Assembly: GCA_907163375.1 (NCBI GenBank)
Contig: CAJQUW010007059.1
Coordinates: forward strand, 186,001 to 250,000
Direction: 5' to 3'
Source: Prostheceraeus crozeri
Lineage: Eukaryota; Platyhelminthes; Polycladida; Euryleptidae
Length of the DNA stretch: 64,000 nt
Numbering within the stretch: position 1 is the stretch's first letter; each line of letters begins with the position of its first letter. Position numbers and translations under genes: made by a program. The notes below the pieces were generated by a model. It worked only from the letters and a program-made list of their open reading frames with translations. It was not told where the DNA came from and made no database searches. Of this stretch, positions 1-64,000 are shown one piece after another.

Positions 1-558
1 ACGATGAGGACGATCAAGTGTCTCCTCCAAGTATGAAAGATGCTGCGGAGATGATACGGAAACTCCAGGTATTTTTTGAATGTCGTCCATAGGATAGCAA
101 TAAATCGTTGACATTACTTATGAAGCTGAAATCATCTGTGCATGATATGATCTTGACCACAAAGAAACAATCCTTGATTATGGATTTCTTTCAGAAGTGA
201 AATGCATTTGTAATTAGCCTGAACAATTCTTTTATTCTCTGACAATTTTCAAAGTTGGAAATCGTCAAGTACTTAATTGCCTGCCATGAAAGTTTGAAAT
301 TTTATGCACATGTATTAGAATCCTCTTAATACAGTATACATGTATACAAATGCATTTTTTTGATTTTATATCGGTTCCATAATGGAAAATTTAACAAAAC
401 TCCTGATTTGACTTAGTACATCAGATATAAAAAAAGAAATTCAGTCACTAAACTTGTATGTACATGTATTTCTACCCAGTTTGCGTAATCCGCCAGTTCG
501 CGTAATCCGCCACTTCTCTCATGGTCCCTTGAGGTGGCGGATTAGACGAATTCTACTG
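1..558 (+). mobile_element. 3' end of a pogo/Tigger-type DNA transposon
   Basis: The left edge holds the end of a pogo-type element: a transposase C-terminus (to 200), about 350 bases of non-coding sequence, and a terminus at 558. Read inward on the minus strand, the terminus begins CAGTAGAATTCGTCTAAT, the CAGT start usual for pogo/Tigger, and is followed outside by TA (559-560), the expected target duplication. The subterminal part has a hairpin (about 503-546, arms around TAATCCGCCA) and a repeated cgtaatccgcca at 485 and 501. The other end lies outside the window. Confidence 0.7.
3..200 (+). pseudogene. pogo/Tigger transposase C-terminal tail (broken)
   Basis: This frame encodes an acidic run (DEDDQVSPPS), then a helix of the type seen at the end of Tigger/Jerky transposases (EMIRKLQVFFE). 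It is stopped by TAG at 90-92 and continues in the same frame to a C-terminus of the form QSLIMDFFQK with TGA at 198-200. In this family the tail follows the DDE integrase domain and often ends in a PCNA-binding-like motif with paired phenylalanines, as here. The catalytic domain would lie left of the window. The in-frame stop suggests an inactive copy. The assignment rests on short motifs plus the pogo-like terminus at 558. Confidence 0.6.
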
Positions 559-728
559 TATATATATATATATATACATAGATCTGGCTGACGATTGTAT
601 TGGACACAATACATGAAACTCTGAGTACCGGTACAAGTTGTTTTTTCAATTACGGTATATACATATACTGGTTTCACGATATAATCATCGATACTATATA
701 TATATATATATATATATACATATATATA
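559..728. repeat. TA microsatellite tracts
   Basis: Two runs of alternating T and A lie at about 559-576 and 693-728, separated by ordinary sequence. Apparent open frames here are made of the repeat and are not genes. The first run sits directly at the end of the pogo-type element, which targets TA. Confidence 0.85.
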
Positions 729-2754
729 GTTCATATCTGCTGCGAAAAATCACGCAGAAAATATTGGTTCAAGGAGCTTCATTATACCAAGCAACATACA
801 GTATTCGATTTAAGCGATGGTGCGTTACAGCTGATATTGGAATGCAGACATGCATGTTAAGTTATGGATGTATGAATGAATGCATGATGCATCTACACTT
901 TTAGATGTTTACATACTTACTCCTCGTTCATTGTCGGTTGGGTGCCAGGTTTGAGGGTGCGACACTTCGGTTACGTCGATTTTCAATACCATGAGTGCGC
1001 TTCCTCCACATTATCCGGTCTTGCGCAAGTGGAAAGTTGGGATGTAGAAGCTCCATATCCTTTATTTGTACGTATGCAATGCATTTTTTCATAAATGCTG
1101 TAGATGTGACTCGGATTTATCGTGTTCTCTTTCCTATTTTCACATGGGTCTAAAAGATATGTAGAATTTCCTTGTCATCTTGAGTATAGACTTATTACGA
1201 CATTGTGTAATTTGTGAGCCATGATTTTGACGAATTTCACTGATCCATTGCCTATGTTCTATATGCAATTCCAATAAAGATGTTCGATGAGAAAAATGAG
1301 TTTTGCTGTTTGTAAGGACCATCACGCCAACGACATTAGCTCCTTATGTCCGTAACTCCAACATGTACGGTAATGGATTCATGTGGGTTAGTAGCCGCTT
1401 AAGATCATTGAGAATCGTGCATGATTCAGCAATGAGACGAAATTATTTGGTAAGGAAGTTGTAGAAAAGTCTAAGATCCGCTCAGACTGGAAAAGTTGCC
1501 ACATAACTGACTTCACTCATCATTCGCACAGAAAAAAATCCTTCCTTAAAATTAGTTATGAAAATCTGTAAATCATTCCGCTCATTAAACTATGGTCATC
1601 AGATTGTGAAACTATGTTAAGTATCTCAGATTGTTGAAGTTATTGTACAATACGCAATGGGAATGAAATATATCAATCGCAATTGAAAGCCCTACGCCTA
1701 ACACTGACTGTTGTGCTCATGTACAATATCAAAACTCTTCCCTATCACAAGAACTTTTACTTTTGAGTTCCTGATTCATTAATATATTACATATCCAAGC
1801 AGCGAATTAGATGACCTTCACTTCTCCGGTGGAATCACGGGCATTGTTGTGCTACATGACGTAGGAGAGACCGCGGTGACATAACAGCATTTCCGACGTT
1901 CAAATAATGATAAACAATAAACTATGCTCAGTCCGTATTTTAAATCATTTCATAGTGGACAAAATTCTGCAATAGGAGTACTTCACCGTCCCATGTTCAA
2001 TTTCAAAAAGCTCAAGAGCTGCAAAACCAACCCCATCGATGGGTGGTGTGGCTTCCCATCAATCAGCCCTGTCAATCAATTTCCAAACATCAAATAGAAC
2101 TCAACTTTCTCAATTCTCACACAATCTGCTCTTGTCAGCCAGTCGATCAAACTATACACATAGATTCCTTCAGTTTGGAGCTAGACTAAAAAATATTTTA
2201 AAACTAGGATTATAACATTATTTGTTTTCTTTTATTAGGTGCGCATCTCAGCCTACAGCAATGAACGCCAGCGAAGAGAGAAAGGAACAAGGCTTGTACT
2301 TTCTCCGAACATAATAAAACCTGCTGTGAAGAACCCACTGGCCTGAAATCAAGGGACGACACTATCGTTTCTAGGTGGGCTACCGTGCTCAAGCCCCAAA
2401 GAACTTAAACACCATCTTCCATAGTCGGTTTCCTGACAATTACTTATGAGTCCCTTCAATTCCTCAATAAATCCTTGAGGAGGCTTGTATTCCTGACGAA
2501 CTATGTCCGGACAGCACGGAAACAAATGTATTTCCAGCCTTCACTATTCTGATTGTCAGTCAAAATGCACTGTCTGTAGCAAGCAACTACGCATTGCAAC
2601 AAATCTTCAGTTGTCATCTAGACCACTGAATCAAAAATAAAAATTACTAGAAGCGATTAGCTGTTTCGTCGTATGAGATGAACTAGGATGATGATCGACA
2701 GTCAGCTGGTGAACTGTTTGTAAGCTCTTGAATTTAAACAAAATCTCCTACAAA
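729..2754. other. unassigned non-coding sequence
   Basis: Downstream (3') flank of the SLC66A2-like gene. No coding signature, RNA gene or repeat structure was recognised. Short open frames (for example 1140-1325 and 2210-2392) show no family motif. Confidence 0.5.
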
Positions 2755-3281
2755 TTTAGATGGAATTTGTGATAGAAACATCCTTGCATAAAAAATATCA
2801 ATCTCTAGCTTCCGACATTGTGTCAGCATTTTCTGTAAAAGCGTTGACATTTCCTGATAGAGTGAACAATTCTCTATCCAATGATACCAAGTTTGTTGTA
2901 TGTCTTTGCAGGATAAAAATAACATAACGATCACGTGAATGAAATATGTCCAATTTTGAATTATTGCCATTTAAATACAACTGTTACAATTTTTTGCAAA
3001 ACCATTGACATTTCTGGTGGTTTCAGAAAATTTGCAGTCTTTTGATACCTCATACACGCTGCAACTCGCCGTGGTTAAAATAACATCATCAACCGGTGTT
3101 TTTGACATTCTCGAACAATCCACAAACCACTCCCCAGACAATTCTGCGGCATCTCAGATAAAACTGAGCATATTTCTTCAATGTATGGTTCCTATGTATC
3201 ATAAAATTTTCTTAGTTTTGACTGTAATCTTGTAGTTAAAATAACATAGGAACATGGGGCCTAAATGACCATTTTTTCTGG
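2755..3281 (+). repeat. left arm of a long inverted repeat
   Basis: This unit is homologous, in inverted orientation, to 5032-5610. Shared blocks in the same order include gatggaatttgtga, tagcttccgacattgt, ttcagaaaatttgcag, tttttgacattctcga and gcctaaatgaccatttt. The arms have diverged by many substitutions and small indels. They are either the ends of an old element of about 2.9 kb or two copies of one repeat family. I do not recognise the family. The unit ends near a small cluster of ggggcctaa repeats (3255-3305). Confidence 0.8.
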
Positions 3282-5031
3282 GGCCTAAATGTACTGGGGC
3301 CTAATTGACTAGGATTCCATCAATCGTGTATATGCATTTTTCAAGTCTTGCAATGTCCTAACGTTATGTCACCATGATTATCGTGAATTTGTCGTCTATG
3401 AATGTATTGCATTTCATATATATTAGACCCAGTATAGCATGGATTATACAGTGAGATTATATCAACTTCATAATACACGCATGTGTCTTAGCGTATCTAT
3501 CATTTCCGTGTGTAATTCCAGTTCATAGAATCCTAGAGGCCAGCTAACAGTCTCTTAAAGGCGAATTAGATGTAATTTTTCTGTTGGATACTGAATTTAA
3601 TTCTGTTTTTAATTAAGTTATAAATTTTGTTAGAGTAAACCCCAGAACTTTGAATTGGCTGCTGCAGCTGTGCCTGTGATAAAAGTATGTAAAACAATTC
3701 AATTTTAATTTTTTGAATTGACTCTTTTGAAGGTTTGTTCTGTTCTTCTTTTATGCAACCTAATTTAGCTTTTATTATCCAATTTCAGAAGAATCTCAAT
3801 GTTTGTAAAGATAAAGACTAGCGAACAAATTCGTTATATGAAGTGAACTTTTTTGTGGTTATGTTTTTTAGCCTCCATGTTTATACTGATTAATTTTTTT
3901 TTTTGTTATAGATAAAATCTATTCATGCCATAATGATCGGCTATGTATTATTTCCTTAGTGAATTTCAGGTAGTTCTAGCATGCAAATCAGATATGATTT
4001 ACCATGCAATTGATGAAAACGTAATGGTGCGTCAGGTTGGTGAAATTCATTTTTTGAACCGCATGATCGATCCAGAAATGAATTGAATAGAAATATATGT
4101 GAAGAACCCATTTGTGATTACGAGCACCCCAGTCGGCAAGTGCAATGAATCATTGCATATTTCTAACACGAACTGGTCTATTCCAAACTCAGTTGAAGAA
4201 TTCAATTCTGTATCGATCGTGCTGTTTAAAAGCGCACTCCACCTTCCTGGGGACCATGGTCAACTTCATCAAGTGCATCGTAAAATCATGCATGATTTTT
4301 TGAGCAACATCAAATGTCACATTGATAAATCATTGATGCTTAATGGATCATGGATAATATTCATGCATGAATCATGCATTCCCATGCATGATTGATTTCT
4401 GATACATGCATGAAATCATCCATAAATATCCATGGACGGGCGACTAGGGTAGCATTGAGTCACAATTCACGGAAAGTGCCATTAATTTCACGTTAAAAAT
4501 CTTTTTGTCAATTTAACTGTGATTTGACTCAAAGAAAAGAGCCATTGACTTCAAATCATCTCAGGGAGTTTGTCAGGGAGAAATTCTCATTGATATCAAT
4601 GCATTTTTATGTGCGAAAACCGGAAAACCGTCTACAAATGATTGGCCTATCGAGCGTTACCCCACTCAAAATACTGCCATGACCATTGCCCATAGCCTGA
4701 GCCTTACTACTCTATATCCCTGCTATGTCCCATGCCCATACCTAGGCTTAGCTTCCCACTGCCAGCCAAGCCATCGCTTAGATGCCGTTGCTATGATAAC
4801 GCATGACCACGACGTAAGCCTATCACTTCCATAGAGTATGGTAACACTTCATTGTTCATGTCCGTTCTACTCCTTCATCATCTTCGGATTCAAAGCAGCA
4901 CCAGAGTTTTGACCATCAAATCTTCGACCTTGAACGAATTCTTTCAAGTCAAATAGGGCTACTGCTATCATCAGTTGTGAAAAGGTCTTTGCACTAGAAT
5001 ATGTAGGTACCCAACCATCTAGATTCCATAT
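3282..5031. other. spacer between inverted-repeat arms
   Basis: No gene was recognised. There is a local cluster of catgcatga-type words (about 4285-4405), a low-complexity repeat with palindromic units that also makes the small open frame at 4099-4395. If the two arms are one transposon, its coding part would have been here, but no transposase motif is visible. Confidence 0.5.
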
Positions 5032-5610
5032 AAAATGGTCATTTAGGCCCCATTGGCATGTTATTTTAACTACAATTAAGCTTACAGTCAAAACCAAGAA
5101 AATATTGATACAGGAGCTACACAGATGTGCTTCGAAATAGTGCAGAATTGTCGGGGAGTGGTATATGGATTGCTCGAGAATGTCAAAAACAACGATTCTC
5201 GATGTGATTTTAACCGCGGCGAATGAGGTATCAATTGATAAAAAACTGCAAATTTTCTGAAACTCTCAGAAATATCAATGGTATTATATACAAGAAATTG
5301 TAATTGGAAAAGCAAAGGCTTATAGGTAATTCGAAATAGGACGTATTTCATTTACGTGATCATTGTTATTTTTATCTTTCAAGACATGCAACAAAAATGG
5401 CATTGGATAGAGATCTCTATCCAATGCCATTTTTGTTGCATGTCTTGAAAGATAAAAATAACAATGATCACGCAATTCGAATTGCTCACTAGGCCTATAT
5501 CAGGAAATATATACGCTTTTAGCAAAGATGCTGTTTAAGCTTTTTAGCTCTCCGATACAATGTCGGAAGCTACATAATGATATATTTTGTGAAGATCAGT
5601 CACAAATTCC
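5032..5610 (-). repeat. right arm of the long inverted repeat
   Basis: Inverted, diverged copy of 2755-3281. It differs from the left arm mainly by an extra inverted segment that turns its middle into a perfect palindrome (5355-5472). The left arm carries only one version of that segment (around 2871-2940). Confidence 0.8.
5355..5472. repeat. perfect 118-bp palindrome without spacer
   Basis: The two 59-base arms meet at GAGA|TCTC (centre between 5413 and 5414) and are exact reverse complements. Symmetry ends at 5354/5473. Each arm contains the words ttgcatgtcttgaaagat and aacaatgatcacg in one orientation or the other. Because the surrounding repeat has diverged strongly from its partner at 2755-3281 while the arms are identical, the palindrome must be young or maintained, or be an assembly artefact. 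Confidence 0.95.
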
Positions 5611-7082
5611 ATCTTTTGGTTTATACTGTATGCATTTACATGCAAGACATTTTCTCAGAATCAGGATAGTGTTTTTTAACTTTGTGTGCGGAACATAGCA
5701 TGGTCTTTGTTTTTAATAAGTTTTTGAAAATTCAGTGAACAAACACAATTTCTTGCTGTCTTCACATCAAAGGATGCAGAAATTTGAGAAAACGATATTA
5801 TATTCAGAAGTTCACGTATATTTGGTGTTTGACAAATTATTCTGTCGAAAAAAAATTACGTGACAAAATATCAAGATAACGCATACATTTGAGAAAACAG
5901 TAACAAAACCGTATCAAATCAGATTTCTAACACTGCAAAAGACGGAATGACTCCTGAGTTATTTTTAGAAAAAAAACATCGTGTATATATGTATATATAT
6001 AACCGGAGTATAGATATGATCCAATTAAATTGCAAACATTTTAGAATGATAAATGATACCAATTCCCTATAATCACCATATCTGCATCCTATGAAAGTTC
6101 AAGAGTTGACCATTGAACGATAAATCGAGTTTGTACATAGAATTAACTTACTGTAAATATGATTTGTGTGTAACTTAAATAATCAAGTGATTGCAGCAGC
6201 TATGCCAGTTTAAAGATTGTTACTCGCCTAGCATAATAACAAGAAAATATAATTAGCCGACGAATCTTAAATTCGATGCGACAAAAAGAGTTACATGCAA
6301 ATATGACAAAGAATGTGATGTAATCGTACAATCATTGAAACCAGTGCAATATACAATCTGACACAAACGATATAACTTACACTTAAGACAATTTGCTGCA
6401 ACATTTCCTCATGCAAAAAAACACTTGTTTACCATATTCGATCTTGTACAGGGCGAAGAGAAACCTGACAACAATACTTTGCATATAAGTAATGATGCGC
6501 AGTATCAGAATGGTTTCGAAAATGTATGAAATGAAAAACGGGGCCAGCGACAGTAATTGTATCTCTCATTATTCTCTTAAAATAAACAATATGAAGAAAA
6601 TCAATCTGTGACAAATGACCTCACCAGCGAAGAACACGGCAGAAGTCAGGTGAAGTTGGAAGTGCTATTTTCGAATGGTTTTGGTTAAAATCAATAACAA
6701 GTTAACAAAAATTGAAATACTAATGCAAATAAAATCCGAAATGGGATTATCTAGAATTCCTCTGATTGCTCAAAGTTACTGAGCTGCGAAAAATTTATCT
6801 TCTGGTTTCGAAATTTTAGAATGATGTGAGACGAAAAAAAATGTTGAACATGCTCCATTGCCCATTGCAACTAACAGCTGAATTTCTTTGCAAAACTGAA
6901 AATCCATACTGCTTCAAGTACCAAAATCCTCGTTGATCAGCATTTGAGAATCAAATGCGAATATGTTCTGGATGGCAAAAAGAAGTAATAAATATAACAC
7001 ATATGTCTCACTCAGCTTATATTGAATACTAAACCAGCGAGCACCAATGCACAGCCACTGTATGATAATAGTCTGATTATTA
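5611..7082. other. region 3' of the SLC66A2-like gene
   Basis: Lies just downstream of the stop codon at 7083-7085 (minus-strand gene) and probably includes its 3' untranslated region. I found no clear minus-strand AATAAA to set the end. No other gene was recognised. Confidence 0.45.
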
Positions 7083-7263
7083 TCATCGTGAATGGTTAGA
7101 ACTAGGATAAATATATCGATATATGAATACTTGACTTAAAATAGAGATGTCAATGCAAACTTGCAGGATGCCACATATGGTGAACTGGGCTGGTGCTTCG
7201 CGCAATATGAAGTAAACAGTCTTGAAAACGTCACCAGATGTCCACATCAGCACCATACTGACA
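7083..7263 (-). CDS. SLC66A2: SLC66A2 (PQLC1)-like transporter, last coding exon
   Basis: SLC66A2-type proteins are seven-helix PQ-loop membrane proteins; the vertebrate member acts on the Golgi/endosome system. This exon encodes the last 59 residues, with motifs SMVLMWTSGD, FKTVYF and APAQFTICGILQV that match the C-terminal two helices of the family closely, followed by a short polar tail (PSSNHSR) and TGA. The acceptor is tttttTTCAG just above 7263, after a good pyrimidine tract. Its first base completes the Ser codon begun by exon 24302-24518, so the phase agrees. It is the last exon, since the frame runs to a stop. The intron upstream is about 17.0 kb. Identification is by recalled family motifs, not by a search. 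Confidence 0.9.
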
Positions 7264-8439
7264 CTGAAAAAAGAAAAGGAAAAGACAGTGAGCTGAAATG
7301 ATTAGGAACTAAAATAGTTCAGCATTATACAAATGATTTCGAATTAGAAATTGAATGATAAGATCTAAATGATATTAAAAATGCGATTTTGATTAGTAAT
7401 GAATTCTGAAGTTCGTATGCATGATCACATGTATGACTGAAATGATAAAATTACTATACCAGTAGAGTAATATTATATAAAAGAACAGAAATTTAAATGT
7501 GTTCATGCGCCACACGTCTCTGATAAACAAGAACTGACGTAAACGCAGTTAAATAGCACTTGGGCACGTCTTCTAATAATACTCATCGATAAAAGTCAAA
7601 ATCCGAATTAGAATTTGTGAAAAATAAAAAATGATTTCAAACTAGATATAAATTATATCTGCGGAATTAATGTCTGACATAATAATACTATGACAGGCAT
7701 TAAGCATGCAATTATCAGCAAGCAATTTCTGAAGGATTGAGGATTGACTGTTTGTTGGGAAGCATAACATTAATGAAAGGCTAAAAAACGAAGTGAAATT
7801 ACGCGAATTAGAAAAGCCATCAAAAAGTTAACCTTAACATATATTCCATGAATTCCACGGAATGCCAAAATTTTAGCAATTTTACCAATTTGTATTCAAT
7901 GCTATCGAAATAAAATAATTCAAAAGTAGCGCACTCAATCGTACTACAAACATGAAATTCTCCTCTTTTTATCTCTTCTTCCCCCTGTTTGAGGTCAGAA
8001 ATACGGACATACAAAATCAAACAAATTTGATAAAAATCTCAATTTAATTTTGAAAAAACAAAAGCCTATTAGACATCTGGGGTTCCCGTTTTTAAAGATT
8101 ATTGAATACAAGCCTTAATACCACTTGCTGTTATTCCATTGCCTAATCTTATTCCGTACTTTTGAATGCTTAATACAATTACAAATAAATCACGAAATCT
8201 ACTAAATTTGCGTGTTGTATACAAAAATGTTAATTTTTCTTACTGCACTTTTTAGAAATGTGTTTTATCGAAATCGATATATAGGTGATACATATCGAAC
8301 CAATTTCCTTGGTAACGTGATTAATGTTGTTCGTTGATTGTAGCTGCCATTGCAAATATAATTTTGTCGAGTGGAAGCTAGGAGAGTGTAGTAAATGGAA
8401 GCTATCCAAAACTAATTCTCGTAAAAAGTACAGGGACGT
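7264..8439. other. intron sequence, nothing recognised
   Basis: Start (in genomic order) of the 17-kb intron of the SLC66A2-like gene. No repeat or coding family was recognised. The open frame at 7820-8020 has no motif. Confidence 0.5.
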
Positions 8440-10060
8440 GCATTCAGGGTGGGTTGCGTAACGTCGAAGAGACTGGAAAAGATACAAATATTTGCAAGCT
8501 GAGATCAAGGTCGAGATAATGAAGTCCAAGCAGCAGTCCGTAGCCAATTTAAAGAACTCAACTCAAAGTGCTAGGGAGTTGTTTGGAAATCTTACCGGCA
8601 AGAATAATACTGGGACAATTTTATTTCAAAAGAGAGTCTTCGTGTATTGACCGGGAAGTTTCATAACACTTCATCGACTGTATTTGGTATGTCTGACTCT
8701 GCTTCTTTTGAAGATGAAGTCCTCGAATGTAATGATCTGGTTGATATCTGGGATATTAAAATTACCGACCACGACGTATACAAGCAATTGGCGAGTCTGT
8801 CTGTCAGCACATATGTAGGATAGGTAGGGTCCCAACCAAACTACACAGGGAATTAGCTGATCTCTTCACTTTTCCTCTTCGTCGTATACTTGAAATTTCA
8901 ATCAGACAAAGGTGTTTCCCTCAACTATGGAAGAAAGTCATCATTACTCCAAAGCCGAAAATCTGTCCTCCATCTACTGAGAAATTTCGTCCAATCATTC
9001 TGCTCCCAGTGCCGTCAAACATTTTTGAAATATGTAATTATACGTGATAAAATGTAACTATATGAAAGTCCTTGTGGCAATGCACAGCATCGGTTTCGAC
9101 CGAGACCTATAGCTACAGCTTTGGTTGATATAATCGAAAAGTGCTATTCGGAGTTTGATAAAATTCAGACAAGTAGTGTTGCTGTAATTTCCTGCGACCT
9201 ACCTGCATTTGATTGCATAAATCACAAGCTGATTATCAGAAAGCTCAAAACTTTGTCCTTTCCTGTTGGTGCTGTCAGATGCTTAAGAAGTTATCTTGAT
9301 GATCGACATTTTCAGTACGCGCTAACGAGTTATTCTCAAACACTTGTTATGAAAAAGGTGTTCCACAAGGCTCTGTATTAGGGGCCACTCTCCTTCCTGT
9401 TTTTGTAGCAGACTTCATCCTTGATTCTGAAAGCACTCAGCTTCGTCAGTCCCCCGATGATTTCAACCTAGTCGTTACAATGGGACTACACAGCAATAAT
9501 GAAGATAATCTCATCTGAAATCTATAGCACTGAAAATGGTGTCAGAGAAATAAGTTGCTTCTCAACAAAAAGAAGTGAAAAAGTGCTCATGTGCATCAAA
9601 AGGAAAGGCGACTATTCAATGGACTTGCCGACACCAATTGTCAATAAACCCAACGTCCCTACTGTTGCTTTGAACAAGTTGTCCTGGAATGATCGTGTTG
9701 CAGAAGTGATTAAGAGTTGTAATCGACGGTTCTGTGTCACCAGGAAGCTGAAGTATTTTACGTGAGTGATTTGTTGAAGATTTGTCATGGTCTAATACGC
9801 TCTGTGCTTGAGAACGCGTCCCCGGTTTTTGTCCATTTGCCATTTGGTAATGCTCAAAAGCTACAAAGAGTTGAAAATAGTGCAATGAGATTGATACATG
9901 GGTCAAATTTCGCATCCGATGGTAACAGCCTTGATAGCAGGCGAACAAAGTCGAGTAGGAAGTTGTTTAAAACAATTGACTCAGCTCCTGTGTGCTACGC
10001 AAGTACATTCCCAGGAAATTACATTTTTGTGTGCCAATGTGCCACTCGAAAAAGTCGACC
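8440..10060 (+). pseudogene. decayed LINE (Jockey/CR1-type) reverse transcriptase
   Basis: Pieces of one non-LTR retrotransposon protein can be followed through several frames. A linker region lies near 8460-8620 (SVANLKNSTQSARELF). Near 8960-9050 sits a degraded finger region resembling the EYRPI block. At 9121-9381 is the RT core ALVDIIEKCY...AVISCDLPAFDCINHK, matching the segment that carries the first catalytic Asp. A C-terminal region follows at about 9620-9760 (LNKLSWNDRVAEVIKSCNRR). Frameshifts and stops break it throughout and the YADD box is not recognisable. It belongs to the same broad group as the better preserved LINE at 25531-29113. It lies inside the long intron and is certainly inactive. 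Confidence 0.8.
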
Positions 10061-11269
10061 ATGATTTCCAAAATCATTACTACTACATCTACTATCAGTT
10101 CAAACAATCGACTGATCATGATATCCAAGATCATGATGAGAACTTACTTAGGTAAAATCTTGTACAATTTTTCATACAGGATCTGATTCATGCAACGTAC
10201 ATTGAATACAAGGTTACAATTAACTCATAAATTACGTTTTATTACAAATTTGCAGCGTTTTCCCTCATAAACGAGAATGTGATCTAGTCAAAATCAATGC
10301 AATAGAGTACCTCATTTATAAATAGATCGTGAGTCGTATAGCATTGATAGATATTGCTAAAAAATAAAAATTAGAAACGCAATTTCATACCTCCCAAGAT
10401 ACTTTTTCAAGTTTCAGAGCATTTTTACACAGAAGACTATACCACCGCTAGCAACTGTTCCTTTCTCCCTCTTAATCAGAAACAAAACAGCTGTCACAAA
10501 AACATCTGCCGATAACATACGATCGAAATTTGACGATGCACAATCAAAATATCTCCTATTCAAAACAATAAAAGGTTCAAGTTTTTCAGCACCATCACAA
10601 AGTTCGTTCTCTATGCTGAACATCCTTCTGAGTTGCTCATTGATCTCGCGAATCTCTTGAAATTGCGGACAAGTTTCGTCTAAATTATCCAAATTAGTGG
10701 ATAATTTATCTTGCAAATGGCCGGTCAAGGCCCATTTTGTCGAGAATATTCAGGCCCACTCACATAGTAGATAAGACATTAGTGATATATACTGTAGGAT
10801 GTAACGCATTAAAAGCACAACTGCACGCATACATTCATGGCTGATTTTTTGAGTTTGATTTTCGTCATAGACCAAGAATAGTTCACAATAAACTGATCGG
10901 TCGGCACAAAACGGCACTAATCGATCGGTCGATTTAGCACAAACGACAATTTGACCATTAAAGGTTAAACATAGGATACTATATGCTCGAATTCAAAGAC
11001 CTAATACTCACAACGCTGAAATGATCCATGAGTGCGTCCCTATATGACTACGCAAAAAAATAATGGAAAGTATCATACTCCCAAAATCCAATAGACATAT
11101 CGTTAGTCCGATACCTGATACAGTAATGTGACGCATTATGTTCCAACTTCATAGGAGATCGATGCTCGACACTCAAAACCTCGACACACAAACTTACACA
11201 AGCTACTTGGTACTCGATACCCGAAATGATTAAATCAGTCGAACTACCCGCAACTCGATACCAAAAATT
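10061..11269. other. intron sequence with one unassigned open frame
   Basis: Mostly unassigned. A minus-strand open frame at 10414-10728 gives 104 residues with an amphipathic, charged middle (FQEIREINEQLRRMFSIEN). It has no family motif that I know and no paired splice sites that I trust, so it may be chance or a remnant. Around 10890-10940 and 11160-11270 there are loose repeats of cgatcggtcg and ctcgatacc words. Confidence 0.35.
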
Positions 11270-12313
11270 TTAACCCTTATTCTACTGATGTCCAATATAT
11301 TAGACAATCTTCAAACATTTTTTTAAAAAAATGACCTGATGATTGACGATTTAATTTTATATAATATGCATTATTCTATATCTAATCTGCTATGCAAAAA
11401 TATTTCAACCCAACGATTGAAGCGATATTCTTATCTTACATTATCATAAAATATGAGATAACCATAAGGTACGAATATATTCGTATTTTTTTGATTTGCC
11501 ACTAGCATTGACCATGTTTTACATCGAAATTTTGTATGTACAATCATTTAAGTAGGATATCATTAATTAATTACTGAGATTCATGACAGTCACAGATAAG
11601 TCGCCGCATTAGCCGTGTCCAATATGTTGGACATCAGAAGTCAACTAAAGTCTCACAGCAGATAAGTGAATTTGTACTACCACGATTAAATCTATCAATC
11701 TCATCGGATACATGGATGAAGTAAGTTACTCTCATGCAGCTCTCTTTAGACGACCATTCGATGCTAGTATGATTCATCTGCTTTATTTTCTCAGCTTAGA
11801 AAGCGAGTTCCTATAAGGTGAAGATCAGGTCTATTGTCTTCCCACCATGTCATATGATGACTAAGCATTCATTTATTGAACGACAAATGAGATAAACAAA
11901 ATCACTCGTCATTTCATCGTGTTACTGTGCCGTTGACGCATCTAATCAAATCTAGCTATCGAGTGATGTTTGATATTGGGATTCATGTTAAGATTTTTGG
12001 AAAAGTACCGGATCTGATACTGGACATTGGTAGCTTGGTAAAATAGTGGCTGTATTCAAAAGCTCATATCGGGCTGATGGTAGAGAATGGCGTCTAAAAG
12101 TTCGCAAAAAGTTTGTCCGCGCTTGCAAAGGTGGAATGGTACATATTTCTTCGTTTCAATCGGTATACCTACCACTTCCACGTGATGAGGAGACAATGGT
12201 TCCCGACACCGGTAGAGATTCTATTCAAATACAAGAAACGGGCAATTTGGAATTTGAACCTACCGACGAAGCAAGTGATGACAATGAAGCCGTCGATTCG
12301 GTAGAAGAACGTA

Positions 12314-12391
12314 GTTGGAAAGAGCCAATATTGAAAGATTGTGGTTTTATTTTCTTTTTGTTATTTCTTGCAATTAATTTCAGTTAACATT
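12314..12391 (+). repeat. fragment of the foldback family seen at 29797-30086
   Basis: From ggaaagagccaatattg to ttaatttcagttaacat this segment matches both arms of the foldback repeat at 29797-30086, at roughly four bases in five. It sits inside the piggyBac-like remnant and supplies the C-terminal part of the open frame 12046-12387, which is therefore not a gene. Confidence 0.75.
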
Positions 12392-12399
12392 ATTCGCAA

Positions 12400-12815
12400 A
12401 TTATTATTCGTATCGGCTAAGAAATTCTGATGATATAGCGGCAGTAGAAATTCCCTCGGATAGCGAGGATGATGGATTGGAAATCAATGTGGAGGCTGAC
12501 ATTGAGCGACCGACGTCTCTAAAGCGAAAGTGGACGAGAAGATATCCCATGCTTGAATGAAAACTATTTTGATATCGCAGGAGCCGGATTACAATTATTG
12601 GACACATAAAAAGATACGGTTGGTGAAGATAGTTCGCCTCACGATATTTTCACGAAATTATACTTTACTGAAGAAAACGTTGCGAATATGGTCATACAAT
12701 GCAACTAATATCGCGAATTCAAGAATCTAAAATGTTGCAATGTGGAGACTGTTGATTTTTTGAAATTTATTGGTACTCTTGTTTTCTCTGGAACTATTGA
12801 CTTGCCTGGACTCAC
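12400..12815 (+). pseudogene. piggyBac-like transposase, N-terminal half (broken)
   Basis: After an acidic stretch (VEIPSDSEDDGLEINVEADI) and a basic stretch (SLKRKWTRRYPML), the frame resumes near 12630 as SPHDIFTKLYFTEENVANMV. It then reads CNVETVDFLKFIGTLVFSGT, the conserved entry to the piggyBac DDE domain (family pattern: phenylalanine-rich FTEE block, then a K-F-G-hydrophobic block). Stops at about 12558, 12708 and elsewhere break it. None of the catalytic aspartates is present because the sequence ends at the LINE insertion near 12815. Boundaries are approximate. Confidence 0.6.
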
Positions 12816-12880
12816 TTGACTTAATAACAGGACTTGACGTCTTGTCAATCCTGGCAATGATCCGTAGACACAATTCTCCT

Positions 12881-14602
12881 TCACTGTTGGCGGTCGTCTG
12901 CCAGGTCTTCCATATATTTAACCCATTCGGTTCCTGTAGCCAGCCAGTCACTTGATCTACCGCGATGGTACCTGATGTGGTTCGTCAGGTGCTTGGTCTC
13001 TTGATGAAGCCGTCGTTTCCATGTCATCTTCAGTCTGCCCCGTTTTCGCTGCCAGCCTGGCCGTTGTTCATGGTACCATAGCAGCTGATATGGAATTCGG
13101 CTCGAGCCCATTCGAAGAGTGTGACCAAACCAAGTCAAGCGACGATGTTTCATAAGTTCGGGCACGGTGTCTTTGATGTTAAAATGAGCGTAAATGGAGG
13201 CATATGAAATATGGTGTTCGGGACGAAATTTCCCCAGTTGTTTCAGACAGAGATACTCAAAGCTCCCCAGACGCTTTTCTTGAACTTGTGAGAGTCCCCA
13301 GCTTTCACAGTCGTATGTGAGAACTGATCTAATACATGGTGTGAAGACGCGGCCTTTTGTTTTCGGTGAGACTGAGGGACTGGACCATAAGTTGGCGTTG
13401 AAACGTCTGAATACAGCTGCAGCTCTACCAATGCGCCGATTTAATTCGGTTTCCAAGCAGCCATTTGAAGTGACAGTGGACCCCAGGTAAACGAATTCAT
13501 TGACTTTCTCAAGGGGTTCCCCTGCCAGATAGATGGTGGCTGGTCTGCTGTGAGTGTCAAGAATTTTGCTTTTTCCTGTATTTATTTTAAGGCCGATTTC
13601 GGACGCAAATTTGGCTACTTCATCAATCAGGATTTGCATGGCGTCGCTGTTTTCTGCCAGGAGCGCAACATCGACAGCGTATGTTAAATCGCAAACGGGC
13701 GATTCGGTGAGCCGCAGTCTAATACCAATGGGGGTTCCACGACTCATGCACGATTTGGTGGCACAATGAAGGATCCAGTCGATGGCTGCAGTGAAGAGTA
13801 TGGGTGATGTCAGAGCACCCTGTCTTACACCAGAATTCACAAGAAACTTAGATGACACTTGTCCTTTATATTTCACAGCGGCATTCGTCCGACGATACAA
13901 TGCTTTTATGATTCCAATCAACTTCGAAGGCATTCCATCTGCTTCAAGAATCTGCCAAAGCGCCTCCCTGGAGACAGAGTCGAAAGCTGCTCGGAAGTCA
14001 AGGAAAGATATCGTTGTGGGTTGCTGGAATTCATTCCGGGTTTCGATTATTTGACGAAGGCTAAACAGCTGATCTACGCAACCTCTTCCTGGTCTAAATC
14101 CTGCTTGGCTTTCACGGCACCGTTTCTCTCTATCTGGTCTTATGCGGCTGACAATTATGTTCTCCAATATTTTGGATGCTATGTCCAGAAGACTTATGCC
14201 TCTATAATTGGCACATATGGCTTTACTCCCTTTTTTATGTACTGGAATGATTGTGGCGAGGGTCCAGCCATCTGGGATTTCTTCGTCATTCCAAATCTGC
14301 GTAATAAGATGATGGAGAGGGCCAATAATTGTTGATTGACCATGGATCCATAGTTCCGGTGGGATACCATCTTCGCCCGCAGCCTTATTCCTTTTCATCT
14401 TCTTCAGAGCAGATTCAACTTCCATTCTGGTGGGTGGATCTATTGAACTATCATACTGTCCGAGATCATGACATGGCTCAGCTAGCTGTGGACAATCTAA
14501 GGCGGCCTGTCGCGGATTGTTCAGAAGATCTGTGAAATGCTCTGCCCAGCGTGATAAGTTCTGCGATGTGTTGACCAATCGTTGACCATTTTTTTGCCTC
14601 AA
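12881..14602 (-). pseudogene. RTE-type LINE, reverse transcriptase
   Basis: A 573-residue frame carries the ordered RT blocks: KAAGEDGIPPELW, WTLATIIPVHKKGSK, ANYRGISLLDIASKILENI, QAGFRPGRGCVDQLF, SFLDFRAAFDSVSRE (first catalytic Asp), VRQGALTSPILFTAAIDW, then LTYAVDVALLAEN where YADD is expected. The second position of the catalytic pair is Val (YAVD), so polymerase activity should be lost. Downstream are KINTGKSKI, VNEFVYLGSTVTSNG and a C-terminal HRRLTWFGHTLRM region typical of RTE elements. The protein otherwise reads open to its natural end, so the copy is fairly young. Confidence 0.92.
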
Positions 14603-15653
14603 GAAATTCGCCGAGGCCCACCCTTTGTCCTGAACTTTCGCGGATCACTCTGTATAGCTTTTGCCAATCTCCAACGGCCGCGGCATTTTCCATATTCCTC
14701 GCTATTGATGTCCAGTATTTCTCCATATCTTGTTTCATTGCACTTTGTATCACTTGATTTTTTGAGCTACTCCAATTGTTCTGAGTGTTTTCGCGGCTTT
14801 TGATCATTTGCATTGTTGATGCTGACATCCATTGCTGTTGGGGAGTTTTTCTCTTCTTAGGTAAAGTCTTCTCGGCTGCCGTTTTGATCGCACGTTCCAG
14901 ATATACCCATTGGTCATTGATGCTGGATAGTTCTGAATGTGTGAAGAAATCTGACAGGTTTTCAGCCAGTTGTTCAGCAAAGCGCTCTTGTTTGGACGAA
15001 GTTTGCAGCTCATTAACTGCTAGCCTGAAGTGCTTTGGTCTCAGATGATTCATCTTGAATCGGAGCTTAACTGTTGTTACAACTAATGCATGATCTGACG
15101 GAGCGGTTTTGCAGGAGGCCCAGAAGGATATAGTATCCCTGATACTTGACTTCCATCTGGATCTCACAAGAGCATGATCTATTCTGTTCTTCGTTACTCC
15201 GTCCGGAGAAACCCATGTCACTTGGTGGCCTAGTTTATGTTGGAAATGGGTACCACAGATTGATAAGTCAGTTATAGCAGCCATGTCCAGGAGACGTCTG
15301 CCGTTTTCACATCGTCTTCCAATACCGAAGTTTCCGATGTGACGCTGGAAGCCATGACGAGAAGGACCGGTTTGGGCATTCAAATCACCACCAATAAAAA
15401 GAAAATTTTTCCTTGGGATATTCTGTATGATGCCGTTGAGTTCTGCGAAGAAATCATCTTTAGTCGCATCTGACGCTCCATTTGTAGGTGCATAGGCAGT
15501 TATGACTGTTGTAGGTATGGGACTGGAGGCGAGATGCATAACCATCATACGCGAGGAAGGCGCATACGCTCCTGTGACGATTGTCTTGAGTCGGTCTCTT
15601 ACTGCAATACCTACACCTTGATGTCCAGAGCCATCGCTTTGACCACAATACAA
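14603..15653 (-). pseudogene. RTE-type LINE, APE endonuclease region (5' truncated)
   Basis: Encodes most of an apurinic-like endonuclease: GVGIAVRD, then VITAYAPTNGAS, the catalytic block FLFIGGDLNAQTG, LLDMAAITDLSICGTHFQHK, HQVTWVSPDGVTKNRIDHAL and the final SDHALVVTTVKLRF. The GDLNAQTG, NRIDH and SDH motifs are intact, but the first catalytic blocks (Asn and Glu near the N-terminus) are absent because of truncation. A linker with basic, glutamine-rich sequence follows. The frame shifts by one base near 14600, at gaatttcttgaggc, into the RT frame. Such endonucleases nick target DNA for target-primed reverse transcription. Confidence 0.85.
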
Positions 15654-15700
15654 CTTGTACGATTGGTTTGATTCCGGGACTCTTACTTCACGCGTAAACT

Positions 15701-18204
15701 ACGCGTAATTACACATGACCCTAAACATCCGTGGCTATGCGTGACATTGCTGCAATATGTATCGGCAGTCCTTTTGTAAAGACTTTGCGTCTCATGTGTC
15801 TGCATGTATCAGAGGCTAAACAATCTGATAGGACCTCAATTTCATGCTCAGAGAAGACAGAACATGCTTAGCGGTTCATCCGTGGTTCAAGCGGCAGCGC
15901 AGACAACCGTAGACGACGCGCAAACTATAAACCCTCGCCCGCGCGTATTCATATACATCCCCATCAGTGGCGTCTTCTCCGTACCTGCGAGGCCTTCGGC
16001 GCATCCTCAAAAATAATTTTCCAACAATTATAAAAGTGAAAAGTGTTATCATTCATATAAATTCGATAGCTTCTCGTGACAGCTGTGCGCAGCTTTCCGT
16101 CTCAAAGTCAGACGCTCAACATCATTGAACAGTTTTGCAGCACGTGCTGGAATCACAGCTGTTTTCTTCGAACAATTAGACACACAAGCTGGTCGTGTGT
16201 TCAGACGGAGCATTGATGTTCAGACAGCGAAAGAGAGTTGTGTGCGTGTGAGGCAGTAAGCGCACGCGCCCGCGCCAATATTGGCTTTTCCAATAGACAT
16301 GATGCTTTGCCTTCTCCAATTTTTGCAATGAAATTCTGCGCGATTCTTGATCGAGGCGCGGTATCTAAATATAGTAAGGGAAGCGCAACCCAATTGTTCC
16401 TGGATTCGCTTTATGTCAGAGAGGCCACTACCACAGAACTGCGTCAACAGTAGCAGATGGCTGACGTTCAGACAAGACTGCGATCAGATGATGAGCGTTC
16501 TCCAATGAATGCAGAGTAATGCATCTGACTCGAACACCCAGATTCGGTAGAATTCCATAATTTGTTTGATGTGACACTATGTTTAGTACTGCAGATGAGA
16601 TCATAACCACGCCTTTCGTCCGAAGGGAATTTACTGAAAAGATGTCAGTCGTCAAGCAAGGTAGGCCAACACTTGATATAAAATGAAAGTACTCACTGAG
16701 AAAGAAATAAGAAATACTGCACAAGACATTTTAATGCATCAAAATTTCCAACAAGTGAGTGGCTGACCGGCAGTGAGAAACGCAAGAAACTGTTTCCCTT
16801 CCTCCTTTTTTCTCGAGAAAATGTGGTCTGGACAGAGAGGGGATATAGTTCCTTGAGTAAGGCGGTTAAGAGACATGAGCAATCACTTCTCATGTGCACA
16901 TTCACTTGGCCTTAAATTCGGGAAATTGTTATTGAAAATTCAACTTTCATGAAAATTAATGGTGTAACATAAAAAATGTCTGGTATAGAAATAATATTCC
17001 AATGCCGAGTGAAGGCCTATGGTCTGGGCGCACGCGACGCCACTGTTCCCCATGTTTTGAAAGCATCAGATCAAGTGATTTCTGACACTGAGTAAAAGAA
17101 TAGAATGTTTTTAACCACGGATGTTTGGGGTGCTCCGTAATTACGCGTGGCATGTCACCTAGTGTTGCACTGAATATTAATTTGACATCTGCGTAGGCAC
17201 ACTTAGTGCGGGTACTCGTTCCTGAGACCACACACCACAGGAATGCTTTGTGTTACACAATGGCATTAAAACATGTTTGTATAGTGCACGATCTATAAGA
17301 AACATATTGTTAATGACAGTAGGTCCCTACTATCTACTACTACATTGAGAGGATATAAATTGATTTATAATATATCTGATTTACATTTCATGCGCACTGT
17401 GAGCATAAATTGATGACAATTGCACTCTGATGTAGCCTACACTAGCTTTTGTTGTCCCTTAAGTCCAATGGTTTGAATTGATTGAGACATAATTTTGTTT
17501 TTTGTAAGATTGATGGAAGAAACAGTAAATTATTACGGCTATGCTCGATAAAGTATGCTTGACAAAGACCATTCTATTCCTCGTTTACAACTTTTGTGTA
17601 TTCTGATTTATGATACTGTATTCCAAAGCATTTACAAATATAGTAGTAATAACAACTCTTAGAGTAATGTCATAATAGATGTCTCATAGTAGGGCCTATC
17701 ACCTTACTTATGGTCTAGAGATTAAAAAATGATACAATCTAGATTTAGTGTAATTACTGAATTTGAAAAAAATCAAAAAATATCCAGAATCGCACGATTT
17801 TCGATTTATCATGCACTGAGTACCACAAATCGGATCACACGAAAATCGAATCGCGCCACCACTGGTAGCCATTGATTCCATCCTGGATAACACTTATAAT
17901 AATTCTCGGTGGACTTGTTCTTAGGCAAATTCGAGGCATTCCTATAAGTGGGTATTCCAGCTCACTCTTAGCTTACCTTTTCCTAGCTCATAGAGCTCAG
18001 ACATTCGATGAGTCTTCTTGTTGTCAAGAAATTCGGCATGGCTAAGTTTCTCTCAACCACTACGAAGCATGCCGACATAATTTTGCATTTTCATTTACAG
18101 GCACTTCAATAAAATCTTTTTCTGACTACTATCCACAAAATCTCTTAACTGGCAGAAGCGGAAGCAATGACGAAAGTGTGAATGATTTGGAAGTCAAAAA
18201 CAAG
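15701..18204. other. intron sequence, nothing recognised
   Basis: No coding or RNA family was recognised. There is a somewhat GC-richer patch at about 15880-16010 and 16190-16280 with gcgc-rich words. Open frames here (for example 16238-16453, 16428-16724) overlap on both strands and carry no motif. Confidence 0.45.
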
Positions 18205-18480
18205 GTCCAAGAGAATGACCTTAGCACAGCGGAGGTCTATGATAAGGTTGACGAGCTCAGCTTTCAAGTGGTTCTATGTACTTTTCCGGAAAGTACGAGT
18301 AATGTGCCACTTAACACTGACTTGTTTGCTAGAATTTTTCTAATGCAGGTTCGTGTCTAGAGTTAATGGTATTTTCAGTGTTTTCAAGATAATGGGCTAT
18401 AAAGAAAATCCACCTTAAAACTCCTACATCAAATCCTTCACAAGAAATTGCTTTCACAAGAGTTTGGTTGCTCTTCACCT
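18205..18480 (+). pseudogene. third copy of the Penelope-like RT element, C-terminal scrap
   Basis: The frame reads AEVYDKVDELSFQVVLCTFPESTSNVP and continues to DLFARIF. This aligns with the C-terminal part of the RT at 22080-22190 (HKVEQFCFDVIVFTFPDS, then ANVFASQV). Beyond it, FSVFKIMGYK around 18372-18401 aligns with FKVFVKRGYE of the main copy. It is the most decayed of the three copies and I could not find its conserved 3' structures. Confidence 0.6.
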
Positions 18481-20092
18481 CGCCGAATTCCCTCCGTCAC
18501 GAGGATGTATGATAGACTATTGTTATCCTTATGTTGGCAAATGTCCAAATTAAGTTTGCAATTTACTTCTTAGCTATATTTCCTCAGGCATGGAAAGTCC
18601 TTCCTGATCATTCGATCGATCTGGCCGGCTTGGCCCCGCCATGTGGTACATGTTGGAGGTTAGGGGCCGAAGTTTTGCTTTTTGCAGCCAAATGGTTCCT
18701 TCTCGATGATTCCTTAAGTGCCTACACAGCTATAAGAGCTTTCTTCAGTTATGTGTACATCTTCATTGGTAATTTTGGATAGCATCTCAACGGTGACCTT
18801 ATGCTGTATTTTTTTCATGGGACTGCAAAAATAAAAATATTAGCTATACTTTTTCCCCGTCTGACGTTTTAGTTTGTCCAGCTTGTCCATATGCATGTGC
18901 ATTGTGAGTCTTACTCTTTTCAGGATATGGATCACAAAGTTTTTAGTATTAATCATATTTGCGCGTTCCGGACTATACTGATTTCTTCTAAGATTTTCCA
19001 ATAGGACATCTGTTTAACTTTGTATTTCTTCCGTAACTGGATCTTCGCAGTATTCAATTTTGTCGTGTTTTGATTTAACTAATTACAGTATTGGCTTATA
19101 TCAAAAAAAGGCGTCTTGTAACAAAAAAGCTTTTTGTGAAAGCTGCACATTTAGGAAGGCAATCATACGTCCCGATATCAAGAGTCGGTAGGATTGGCTT
19201 TGACTCAATCCTAAAGTCTATCAGCTTCACAAGTGCCATGATTGACTGCGGGACAATCCATGGAAAATAGTAAGAATTACTTGGAGTCAGGATTCAATTC
19301 ATAGAGAAATTTCAGTATTGATGACACTGTATCATCAACAGTTGCGTGTTTACATTCAATTTGGTTCGGTATAATTTCAGTCTATATCTGATAACTAAGT
19401 GACTGATGAATACCGCTCTAGGCATTAATCCAGAACACTATCCCAAGAAAATGATACTTCCATTAGACAGACAGAAAGGAAAATTAGTAGGCATCATAAT
19501 AAATTCTGAAATTTTCATGTATTTTATTTTAAATTTTCTGCGTGGTATTCACGGAACTGATCAACAAATCAAAAATACCACAATTAGGTATTGGATCAGA
19601 CTTCATGTACAACATCTAATACGAATCAGAAGAACTTAATTAAATAGTTCAGATGAGATGTAGGCTGCCAAAATGGAATGCTCTAGAAAATAAGCCGCAA
19701 CTCATCCGAATGAAGTGGAATTTCGGTTATCCGAGCATGCCGATCATCCAGACAGCAGTTCCGAACAGCGATCATTAGAAGAACCCTGAAATTTTCGGAT
19801 TTCTTTCTATCGGTCCTCCATCTTTTCTCTCACAATCTCTGCATAAGACAAGTCTTGTTGGCAGTTACGCAATAGTAAAAAATACCAATACAATCGTGGC
19901 TTTAAATAGACAAGTCAAGTTGGGAAAGCACAAGCACCCATCTGATGAGGTGCATATCAAAGGGACACTGAAAAGTTGAACTGTATCAATTAGCGAAAAA
20001 TGAAAAATGTTTGACTGAAAACAAAGCTCAACAAATTTTCATTTATTTGCTTGATTTAGCTTGATGTAAAGGAAGACTTTTATATTAAAACT
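18481..20092. other. intron sequence; may include the 5' part of the RT element
   Basis: No gene was recognised. The 5' end of the retroelement whose coding part starts near 20093 must lie in the right part of this stretch, but I see no promoter or boundary. Confidence 0.4.
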
Positions 20093-20767
20093 TTGAATAC
20101 CGTGTATCCTTTGGGTTTGAATGATAGACTACTTGGCCAAGGACGTGTTTCTAATGATACTGTAAATAATACGCCTTTTTATTCGTCACCCATTCCGCGA
20201 AAGAGAAGAAGTCATGGTAGAAGACGATCTGGGAGAAAAGTTCGGACATCTTATCCTGATAGCACTGTTGTTTTTGATTCTTTGCGCTGTTTTTTCGATA
20301 AGTGCGATTTTATTGATTTTTATTGTTATTTACGAAAGCTTTCAAGAAGTGTTTTGCGCAATTTGCTCCAGAACTTGTCTAGTGTCGCAGGTGACTTGCG
20401 TATTGTTTTGTCAGCTTTTTTAACTCATGTTTTTAATGATAATAGTAATAACGGTATCGACAAGGATCGTGAAAGGGCTGTAATTGTTGTTTTGTATGAC
20501 TGTAGGAATATCGAGTATTTGAATATTCCGTCTGTTTTTGGCAATAAAAGAATTCGCCGTCTTTTGCCTGACAAGGTCCAAAGTGCACATCCTCCTAGAA
20601 TATTTTACAAACTTGTGAAACCGATATCGTTGCGTATTTGCAATTACAGTAGATTGTTATCGAGTTTGTCGTTGTCCGACATATCTAATATTTCAACTTC
20701 TGCTTGTATTTGTTCTAGTAAACTCCGATTTTATTTACGCTCCTTTCGGTCATATTGTTACTGGTGA
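20093..20767 (+). pseudogene. Penelope-like RT element, N-terminal protein region
   Basis: A 224-residue frame starts with TTG rather than ATG and reads NTVYPLGLNDRLLGQG, then a strongly basic tract KRRSHGRRRSGRK, likely nucleic-acid binding. A long hydrophobic/helical part and LNIPSVFGNKRIRRLLP follow. Near its end the sense passes into the next frame by a one-base shift around 20640-20720: in the second frame DFIYAPFGHIVTGDLN leads straight into the RT. It was therefore probably one continuous protein of roughly 770 residues. The basic motif followed by this RT type is familiar from repeats in cnidarian and other invertebrate genomes. It is not an endonuclease domain I recognise. Confidence 0.65.
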
Positions 20768-20768
20768 T

Positions 20769-22412
20769 TTGAATGTGATAGATGATGTTCATCTTAGGAA
20801 TGTCATGGCACGGGGTGTTAAATTTCGTATTCCTCAATTTTTGCCATGGAATAAGGTTAAAGCTGACTTGGTGACTTGTGTTAAGACCCACGCTGATAAA
20901 ATGTCCAAAGTGTTCAAGATTGATCGTGATCGTTTCGATGATTGGGAGGGTGAAACAATAGACCTCATTTGTAAACGTATAAAAAGACTGAAGTATTGTG
21001 AAAATGTATTCGAAAGAAAGTTTACGTCTATTAGATCACTTGATGAGAGCATTAAATGTATGCATGATCATTTTGTCATAGTGCCCGTCGATAAAGCGGC
21101 TAATAATTTTGCTGTTATATGTAAGAAATTGTATATCAACATCATGTTGGAAGAACTAGGTTTTGATTTAAACAGTTTGGTACCTGTCGGCAATGCAACT
21201 TATTCTGTTTCTTCGGAAGGTAGCAGTGAAATTGTTGACCGTCACTGTTCACTTGTTAAGTCATTTGGTATAAACTGTTCGGATGATTGTAAAAAGTTGC
21301 CTAAATTGTTCTGTATTCCGAAGTTTCATAAGTCACCATATAAGTTTAGATTTATTGCTGGAGCGCGCAAGTGTACGAGTACACAATTGTCAGTTGTTCT
21401 TAATAAGGGTCTTTCCTTAATAAGAGACTTTTTTAAACTTTATTGTGAAGCAATACAGAAGAATAGTGGCTTCCGATGTTTTTGGAGCATTAAGTCTACT
21501 GAAGAATTTTTGAACGTTGCAAATAATAAAAATAATGTCTTTTCAATTCAAGTATTCGATTTTTCTACATTGTACACTAACCTCAATCATGAAGACATAT
21601 GTGCACATTTGTTAAGCTTGCTGGAGCTAGTTTTTAACTCCACGTCGAGAAAATTTCTTTGTGTTGGTTTTAATAAAACTTTTTTCGCTGGTAAAACGTA
21701 CAAAGGTTATCACTGTTTTAGTTTGGAAATGTTGAAGTCCGCAATTAAGTTTGTTATTTCGGAAGTTTTCGTTGTTTTTGGTGGCTTGGCATTCAAGCAG
21801 GTTAGGGGCATTCCTATGGGGGGAAATTGCAGCCCTATGTTAGCTGATTTGTTTTTGTGCCACTGTGAATTCGTTTTTATGAAATCGTTAGTGTCGAACA
21901 AGAAATTCGGATTAGCTAGATTGATGTCTTGCACCACACGTTACATCGATGATATATGTCTTTTCAATTATAAATATTTTGACACTTTGGTGACTAAGAT
22001 TTATCCCGCGGATTTGAAGGCTGAGAGAAATGGGACGGATAACACCTCAGTAGAATATCTCGATGTCAAGCTTAATATTTGTAGTGATGGTTTACATACA
22101 TCAGTTTTTCATAAGGTTGAGCAATTTTGTTTTGATGTTATTGTTTTCACTTTTCCCGACAGTCTTCTTCCTCTTCATATGGGTGCGAATGTCTTTGCCA
22201 GTCAAGTTCTTCGTTACCTTAGGATATGTTCTCATCTGCCGTATGCCATTGTTAAAGCTAAAAGCATGTTTAAAGTTTTTGTGAAACGCGGATATGAAGC
22301 CTGCAAGTTAATCAAATGTATGGAGAGACTGTTGAAAAAGCATTTTTTAGTTTTGTTTAAATTTGGTTTGCAGTCAGCCAGAGAATTTTGTATTTTGTGT
22401 GGCTTCATTTAA
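20769..22412 (+). CDS. Penelope-like reverse transcriptase without visible endonuclease
   Basis: 547 residues, no internal stop. RT blocks with approximate residues: FVIVPVDKAANNF (101), LPKLFCIPKFHKSPYKFRFI (about 178), the first catalytic block VFDFSTLYTNLNHED (263), KQVRGIPMGGNCSPMLADLF (345), RYIDDICLF with both catalytic aspartates (390), then SVEYLDVKLN (about 428). The D-x-S-L/T-Y-T-N block, the P-K-x-H-K block and Y-I/V-D-D agree with Penelope-like RTs rather than LINEs or LTR elements. No GIY-YIG domain follows: the frame stops at 22412, soon after a short helical tail. In the known families such endonuclease-less relatives are thought to use existing DNA ends. The RT core looks intact, but the upstream frameshift makes this copy doubtful. 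True frame entry is upstream of 20769. Confidence 0.8.
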   Translation: MNVIDDVHLRNVMARGVKFRIPQFLPWNKVKADLVTCVKTHADKMSKVFKIDRDRFDDWEGETIDLICKRIKRLKYCENVFERKFTSIRSLDESIKCMHDHFVIVPVDKAANNFAVICKKLYINIMLEELGFDLNSLVPVGNATYSVSSEGSSEIVDRHCSLVKSFGINCSDDCKKLPKLFCIPKFHKSPYKFRFIAGARKCTSTQLSVVLNKGLSLIRDFFKLYCEAIQKNSGFRCFWSIKSTEEFLNVANNKNNVFSIQVFDFSTLYTNLNHEDICAHLLSLLELVFNSTSRKFLCVGFNKTFFAGKTYKGYHCFSLEMLKSAIKFVISEVFVVFGGLAFKQVRGIPMGGNCSPMLADLFLCHCEFVFMKSLVSNKKFGLARLMSCTTRYIDDICLFNYKYFDTLVTKIYPADLKAERNGTDNTSVEYLDVKLNICSDGLHTSVFHKVEQFCFDVIVFTFPDSLLPLHMGANVFASQVLRYLRICSHLPYAIVKAKSMFKVFVKRGYEACKLIKCMERLLKKHFLVLFKFGLQSAREFCILCGFI

Positions 22413-22459
22413 GAGTGTTATCATTGTTAAGTCATGTGTGGGGTCCGCCTTTTTGGCGG

Positions 22460-22522
22460 GGGTCCGCCAGCTAGGGTTTGAGCGTACAAAATGTTAAAGG
22501 ACCCGAAACGCGACCTAGCTGG
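22460..22522 (+). ncRNA. conserved pseudoknot in the 3' region of the RT element
   Basis: Helix A pairs GGGTCC (22460-22465) with GGACCC (22499-22504). Helix B pairs CCAGCTAGG (22467-22475) with CCTAGCTGG (22514-22522). The helices cross, giving an H-type pseudoknot, with one base between the 5' strands and the nine bases GAAACGCGA between the 3' strands. The same layout, with one-base and nine-base linkers (GAAAGGAGA), occurs in the copy at 33804-33859. A small hairpin CCGCC-TTTTT-GGCGG (22445-22459) precedes it, and a conserved TTGCTGATGA follows at 22528-22537. The function is unknown; templates recognised by the RT or a self-cleaving RNA are possible. Confidence 0.65.
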
Positions 22523-22665
22523 TCATTTTGCTGATGAACCCCTTCTATGTTTATTCTTTTCTGGTATGTCTTGTATAAAGATTGTAAATATGTTTTATTG
22601 TTCGGTACGCCATCTAAGTATTATTTCTTTTATATTACCCGATGACCGGCGTGAACGCTTTCAAC

Positions 22666-22681
22666 AGCCCTTTTCAGGGCT
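22666..22681 (+). promoter_or_regulatory. histone-type 3' stem-loop
   Basis: AGCCCT-TTTC-AGGGCT forms a 6-bp stem with a 4-base UUUC loop, flanked by CAAC on the 5' side and ACAC on the 3' side. This is the architecture and loop of the replication-dependent histone mRNA 3' end (6-bp stem, UUUC loop, A-rich 5' flank, ACC-like 3' flank), except that the first pair is A-U. No histone gene is nearby. It ends the RT element, about 254 bases after the stop codon, and no AATAAA lies between. The other copy keeps it (33964-33979). Confidence 0.7.
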
Positions 22682-22700
22682 ACACTTATTAAGCATATAT

Positions 22701-24301
22701 TAACTTTTTATTGTATATTATTGTTCATTCGAAGTGCACTAACCTGACTTTTCCCATAATTTCTTTGTTAGTGTAAAAATTTTAGCTATTGGATCCTGTC
22801 AAGAGTTCTTTTACCTTGACAAATAAATGCGAGAAAATTTGGTAAAAAAACCATTGTTTTGTGACAGAGTTCTTAAATCAAACATTAAATTCACACTATC
22901 ACTTTGTAATGGCCAATTAACGTCAACTGAATTGTACTTGAACATAAGTCAGAGTTGCAATATAATACGTTTTTGAATAGCCTTCTATTCAAGGAATGTG
23001 AGCCATTCAGCAGAGTGAAAGAAGTAGCACTTCAAAAGATTATGGTGACTGATGTTTCTAAAACGTTGTTCTATAACCAACAGAACTCTGATAGTAAAGA
23101 ATGTCGAAAACTCTCGACAGCCAATTTCATTGACAATAATATAATCAACAATAAGTTGATGATAAAGTGATGTATATCAAGTCAATTAGCATGAATATGT
23201 ATTCATTATACTTCTAGTGTCAGTGAGTCATACCAAGAATGACATTATCTACACATCGGTGCGATCAAGTAATTAAAGGTAAATGCTTTTATAAAAGCTG
23301 TTACACAATTCACTATAGATGTTGTATGTTGTGGAATTTAGAGGTATTTCGATTCTGACCATACAATGAAAAAAAATAAATAAAGATAAAGAAACGCATT
23401 ATATTGTGATTGCATGCATAAATGTGAGCTAGATCTTCTGATGATGCCTGCCTGATATTGGGTGAAGTGGTAGTTATTCATGCATATTCTCATCTTTAAC
23501 TGAGATTGCAACTCAACCTTTAGTACCTTAGGACATTTAGTATCTTTAGGACAAAAAAATCAATGTCTCTGGTTTTAGGTCTCACCTCAGCACGCTATCA
23601 GGTGGAAAAAAGAAAATTACATAGGGCATATGATAAGTGCAAAAATTTCAAAAAAAAGTCTGATGACATAGGTTTGTATGTATTGATAGATATTGTCTAG
23701 TTCAATATGTCTATTGATGGTGTGTAATTTGAGGAGCACCAAGCTTCCACAAGTCCATGGACTACTAGATATAGTACTAGTGAACTAGGAGTCCATGACT
23801 AGCTCATCATAAGTCACGGTCACATCCATGCTTCCAAGGGTTGATCGTTTTAGTACCGCTATAGTCATAGCTACAGTCAAAAACATGATCTTCTTCAAGA
23901 CAATGAATTGATATGTGCGAGTGCCTATCACACAGATGTGTATTGATGCTCATGCATTTGACTGGAGCAGTGCTAAATAATCACACAGCTACAGGTGTCT
24001 ATCTGCTCTACAATATATAAAAAATATCTGTGTACCATTTTGAATTTTCAAGAGAACAACTAGAGCAGTCAGACAAGTAAAATTTCGAATGAGGTCAAGA
24101 GAGGTCGCCTTCGACAGTTCAAGTTGTTCCTTCAAAACTCTTCCACGCGCAAATTACTCGAGAAGACAAAGAAAAACTAAGGGAGGTTCACTCAAATGCA
24201 GATTCATTTTGTGTATTCTCTCACAAAAAAACTCACTTTAACATATGAGGATTAGGATTTATGATGTAAATATGAGTATATCAACGTGATTAGTCAATTA
24301 C
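22701..24301. other. intron sequence, nothing recognised
   Basis: No repeat or gene family was recognised. AATAAA occurs at about 22822 (+). A patch of short palindromic words (tagtccatggacta) lies near 23750-23800. Confidence 0.45.
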
Positions 24302-24518
24302 CTCATTCCCGTTGTTGATTTATTCCTGAAGTTTCGATAGAATTGAGGCGCTCCAAGTAATGCTTCGCTCAATAAAGCGAGAAATCCCAATGTTTCAATG
24401 TAAGGCGAAAAACTAAGGAGACTGTAGGTCATCATACCGATTATCATCGTGAATATGGTCAGGAATTGACAATAGCTTGTAAAATCCGTCCATCGCCAGA
24501 AATACTTCCGCTCAAAAT
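24302..24518 (-). CDS. SLC66A2: SLC66A2 (PQLC1)-like transporter, penultimate coding exon
   Basis: The 217-base exon encodes about 72 residues: FERKYFWRWTDF, a membrane segment FLTIFTMIIGMMTYSLL, then ETLGFLALLSEALLGAPQFYR with the second PQ motif, and NKSTTGMS at the border. The PQ dipeptide and its surroundings are the diagnostic loop of the family. The acceptor is tttctcAG above 24518, the donor AG|GTAATT at 24302/24301. It starts with two bases of an Asp codon whose first base ends exon 54533-54669, and ends with AG of a Ser codon completed by exon 7083-7263. The intron to the next exon carries seven or more recognisable mobile elements or fragments. Confidence 0.92.
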
Positions 24519-24692
24519 CTGAGAAAATAAATGGAATGGTGAAAAGCTAGGGGTCAATAACTTGTCATAAATGCACCTTATGAACGAGAACTACATGATT
24601 GTGCTCACAAATAATTCTAAACTGTTCTATGTGTTGCAAAAGTAAACTCTTCGGGTTTGAATCGCATCTATGAAAAGGTTTCAACTAAAATG

Positions 24693-24789
24693 TTTCCATT
24701 TTGTTATGTTTACCAAAACACATTTTTCTTCACCCACTTGTATATTTGCCAGAGACGATTTAGTAAGAAATAAAAATTTTTACAAGCCC
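24693..24789 (-). repeat. Penelope-like element end segment (97 bp), 3' copy
   Basis: Identical to the reverse complement of 29404-29500 except for one base (G/A near 24766). Read on the minus strand it starts GGGCTTGTAAAAATTT and ends in CATAACAAAATGGAAA. The near identity shows that the Penelope-like insertion is recent. Confidence 0.9.
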
Positions 24790-24825
24790 GACGTTTCGAA
24801 TGACCACACTCTTCATCTGGGGAAC
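24790..24825 (-). ncRNA. hammerhead-ribozyme-like motif, one core mismatch
   Basis: Minus strand, in order: CCC, CAGATGAA (the core needs CUGAUGA; the second base is A instead of U), stem GAGTG-TGGT-CATTC (5 bp with one G-U), GAAA, then CGTC. Cleavage would follow GUC, before GGGC, and CCC/GGG could form stem I. Stem III would be only ACGU, which is palindromic and can pair between two molecules. Penelope-like elements are known to carry hammerhead motifs with such minimal stem III. The core mismatch and an extra A before stem II argue that this copy is weak or dead. Confidence 0.55.
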
Positions 24826-24873
24826 GGCCGGCCAACAAAAGAATGGCTTAAATATGCATCCGCGAACGAACGT

Positions 24874-25530
24874 TCATGTGACTCGCTCATGTTTGCGATT
24901 GATTTTTGGTTGAAGTCTTCCAATGTTTTCTGCTTCGGACACTCTAGTTCTCAGAGGATTAAGCTGTTGATCAATGATTTCAATTCTAAACCTATCAATA
25001 GTGGCGTTGTTATATTCAGAATGGACAAAGCGAACATGATCAGATAGGGCACTTTTGTTGTCTTTATTCTTAATACTGTATTGATGTTCTTTAAAACGAT
25101 TATTGAGCGGACGATTGGTAGATCCAATGTAAAATTCACTGCAGATATTGCAAGTGAATTTATAGACGACGTGTTTAATATAACAATTGTTGATGTGGGG
25201 ATTCGACTTACAAATATTGCAAGAACAATCATTGATGTTTTTATTGAAAGTATTCAAATTGTGTTTTAATTGTTTTCCAGGCTTAGGAATAATATTAATT
25301 GGTAATTGGTATTCATTAGTAAGTTTTCTTAATTTTCGCAGGTTACTGTCATTAATAAAGTCGACATGGAAATTACATTGTTTTTGTTCTGTAGTATTAG
25401 TACGAAATCTCGTGTTCAAAAATGTTTTGTTTTTCAAGTCAGAGTCGGAGTAATTATTATCTTTTAAATTGCGAATGGTAGAATTCATATGCTTCTGAAA
25501 AGCATTATTATTGGAACATCTATCCTTTAT
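24874..25530 (-). pseudogene. Penelope-like protein, GIY-YIG endonuclease domain
   Basis: The C-terminal part of the element's single protein. From the LINE junction it reads KDRCSNNNAFQKHMNSTIRN, a linker LRKLRKLTNEYQLPI, a Cys-rich piece DCSCNICKSNPH, then the nuclease: VYKFTCNICSEFYIGSTNRP (GIY-YIG, with Cys residues typical of this family), LNNRFKEHQYS and ALSDHVRFVH. It ends in AENIGRLQPKINRKHE with the catalytic-type Glu/Asn region. The nuclease domain itself is open and looks complete, but the protein is cut from its RT by the LINE, so the gene is dead here. Confidence 0.92.
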
Positions 25531-25988
25531 GTTAAAATCCGGTGTTGGTATCTCGTACGTCGGCCTACATTACACTTTTTTATGAGCATTTTTGCACTTA
25601 CTTCGCGTCGTATCCTTCGACCCTATTGGCCATCTCAGCGTGCACGCGTTTCCCTCCTCCCGCCAAACCCAGTGGATTATTAGCACTCTATGATTATTAG
25701 TGTCACCGTGTTGCAGTTTTCGTTCGCCTCTTGGCTAATACTGTATAGCATTCAACGCCAGCATCTTCGACACTCTCTCTCTCCCCTCTGTCGTTACGTC
25801 ATCATGATGATCGATGATACACTGCAGACCGCTGCTTGCTGCTTCTCCCTAAGATGGTGACTGGTGAGGTGACGACACGATCAGCTGTTTCACTGACGCT
25901 CAACGTCATCGGCAGAGAACTCTATCACGCTTGCACTTCAGTCCCTGATTAGGGAAGCTATCTCGCATCGCCCATGTCAAATGCGGTC

Positions 25989-26042
25989 TGGCCGAGTGGA
26001 TCAAAGCTAAACTTTTGCCTCCAGGTTATCTGGGTCGAATCC
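25989..26042 (+). promoter_or_regulatory. tRNA-like A and B boxes in the LINE leader
   Basis: TGGCCGAGTGG (25989-25999) matches the pol III A box TRGCNNARYNGG fully. GGGTCGAATCC (26032-26042) matches the B box GGTTCGANTCC at 10 of 11 positions. The spacing is that of a tRNA gene, but no clover leaf can be drawn (no paired acceptor or anticodon arm). The pair lies about 460 bases into the leader and 110 before the first coding ATG, so it may be an internal pol III promoter or a captured tRNA/SINE piece. Confidence 0.45.
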
Positions 26043-26150
26043 TCCCTCCATCGGTTGAACGGTTCATTTTTTTTCTCGTTTGCTTCATTCTCTCGCTTCG
26101 ATAAGTGAACTCGGGTGTGCTAGCAACTGCCTTCAGTTGCACACAGAGAC

Positions 26151-27017
26151 ATGAGTGACACTCCCTTCACGTATTCGATTCAACAGCTGTGCGAACTGCG
26201 GCAACGTAATTGTGTATGCATCAACAGAGATGTTAAGCGCAAGCTCAAGTTTTTTCGTATATATGTGGATCATATCAATGTCATAAACAATGAACGAAGA
26301 CCTACGGTACCATACAAAGATGTCAAATCACGACCAAGAACTCTTGTTCCAGTCAAATTGATTCCATCTACCGCGGAAAGGAAAAGGAAATGTGATGCGA
26401 AATGGTTGATATCTCCTTCGCTTGTTCTATCGAATTTGCGATCGATTTCTAATAAAATTGACGAGCTGACCTTGAGGATGAATACTATCAAACCTGATCT
26501 TGCCATCTTCACTGAGTCTTGGTTGGACTGTTCCGTGCCAGATGACGCCATTTTCATTGATGGATACAAAATCATACGACGTGACAGGAACTGTAGGGGT
26601 GGTGGAATCATTAGCTACGTCTCAGATCAATAGGTGCCTGAAGTATTTGATTTTTCTAGTGTGTCATCGATTCCTACTTGTGATTCGGAGATTCTTTCGT
26701 TCATTATTCGTGATATGTCTCTCGTGGTGATATGTGTATACCATCCCTATTGGAATGACACCGAAAAGGCTGATGACTGTATGAACACTATCATTGGTAT
26801 CATTGATTATGTTACTACTAATGGCAGAATTAATCCTTGTAAATTGCGAACCGTGCTATGTGGTGATTTCAACGGATTGAGAGAATACTATGATGAAATT
26901 ACGAGACAAACGAATCTTGAAGCAATTGTAGACAGTCCAACGAGGAATGATAACATCCTTGACCAAATTTTTACCAACATACCTTGTACTGCCAAGCCAA
27001 AAACCTTACCCCAATAG
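26151..27017 (+). pseudogene. LINE ORF, APE endonuclease part
   Basis: Starts with ATG (MSDTPFTYSIQQLCEL), a basic N-terminal region, then the endonuclease: SPSLVLSNLRSISNKIDEL (first catalytic Asn block), PDLAIFTESWLD (catalytic Glu), GYKIIRRDRNCRGGGI. A TAG at 26631-26633 interrupts the frame. After it come LVVICVYHPYW, RTVLCGDFNGL (catalytic Asp/Asn) and ILDQIFTNIP. Near 27010 the sense moves to another frame, where PIGASDHSIVLW supplies the final catalytic Asp-His. All catalytic motifs are still present. The lesions are one stop and one single-base shift. Confidence 0.88.
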
Positions 27018-28093
27018 GTGCCTCTGATCACTCGATTGTGTTATGGAAGCAGAAGACTAATCCTCGCCCGACTATTCAGAAGAAAACAATACGATGCTTC
27101 TCTAAAAAGAATAAAGAAAAATTCAATTATTTGATGCACATGTTTGACTGGGATGCTCTTATCAAATCTGAATCTATCACTGATAATTGTGTCGCACTAT
27201 TTCAGGACTGCATCAGATACCTATTTGATTTTTGCTTTCCGTCACGAACTGTTCGTACAAAATCGAGTGACGCTCCGTGGATTACGTTGCAGCTAAAACT
27301 TATGATTAATGCTCGTGATACAGCATTTAATTTGAAGCAACATTCAAAATATCTCCGTCTTCGCAATCAAGTTCGCAACGAAATTCGCCATCTCAAGGGG
27401 AATTACATAAAGAAAACAATAGATAGTGGCAATATCAAGAAAATGTGGTCTTCCGTAAAGTACATTGGCAGACATGCATCAAGTGTTAACCTTAATATTC
27501 CTTCCACTTCGTCGTCATTTACTGCGAATGATTTCAGTGATTACTTCGTTTCGACCTTACAATCTTCAGATACACCTCTACCAAGCAAATTGCTTGTCAT
27601 CGAGGAATTGGATACATTTTCTATTCTCGATGTTTATCACCAAATAAGTCAGCTCAAGCGGAGAGGTATTGGGTTTGATGGAATCCCGTTCTGGGTTTAC
27701 CGCGACTTTTCTCATTTATTGACTTGTGGTATTACGGAACTATTCAACAGATGCATATCTGCCAGCTTGTTTCCTTCTCATTTCAAATATGCTGAAATTG
27801 TACCCATCCCAAAAATCAGCAAACCTAAATTAGTGAGTGAATATCGTCCAATATCCCTATGCTCCAACTTATCCAAAGTTTTTGAGAAACTTATTGTGCG
27901 CAAGTTGCTTCTTCCTCATCTGCATGGAAAGTTCAATTCTGCACAATTTGCTTACATTCCCGGTCCAGGCACTGGTGCGGTTAATGCCCTGACACTTCTT
28001 ATGCATCGTGTTTTCGAGTTCCTTGATTCTCCTGGTGCGGTGAGGATATTATCAATCGATCTGTCAAAGGCGTTTGACAAAGCCCCCCCATAA
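26984..28093 (+). pseudogene. LINE ORF, linker and RT first half
   Basis: Continues from the endonuclease end (GASDHSIVLW) through a basic linker (AFNLKQHSKYLRLRNQVRNE) to the RT: GIGFDGIPFWVYRDF, FKYAEIVPIPKISKPKLVSE, YRPISLCSNLSKVFEKLIV, FNSAQFAYIPGPGTGAVNAL and RILSIDLSKAFDKA with the first catalytic Asp. The frame is lost at a run of seven C (28083-28089). Six C would keep the reading frame into the next part (PHNIIISA). Confidence 0.9.
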
Positions 28094-29009
28094 CATCATC
28101 ATTTCAGCGGCTGTAAGGTTCGGATTGCCACAACAGACGACTAACGTGTTGATCAGCTTCTTAGAAAATCGCTTTATGCGTGTCAAATGGAATAACATTA
28201 CTTCGGAATGGAGACGAATCACAAGCGGCGTTCCACAGGGAAGTATCATGGGCCCGATTCTCTTCTCCATGGTAGTTGACAGCTTCCAACCAGTTCTGGA
28301 TAACACTGCTGTCATCAAATATGCGGACGACATCAGTCTAATTCATTGTATTCGCAAATATGAAGATGACAGGCTGCAGGATGAGTGGAATAATTGCGTC
28401 ACATGGTCTTCACGAAATCGTCTTCCTATCAACATCTCTAAAAGCAAGATTCTTGACATTGTTACGAAAAGGAACTTTGATGTGCATCCGGTGATCTCTG
28501 CTGAGGGCTATGCCATACCTTCAGCTTCAGAGCTGACTCTTCTCGGCTTAGCTATCACCCCGGATTTGAAGTGGTCAACTCATGTCAATAAAGTAATTAC
28601 TAAAGCTTGCCAACGGATTTACATCGTGAGGAACTTACGCAGAGGCAACTGTCCACCAACTGTCATTTGTCAAGCATACGCCGCGTTCATTAGATCTATA
28701 CTTTTGTACGCATACCCAGCCTTCTGCAATTTGACAAAGCAACTGAAAGATAAATTCGTACTCCTCGAACGCCGGGTATCTCGGGTTATTGGCAAGGATG
28801 ATGTGACGTTTCAGCCCATCACGACTGTGGCCGATCGGACGTGTTTCAGGCTCTTTTCAAAAATTGAATCTGATGAACTTCATCCTCTGAGAGACATGTT
28901 CCTTCAACGACAATGTCGCAGAACCAGAGATAAATCCACCCTCAGACCACCCAAAACAAGGACGAAACGGTTCGGAGAGTCCTTCATTAAATATTGCCAT
29001 GAGATATGA
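28074..29009 (+). pseudogene. LINE ORF, RT second half and C-terminus
   Basis: After the C-run shift: NIIISAAVRFGLPQQTTNVL, WRRITSGVPQGSIMGPILFS, then AVIKYADDISLIH with both catalytic aspartates intact. NRLPINISKSKIL (primer grip region), LTLLGLAITPDLKWSTHV and a C-terminal basic tail RFGESFIKYCHEI ending in TGA follow. The whole LINE has three lesions in about 950 codons, so it is a young but dead copy unless the C-run is a sequencing error. It is assigned to the Jockey/CR1 group by the RT and endonuclease pattern; the exact clade is not resolved. Confidence 0.9.
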
Positions 29010-29113
29010 GATTTCTTTACGTATATATCTTGTCTTCTATGTTCTGTCTTTAATTGTACGCTCTCACCGAATCACTTTGTGCATGTGAGTCAATAAAGTT
29101 TATCTTATCTTAT

Positions 29114-29403
29114 ATATTTGAATGTATTATTCACAAAGTTGGTTTTCACAGACTGAGAGATCCAACTCCGTTTATCTAACGTAATGCCAGAGTGAGTTGT
29201 CTTTTTAAAAACTTCAAATTCAATGGTATCGGATATCGATAGAGTTAAATCTAAAAAGTTAAGTTTTCCGTCTTTTGGAATTTCGATGGTAAATTGTATG
29301 TCAGAATGAATAGAGTTAAAGACATTCAGTATATTTTCAAATATATTGGGATCATTTTCAAACGGACCGAGGATGATGTCATCCACATATCTGCACTGTA
29401 TCT
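29114..29403 (-). pseudogene. Penelope-like RT, C-terminal palm/thumb fragment
   Basis: Begins abruptly at IQCRYVDDIILGPFEND, i.e. at the second catalytic RT block, and continues NILNVFNSIHSDIQFTIEI, DGKLNFLDLTLSI and TTHSGITLDKRSWISQSVK to FVNNTFKYI at the LINE junction. R-Y-V-D-D, the N-F-L-D block and the T-H-S-x-I/L stretch are usual in Penelope-like RTs. The N-terminal two thirds of the RT are missing (5' truncation), and the truncation point is the junction with the inverted 97-base end segment. Confidence 0.9.
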
Positions 29404-29500
29404 GGGCTTGTAAAAATTTTTATTTTTTACTAAATCGTCTCTGGCAAATATACAAGTGGGTGAAGAAAAATGTGTTTTGGTAAACATAACAAAATGGAAA
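29404..29500 (+). repeat. Penelope-like element end segment, inverted 5' copy
   Basis: Inverted copy of 24693-24789 with a single mismatch. On the + strand it begins GGGCTTG at 29404, the first base that would follow cleavage of the hammerhead-like motif, and it ends where the other copy diverges. The small open frame 29326-29508 is a product of this join. Confidence 0.9.
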
Positions 29501-29796
29501 ACGTCCACCCGTACACTGCCATCAATTTGTTAAAATGTTTCAATGATAAATACAAACATTCGGTATAATTTTCATTACACTTGTTAAATTAAAACAATTT
29601 CATTATGTAATACGTCACAAAAAAATTAAGAGTTCTATAAGCTAAATGCAAAATACAATGTATAACGTTCCTGCTTTGCAAGGCAGAATTCTGATTTTGC
29701 AGCTTTATAGATAAGGGATATATAACTCATTCCGCTAATTGGCCGTTTCTAAACAGGCACTTTTAGATAAATTGTTTTGACCATTTGTCATATTTT

Positions 29797-30086
29797 GAAC
29801 TGAATTGAAAAGAGCCAATATTGAAAGATGTTGATTTTATTTTCATTATTTATTCCAATTAATTTCTGTTAACATCCGTTAACTATCTTCAGGTATAAAA
29901 GTAAGGAAATTACTAGATTCAATATAAAATTCAAAATTCACACCGACGTCTATATACTGAACCTGTTAATTTCCTTCCTTTTACACCTGAAGATAGTCAA
30001 TGGATGTCTACAGAAATTAATTGTAATAAATGATGAAAATAAAATCAAGATCTTTCAATATTGGATCTTTCCAATTCAATTCAATC
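29797..30086. repeat. 290-bp foldback repeat
   Basis: Imperfect palindrome centred near 29940. The outer left part gaattgaaaagagccaatat pairs with the outer right part atattggatctttccaattc, and inner parts around ttaatttctgttaac and ggtataaaagtaagg also pair with the other arm. It is a MITE-like foldback unit without coding capacity. Part of one arm is also present at 12314-12391. Confidence 0.85.
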
Positions 30087-33000
30087 AAAAGGCACTGATC
30101 ACATTTTTCGAATGTGGATTTCATTAAACTATCCAAATAATTTCATTAATGTGGATTTTCACGGTAATTTTTGTTGAGATTCTTAATTATTGACGGAATT
30201 TATTGGAATTTATTCAGGAATTTATTGACGTGATCAATATTTTCAGTTTGATAATTCCCATCGATCAACAATTCTGCTGCATGACTATTTTTAGACATTT
30301 TATTTACACATTCAGATATTGTAGGCCTAATATTCTGTGACTTACAACTGAATGTATACTGCGTGAGGCATCTATCAAGATTCTGCTTGACCTGCCACGT
30401 GATGATTACCTACTACTATAGATATTACATTAATGCGGACATCCACAGAGCTGTCGATTTTCTCTTAGTGACGGGCAGGATATGTAGTGCCACATTTTAT
30501 CGAAAAGAACCACGGGGTTATATCATTCTTTTACCATTTTTGAGCGGATTCCTTTTTTAGGGTGAGTCATATAGAGGTAAAATTGCATCTCAGTTCACCT
30601 TCATTTACCGATGTTTTTCAATTGCACGATAATAATAACTATACAGCAGTTTGCCGCGATAGTGCATGAACGAATTTTCTTAAGCTACTAGTATGTATCG
30701 ATCATACTCGTAATATGAATAGAAAAATTACTCTTTCCTGTGATTTGTGACGACTCAGAACATGATCATAACATAGTAAGAAAAAACAGATTACGAAATG
30801 TGGATTTAGAAGTACAGGAAGAATTTATCATATTATAATTGTGATCATGAATTAACATTTTTTTTAAAAAAATGATATTTTTGTATTAACTATTGCTAGT
30901 ACCATAGCACAGGATATTCTACAGAAGAATTTTGATAATGAAAGCACTAAAACAAACACATAGTGTCTCATGCTGGTTTGAAAGATCATATACCATTCAT
31001 TAAATTCAGGCTTTAATGATAAGAGCGGAGGACAGTAACCAATACCGAGTCATTGTGCAGCAATGCATTTGTCAATGACCAACAGTAGAGTGAGTGAATG
31101 AAAATAGAAGTTGATGTTAATTAATGTTCACCAACAAATAATAGTTTGCCCAAAAGAAATTGCATCAATGAATGCAGTAAAATCGTGTTTCTCTGTGTTA
31201 CTTGACATTGGTTTAGTAGACACAAAGTCGAATGATTTCATATTTTAGGTGCGAGATCTATTTGACGGAGAGTTAAGTGATCATTTTTTGTGGCGGGGAT
31301 GCAGGTTCTATTCAAGAAAATGCGGTACTCGTACTTCATGGAATAGGGTGAGCTAAAAAGAAAACGTTTCTTCTACTAATATATAAAAAAACTTCTTAAA
31401 ATGCCATTCTCAGCTTTTTCCTTGATTGATTCAATTTCTATTTCTTGTTCATTTGTTGTAAATATGTCTAAACATCAAATTGCTGTTCCAGTTCCAATCA
31501 TTTAAATTCAAATCATTGATAGAATGGTTAATATATCATGCAATCATGGTTCTAGTCACTCGAGATTCATTCCGTCTATGAAAAGAAAGGCGAAGGTTAT
31601 TGCATGGGAAGTTACATTCAACAACATTACTGAAATATAGACGTAAAAAATATAGACTGAAAACATAAACTTCTATGTTAGCGGGATTCATAAATTCCAA
31701 ATTAGTGAGCAAACAATGAACAGCGACCGCTCTGAAAACATGTTTGTTAGTTCTTTCGATGCAACGAAGCCAGGAGCAAGCAGTACCAGGCAGGACGGAG
31801 CCCCTTCTCATTGTAGTGCTGCAGTCCCAGCCATTCTCAATAAAAATCAGGCAGATCGACCCACGGTCGGAGAATGACCGTAGAATTCTACCTCGCTCTC
31901 CAGACCCTTCTGTTTGCAATTTCTTTCAATGGTGACATTAAGTGATCGTGTCTATGCGGAACTTCCAAGAAGCAAAACGAAATTGACAACCTAAATTCGA
32001 ACAGAAATAGTACCTTTTGCATGTCATACTTGTCAGAGGGCTGGACTCCTTTGTTCATCACTTCTTTTTCTGTGTCTGTATTGAACAGAAAGGCACCCAC
32101 TTTAAGTCAGTGTTGAAAGCAATGTACATGGCATGCTGTCAAAATTTTATACTGATCTTCTCAAGGATTTAAGAAACCATGAAATACACAGGAAAAAATA
32201 TAAAAACAAAATCATAAGAATATTAAAGTGCATTTAGATCAGACAGATTGTTCCCGCAATCAATGAAGCCAATACAATTGGCTTATACAACTGGCTGGCA
32301 CTGCAACACCGAGAGACTGCTCGGGGCTCCCTTGTGCGATGGACAATGCTTCGACCAACTTCACTACAGAAGCTAGCAGAGTATTTCCCAAATGATCCCT
32401 ATAAGTCTCCACACAAAGTGAGGTGAAAATTTACATGTGGTCCAGCTCGTCGTCCTTCGCTATCTTCTTAGCTTCAGTAAGATCTGCTGCGGTACAGGAA
32501 TTTGGTGTGACGCCATCGATGTAGGTCGAGGCTAAAGTGTGACTATGCGCGAAGTCCCAAACTAAACTTCTGCCTCTTTGCAGGTTCAGGAGAGTTACCC
32601 CGTCGAGGAGCTTGTTATTACTTCAAAACAGGCCGACAGGCTCGATGGAATTGGTAACTCCGGCCGATCCAAGTGCTCGAGAAATCAGATCGTTTACTGA
32701 AGAATGACGAAAGAATCTACTAGAGGTCTTTCTCCAGCTGAAAGCATGTTGATCGTATTCATCGAGCTCCTGGCCACATGCACGTAGTTGAGGTCTGCAT
32801 AACAGAACGCTCAGTCTCAGAGAGCAGGCTACAGTGAATAGCATTTAATAGTGAATAATATGTAATAACTTTGGATTGAATAATTATCATTCTATAGTGA
32901 ACAATATTGTCAAAATAACATTTAACTTTTATGAATATCCCACCAAAACGAAATAACGTGTTTACGTCTCACCTGCATATTCTTCGACTTTGATATTAAT

Positions 33001-33129
33001 TGCAGCAATTTTAGAAAATTGCAAATACATCTTTTATAGCATGGCAGTAACAAGTGGGATTGACAAAACATTGAATAACCCATGAATCAGTAAGATAACA
33101 TTTTCAATAGATTAGTAATAGGCCAAAAT
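30087..33129. other. intron sequence, largely unassigned
   Basis: No gene was recognised. The region 32220-32850 is GC-richer than its surroundings and has coding-like frames (for example + strand LYNWLALQHRETARGSL near 32280), broken by stops. It may be an old retroelement remnant, but no family motif fixes it. The 127-residue minus-strand open frame at 31536-31919 has no motif. Confidence 0.4.
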
Positions 33130-33518
33130 CTTTCCAACAGCGGTATCAATAGCTTTAGATATCTGATGAAAAGGTCGAATGTTTGAATTATTGCTCAAGA
33201 TGGTGTCCACTCGTCTGTGTATCAAAGTATCAAGTTGAGACTTTCCCTTTTAACGTAATTCTTTATATTTTTCCCGAAAGTCTTCTGCTTTCCTGCATGG
33301 GTTACATGATTTTTACGGGACAAGTGTCACGTTATTTACGTAATTGCTCACATTTACACTATGTTGTAGTTATTCAAGTCAGAAGTCAGAAGATGCTATA
33401 ACATACATGATCTGAGAGTCTGCATGGAAAAACTGTTTAATAAGCATTTTAGCCATTTGTTGAAGTTCTGGCTGTTCTCCAGCAGACAATTATTAACACG
33501 ATGTAATTTGATATGAAG

Positions 33519-33697
33519 CTTTTACGTCACTACTCCCCATACTTGGGGCTTGGACGGTGCTGACATAGACTCATGGAGTGTTGTAGTACTTTTAGTCCGG
33601 ATGCCCTTCCTGCCGACTTCCAATGACACCTTCGGGGCTCGACCTCTGGACCAAAAGATCGCTACGCCAAGTACTTAACCACTGTGCCACGGAGACC
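33519..33697 (-). mobile_element. tRNA-derived SINE, family A, copy 1
   Basis: Read on the minus strand it begins GGTCTCCGTGGCACAGTGG, with A box TGGCACAGTGG (33689-33679) and B box GGTCGAGCCCC (33644-33634) at tRNA spacing, then a family-specific body ending in ATGGGGAGTAGTGACGTAA. It matches copy 2 at 42225-42429 along its length, with indels in the middle. It is inserted in the 3' untranslated part of the RT element copy 33130-33990. Confidence 0.88.
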
Positions 33698-33803
33698 ACT
33701 ATGAGTTCTATGCAAAAGATCTATGTATAAGTTCTCTGCTCATATGGTAAATTTGGTCAGTTCTTTTTCAAGTAGTAAATTATTGTGTCACGCATTTTGG
33801 GCG

Positions 33804-33859
33804 TGGGTCCGCCTACTGCTGATCTAGGATGTTGAAGGATCCGAAAGGAGACGCAGGAG
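33804..33859 (+). ncRNA. pseudoknot, second copy
   Basis: Helix A: GGGTCC (33804-33809) with GGATCC (33836-33841), one G-U pair replacing G-C. Helix B: CCTACTGCT (33811-33819) against CGCAGGAGT (33851-33859), six of nine pairs kept. Three of these six (T-A, G-C and C-G in place of A-T, A-T and G-C of the other copy) are compensatory. Linkers are 1 and 9 bases, as in 22460-22522. TTGCTGATGA follows at 33868-33877. Confidence 0.6.
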
Positions 33860-33963
33860 TCAGTCATCTTGCTGATGAGCCCGTGTCTTTTACAAGTATT
33901 ATTTCATTGTCAAGTGAACTTTTAGAGTAACCTTCCGCTTTTGTCAGAGTGAACGCAACAATG

Positions 33964-33979
33964 AGTCATTTTCAGGACT
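33964..33979 (+). promoter_or_regulatory. histone-type 3' stem-loop, second copy (one mismatch)
   Basis: AGTCAT-TTTC-AGGACT: the third pair is T-A where the other copy has C-G (compensatory), the loop UUUC is unchanged, and the fifth pair is broken (A opposite G). The upstream word gtgaacgc is shared with the first copy, which anchors the alignment. Confidence 0.6.
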
Positions 33980-33990
33980 ACTGAAAGTTA

Positions 33991-35429
33991 TTTTCTATGT
34001 GTAAATAATTGTTAAATATTTCGTCGCACGTAATCGGACATGAGCTACATTGTCACTCACAATGCACAGCATTGGCTGGATTACCTCTATCTAAAGCTCA
34101 ATTCAAATTATATATATATATAACTTACATGGATATGATTCATTTAGTAGGGAGATGCCTGAAATAAATATTGGATAAAGACTTAAATATACAAAATTAA
34201 GAAATTAGGTTAGCAGTCAACTACGAGCAATGCCGGAATTCCAGCAAAAACAGAAAAATCTCACATTTTGATTTAACTTGGCTTGAATTATCACGTATGT
34301 TCCCATTGATACTATTGAAACTATGTGCCCCATTGATGCACGTTTTGTTAAAAGGCTTCATAAATGAAGTGTTCATACTCACCAATGAAAATAGCGCTTA
34401 TTATACAGGTCTATTCCTTTTTCAACTGCGGATACATCTCAATAATATATAATTATAAATAACTCTGCCATGGCAACCATTAATTTCAAAATGTCTTAAT
34501 GCCACGAGTTTTTATGATTGACATGGATTTCCCAATTCATTATGCGAATTATTCACTGAGTATCCTACTTTAATAATGATTTGAACATTCTAACCTAGCT
34601 TACGGGAAACAATTCAGATACTATCACAATTCACCGAGACGAGCATGTCACCCAATCGCGATTAGCGCGTCATTCACTTTAATGGCAGACTTGCCTCGCA
34701 GATTAACACAATGACGTAGACGTTTTGAAGCCTCACAAATCGCTCGAGGAGTGACTGGCAACAGCAAAATATCAATGCTTTATTCATGACTTTTTGTTGC
34801 GAGAATTGACAATCAGTATTATACACTTCCGAACTTTGTAGCTGCTAGCATTCTCATAACGACGACTGTGGTCAAAATGTAGCAGTGCATGAAGAAACTG
34901 CTCAGCATAGTACACTTAAAACTGAGCTCAGGTGCGACCCGCAAATTCCGATAGTAGTCATTCATGCTCATAGCATAATCCAATCATAACTCAGTTGGGG
35001 TATGATGATGATTGTGCGATAATCCATTCCGAGAATTCATCAATTCCTTTGTTATTAATGATTACTTCCTTGTTGAGTGCTACGTGTTTTGGACCAAACC
35101 ATTTTCAGATTTAGGTTAGAAAGTGAATATTTCCGAGAACTCCGGTCAAACTAATTTCCAGATGCAAAAATAGTACGTCATTTAACATCGTAAGAGAATT
35201 AATACAATTATTTGATTTCTTTGTTAAGCTTGAATAGGCCTAATTTAGAATAAACACGAATGGCCTTTGGGATGGGCCCCATAAATCGGTGATTCCCAAT
35301 CGACCGAAAAATTGTCCTGTTATTCTTCAGCTACTTTTCAAATTTTTGAGGTTAAATCACAAGGAGTGCATTATTTTTTTCTTTCTTTCAATAACGGTAT
35401 TATATATCGTTCAAGAAATTTTCAATATC
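33991..35429. other. intron sequence, nothing recognised
   Basis: No gene or repeat family was recognised. A short TA run lies at 34111-34122. Confidence 0.45.
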
Positions 35430-35585
35430 AGACCGAATATCAATGCATAAAACATATTACTTGTAACGTGTATTGCTGTGTGATCGGTGAGACTAATGGA
35501 TCTCATTTTAAAGATATTCACCACAAATACTAAAGTCAATCTTAGGAACCGTCCAACTCACACGATTGTCGCAAAATTCAATATA
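35430..35585 (+). pseudogene. possible GIY-YIG scrap of a Penelope-like element
   Basis: The frame reads QCIKHITCNVYCCVIGETNG, then SHFKDIHHKY, stop, and LRNRPTHTIVAKFNI. The order Cys-x2-hydrophobic-x2-Cys-x-IGET-x3-F-K-D-x2-H is that of the Penelope-type GIY-YIG domain (YK-x-TC-x2-C-x3-YIGET). Only one domain's worth of sequence is left and the first catalytic Tyr is altered. It could be chance, but the agreement of spacing makes a decayed copy more likely. Confidence 0.4.
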
Positions 35586-38263
35586 TGAGTTAATGAAGAT
35601 ATCTAAGGTCCTCTTCTACATGCAAACCAAATTCCATTTGAATAGCACTTCAAGTTCAAGACACGACAGTATAAATGTAATCATGCGTGCACTTATCGAT
35701 TTCAACAGGAAAATTATAATGTCACGCGACCTTTCAAGTGAATTGAAACATATAGGGAAAACCTACGCAGACATGCACTGTTAATCGACATCATGCTCAG
35801 ATAGCATCGTCATTTGCCCGTATCATTAGTATCGTGACGATCATTTAAGTTCAACGGTCCTCAGACTTTGATATTTGGGTGAATTTTTTGAAGCATTTAT
35901 CTTAATAAGCCTTTAACAACATTTTCAGCAGTTTAATAACAATGATCACATGGATTATTTACATGAATTAGTTTCACAGGATTTAAGCTAGGGTATGAGC
36001 ATGCATGTAAATTAAATGCAGATTGACACACTAAGTAAGCTGCTGAAAGTGACTGCTTGACGTCATTGGGATCGCGAGATTTCCATGGGTCAATCATTGA
36101 TACATCACCGTGGGATGAATGGGCTTCATAATCAACGATTGGCTATTTCACTAGGCCTAGTGCAATAATGTGTCACTGAATTCGAATCAGAGCTGGAAGG
36201 GGCCTTAAAGGGATTCATTCACTCCTGAATTTTTCGACAACTCTCTGACCGGCCGGATCCGTGTCATTTAGCACACGGGCAGAGATGTAAATCTGAAGTT
36301 TTATTTTATCAAATGAATTAGGTGATCGGCTGACTTCTACGAATCAATGCTCGTGATGGCATATTAGTAGTGTTATTGAGGAATGTGAAGACATAAAGTT
36401 GTCATGGCAATTAAGTGCCTATAATAACACTAAATGAAAGTGATGTATTAAAAAGCATGCAGGCACGATAATTCATCGCTCTTATCGAATTTAATCCGCT
36501 GACTTCGTCTATGCGCTCATCATAGGGAAACATGTTAGAATTTTACCAGCACACACGGCCCACAAGGCTTGTCGATGAGAGATTTCCCATAATTTCTATT
36601 ACAGGATGCATTACCTTTCCCTCAGCTCTTTCTTCTCTTGAACATATAGGAATTACTTGAATCAGCCATTATTTTCATAGCTTACAACTACTGCATCAAC
36701 TAACACAAAATAATCATTTTCCTTACGGATAGTCATGTGTGTAAAACGATAAATTTCTTTAACCCATGCCAAGAATGCCATCCAAGGCCCGATCAGTTGA
36801 CCCTGTGTCAGAGTCAGCCTGGGACAGATCCAAGCCTGAAATGCCGGTTTGGTTCAAGCTCTGTTGCCATCTAGATGACTATTGACTACTGAAAGCTACT
36901 AGACATATTCATTGTTTTGTGTCAACGATTAACAATTGTGATCACCGGTAATCTACATTAATAAAAGCATTCATGAGAGAAACTGTTATTATTTGACTTT
37001 TGATGAAATTTTGAAGATTCTATTCCTGCATCCAATGCTATAGTTAATATTAGTATCAATAATTAAGTTAAATTAATTATTAACTTAATAAATTAACTTA
37101 CTAGTTTATTATATAAATTAAAAAAGATGACATCAAAAATTTCATCTTCGATTCTATCAACTAGTCGCTTAACTTCTCATCCAGCTCTCTGTTCTTTTCA
37201 AACCCCTAAGTTTCATTGCAACTATTCGAAAAAAGTAATGGAAAATTTTAATTTAATCTTCAAATTTAGAGGCAACTTTAAATTTCAAATTCAGCTCCTC
37301 GACTAGCAAACAAACCAAAAAACCATGCACATATGCCACAATTTGTTCCAATTCGTGATCATCTCTATTCAATTGAGACACATCAGTTTCATTCACATTA
37401 ATTCAATCATTCAACCGCTGTTTCCAATCCCATGACATCATAGAAATCACGCTAATTTCTAATTAATGAAGAATTAAGAATAAAACTTATAACTATCACG
37501 AAGTATTTAAAATTTTGCCTTAGTCATGCATTATCCGTGTCGAATTTAGGAAATAGCAAACATATAATAGCGCCATCATGGTGTAAATATTCTCTTTCTT
37601 CCGGTCACATGTCCTATGAAACATACGTGTTTCATAACCTGCGATTTCCCACAATTGACAATCTCAAGTTCGTATCTGCATGATCCTCTCCTGTCCCACA
37701 TGATGTACACGTATTATGATCTTGATTATTTATCTTATTTATAATCTTTATTATCTTATTTTTGCACACAATCTGTATGTGATAATGAAGTTCTACATCA
37801 CTCAACAGAATCATGTTAAGGAAACAACGGTAATTGGTCCTTCCAAAAATTAAAGAAGCATTACACAATTAAATGGAATGATCATTCCGTATATCGACGA
37901 AGACACGTCTCTGCTGGTTATGAATTGTAGGCTACGTACCGATTCTCCCAGTGCGAAATTGGCAGTAGTCATGCTTATTTGCTGGATTACATTTTTAGTG
38001 GAAATAATAATTTTTGTAGTGGTGTACCAGTCTTTTCTAGCAACTTGACATTTCATCAGTATTTTGTCCTATCAGCTGTCAGAAATTGTGACATGGCAAT
38101 TCCAAAATAATGCCGCGAATGTCAAATGCATGTGTAATGTATGTGGTCAGCACTATAGTCTGTAACAACAGAATGAGAGCGAACACTAAGGTTAAAGGAC
38201 TGTATCTACCATGTTTTACTAAGTTCGTAAATCATTAAAACATTAGAGATAGCCCAGGAAATA
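35586..38263. other. intron sequence, nothing recognised
   Basis: No gene or repeat family was recognised. A very AT-rich stretch with short ttaattaa-type words lies at about 37040-37120. Confidence 0.45.
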
Positions 38264-38301
38264 CACTTAGCACAATTGAAAACGCACCACCTGTCAAATC
38301 C
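38264..38301 (+). repeat. left terminal inverted repeat of the Tc1-like element
   Basis: 38 bases, the exact reverse complement of 39823-39860. It ends with ctgtcaaatcc and starts directly after the TA target. Confidence 0.93.
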
Positions 38302-38429
38302 GTCAAATTGATCGCTATACACGATTGATAAAGAATGGAGGACGCATTCTAACCGACCTAGATATCTGTGCTACGGCCCGACGGCGGTCAGGGGTATAAT
38401 GACATGATTGACAGCTAATGTAAATGAAT

Positions 38430-38536
38430 AGGACAAACTTTTAGTGATTAAGAAAAGAAATTATAAAACATAACATGTAAAATTAAAAGGACAAACTTTT
38501 AGTGATTAAGAAAAGTAATTATTAAACATAACATCT
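38430..38536 (+). repeat. 58-bp tandem duplication inside the Tc1-like element
   Basis: The segment aggacaaacttttagtgatt followed by aagaaaag and an AT-rich part is present twice in a row (38430-38487 and 38488-38536, the second incomplete) with few differences. It lies between the left end and the 3' end of the transposase gene. Confidence 0.85.
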
Positions 38537-38549
38537 ATACTTGTACAAG

Positions 38550-39614
38550 TTAATAGCGGGTATAACCTCCGCGAGCAGTCAATAAAGCACTGATTCGTCG
38601 CGGCATTCTGAGGACGAGCCGTCTCAGAAAATTTTGAGGAATTTGTTGCCAAACTGCAACCACTGTCTCTTGTAATTCACGCAGTGTTTGCGGAGGCGGG
38701 TCCCGCTGCTGAACTTGGCGCTTCAGATAATCCCACACGTGCTCGATCGGGTTCATGTCCGGCGACCTTGATGGCCAGCGAAGAGTCCGTATCCCTAAGT
38801 TTTCCTTCAGCTGCGTCACATTGTATGCACGATGCGAAGGTGCGTTATCATCTTGCAGGATCCAGTTGGCCACGTCTCCGAATGTTCGAGTCGCAAATGG
38901 CAGAAGATGCGTTTGCAGCAGTTCAGCATAACGCTCACCAGTCACGTTCGTGTTGAGCACTACCAACTCGGTCTTGCCCGTCAGGGTGATGCCTGCCCAC
39001 ACGTGAACGGATGGCCCCTGTTGCTGATGAGTAGGCTGGACGTGTTGCTGCAGCATCTCTTGGCGTGGCACACGCCAAACACGAATGCGACCATCATTGC
39101 GGAACAGACGAAACAGACTTTCGTCAGTGAAGATGATACATCTCCATTGTGGTAGTCTCCAGTGAACTCGTTGCATCGCCCACAGCTCTCTTCGTGCCAC
39201 ATGCGCAGGTGTTAATCTGGGCCATTTGCGCATCTTCCTTGAGCGAAGTCCTTGCTCTCGAAGCCGATTTCTTATGGTGCCCGAGCTCAGGATGTTGCCT
39301 CTGCGACTTCTTTCGCCCCACATCAGTCGTAGCAGAGTTGCGGGGAGTGTGGGATTGCCTCGCACCATTCTGAGCAATCGCCGGTCAGCTCTGGCAGTTG
39401 TGTGACGAACTGCACCAACGCCAGCATGTGCCACGGTACCATTTGCTCTCGCTTTCTTGAGAAGTCGGGCAATCGTCGTATGCGAACGACCGAAATCTCG
39501 TCCGACTGCCCGAAGGGACATTCCAGCGTCAAGCATGCCAATAGCACGCCATCTTTCGGCATCAGACATTTGACGCACCATCTTAAGATTTTTCACAAAA
39601 CCGTCATTTCCCAT
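38550..39614 (-). CDS. Tc1-like transposase (DD34E)
   Basis: 354 residues with ATG start and natural stop. The N-terminal helix-turn-helix is AERWRAIGMLDAGMSLRAVG and RSHTTIARLLKKA. A second DNA-binding part and a basic spacer follow (LREQGLRSRKMRKW). The catalytic core has IIFTDESLFRL (first Asp), WAGITLTGKTELV, NWILQDDNAPSHRA (second Asp) and SPDMNPIEHVWDYLK (Glu). The distance between second Asp and Glu is 34 residues, giving DD34E as in Tc1. A length of about 350 residues is normal for the family. It cuts and pastes the element at TA. A start at the second Met (MVRQ) is also possible. No lesion is visible, so it may be active. Confidence 0.96.
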   Translation of the reverse strand: MGNDGFVKNLKMVRQMSDAERWRAIGMLDAGMSLRAVGRDFGRSHTTIARLLKKARANGTVAHAGVGAVRHTTARADRRLLRMVRGNPTLPATLLRLMWGERSRRGNILSSGTIRNRLREQGLRSRKMRKWPRLTPAHVARRELWAMQRVHWRLPQWRCIIFTDESLFRLFRNDGRIRVWRVPRQEMLQQHVQPTHQQQGPSVHVWAGITLTGKTELVVLNTNVTGERYAELLQTHLLPFATRTFGDVANWILQDDNAPSHRAYNVTQLKENLGIRTLRWPSRSPDMNPIEHVWDYLKRQVQQRDPPPQTLRELQETVVAVWQQIPQNFLRRLVLRMPRRISALLTARGGYTRY

Positions 39615-39822
39615 AATAAGTTGTTAATTTTATACTTCATGATCGAAGTTCAATTTGAACACATGCTTGCTAAGTAATTCGGTAATAATAATGCTTGCTT
39701 CAGTAATTCAGTCTGAACAATTACGCAATCCCACCACCAGACCGCCGTCGTGCAGATATCTATGTCAATTAGCGTGCGTCCTTCATTCCATATTCAATCG
39801 AAGCGATTTACTTCGAATTGCT

Positions 39823-39860
39823 GGATTTGACAGGTGGTGCGTTTTCAATTGTGCTAAGTG
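39823..39860 (-). repeat. right terminal inverted repeat of the Tc1-like element
   Basis: Exact inverted copy of 38264-38301. The TA at 39861-39862 is followed by a TATATATA run that ends at the border of the neighbouring foldback MITE. Confidence 0.93.
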
Positions 39861-39870
39861 TATATATATA

Positions 39871-40618
39871 GTCCAGGAGCTAGCGTGAAGTTGTGCAGGG
39901 AACGAGGTAGCACACAAACCTTTCACATAGCATAGTATACCTCTACCCTACTGCAAAACTTCGTGTCTGCCGGATCAGATCATCTGCTTTTCAGAAATAG
40001 AGAGGATAACAAAATCCTATGTGTTTCCAATGGCAAAATTGTGACATCTAAGGTGCTGACTCCATTTTTTCGAGTTTATTTACTCATAAAATATATGCAA
40101 ATTGGTATTTTGTTGAAATGGCTATTATAGAAATCATCTACAGATCGTGCATGATCTTCCGAATGAGCTATCATTCAATGACAGAGGATGAAGAAATGTG
40201 TGAAAACAGATACTTTTCGTTGGTGTAACTGCAAATTTCAGCATAGAAATTTCATGAAAATGATTGATATACTCTAGCAAATAGTGTCTGTTTGCACACA
40301 TTACTCCATCCTCTGTCACTGAATGACAGCTCATTCGAAAGATGAACTATAGATGATTTCTAGAATAACCATTTCGACAAGATGCCAATTTGTATATATT
40401 TTATGAGTAAAAAACTCGAAAAAATGGAGTCAACACCTTAAATGTCACAATTTTACCACTGGAAATACATAGGATTGTGTTATCCTCTCTATTTCTGAAA
40501 AGCAAATGATCTGATCCGGCAGACGCGAAGTTTTGCAGTAGGTTAGAGGTGTACTATGCTATGTGAAAGTTTTATGTACTACCTCGTTCCCTGCACAACT
40601 TCGCGCTAGCTTCCGGAC
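39871..40618. repeat. 748-bp foldback MITE
   Basis: One long, almost complete palindrome. The left end GTCCAGGAGCTAGCG pairs with the right end CGCTAGCTTCCGGAC, and the similarity of the arms continues inward through the blocks cctgcacaactt, gatctgatccggcaga and tcctctctatttctgaaaag to an inner pair at about 40195-40213 and 40283-40301. The unpaired centre is only about 70 bases. TA lies on both sides (39869-39870, 40619-40620), so a Tc1/mariner-type transposase probably moved it. It has no coding capacity; the small open frame 40134-40334 lies in the fold. Confidence 0.9.
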
Positions 40619-40620
40619 TA

Positions 40621-42224
40621 ATATGAATAACTGACACGAAAACATGCATTCGGCTAATTAGCACTAGGGTGAAACCCTCTTGACATCGAATTCCAAGAGG
40701 GAATAGTTTCAGGGCTTGTCTCATTATTTCTGATATCTTGCTTCGATGCATTCATTGTTCTTTATTAGTTCTTGTGAATCAGACTTTTGTAACTGACTAG
40801 ATATCGAACGACCAAAACTCAAAATATGCATGCATTACAATGGCGATTTATGAAAGCGTTTAAGGCATCATGAATTTTTAGAATACAAGCTTATTGCCTT
40901 GATATATTTCCTTAATACCAAGTAAAATGAAAATTTTGAAAATCAATATCCATGAAAGGAAAGGATAATAGAACCGATAGATTGTCTAAAACAGAATTCA
41001 ATGCAAGTTTCTTGCAACTGCTTCGAGAAAATGATTCATTTTATTTCCACATCTTGCAATAGTCACTTGAAACCAAGCAGTGCGCAGAAATTTACATAAT
41101 CCACTGAATAATTGGAAAATAACAGTTGGGTGAAAATGATCTTTGCACACAAGCAGTACATGTCACTTGAAAACAAAGTTGATACTCGCTCGAGAATTAC
41201 GTTGAGCATATACATTAATCGCATACTCCTTTATATTATCTGATATCCACATGTGCTCAACTGCTTAGCTACTCCGTGCTGTACGTTCCATGCTGACTTT
41301 TAAACACCTTGAATTTTTCGTTACAGATAATTCTGCAATTACGTCAACTATTCTTGCTTCGTTTAAAAATTATGAATTAAAAAGCACTTGAAGAGTATTG
41401 CCGAACCGAATGTCGCTCTAATTAATGTAAAAGCAGTTGAAAAATTGGCATTGCTTTTAACTGACATTTCTCGGCATTGTAAACACAGTAGACAAAAATG
41501 ATACGAATGACATGAACTTGTGAATGAAAACAGTACGACAGTAGATCTATGCATTGAGCTGTCAGGTATTTGAAAAAGCATTTTTGAAATGCAAGAAAAG
41601 CAAAAAGCAGTCATAAGTGCTACAAGCTATTGCTCTGCATTTTCGCTCGATTGTTAGCTGTGAACTGTTAAAAAAGAAGCATAAATTTTCTATACAGTTA
41701 AGACAATAAGAAGCTCTGCTTCGCAATGAGCTGACAATTTTGACAGGTTTCCTAGTAACATATTGCACTTATACTTCAGTCTTGCTACTTATACGACGAA
41801 CGACGAAATCGTAGGACATAGAAATGATACCGAAAGAACTAGCAACTTCCATAACTACAATGACTTGAATAGACTACGCACTAAAAATTGATTACATATT
41901 TCTAATGCAGATATCCAGTGACAGCACAACTCATGGTGCGCATGACATAGGATAACTTTAAGAAAACAACTGATTTTGACCGCTTCGTGATTGCCACATG
42001 GTGCTTTCCAGTCAACCAAACATTGTTGATCTACATTCTCTACACGAAACCCAAATAGATGTTCATTTATCGATCCTCGAAGAATTCCTGGAAGCGGTTG
42101 CTGCTACTACTAGATTATTGTTTTTTCAATATTTTCTTAAAATATGTATGACACATCATGCCAAGATAGGTGCTGACAGAGGAGGCGCAACTATGAGAAA
42201 TTGAGTGAATTTTAGAGTCTTAGA
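40621..42224. other. intron sequence, nothing recognised
   Basis: No gene or repeat family was recognised. Open frames at 41363-41614 and 41562-41768 lack motifs. Confidence 0.45.
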
Positions 42225-42429
42225 GTGAGAGAGTGAGTGATGATTTAACGTCACTACTCCCCCATACTGGGGGCTTCGGCGGTGCTGACATAGTCGGACT
42301 TTTAACTGAAGCGTTGCGATCTTCCAGGCCGGATGTCCTTCCTGACGACTTCCATAGACACACTCGGGGCTCGACCTCTGGACCGAAAGGTCGCTAGGCC
42401 AAGCTTTTAACCACTGGGCCACGTAGACC
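42225..42429 (-). mobile_element. tRNA-derived SINE, family A, copy 2
   Basis: Same family as 33519-33697. The minus strand begins GGTCTACGTGGCCCAGTGG, with B-box-like GGTCGAGCCCC, the shared block GGTCCAGAGGTCGAGC and the 3' block CAGTATGGGGGAGTAGTGAC, then a short tail of agtg/tgag units (+ strand agagtgagtga at 42227-42240). The open frame 42156-42440 is SINE sequence. Confidence 0.88.
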
Positions 42430-43569
42430 AATTCAAACAATTCAATGGAAGTTTAGCCTAGATTTTTATATGTAGATCATGTTTTTCCATCCCCTCTTAC
42501 CAACTATTGAAAGTGAGAAAATGAATACGATAACACTTACTATGAGTGCGGCATAAAGGCAATTCAAAAATCGTCTTCAAGTCATAATGCAATTATAAGA
42601 ATTATTACAAATGCAGTCTGTTTCATGGCCACAAAATCAAAATGCAAAATGCAACAATAACGTGTGCATAACAAGTGCATGATTTTGCATGAATTGTTCA
42701 AACGAATATGAAATATTCGGTACTGATAATTTTACATTCTCTAATATCATGATCAACGTGCTTTTCAAATCAGCGCCAGAATTATATATGGAATGTCAAA
42801 TCATGCTAACAATCAGAAAAACGATAGCTTTGATGACAATGTAGTGCTTCTGAACGAATGATAACCAATAGTGCACCGTTGACCAATTGAATGACAAGAA
42901 AACATCCATATTCATTACCATTGACCATCACAATCAACAATTCGTAATATTGATATTAATGATAATGTTCTATAGGATAAGATGATAAGCAAATCAAAGC
43001 AAAATCAGCAACCACAACAGTAAGGAGAGGAGCGGTTTCAGTTAAAAAATAGCAAATACCCAAAAATTGCCTCCTTTGGTCATTTGGTAACCGTACGTCT
43101 AAGAGAAAAAAAATTGAAACAATATTTTAGATAAAACTTGTCTTAATCGGTTAAATGCATTAGGATAATTGACGACAAAATATTGAAAAATGGTCAGAAT
43201 ATTTAGTTTTTTGTATATTTTATCTTCTGCAGAATAGAAATGATAAAATGCTCTGTATTCCTCCAAATTGCAACAACTGCATGTTTGATATAATGTCGAA
43301 GTGAAATCACACAGTTCAAAAATTAAGCTAGCCACGTTGGCGCCTGTCTGTCTTCTTTTCTGAAAGGCGCGTTTGCTAGGCTTCGAGCAGTGAGCTTCTA
43401 TGATTTGAAGAAGTGCTCTCTGTTTGGAGCGAAATTCGATGGAAACGTGTTGTCAAACATCGAACTAAAATATGGCATAATATGCATCCGTCACTATTTT
43501 CTCTTTTTTATCACATTTGACACAAATGCATTTCCTAGAGTGACAAAATCTCATTCGATTAATAATAAT
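42430..43569. other. intron sequence, nothing recognised
   Basis: No gene or repeat family was recognised. Confidence 0.45.
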
Positions 43570-44794
43570 TAGGGCTGTGCGCGGTGCACCGTTTCTCGGG
43601 CCGTTGGACCGAAATGTACGACTTCCGATCAAATTGATGTTTTATTGTATTCTTCCAATTATTTTCAATTCATTTTATCTGCCACCTTAGTCCGCTATTT
43701 GGAGAGAAAGACATGCAGTCTAGGTAATCCAACCAATTCAAACTCTAGATTTCTCCATCAAGAAAATGAATCCTTTTGAAAATCACTGCTGTATGTATCA
43801 TAAAACAAGCAATGCATTTCAAAATGTTGAGAAAAATGTGAAAGGTGATAAAAATTAGATAATTCATGCTCATGATAAGTCATTTTATGCCACGAAAAAA
43901 ATCAATTCCTGCGACCTCAGAACATGGTGAATACTGCGCGACCTACTGTTGTTCTTCTTGCTAAAATAAAGGCCATCTTAGCATCCTGGCGGCCATCGAT
44001 CCGTCCGAAAGATTTATTTCAGCATCCGGAGACATTTTCACATCAAAGAGACTGCATGAAGCCGAGTGATGTCGAGATATTGACCTTCTTGTATTGTAAT
44101 TTGAAGATGACGGTGATATTGCTTCGAATCCTTCTACATTTCCTGATGTGCTCACTGCTCATGAACTTTGAAAGTAATCAAAACTCTTCCTTTGTCATTC
44201 ACGTTTTTAAAAGAATCGATTTAAAGAAAACGACCTTTCGTCCCCACGCTGACTTAGCGATTCAGTCAATTGTAATTTTTTACCAATTTTTTTTGCTGCA
44301 TAGCTGTATGATTTCTGTTTTCATCGGATTTCAAAGAATTCCATTGTAACTACCATACAGACGTGCGGGCTAAGTGTGATGAGAGTCCCTTGCAAGCATT
44401 GACAAAACTAAATTGAAAGAGGGCCTGAGTAAATCTGCTTCAAAGTCTCTACAGAAGTTAAGTTGGGTTGAATTCTAGAACAAATGAACATTTGGTATTA
44501 CCAACAATGAAATTAAATAAACGTTAGATCAAATTGCCATGCAAAAGATGTGCGGCTGGTAGGATTCGAACCTACGAGCAAGGTTAACTAGAGCTGTGCT
44601 CTAACCAACTGAGTCTTGGAGTATAACGGATAGAGTTCCTATCTAAAAGATTTTGGCGTTTTAATTGCCTATCACACGGCAATATGAAGCGCGAAGAAGA
44701 TGTATTTCTGCTATGTTTAAGTAAGCAGTTAAGCGCAGCTTTTGAAAATTTTCGGTGCACCGGTGCGAGCAGGTACGGCTAGCGCACATCCCTA
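43570..44794. mobile_element. non-autonomous hAT-type element
   Basis: The ends are TAGGGCTGTGCGC (43570) and, inverted, TAGGGATGTGCGC (44794): 13 bases with one mismatch. Both sides carry the 8-base duplication ATAATAAT (43562-43569 and 44795-44802), as hAT elements make. A subterminal word cggtgcaccg is present near both ends. 1225 bp. The open frame 43924-44349 inside (141 residues) shows no BED finger or hAT dimerisation motif, so the element is probably non-autonomous. Confidence 0.85.
44553..44620 (-). pseudogene. tRNA-like sequence (pseudo-tRNA or SINE head)
   Basis: The minus strand has a perfect T arm GTAGG-TTCGAAT-CCTAC with B box GGTTCGAATCC, an A-box region GACTCAGTTGGTTAGAGC and a stretch CTAGTTAA that looks like an Asn (GTT) anticodon loop. 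However, the 5' acceptor strand does not pair with CAGCCGC at the 3' side, and the anticodon stem does not close. It is not a working tRNA. It lies inside the hAT-type element. Confidence 0.65.
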
Positions 44795-46894
44795 ATAATA
44801 ATATTAATAACATTAGCGGTTTTATTAAGCCTAGAGAAAGAGATATGCAGAAATCCCTATGAAGGAAGGCCTAAATAAAAGCATTTTCGTATACATGCAT
44901 ATAACAAAGCAGATGGAAAACACTGGAAGCATCGACGACGTGAAGTTTCGATTCTGCAATTGTCAACATCTTCGAGGAAGACTCGTGACGGGGAAGTCTG
45001 CTAGACACAACTTGTGTAGATATTGATAATTTCTGCAATAATCATGTAGAGTTTATTCTAGTGGTCAAAAAAGGATAGGTACTTATTACCATTCTAAAGA
45101 ATTTGAATCTTACGGATCTAAAACATAATCTAATAAACATATTCCAAAACGAACAAACTACATTTTGATGGATGCTATTAGAATGTTATCTATGATTTCA
45201 ACATCAGAAATAATTTTGACAATTAACTGTTACAATGCAAGGACAGTTTCTAATCGTTTGAAATAAAATCCGTACAGGTTTAGAATTCTAAAAATTTTAG
45301 TATGCACTACTACATTGCATTCATGGAACTCAGGGATACAAGGGCGAAGTTCCATTGTCGAAGCATCATTCAATCATGGACTAAGTTCGATGTTGCAGGA
45401 AGATAGGACATACCTTTGTAATTTGCTGTAAGATTAAGATTACGTATGAATAATTTCGATACATGATATTTCATAATGTTTTAATGAAGTCAAAGAATGG
45501 ATTGAATAACATCCATGATGCTGTTTTTTTAAATCTCAGACTGCTCCAAATTTTGATTCGTTTGAGAAGTTTTTACTATATATTACAGCAGGAAATGATC
45601 AATTCAATTATAACATTCCAGATTTGATTATAGATTGCGGTTGTAGAAGGAAATTTCTTATGAAGATATCACAATAGTGAGGACGTATGGACTGCTTGAC
45701 GATGCAGTGATGAAAGAACTCAACTAAATGGCTCGAAAAGTCGATCGAAGATATTATTCATATTTCTAGTGATATATGATTTCATTTCTCTTGGTCGCTA
45801 GAAAAATGTCTTCTCGATGACATGAAGAAATGAAAATTTCTCGATAGCCTAGGATACGCGGGTCATTAGCAAGGTCAAAATATATTCAGTATCTACTACT
45901 GACTTCTTATAAGGAGTAAAAATAAAATGCCGAATGATCAGAAAGTTGCGATCCCTTTAAATCTCTTAAAACCTCAAACTTATTTCCGAAAAAATTCACT
46001 TCAGTCTCTCCTCAAAAGTTGTCTGCGAATTTACCTGTAAGCTGATTTCAAACAGTTATATTTGTGAGACTAAGCGTCATTGAAGAAAATATTCGCGGGA
46101 TTCCGAATGAAATCCGAAATCTATACATTCAGTATCATTGCAATATTCTAGAAAGAATAATTAAATAAATATAAATAGATCAATATGAAAATAAGGAAGA
46201 ACCGCAAATAACCTACGGTTCTGTCGTGGTTTTAATATCGAGCGGATCGGGTGTCGAAATATAGACACGCGTCTAACTCCGTTGTGTATCATGAGCCTCA
46301 GATCTTGTAAAAGCTGTTAGTTTGGAAAGGTGTCTATTACGTTATGAAGTTACGTGGGATGTGATACATTGTAACTGAATCTCGTTTCCTCTGATAAAAT
46401 CATTAAGATACTTACTTCTTTTATGCCCGATAACGTGATTTGCAAAAAGAGATCCGCAATGTCTAGATTTGTGGCGATCAGAATGTGTGGGGTTTTTTCC
46501 AAGCATTCCCCTTCTAATGAATTGATTCTGTCTTACACCTCTCACTGCCACGGTTTTCTTTCAGAAAGTGATCTATGCTCCAATTATCTTCTCTTTCAGA
46601 GGTACTTTTTTCTTGGATTCTTGTTGTCTCTGCTGGGAATGCTGCTACATTCATTGATTTCACGAGAACTAACTGATTGCTAACTTCTCTATCATGGGTC
46701 GTTTTTTCTTGTTGGGCATTCGCAGGCACCGCTTTTCGTGTTGTGTCAGCCAGGTCATTCTTCCTTACACAAACTGAGAAAATTCGATGTTTCGATGTAA
46801 TGTACCCTTCTGCTATGGAGTCATTTCTGTTTCCCTCTTCTTCTACTGTTCGCATTGTGTTATGATTTGATTTCATGACACGTACCTGTTGGCC
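44795..46894. other. intron sequence, unassigned
   Basis: No family was recognised. At 46342-46876 long open frames overlap on both strands (for example minus 46514-46876, 120 residues, rich in Glu, Asn, Thr). Codon-free composition and absence of motifs leave them unsupported. Confidence 0.4.
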
Positions 46895-47023
46895 AAATAA
46901 AGACTTGTATTACGAATCTACCGTGAGAGCGGTGGCACTTCCCCAGACGAAGACAATCGAACCCTGGAGCCTGTACACTTCCGTACCGATGAGCGGCCTT
47001 TAACCAACCCGAGCTATCTTGCC
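46895..47023 (-). mobile_element. tRNA-derived SINE, family B
   Basis: The minus strand begins GGCAAGATAGCTCGGGTTGG (A box in TAGCTCGGGTTGG, 47016-47004) and has CAGGGTTCGATTGT (B box at 46963-46953). A non-tRNA body with GTCTGGGGAAGTGCC and CGTAATACAAGTC follows. The head resembles a tRNA with a long middle. The 3' limit is uncertain. It is not related to family A beyond the promoter boxes. Confidence 0.65.
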
Positions 47024-47699
47024 ACTTTGATGCACTTGGAAAATGTTTCAAGTTAGATTATTCATCGACAACATCCACAACTTCATAAAGCAGAGAGAAT
47101 ACGGGCATCGACTAAATCGTCGCTAAGACTATTTGTTTAACATCATGAATATTGTCATAGTCCTAAAAAGGATTTCCCTGTCTTCTGATAATTTGATCTC
47201 ATACCTCCCATGACAAATAACCCTAATAAAACGAGCAACAATCCTATAGATTGGAAGCAGTTTTGTCAATTAAGTATCCAACACTTTCCAGCATTTCTGA
47301 TTTTAAGATCAATATTACATTGTTCGGCACAATTCATTGCAAAAACTTCCCTGCATTGATCAGTCTAACACCAGATGAGATGTAATGAGATTGATCCACA
47401 ACCAATGAAAGTTTAATTCACTATATACTGAGCTATTTTCAGGAGAGCAGATAATCGCGATTCTTTCTGTACCCATTCTCTTAGCAAAAGCGAAAACTGT
47501 CTCTATTTGTAATTAAATCATTCTGTAATTCTTATCCTCAAATTGGTCAATAGAGCACATTTGCTTCTTCGTACATATTGACATGATTTTCGTCAAAGTG
47601 TCAATGAAATTCATGCTTATTCTTCAAAAAGAATGAGTAAAGAGTAGTGTGAGTAGAGCCCAGCATATTTTTTCAACGACAAAAATAGAAGATGACATA
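47024..47699. other. intron sequence, nothing recognised
   Basis: No gene or repeat family was recognised. Confidence 0.45.
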
Positions 47700-47958
47700 A
47701 GTGGTGCGTTCGAAAACCTCGTGGACTCGAAAAGAAAACAATAAGATATCAAGTCTCGCTTTTCTTTGTTTGACAGTATGAGAGTCTAGACACAAATTAA
47801 CCTAGCTTCAGTCAGATGTTTTGACCTCGGTGACTCTGCCATCGATTTCAGCGTAATGCACCCAAATTTGGACATTAATGAGTCACCTCCGGTCCCGTTG
47901 TTCATTCATTCATTTCCATCCGATATGACGACCTCAAGAGGTTGAATTCCGAGCAATA

Positions 47959-48345
47959 GTGCGATTCTTGAGAAGGAAGGGACGAACTGGCGCTGAGATT
48001 GTTGGTGAGCTACGTGATGTATATAGAGAAGAAAGCCCATCCAAGAGTTTCGTTTACAATTGGATGCGAGAATTTGCCGGAGACCGAACATCAGTATTCG
48101 ATGAAAAATGCGGAGGGCGACCAGTGCAGATCGGAGAGAACAGGGAACAAGAGATTTCTACGATCATTCGAGACAACAGAAGAATGACTATTCGAGAATT
48201 ATCGACACGTGCCAACATCAACATGGATTCGTGCAATCGAATCCTCAAATCATTAGGTGTTCGGAAACTGTCTTCAAGATTTTTTCGCGATTTTTCACAA
48301 GAGAAATTATGGATCGACGTTTGGAGTGCTGTGAGGTATTTTTAA
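47959..48345 (+). pseudogene. mariner-like transposase, DNA-binding N-terminus
   Basis: Reads VRFLRRKGRTGAEIVGELRD (first helix-turn-helix), SFVYNWMREFAGDRTSVFDE, GGRPV (the GRP hinge motif between the two DNA-binding parts), then NRRMTIRELSTRANINMDSC and LGVRKLSSRF, the second helix-turn-helix and the linker conserved in mariners. It stops at TAA 48343-48345, where the catalytic domain should begin. The in-frame upstream region (from about 47935) adds EFRAI, but no ATG is preserved. Confidence 0.85.
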
Positions 48346-48349
48346 GATT

Positions 48350-48457
48350 ATTAAAATTAACGGATTGTCACCCGAACACTTTCGCGCGGCCTTCGATGAA
48401 CTTGTGGACTGGGTGCAGAAGTGTATTGGCTGTCAAGGTAGTTATATTGAAAAGTAG
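48350..48457 (+). pseudogene. mariner-like transposase, C-terminal end
   Basis: In a different frame from the N-terminal part: LSPEHFRAAFDELVDWVQKC, then IGCQGSYIEK and TAG. A Trp-x-x-Lys-Cys-hydrophobic stretch and a final G-x-Y-x-E-K is the usual end of mariner transposases. Together with the N-terminal piece this brackets the deletion. Confidence 0.75.
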
Positions 48458-48572
48458 TAAGAAATTTCACCTGTATGAGTGCTAGTATGACCATTGCTTG
48501 TAAATTGACATGAAACATTGATTGGAATATAAAAATTTCTATTCGAGTCCACGAGGTTTCAAACGCACCACG

Positions 48573-50289
48573 TACTTGGAAAGTTTCCTTTGATTCAGAA
48601 TGACATACAAGACAACTCGGGCGTCAAAGGAAGATCGAAAAATATTTCAGGAGCGATATGCGTGTATACTTTTAACTTGCCCCAAACATGGCGTAGAATC
48701 ATATAGCAAATCTGGGGTGGAACATCCACCTAAACTGGAAGCTCCATGCCACATGTCACAATTTTTTCCGTTTTTATGTCTGCGAAAATTGCTGCATCTG
48801 ACTGCACATTGAAAAATATGAAGTTCTTCATTTTATTTATAAACAGATTTCTCATAGAAATCTCTATCACATAACTGGATACAGTGGAATCTACTACATG
48901 GTCAGATGCCGTTTTCAGTTCTGTTTGCAGGAAAAATTCAACACTCCCTCTGAATCCTATATATTTAACATCCCCTTTCATGGAGGTTAAAGTCTGGCTT
49001 TGTGTAACTCATCACACATACTTTGTCCATGAAAAGTCTTTCACTTATGAGACGTTAGATTATTTGCCGGTGCATTTCCTTCATCACGACAACAAAAAAT
49101 GTCCTTTGATTTTTCACTATCCAATTCCTGATTTCCACACATTGGAATTTCGGCTTTATGGTAAGGAATTTTCAATTTTAAGTGAATGAATAGATGAAAT
49201 CATGTAACTATTTCAACATTGATAGCGTGTATGCAAGAGTAAGGGGAAAAGACAGTTGTACCTGATTGCTTATTGCTGTTATTAGTATTGTCATGGAAAA
49301 CATTGACGCAAGTCTTATGTTAGTTACGTGTCTATCATAAGTGCCATACCATGGAATTGTATCAAGCATATTCTCAGTCAATGATGACGTAAGAATGACA
49401 TCATGAAGAATCAACAGTGATAATAGATGTTATGAATAGCTGTTTGATTTCCATTTGAAGAGAAATCATTAAACAAGTTTAAGCTGCTGCTGCAAACGTC
49501 ATTAGAAACTTAAAAATTATGGTTTACAAATTTACTATTTACGCTAATTTACTGTCTGTGTAAGAGTAACAATATTTTGTCATCTTCAAGGTGACTACCT
49601 GACGAGAAAAAGTGACTTTCAACATTCAATTTGATATACTCAGCAACTACAAGTAGAAAGATTTACTCAACTCCGTGTCAACAACATCATGCGTGTGGTT
49701 GTTTTGCCACACATAATTTTACACGATAACATTTATATATGAGAAGTGAGAGTAGTGTTACAATGCGACAGCAATCTGAGACCGTAGAAGTCCATGGACA
49801 TGGATTAACGGGTGCATGTGTTAGAGTGAATTCTCTGTGAGACAGTTGATCTAGCCTATCTCATTTTTTTGCATTGCATTTCAATGGTTTGGCGTTGTAC
49901 TTCCTATAGCATCGATGGTGTGAGTTATCCATAGGACATTTCAAGTAATCAGCATCGACGGCTGTTTGAATTCTTTTTTTCATACACTCACCGCGTTTCC
50001 CGTTTCAATTACTGCAAAATAATAAATTGTTTAACACTCTTATTAAGGTGTTTTTAACTGTCTGCTGCAGATTAATAAAAGTTTCTCGCTGCTAAAAGGT
50101 TGGGACCCGAAAAGTCCGAGACAAAAACGCCTGTAAACATTGGTTTTTTAACTCTTGCAGAAAATAAAGGGAGAGCATCCTTTCACTTGCACATAGCTAT
50201 GTAAAAAACTGTTGATCATTATTCGGCTAAATGCAGATTCCTTGATATTTCTCAGGATTTTAGACGAAGAATGTCTTCTCAATATTATT
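48573..50289. other. intron sequence, nothing recognised
   Basis: No gene or repeat family was recognised. Confidence 0.45.
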
Positions 50290-50605
50290 AAGTTATATAA
50301 ACCGTGAAATAAACATTATTATTTTATTACACCCATAAGTGCATAAAGCACCAAACCAAAGCAAGTTTACAAACGTAGTTGTATAAAGTAAAGTCGACAA
50401 ATGCATTGATGATCTATACAGGTAGGCCTACTGGGAAAGTAACAAAGTTCGCTTTTCAAAATAGCGAATTGTACAAGTTCTTCTTGAAGCTCAGTAGGGA
50501 CGTAGAGTTCACAATGTCAGGGGGCAGGGAATTCCAATCGTCAATGACACGATGGGGAAAATATTCACGGGCTTGAACCTCTAAAGGGTTTTTTGAAGAT
50601 TTTAA
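50290..50605 (-). pseudogene. 3' fragment of a LINE
   Basis: The minus strand reads NPLEVQAREYFPHRVIDDWN, SLPPDIVNSTSLLSFKKNLY and a stop at 50456-50458. W-N-S-L-P followed by the hydrophobic-S-F-K-x-x-L pattern is the well-known C-terminus of Jockey/CR1-type LINE proteins. A 3' tail of about 160 bases follows, ending around 50300 in a run rich in AAT units. It is a heavily 5'-truncated copy; the plus-strand open frame 50379-50576 is its shadow. Confidence 0.75.
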
Positions 50606-50689
50606 CATGATTGACCTGTTTTAAAATTTTATAACAACTGGTCTAGCTAGATGTTTTTACATTACTACAAGTTTTCTCAATCAAGTTAG

Positions 50690-50866
50690 TACAAAGCGCG
50701 ATGAATTTAGTCAATTTAGTCTTGGGAGCAGACAAATTACTCCACTTTCAAATCATACAAAAATTGATGAACATAAACCATAGCACTTAAAAATCAACCA
50801 ATGGGTTTCACGGTGACATTCGACATAATTAGAAGCATTCGTGCTAACTGCTAGCTACCGTGATCC
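50690..50866 (+). repeat. left arm of a 3.4-kb-spaced inverted repeat
   Basis: Matches the inverse of 53972-54140: gaatttagtcaattta, a weaker middle with gcagacaaattac, then accaatgggtttca, gtgacattcgaca, gcattcgtgcta and tgctagctacc in the same order. The inner 70 bases are best kept. The two arms may be the ends of an old transposon enclosing the Penelope-like remnant, or two copies of one repeat. Confidence 0.75.
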
Positions 50867-52148
50867 ATCTTACAAGTGATTTGGACATTTCTCTATTCAA
50901 ACATATCATCAATCACAAGTTTCGAGTTGAATGAAGAGCAAATAACGTTCCACAATCCTTATATCTGCTTAACATGATGAAACTCACATCAAGCATTTAC
51001 CAAGTATCTAATGTGTTGTCAAAAAGAAAATCTGTAAAATTATCAGTTGCACATTCTCGCCATTGATAGCATTCTCCACGAGGCATGAGTCGATCTCAAT
51101 TACTGAACTGAAATGCGGTGCTAACTTGAAGAGCCTCGACTGTCAAGTTAGTGAGTAAAGTTCTTATGATATTTGAAATGCTCATTGAAGTTGATCGATG
51201 AAACATACTCTCTTCTTCTCATTGTAACATGACATTTCACATGAGACTTGAAAGTTGACAATAATTCATCGGTTGAATCAACGGCGAATATGACGAAAGA
51301 AAAGGAAAATCATGATTCCGTCCCAAACAACTTCACTCGAACGTTTGCGGACAGGAGCAATGTCAAACACAGATGTTGCAGGGTCATCCACAATGATAAA
51401 TTGTAGATATATAATTCGATCGTAGAATTCATAGACATACGAAGATATTGATGTTGGCACCTTTTAAAGAAGTTGTGGTCATAATGCGGTAGAGCTGCCG
51501 GATTAACAGCACGCAAGCGTCCTTTGGAGTGCGAACACTGAATAATAATATTATTCTCGTCCATGTAGCATCTGGCCCCTAGAAGTCTGTCCCACGAAGA
51601 CAACGTGCCCATATCTTCCTTATTTCTTTAACGTCACGATTACAATCATCCGATGGTTGTACATGTAAAGTTTACATGGAATATCCCTATTGAGATACCG
51701 ATCTGTTGTACATGTGGCCGTCAATCTTTTAATTCCAGTTTCCGAACGAAACTAATTTCGTAACTGATTTAGGGGTTATAGTAGGGCTGCTCGCTACGAA
51801 GGCAACCATGCCAAGGATTAACTGGGAACTTTTTTTTGATGAACCGGTTCTCTCCCCTTCGAGACTTCTTCGTTGGCTCTGCTTTTCACTGACTTCATAT
51901 TTATCTGTAAATGTCTTGCTAATTTTGGTAAATCAACTCTGCTTATACTTCACCTACCAATTCTCAATATATCATGTGAAAATTTCGTCTGTGTGGCATC
52001 TTGAGTAGGAAGAATGTCGCCCCTGTCTAAGTGAACAGTGCTTAGCACAAAATGCAGATATGACGAAGGAAGATAATGTTTCGGAGAATGCAAAGAAATC
52101 CATATCGGACATTCCTTAAAATGTTTTAAAATAAAAACGACAAGTATT
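50867..52148. other. intron sequence, unassigned
   Basis: Nothing was recognised with confidence. The minus-strand open frame 51310-51612 (100 residues) includes a coding-like stretch NIIIQCSHSKGRLRAVNPAA but no known motif. It could be a transposon remnant. Confidence 0.4.
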
Positions 52149-52190
52149 GGTCGATCGATTTCATGTCCATTTTCATGACATATCTTCAGG
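52149..52190 (-). ncRNA. degenerate hammerhead-like motif of the second Penelope-like remnant
   Basis: Minus strand: CTGAAGA (core needs CUGAUGA), stem ATGTC...GACAT (5 bp), GAAA, then TCGATCGACC. Layout and position (3' of the GIY-YIG frame) are as in 24790-24825, but the core is altered and no clear GUC cleavage triplet remains. Confidence 0.35.
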
Positions 52191-52364
52191 ACAAACAGAT
52201 AAATCTAGATAAAACCTTTAAATACAACAGGATGAGAACTTGTCAAGCTAAAAGAACAATTGGCAATTGCGTCTAACTCCTCGAAAATTGAATACAAGCT
52301 AAAACAATACAATAAGAGCTGATTTACATTTACAATTACGTCTAAAACTGTCAAGGTCACAATG

Positions 52365-52679
52365 CTAAAACAATAAAATTGGGACTGAAGATTCGTGTTC
52401 GTTCATCAAGGTTGAACTATTGATTTCTTTCATGACCAGACTTTCAGCAGTGCGACTGTACTTTGTGCGAAAAACTATTTGGAAATTGTCATAGCTATTT
52501 CTATGAACATGTTTGGTAATTTCAGAATCTTTAGGTCTACCTTCCAAGTGTTCACGAATTCTGGTGATAAAGTGCCTACGAGTCTCACCAATATAGCAAT
52601 TGTCACATTGCCAACATTTCAATTTGTATACAAGATTAGAGGCGAGACTCATAGGCACTTTATCTTTGTTCGGAAACAA
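52365..52679 (-). pseudogene. Penelope-like GIY-YIG endonuclease domain, second element
   Basis: The 104-residue frame reads ASNLVYKLKCWQCDNCYIGE (VYK and CYIGE forming GIY-YIG, with the C-x2-C-x2-C cysteines of the Penelope type), then TRRHFITRIREHLEGRPKDS, EITKHVHRN and a tail RTAESLVMKEINSSTLMNEH with the conserved late Glu-Asn region. The domain is nearly complete, but no RT is found upstream (higher coordinates), so the element is 5' truncated or eroded. It belongs to a lineage different from the element at 24660-29500. Confidence 0.85.
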
Positions 52680-52745
52680 GATTGTAATTCCTTAAAATGG
52701 TTTCAGAATTCAGATGGTGTTGGCAATGACTTTGACCATGTCTAG

Positions 52746-53971
52746 TCAAATGGTAAGTATATTTAGCTAAAGTAGCAACTCAGTATTTGCCAATGTGATT
52801 GCAAATTCTATGTCATTAAAATAACTCTTATTGTTACGATTGTTGTTACGACGATATTGTTACTTATTGTTATTGTATCTAGTACCACACGTGAGATGTG
52901 CATTTTTACTGTTTCTGATATACCATCGATCATGATAGCAATGTAGAAGAAGAGTAGTGGAAGAATAGTATTTTACAAATCCTTCGAGTTACGTTGATTA
53001 CTTTAGAAAGAGAACTGTTTTTTTAATAAACTTCGATGGATGTGACTATTACCTTACGAATCAGCCATGATAGCAAGAAATGTATTCTTGCGCTTGTCAT
53101 GCTAAAATTTATCTGATGCTGAAAAAGTAACGCATCATAATCCAAGACAATGAATGATCACAATTTATTAAGATATGTACGTAAATGGGTCCACAAAATT
53201 ATCCCTATGAAAGAAAGACATTTAATTGTGAACCATAAAATCGCAACTAAGAAAACACATGTACTCACATGTATAAATGTAGTTGCGTTGTAACCACATA
53301 GAGTATTATGATTCAACAATTTATAACTCACTTCTACACGATGACTGCTATTTTCCCTAAAATACAGCTTGTTAGCTAACAATTTAGGTAAGCGGACTTA
53401 ACAGATCAATTTCACTGCTTGGAGAAAAACTATTAACTATATTTAACAAGTTAACAAACTCAAAAATTGAGCTACGAAGTAGAATAAGATGCTAATTTTT
53501 TGCATGACGACTTGAATCATAATGCTGTTCGTCAATGCTTTTGTAATTAAACCTATTTCCTTTTAAGTTAAATGTCATAAAATTCTTATTTTAGTATCTT
53601 CTAAATTCTATAAAAATTTTATTCTATTTGATGCCTAATGAGTATCATGCTACTTCAATACTAAGATCTCAAGTATCGAATAGATAGCATGTAAGTATAG
53701 GAATAATTTGCAAAACTCTACCTTTTCAAAAATTTATCAAGTATTTTTTAGACCCCAGGAACATAATCTCCCTTAAAAAGCTGAATCTTTTGACACAAAA
53801 GTTTTCGCTGCATGCTGACATTTTCTGGAGTTGAAACTCTGTCAATTACATCCCCTCTATGTGCTTAGCACTTCCTCATTTGAGTAAAAATCAACCCTTT
53901 AAAATATTACGCCGAAGCTTAGTAGGGTCTAAACTTCAATAGTTAACTGTGTGTATCACATCTAGGAAGAA
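52746..53971. other. intron sequence, nothing recognised
   Basis: No gene was recognised. Short gttgttacgat/ttattgtta units lie near 52830-52880. Confidence 0.45.
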
Positions 53972-54140
53972 TCAAGGTAGCTAGCAGCTAGCACGAATGC
54001 CTAATAATGTCGAATGTCACTCTGAAACCCATTGGTTAATTATTTAGTAAGTGTAATATGACTACAAGAAACTGATTGTAATTTGACTGCTTACTGTATT
54101 ATTGTAAATTGACTAAATTCGCGTGGGACAAATTTCATTG
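53972..54140 (-). repeat. right arm of the 3.4-kb-spaced inverted repeat
   Basis: Inverse copy of 50690-50866. It is followed at 54110-54220 by a loose cluster of aaattgac/gacaaatttcatt units, a local low-copy duplication. Confidence 0.75.
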
Positions 54141-54532
54141 GCTTTGGACAAATTTCATTTCTCACTGGACTAAATTGAGTGACTATGGGAATAAATTGAC
54201 TGCACTGTACAGTTGAAGGCCGGTTGACAAAATATCGAGAAATATGCTACTAAGTTATTCTCACCAGCTTTGGCTCATCTTTACTTTCTTTTCTCGTATG
54301 TAAAACAAAAAATGCTGCTTATTGATAAATGAATATCTACATGTATATCAAGCTTTTTAATGCTTACACTGACTTCAAAGCGCTCTACTACTTTTGAAAG
54401 GCAAATAAGAATGATTGTCAGATATATTGGACGAAGTTCTAATCGAACCATGACCTTTACGTATGATGAATTTGTTTCAGAGATGGGGATAAAGTAGTGA
54501 TCATTTAATGTCACAAACAGATGCTTTGTTAC
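54141..54532. other. intron sequence next to the exon donor
   Basis: Nothing recognised apart from the repeated aaatttcatt/aaattga words at its left end. Confidence 0.45.
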
Positions 54533-54669
54533 CTGTGAAACGATTAGGTCTTCCAGCTTTTATGATTTCTTGTCCCTTGATACGCACACATAAATGCATC
54601 ATGATCAGCATAGTCACTGTCATTATTATACTCTGGAGCAACAGAGGAAGCTCATAATGCCTTCCGAAC
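54533..54669 (-). CDS. SLC66A2: SLC66A2 (PQLC1)-like transporter, internal exon
   Basis: The 137-base exon encodes FGRHYELPLLLQSIIMTVTM, LIMMHLCVRI and a polar loop KGQEIIKAGRPNRFT. This is the third helix region of the family (a W-F-G-x-x-[FY]-E-x-P-L-L-x-Q-S pattern) and the start of the cytoplasmic loop. The acceptor is gtttcAG at 54671-54670, the donor ACAG|GTAACA at 54533/54532. Its first G completes a Trp codon (TG|G) of the preceding exon, which I did not find, and its last G is joined to AT of exon 24302-24518 as Asp. The next intron downstream is about 30.0 kb. Confidence 0.92.
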
Positions 54670-55011
54670 CTGAAACATAGAAATGATCATCACAGCAACA
54701 ACGAATATTCACAGAATGTGCTCGGGTATTATTCTACTGAGTATCCTTCTGGGTGAAAAGGGAAACATAACTTCGAACTGCAATATACATTATTTTACAT
54801 TGATGATTAGGTCACAAAGTGAATAGATGGAATGGGAAAAAAAGTCAAATTCATCATTGGTCACTTATCAACTGTGTGCGACTCTTCTTTTCACAAATCA
54901 AGAATTCGATTAATCACGCTCAGCATTGCTCACAGTGAACGTACAGTAAATTTACATGAATGTGGACCTACAGCAGACTACAGCGGAAAAATGTAGACCT
55001 ATATGTATGTA
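54670..55011. other. intron sequence, nothing recognised
   Basis: Lies between the exon and the mariner-like element; no feature seen. Confidence 0.45.
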
Positions 55012-55347
55012 CGTGGTGTGATCCAAAATGTCCCGGACTAACCTACTTGCAGATAACCTGTGATAACGAATACTACTTCAGATGTAAATTTAGGTCTTTA
55101 AGGCATGAGAAATATGGTTGCCGAAATTTTTCCGGTCAGTTTTCTATTTTTTCAAAATTTTCAAACATTTTTGTCTGAATTTCAAGATTTTCCTATAAAT
55201 TCTAGCGATTTAGAATTAATATATTTAGATTAACTTGACAGTTAAGCTATCACTAATAACCTGACTAATAATTAACGGAAAAACAAATGTTTTGTTCCAG
55301 AAAACAGTTTACTTTTCAATGTATGAGCCGTTAGCATTCGTCACTTT

Positions 55348-56076
55348 TTACCAACGAAGTCTCAATTCACAAAAAGCTTTATGAAAAAATTCCGGTGTCA
55401 AAGAATCAAAAAACTCAGTAACTGCATCCCGCAGTTCAACTGGCGATTCAAAATGGTGTCCACGAAGATGCTTTTTGAGGAATCTAAACAGATAGAAGTC
55501 ACTTGGGGCCAAGTCAGGTGAATAAGGAGGATGGCTCAATAGTTGAAATCCGTTTCTCGTTAAGGCATTGGTTGTCTCCTGCGAGGTGTGAATCGGAGCA
55601 TTGTCATGAAGCAAGTAGAGGGGAATGTTTCGTGGCTTTCTTATTTTCTTCCTCGCTTCAGATAACAGATTGGAATAATATTCGCTATTGATTCTTACTC
55701 CTTTATCCGCAAAGTCAACCAGTTGGATTCCCGAAGCGTTCCAAAAGACCGTCAGCATCAACGACCGGCGATGTGATGTTCCGGATCGCATTTTCAAAGG
55801 GGCAGACTCGCCTGATTTTCGCCACTCTGCAGATTCTCGCTTACTTTGAGGCAGATACAAACTTAAAGGTGTTTCATCCTCTGTAAGGATGCAGTTCAGA
55901 AACTGATCTCCGTGCATTTCGAGGAGATCCAAATTTGACTGTGCCGCCAGAAGTCTGTTCTCCTTCATTTCAGGTGACAGAAACTTCGGTACGAAACGTG
56001 ATGCCAGTTTGCGATATCCAAGTCTTTCGATGATGTCATGACAGGAGTGATAACTGATTCGCAACTCTCTTGACAA
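55348..56076 (-). pseudogene. mariner-like transposase, catalytic part (DD34D)
   Basis: Begins inside the second DNA-binding region (SRELRISYHSCHDIIERLGY), then LASRFVPKFLSPEMKENRL, the first catalytic Asp in NCILTEDETPLSLY, LMLTVFWNASGI, LYLLHDNAPIHTS (second Asp) and HPPYSPDLAPSDFYLF with the third Asp. The second to third spacing is 34 residues, so DD34D, mariner proper. The C-terminus is FFDSLTPEFFHKAFCELRLR and a stop. All three catalytic residues and the YSPDLAPSD motif are intact. The copy is inactive only through the upstream frameshifts. Confidence 0.93.
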
Positions 56077-56362
56077 CTCACGATGGTTATCCTTCTGTGT
56101 GCTGTAATCACTTCATCGCACTGACTCGATTTCTCTTCCGGAATCTCCTGCGGCCGACCAACAGTTGAAAATCTTGCTCCACAGATTGTCTTCCGCGTTT
56201 AAATTCGCTTATCCAGAAATAAGCAGTAGTTCTCGATGGAGCTTTGCTTCCATATGCCAGGCTTAATTCCTTTAGAATGTCACCATTAGCGAAGCCGCGG
56301 ATCAGGAGGTATCGTATCACACTGCGATATTCGACTGAAGACACGCTTGTCACATCCATCAT
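56077..56362 (-). pseudogene. mariner-like transposase, N-terminal part
   Basis: ATG start, SVEYRSVIRYLLIRGFANGD, then APSRTTAYFWISEFKRGRQS (first helix-turn-helix and WISEF-type motif). Around 56175 the sense passes into another frame, where VGRPQEIPEE supplies the GRP motif, and it passes again near 56110 into the frame of the next segment. At least two frameshifts therefore separate it from the catalytic part. Confidence 0.8.
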
Positions 56363-56749
56363 GAAAACTGATAGAACAAAGAACCATCGTTGACACGGAT
56401 TTCTTAATGAATGCGTGCTGAATGAACTTCACTGATTGATATCGTAACACATGAAGCAATTAACAAAAGACGTGCAATATTCATGGCAAAGATATCCGTC
56501 AAATAAGGTACAAATCAAAATCAATCTAACTATAACAATAAGACAAATCGGATCTCGATCAATCCAGAAAATACAGAAATTCATGTTAAAATGTAAAAAT
56601 ATTTTTTAAAAATAGAAAACTGACCGGAAAAATTTCGGCGACCATATTTCTCATGCCTTAAAGACCTAAATTTACATCTGAAGTAGTATTCGTTATCACA
56701 GGTTATCTGCAAGTAGGTTAGTCCGGGACATTTTGGATCACACCACGTA

Positions 56750-59700
56750 TTTCTACCACTGTGATCTGATCATTTTGTGTGGGCAGCGAACATGCAAGGC
56801 AATAATATATTGACACGAAATAATATGGATGGCTGTAAGTCTGATTCTGTAAAACGGATGCACCAAATTTATACGGCTATTGACAATTATTGTCTTCTAC
56901 ACAAGTCAGCATTTTGACTTTCGCATTGTATCATTAAAATTGACATTTTTTTCATACCCCTGATGGGCCGATAGGACGCATACATCCTGTGAGGGAATAA
57001 CTAAAAAAATCACAGAATATCACATTTGTAATTGATATCCGTGCACCTTATCTGAGAAATAGCCATCAGATCATGATCTAGAATGAATATTTGGTCATGA
57101 AAATTAAAGCACTTGAAAACAATGAAAATTCAATATTTGAATTAAATTTGGAATTTTCAAAATTTCAAATCCAAATTGCATTGCGTTTTACAAAAGTGGC
57201 TTACCTTAAACTTCCCTAAAACTGAAATGCTATTACGCAACATCCAGATAGCACTAATGGTCTTGTGCACACTTGCAACGCATGATTTTGCTCTCAGGCT
57301 TGCGGAACGTTGGCACAGATGATTCAGCCTAAGCTAAATAATCATCACTGCAATGGCCACATGAAACTTCGGAACTGAATATGAAACGGTTTCGAGAAGA
57401 TTCCGGACAGCTATCTTGCTTCAAACATGCAAGAAGCATATTGGATCCTTCATTATTGCCTCCGTTGGTACGTTCAAAAACATCATAAGACTTCTTTAAA
57501 CAGCAAAGCTGGCAAAAAATCTAACCATTGAATGTTTTCAAACTGCACCAGTTCAAATTTATAGCGCATGATGACAAAAGACTAAGCGAAAAAGCACAAA
57601 CAGAGTGCTTGAATAAGCGCGCGTGAAGAGTGATAGCTTCGAAGTAGTGGACAATATTCCAGTTTCTTTGATGTTCTGCTTATAATCTAAAATTACAATA
57701 TGCTTCCAACCAAAATCCATTTTGTGAATCGGCTCTAGAAAATGTTCATTACGACGGAACGTTTCGTTAATAATAATTTGTTATAATTTGCATCGTTAAA
57801 TCATTGAAAGCTGCATTATAGATAAGGAATCAGATTCTTTATAGTCATTAATTACAGATTTCGCAATGCTTGCGCACTAGTAATCAATTTCAAAAGGGAT
57901 TACAACAAAGCATATTCCTTCCCGCATATGTACAAGACCGATCGCGACAGAATACGTTTTACTGCCATATTGTTTGAGGTATGTCATTCACATATTCCTT
58001 CTATTAAGAACATTGCCGGGATTCATGCTGTCGGGAAAGAGGAATTACTTCAGTCAATGCCTCCGTTTAGCAGATTTTTCGTCATTTCATAATTCAAGAC
58101 TGGAAATACGTGACAGCGACAGCTGTTCTATCAAAATACAAATGTTCAGAGAGATAATAATGAGAAAATGCTGAACGTCTTTTCTCTATTTCTGAACAAA
58201 TGCTCTGCACAGTGATAGACATTTAAGACAATGAGGCAGACAACAACAGTTGCTTACGAGTAGAAATGCAACGGATTCGCAAATTTTGAATCTGGCGGGA
58301 ATAAGAACGATTCAACCGGATTTGAGGAACATCACGAAACATGTGTAAATTTTGTAACTTGAAGTACACAATAGTTATAGAGCGACAATAGCCAAATGAA
58401 CGTTGCTGTAGATTGCAATTCCTACAGCTAAAGCGTTAACAAGGCTGGACCTTGTGTGAGTGATACAAAACTTGGGTCTTATATTACTGCTGCATGTACA
58501 CAAATCAAGTAATAAAAAATAATATTTTGATTTGAATCTTATGACAACTACATGATAAGAGCACAAAGTTCTGATTTCTTGTCAAAATTCCACTCAATTC
58601 ACAGAACATTTCAATTATAAAATGCTTGTGGTTATAAGCTATTTCATTTAGGGCTTGACAATACTGCGCATTGAAAGTTCGTGCATATTGTACTTGCTGT
58701 AAGCTCACATGTATTTTTCTGCATTTGTGCATATTGAATTTTTATACATTTCATATATTACTATATACCTCCGCACCCATAAACTTCTGTAATAGCCGAC
58801 AGTTATCCAAAAATGACTTTATTCCAATTTCGTATTCTATGTTATCCGGAAATTCTTCTTCTTTCGTATTATGTTTAACCGGAACTAACTGTTATATGTT
58901 AACTAGGAATTTTGTCCGATAGAAGAATCTTTGTGTTAGCACAAAATACAAAGAATGCACTTCGCTTTCTTGATTCTACTTATTTATTGAAGCCTGGGCT
59001 CGAGTTACTGTATACAAGCCAACTGTATACAGTGTAATTCAAATCATAACGCCAAAAACATGTCCACCATAGTAATGTGACTATAGTAAGTAGACACTTG
59101 AAGAAATGTTGATACTGATGCGATGATAATGCTGACGAGGAATGTCATGAAACGTTTCCTATGTTTGCCTGAGCAGTACATCTATGCGATTTCAGAGTCA
59201 TCTTGCTAGTACAAAGGGCCTATCACCAAATACATGGCGTTTGGTAGGAACATCGAGCTGTGATCACAAGATGAAGACGCAAGACTTCAATCTGCTATTA
59301 ATGACATTACCTGATCAATAGAAGAACATTCAATGATATTAACACATAAAACACAAGCTTTTCATATTTACTAAAATTATAACCGGCTTTGAAAAAGAAC
59401 ACCGGCGTGCGCTTCATAAAACTCGCGCAAAACTTTAAAACTTGAAATCAGGAACAAGGTTCGTGGTGATTGCATGGAAATTATAAACGAACAATTATTG
59501 GAAGAAACCTAAACAATAAGAAATTAAGTTTATGTTGAGAAATTGCTGTAGCCCAGACTAGGCGTTTCAGCCAAAGAGTTTCTCTTGGCTCTCTTGTAGC
59601 CTCTTATATGCAGCTACTGCTCCATTTTATAAAAAAAAAATGGTGCAGTTGCCGGAAAAATCCATATTACAGTAATCATAAACTCATATTCTTTTCTATC

Positions 59701-60827
59701 ATTAGATAATAAAATAGTAGACATCAGATAACGCTTTCAGGGTTGTCGTCGTATTCATCATTTATCTTGAAAAGCATCATAAAATTTGACATTTTCAGGA
59801 TTCGTCCTGTCGAATCACACAGCACATTCTATATATAACTTATAATTTCTTTTTAAGTGAAAATGAATACAGAGTCACATCTTTTGTTTTGTCGAATGGT
59901 GAGAGTTATGCGCGCAACACAGCAACAACATCAGTATTCGCATTGAATGTAGTTGTCGAGTATTTTTCTACTTTTGTCAGATCACCGCGTCTCATTAGCA
60001 ATGGATACATCGATGATTTTGCCTGCTACGTGCATTGGATTATTTCTTGACATGTGCAATTCGGACATTTTCGGATTCGGTTCGGTGGGATGATATTTGA
60101 ATTTTGTTTCACTTTCGGTTCAATTCGGGTATCAGCAAAGCAAATCAGGTTTTTGATTTTCTCATAGCATCTACTATTCTTCGATAAAGGCATTTATCCT
60201 CTTACTTCTCTAGATAATTTACCAAATTAGAACTTCTAGCTCGTGCACACATGCTCATCAGATGCAAACCTCACATTACTCCCCCAACTAAGTTTCGGCT
60301 ATATAAGACATCTATGATGCTAACTTCTGACAGCATTTTGACGAAAAACATGAGTAAATGCATAACCCTACTTCAATGCCATTTAATTTCTTTCAATCAG
60401 AATAATCCGCATTTCATCAAAATACAAAGTCAAAAAACATAAATTGAAACTTCTTCTCCCTGAGTAGGTCGGCCGGTCTCAAAACATCGCAGTAGCACTG
60501 TCGGTGAAGGTGTACAATGTTGTGCTGTTCATCTCTGAACATCAACTTGGAACAGTAATCATGATGGATATAACCCTGTCCATTGTAGCGGTCGCCATCT
60601 GGCTGTCTATTGACCAACGATCCAGGCAAGGGAGAAATCGAACTTTCCATAAAGCGAATTCCTTCCTAACTCGATGACTAAATCGAATATGTGAATCGTC
60701 CTCTACGAGGAAGAGCAGCTGATGTCGATGTGAGAAGAACAGAGAAACTCTCATGAATGACAACAGAATTATCTGAAATTTTGACTAATTCTGCTAGATA
60801 AGCAATCTTATATTGTGTATAATAATA
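56750..60827. other. intron or upstream sequence, nothing recognised
   Basis: Expected to lie in the next upstream intron of the SLC66A2-like gene. I looked for an exon ending in the family's ILRIxFW segment on the minus strand and found none. No repeat family was recognised. Confidence 0.4.
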
Positions 60828-61584
60828 CAGGGTGGCGCACGTAAACCGCCGGATTTTAAACTTTTATTTAAAAAATATATATAAATCAAATATTCATCCG
60901 ATCGTCATGAAATTTCGAATTATACTAGTTTGGAGTATAGGATTTATGATGATTATACCTGTTGTACTGAGAATTGTCAGAAAATTCTCATTCTATTGAC
61001 CGAATGACATGTAGTAAAATTGACATACCAACAATGTATCTTAACATGTAAAATTTAATGATAAACTTTAGTAAACTGTAGTAAAATTGACATACGGGCA
61101 ATTGTAGTACGGGCATCCGGTGCTCTCGCGTTCTTGCCATACTCTGAATGATAAAGCCTTTGTACCTCCACTGGACCCTTGAGCCATTCGTACCAAGACG
61201 CGCATTTTGCTCGTTCTGCAACCGAATAATCATCCATTCTTCTATGTTCGATTCTTTTCAGATAGTGATTTAATCGTCGAATGGTATTTTATATTACATG
61301 GAAGTAACTGAACAATATTCACTTCAAGACTGCGCACAATTCGTTGTGCAGAATACGACTCATGTTAAGTTAATTAACTTGATCTAGATTTTCGATGTCA
61401 ACAAAATGAGTACATGTCATTCGGTCAATAGAATCAGAATTTTCTGACAATTCTCAGTACAACAGGTATAATCATCATAAATCCTATACTCCAAACTAGC
61501 ATGAGTCGAAATTTCATGACGATCGGATGAATATTTAAGGAGTAATAAAAGTTTAAAATCTGGCGGTTTACGTGCGCCACCCTG
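60828..61584. mobile_element. internally deleted DNA transposon with about 180-bp inverted ends
   Basis: 757 bp between TA dinucleotides (60826-60827, 61585-61586). The ends CAGGGTGGCGCACGTAAACC are inverted copies for about 180 bases (60828-61015 and 61400-61584), with one gapped stretch near 60870. The middle holds only the first part of a transposase. TA target and CAGGGTG ends fit the Tc1/mariner (IS630) superfamily. Confidence 0.88.
61055..61237 (-). pseudogene. transposase N-terminal helix-turn-helix remnant
   Basis: Reads MDDYSVAERAKCASWYEWLK, then VEVQRLYHSEYGKNARAPDA and RTTIARM. The pattern (hydrophobic, E-R, W-Y/F, V-x-x-Q-R-x-Y-x-x-x-[FY]-x-K-x-x-A-P) is that of the helix-turn-helix at the start of a widespread arthropod and invertebrate transposase group (Pfam DUF4817-like, from memory). 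Everything after the first about 50 residues is deleted. Confidence 0.65.
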
Positions 61585-61586
61585 TA

Positions 61587-63881
61587 TATCCCACAGACAT
61601 GACTTCGACCTGGAATAGCATAAATTAAATTCATGTTCGCGAAAAACACTTGAACACGATGAAATGGAAGTAGATACTGTCTATATATTCCAAGAATTTT
61701 GAACCGTCTCCCAGTCGGGCACAATGTTGAATTCGTGATTTACATCTATATCAAGAATTCAATCAGTTCAGTTAACGAATCACTGGAGGATGGCAACATG
61801 AAATAAGATGATTGACATATAAGGTGAGAAAATGCCGATTAAAGATAGTTTGAATAGAGCTAAAGACACTTATCCATACACGTATGGTAAAAGTGTTACT
61901 GCTGACATATGCATAATTCAATGATCACAAACTATTTTCTATTTGAAAGCCATCATCAAATTTCTATGAAGTCTAAAAGAACGTACGATGAATGTATTAG
62001 GAGCGAGGAAGATGTGTGGTTGAATTTTTCGTATTGCATCTGCAAATCATAGTACAATCGATTCTAATTGTTGAAAGGTCTCAAGTTCAGAGCTAAATAT
62101 ATTTCTGAACTGGAGGCTAGCTCATCTTTGTTATAAAATATGGAAGCTACCTCAGCGTTTATCAAAAACATCGAAATTTAATTTCTCCTGAAGGCCTTCG
62201 ATCCATTTCTAAGTCATCACGACGGAGGACCGAAAACGCTTAAGAAAAATTAAATTTGAATTTTCCGATCTACACGTACACGAATGTGCACACTGGGTAA
62301 CTCCAAACATTGAGAATATTAGCTAGAACATGATACAGCATAGAAATTTGAGGATGAATGGACCTTGTACAGAAATTTGAGCATGAATGAACTTTGCATT
62401 GGTAGCTGCGAAACAGACTCTCATAATCAAAATTAAGCAGACGATAAATAACGATGCCATGATATTTTTAGTGCACATAAACTAAATCTGCGAACAAATA
62501 AAATGTGTTTGCTTTACATCATTCTGAACCTTAATATCTAGCGCATTTTATCAGACAGATTGCAATTTAAATGTTATGAAACCTGAAAGAAGTGAAACCT
62601 GCTTCTTGTATAATATGAACTTTGCATATCTCACAACCAGGTCGTCTTGCGAAGAATTCTCTCATAATTAGCAATTGTTCAATCGGACAATTGTTTGTAT
62701 CTGCATTCTTCAATTTTAGACATTTCCGAGATCGGATTTTTTTACGTGTCGCATTTTTATAATGAAGGTAGACTTCATCTTTGAACTAAAAGAATGTGTT
62801 CGCATTCATTCCACTGCCTCTACGTTAGTACATTTCATCAAACCGATTGGAATTTTTGAAGTGAAATCTCATATTTCTTGCATAATAGAAAAGGATGCCA
62901 CCGCAATTGCATGCAACAAGCCAGGAGTCATATTAGTACACTTAAAAATTCAGAACTAATGCTCCCTATCGTAACAATAGCTTTGCTGATGCACTGCAAC
63001 AATAAAGATGTTCCAAGCAATGGGAAAAAGATATCCTATTGAATGCTATCGCTGACTCAAATCATAAATGACCACAATCGTTCAGTTTTGCGAAGGAATC
63101 ACAGAGAAAGCCTTCGTTTTGAAACCTCTTATAAGCTATTCTATACATGTGTGCGCTGTAGTGTATCAACTCCCTACTTCTAAAACTAAATACAAAATCT
63201 CGACTTCGTAATTCATAATACCGGTATATTGCGGAAAGTGGCAATCCTGAATATTTCGTTATTTTCCAAAATGTTTAATTGTAAATCAAAATAGACTAAT
63301 GCAGATTTCCCATAATTTAACACCTGTCGAAAATAAAATTGCTGAATTGATGAAATTATCTTACGTTGCACTATATGAAAAGGTTGCGCATACGATCAGC
63401 ATGCTAAATCATACTCGAACTTGCTGATTGATATATTAAGTTTAAGTCAATCGGTGTAATCAGAAATAATTCATCATGCCACGAACAGATCTCTCATCAT
63501 TTAATCAGCGAGATCAACATTGATAGATGCCGGTTTTAGATGACACATTATTTCGTCAATTGATAATGCGGTTGGTCATGGAAGAACAGCGATGTGACTG
63601 ATTAAACTGGCTTTAAAGCGCTCACAATTCATAACTGAAGTGATCTACTGATCAAGTGCTAAATGATGCGACGCTAACCTTCATGAAGTTTCTATTTTAC
63701 AGTCTTGTCAGAATATGACAGGGACAAACTGTGCTTAGAATCTCATTGAACATTTAGTCGCCAGACAACTTTCATTTCACCAGTAGTCAGGATTCAGGCA
63801 TCCAAGAAGAGTCTTGTTCTAATTGATGGCTTTATAGATGACCCTTCAATATTGATCTGTTGTATGTTATCGTAAACTAGA
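61587..63881. other. unassigned sequence
   Basis: No gene or repeat family was recognised. The open frame 62762-62959 (+) has no motif. Confidence 0.4.
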
Positions 63882-64000
63882 ATGCCGCATGACAATATTT
63901 TCGAAGCTGTCTTTGAAGCTGATATTGATTATGAGATTCTTCATGCCAGTGATTCTCGAACGGAGTTGCCCGTGCCACACAAACCGGGCAGGAGACCCGG
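63882..64000 (+). CDS. possible start of a coding sequence running off the right edge
   Basis: An ATG opens a frame of 39 codons that reaches the window end without a stop: MPHDNIFEAVFEADIDYEIL, then HASDSRTELPVPH and KPGRRPG. The balance of acidic residues and the GC-richer end look coding, but I do not recognise the protein. It could be a transposon protein start, since its strand is opposite to the host gene. Confidence 0.3.
   Translation, partial: MPHDNIFEAVFEADIDYEILHASDSRTELPVPHKPGRRP

Follow-up and report, generated by a model that had tools for sequence, protein, structure and literature searches.

A histone-type 3' stem-loop module shared by Penelope-like elements, other mobile elements and host histone H4 genes in the flatworm Prostheceraeus crozeri

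Several unrelated mobile elements in the genome of Prostheceraeus crozeri share one 3' module with the histone messages of their host, a pattern which, read from sequence, suggests that selfish DNA has adopted the histone-message machinery. The module, in which the motif GAACGC is followed by a spacer and a stem-loop, was found near the 3' end of a Penelope-like retroelement in a 64,000-nucleotide stretch of forward-strand DNA (contig CAJQUW010007059.1, positions 186,001 to 250,000, assembly GCA_907163375.1), here called the window, and was searched for throughout the window's own genome (2.05 Gb, 14,165 contigs). In histone messages a stem-loop of this kind is bound by SLBP, directs 3' cleavage without polyadenylation and places the message under cell-cycle control. 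We think it likely that the module gives the element's mRNA a histone-type, SLBP-dependent 3' end and that read-through RNA acts as the template for retrotransposition.

The window carries the stem-loop AGCCCT-TTTC-AGGGCT at 22666–22681 (+ strand), with a 6-bp stem, a UUUC loop and the flanks CAAC (5') and ACAC (3'), exactly as the original prediction described it. A second copy at 33964–33979 (+; AGTCAT-TTTC-AGGACT) was also read correctly: it keeps the loop, has U-A in place of C-G at pair 3 and is broken at pair 5 (A.G). GTGAACGC lies 5' of both stem-loops, at 22651–22658 and 33949–33956 (+). Within the window alone, two matches with at most three mismatches are mildly unusual (0.33 expected; 5 of 100 shuffles reach two), and the local fold of a 61-nt stretch around the hairpin is modest (z -1.88; 10 of 200 shuffles as good). 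Genome-wide, the exact 16-mer of the first stem-loop occurs at 208 places and the reversed-pattern control at none.

The Rfam histone stem-loop model RF00032 matched the window hairpin over its full length (model 1–46 at 22661–22706) with all six pairs and 29.5 bits (E = 2e-6 against a stretch of 551 bases; E = 2.3e-4 for the whole window searched with all Rfam families). At the Rfam gathering cut-off of 34 bits there was no match in the window. Agreement with the Rfam model, which the original prediction proposed to check, was of two kinds: the full-length match stands, and the score falls below the cut-off, as do those of the three host H4 types tested (30.9, 30.7 and 27.6 bits), among which the element lies. 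The predicted histone-type identity is borne out by this score together with the sequence, the structure and the host-specific GAACGC context. With the RF00032 stem-loop the element shares a 6-bp stem, a U-rich 4-nt loop, a G-C second pair, a U-A closing pair and the 3' A. It differs in its A-U first pair, in its place in a retrotransposon 3' UTR 81 nt from the element's end, and in that inspection by eye 3' of the family A stem-loop showed no clear histone downstream element (U7 site). SLBP needs flanking adenines on the stem-loop, two 5' and one 3' (PMC10388802); family A has CAAC before the stem and A after it, host H4 genes have AAAC and A, and family C has AATG with no A-run.

The hairpin belongs to a 5'-truncated copy of the Penelope-like element, family A, which extends over 20058–22762 (+) as delimited by blastn against tandem copies. 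Family A units are spaced 3353–3359 bp apart on C2523, C11526, C13732 and C14116; a full tandem unit measures about 3355 bp, and its 5' ~652 bp are absent from the window copy. At the tandem locus L045, these ~652 bp begin a long open frame with an N-terminal GIY-YIG domain (Pfam E = 3.8e-4; its 21.1 bits fall slightly short of the 22.6-bit cut-off). In the window, an open stretch at 20060–20767 (+) holds the end of the GIY-YIG region and the sequence upstream of the reverse transcriptase (RT), and leaves the RT frame within the overlap 20619–20767. The RT open stretch itself (20619–22412, +; 597 aa, YIDDI motif) matched Pfam RVT_1 weakly, at E = 0.0046 and under the curated cut-off, as did the RT of the neighbouring unit at L045 (E = 0.00094, under cut-off). 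The element had been called endonuclease-less because the window copy is truncated, starting at 20058 inside the endonuclease region; full units carry GIY-YIG, and the proposal that such an RT would find open DNA ends in S phase thus loses its premise.

Craig et al. (2021) reportedly described Naiad/Hydra-type Penelope-like elements with permuted domains and an N-terminal GIY-YIG. By its motif and domain order, family A is a Penelope-like element whose endonuclease precedes the RT, the arrangement of the Naiad/Hydra group, of which it is a candidate member. It has in common with this type the N-terminal GIY-YIG followed by the RT, the tandem units and the 5'-truncated copies; a Cys-rich stretch was seen by eye, and Naiad/Hydra-type elements have a Cys/His finger before GIY-YIG. 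It differs in its histone-type stem-loop and in the result of the Rfam search for a hammerhead ribozyme, which found none at E ≤ 10 in the window or at E ≤ 1 in L045. Hammerheads are common, not universal, in Penelope-like elements. A hammerhead reading of the 3' UTR words CTGATGA and GAAAC was rejected, the two standing in the wrong core order by eye. A block of the 3' UTR at 22468–22545 (+; ...AAAGGACCCGAAACG...GTCATTTTGCTGATGAACCCC; alignments A1 and A3) is common to subfamilies A, C and D; it is strongly conserved, its consensus fold showed almost no covariation, and GGACCCGAAACG and CTGATGARCCC within it resemble words of a hammerhead but stand in the wrong order. An older copy of a related Penelope-like element has its 3' end at 33780–34080 (+; edges approximate, aligned in A1). 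Elsewhere in the window, positions 5352–5475 weakly matched two microRNA families, presumably of plants, one of them on both strands, behaving as a near-perfect palindrome or a MITE would.

The family A element was predicted to end in the stem-loop; its 3' end in fact lies near 22762, after a tail of 81 nt (22682–22762, +). Neither AATAAA nor ATTAAA occurs in its 3' UTR (22413–22762). Poseidon_Ac (PAc), a Penelope-like element studied in vitro, is similar in its tandem copies and in a link between reverse transcription and a stem-loop region, but differs by its hammerhead motif and by an endonuclease at the C-terminus (PMC11167929); in the main text of that paper the term 'histone' is absent.

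Copies of the element were collected with a 20-base pattern from the conserved 3' UTR block, lying outside the stem-loop, which occurs at 465 genome places (control, 0). Among the 100 listed, 58 were of the window type (A) and 42 of other types. The exact stem-loop stood at the usual distance downstream in 31 of the 58 A-type places and not in 27, one of which (C2432) has an exact hairpin further on. When 20 of these 27 were fetched and read by eye, 11 showed a deletion centred on the hairpin, 6 had substitutions only, 2 had larger deletions that removed it and 1 ended before it. Eighteen of the 20 reach 22759–22762, and copies retrieved by similarity likewise run 81 nt past the hairpin; the other ends lie near 22699 (L160) and near 22541 (L167). 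None of the 20 stops at GAACGC. All six pairs were present in 16 of the 40 other-type copies fetched (from the 42 listed) and five pairs in 8; in the remaining 16 the hairpin was changed, deleted or absent.

The subfamilies differ in their hairpins (A, AGCCCT-TTTC-AGGGCT; C, AGTCCT-TTTC-AGGACT; D, AGTCCT-TTTT-AGGACT), which are typically preceded by GTGAACGC, and the ~100 bases before GTGAACGC hardly align. A pattern for the module as such, GAACGC followed after 2–9 nt by AGNNNTTTTNANNNCT, gave 840 genome places (control, 28). In the 100 listed, from which 20 were fetched, six pairs were found in 79; pair 3 was U-A in 64, C-G in 31 and no standard pair in 3. Five of the loci (L109, L110, L112, L113 and L126) form family G, in which an RT C-terminal part upstream of the module shows 46–48% identity to its family A counterpart (E 1e-23 to 8e-28). 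The family G hairpin reads AGTCCT-TTTA-AGGACT, with a TTTC loop in L126. Judged by these alignments, two clearly distinct Penelope-like families, A and G, have retained the module, with a paired change between them. The original prediction depended on other copies having the stem-loop and covarying: other families do have it, with compensatory changes, and many old copies have lost it.

Covariation was measured on 15 chosen representatives, taken from the elements and from host H4 genes, against 500 shuffles and slid versions of the alignment. In this set pairing holds in 96.7% of pair cells, both sides have changed in 12 cells and the covariation score is 0.41; no shuffle was as high on any of these measures, and every slid version was lower on all three. 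Two further measures did not rise above the shuffles, namely the number of pairs changed on both sides (3 of 6; reached by 69 of 500) and the number of further pair types (4; reached by 500 of 500). The families are few, so the number of independent compensatory events is small. Six columns are invariant, among them the second-pair G, the closing pair U-A and the U at the third loop position. We take this G of the second pair to be G7 of the histone hairpin. SLBP Arg181 contacts G7 of the stem-loop (PMC10388802). The host-specific context consists of GAACGC, a spacer of 5–7 nt and the stem-loop, with a 3' A in 13 of the 15 representatives; pair 1 is A-U in the Penelope-like and Tc1 families as against G-C in host H4 genes. 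No AATAAA or ATTAAA was found within 150 nt of the module, or within the available sequence, in the 8 representatives examined.

Histone H4 sequences gave at least 151 genome matches; 150 of 287 candidates were scored and 40 places were fetched (L129–L148, L173–L192). Four of the 40 have a stem-loop, and they represent three types: type 1, GTGCGAACGC-TTAAAC-GGCCCTCTTAAGGGCC-ACCAC; type 2, GAGTGAACGC-CTCAAAC-GGCCCTTCTAAGGGCC-ACCAC; and type 3, GAGTGAACGC-CAAAAAC-GGTCCTTCTAAGGACC-ACCAC (L129 and L130 being of one type, with L132 and L133 the others). The upstream motif is GTGAACGC in two of the three types and GCGAACGC in one. In the H4 genes surveyed, the 3' UTRs of the host itself characteristically have GAACGC 6–7 nt ahead of the stem-loop. 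Two exons in the genome (52.7 and 32.9 bits) encode the RNA-binding domain of an SLBP, and the best PDB match of one of them is a histone RNA hairpin-binding protein.

The other 36 fetched H4 copies have no hairpin, and each of them ends at or shortly before the position that one would occupy; a scan of the 75 nt after the end of the coding sequence found no hairpin in any of them. GAACGC is exact in 30 and has one change in 3 (L142, L143 and L147); the other 3 stop before it (L136, L177 and L187). In the 30 that keep it, the match to the three host 3' UTRs is lost 0–8 nt after GAACGC. At the other end, 5' flanks were available for 16 of the 36, and there the similarity begins ~0–20 nt before the ATG, with no promoter seen by eye. 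The hairpin-less copies thus look like retrocopies of full-length mRNA with a very short 5' UTR. Their ends at GAACGC make it seem that reverse transcription of histone mRNA starts, or that its template ends, just before the stem-loop. Two of the fetched places hold histone copies joined tail to tail at GTGAACGC, H4 and H2A around a (TA)n tract in L131 and H4 and H2B around a short spacer in L188.

The same module occurs in a DNA transposon and in multi-gene elements, which the original prediction did not foresee. Eight loci (L114–L119, L127 and L128) belong to a Tc1/mariner family with the module; the end of the transposase was seen in seven, and in L117 the resemblance to the family is limited to the last ~40 bases before the module. 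In L115, the one locus translated, the module begins one base after the transposase stop codon, and the last open piece matched Pfam DDE_3 at E = 1.9e-5, under the cut-off. The pattern GGNNCTNNTAAGNNCCACCA occurs at 10,672 genome places (control, 2), with GGCTCTCTTAAGGGCCACCA standing at the majority of the 100 that were listed. Both L149 and L150 have a row of several short ORFs, after which come GAACGAACCATC and the stem-loop; L122 belongs with these multi-gene elements. A related multi-gene form, reached through the Rfam model, reads GAACGCCCCAAAC-GGCTCTTTTAAGAGCC in L036, the locus read closely, and some of its relatives are without exact GAACGC. A further form, with 704 places for its pattern (control, 0), follows an ORF ending in DDDEDLDFGDKL in L194 and L196, and in a close variant in L193.

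Family B had been considered Maverick/Polinton-like from a 142-aa ORF; this was dropped, Pfam giving no match to that ORF or to the two other family B ORFs scanned, and family B is described here as a multi-gene element. Just after the stem-loops of L150, positions 1046–1114 and 1522–1590 matched HDV-ribozyme-like Rfam models weakly (26.8 bits; cut-off, 44), which is probably chance. Two scans of viral contigs found no relatives outside the host genome. In the open-licence literature, as covered by titles and the starts of abstracts, we found no description of a histone-type ending of Penelope-like or other transposable elements, which is weak evidence of novelty. Since the module marks host H4 genes and also follows a DNA transposon gene, it is best read, at the level of sequence, as a signal for a host factor.

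The hairpin zone of family A was read by eye in 100 listed of 198 places. It was intact in 74, substituted in 14 and had one extra T in 1; the remaining 11 carried a deletion of 5–10 nt (window equivalent 22672–22681). Ten of the 11 deletions start precisely where the 5' arm ends and take out the loop together with 1, 2, 3 or 6 bases of the 3' arm. Tc1 elements do not move by reverse transcription, and in the Tc1 family, whose hairpin is of the same type, the same design gave no such deletion among 37 places (one 1-nt loss, one 3-nt gain, 13 substituted; Fisher p = 0.036 against family A). The multi-gene element showed no deletion in 100 listed of 5,277 places, with five substituted. Taken against the Tc1 family and the multi-gene element together, the excess in family A reaches p = 5.4e-5, in a comparison between families that differ in age and in letters. 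An identical 5-nt loop deletion is shared by 5 of the 100 listed family A places, and the five may not all be independent, despite the tail variant of L165, which differs from those of L154, L155 and L168. The identical deletions could partly reflect an active source that lacks the loop.

These deletions, which look as if made during reverse transcription, also speak for a reading in which the hairpin is a template-recognition element for the element's own RT and its likeness to histone stem-loops is incidental. Proteins of stringent LINEs recognise their own 3' tail RNA and, as in family A, a conserved hairpin lies near the 3' end of the retrotransposon (PMC4176376); for one Penelope-like RT, the starting point is within an AC-rich stem-loop (PMC11167929). 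We nevertheless regard this reading as unlikely. The family A hairpin, unlike a stringent LINE tail, also occurs in H4 genes of the host and in DNA elements. Recognition by the RT of the element does not explain a module that also follows the Tc1/mariner transposase and the ORFs of multi-gene elements, and the starting point of family A copies lies 81 nt 3' of the hairpin.

The reading that we prefer is a histone-type mRNA end combined with an uncut template. Under it, the module in the element's 3' UTR (GTGAACGC, a spacer of 5–7 nt, a 6-bp stem, a U-rich 4-nt loop and mostly a 3' A) would be bound in the RNA by SLBP, and the histone processing machinery would cut a few nucleotides after the stem. 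Each unit of a tandem array could in this way yield a translatable, non-polyadenylated mRNA, which would be made, translated and destroyed like a histone mRNA, with a bias to S phase. A cut at the stem-loop would also part one tandem unit from the next, a task credited to the hammerhead in other Penelope-like elements. Copies run on to 22759–22762, so the template would have to be uncut RNA; cutting at the hairpin is not needed for the template's 3' end, 81 nt on, and would remove it. Read-through RNA that escapes the cut and reaches the true 3' end may thus be what the RT copies. The frequency of loop deletions in the copies makes it probable that the hairpin stays folded, or has protein bound to it, during copying of the RNA.

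It is quite unlikely, in our view, that GAACGC and the stem-loop form a general host 3'-end signal of many non-histone genes, recognised by a factor other than SLBP. Thousands of module-type copies exist (the 10,672 and 704 places above), most of them outside histone genes as far as read, and the module follows an ORF in most loci examined. Yet every module copy identified so far belongs to a repeated element or an H4 gene, and none was traced to a non-histone gene of the host; L195 has the module without a histone match. SLBP is present in the genome, and even under a general signal the ending would still be histone-like. We consider it very unlikely that the module stems from a single capture out of a histone mRNA, through template jumping for instance, and has since been carried passively without function. 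H4 mRNAs do appear to have been reverse-transcribed often in this genome, and the hairpin is lost from many element copies, but passive carriage is hard to reconcile with the persistence of the module, paired changes included, in families that share 46–48% RT identity and differ in their surrounding 3' UTRs, and it does not explain the presence of the module in Tc1/mariner and multi-gene elements. A chance hairpin, although the two matches within the window alone are only marginally unusual, is refuted by the genome-wide controls (208 exact copies against 0; 840 module places against 28) and has a negligible probability.

A histone-type, SLBP-dependent end with a read-through template leaves room for a wider proposal, to which we give slightly less than even weight. 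In it, unrelated elements would have adopted the complete histone module, tying their expression to S phase and to SLBP, and the complex of hairpin and protein would set the start of reverse transcription on histone mRNAs. H4 copies that stop at the stem-loop offer a natural assay of RT block or start on a histone mRNA. Elements with such an ending would form a large exception to the existing rule on the histone-type 3' end. Poly(A) RNA-seq would miss them, they would depend on SLBP and perhaps be tied to S phase, and the module may be a way for elements to time their expression to replication. It also makes testable how unit-length mRNAs could arise from tandem Penelope-like transcripts without a hammerhead.
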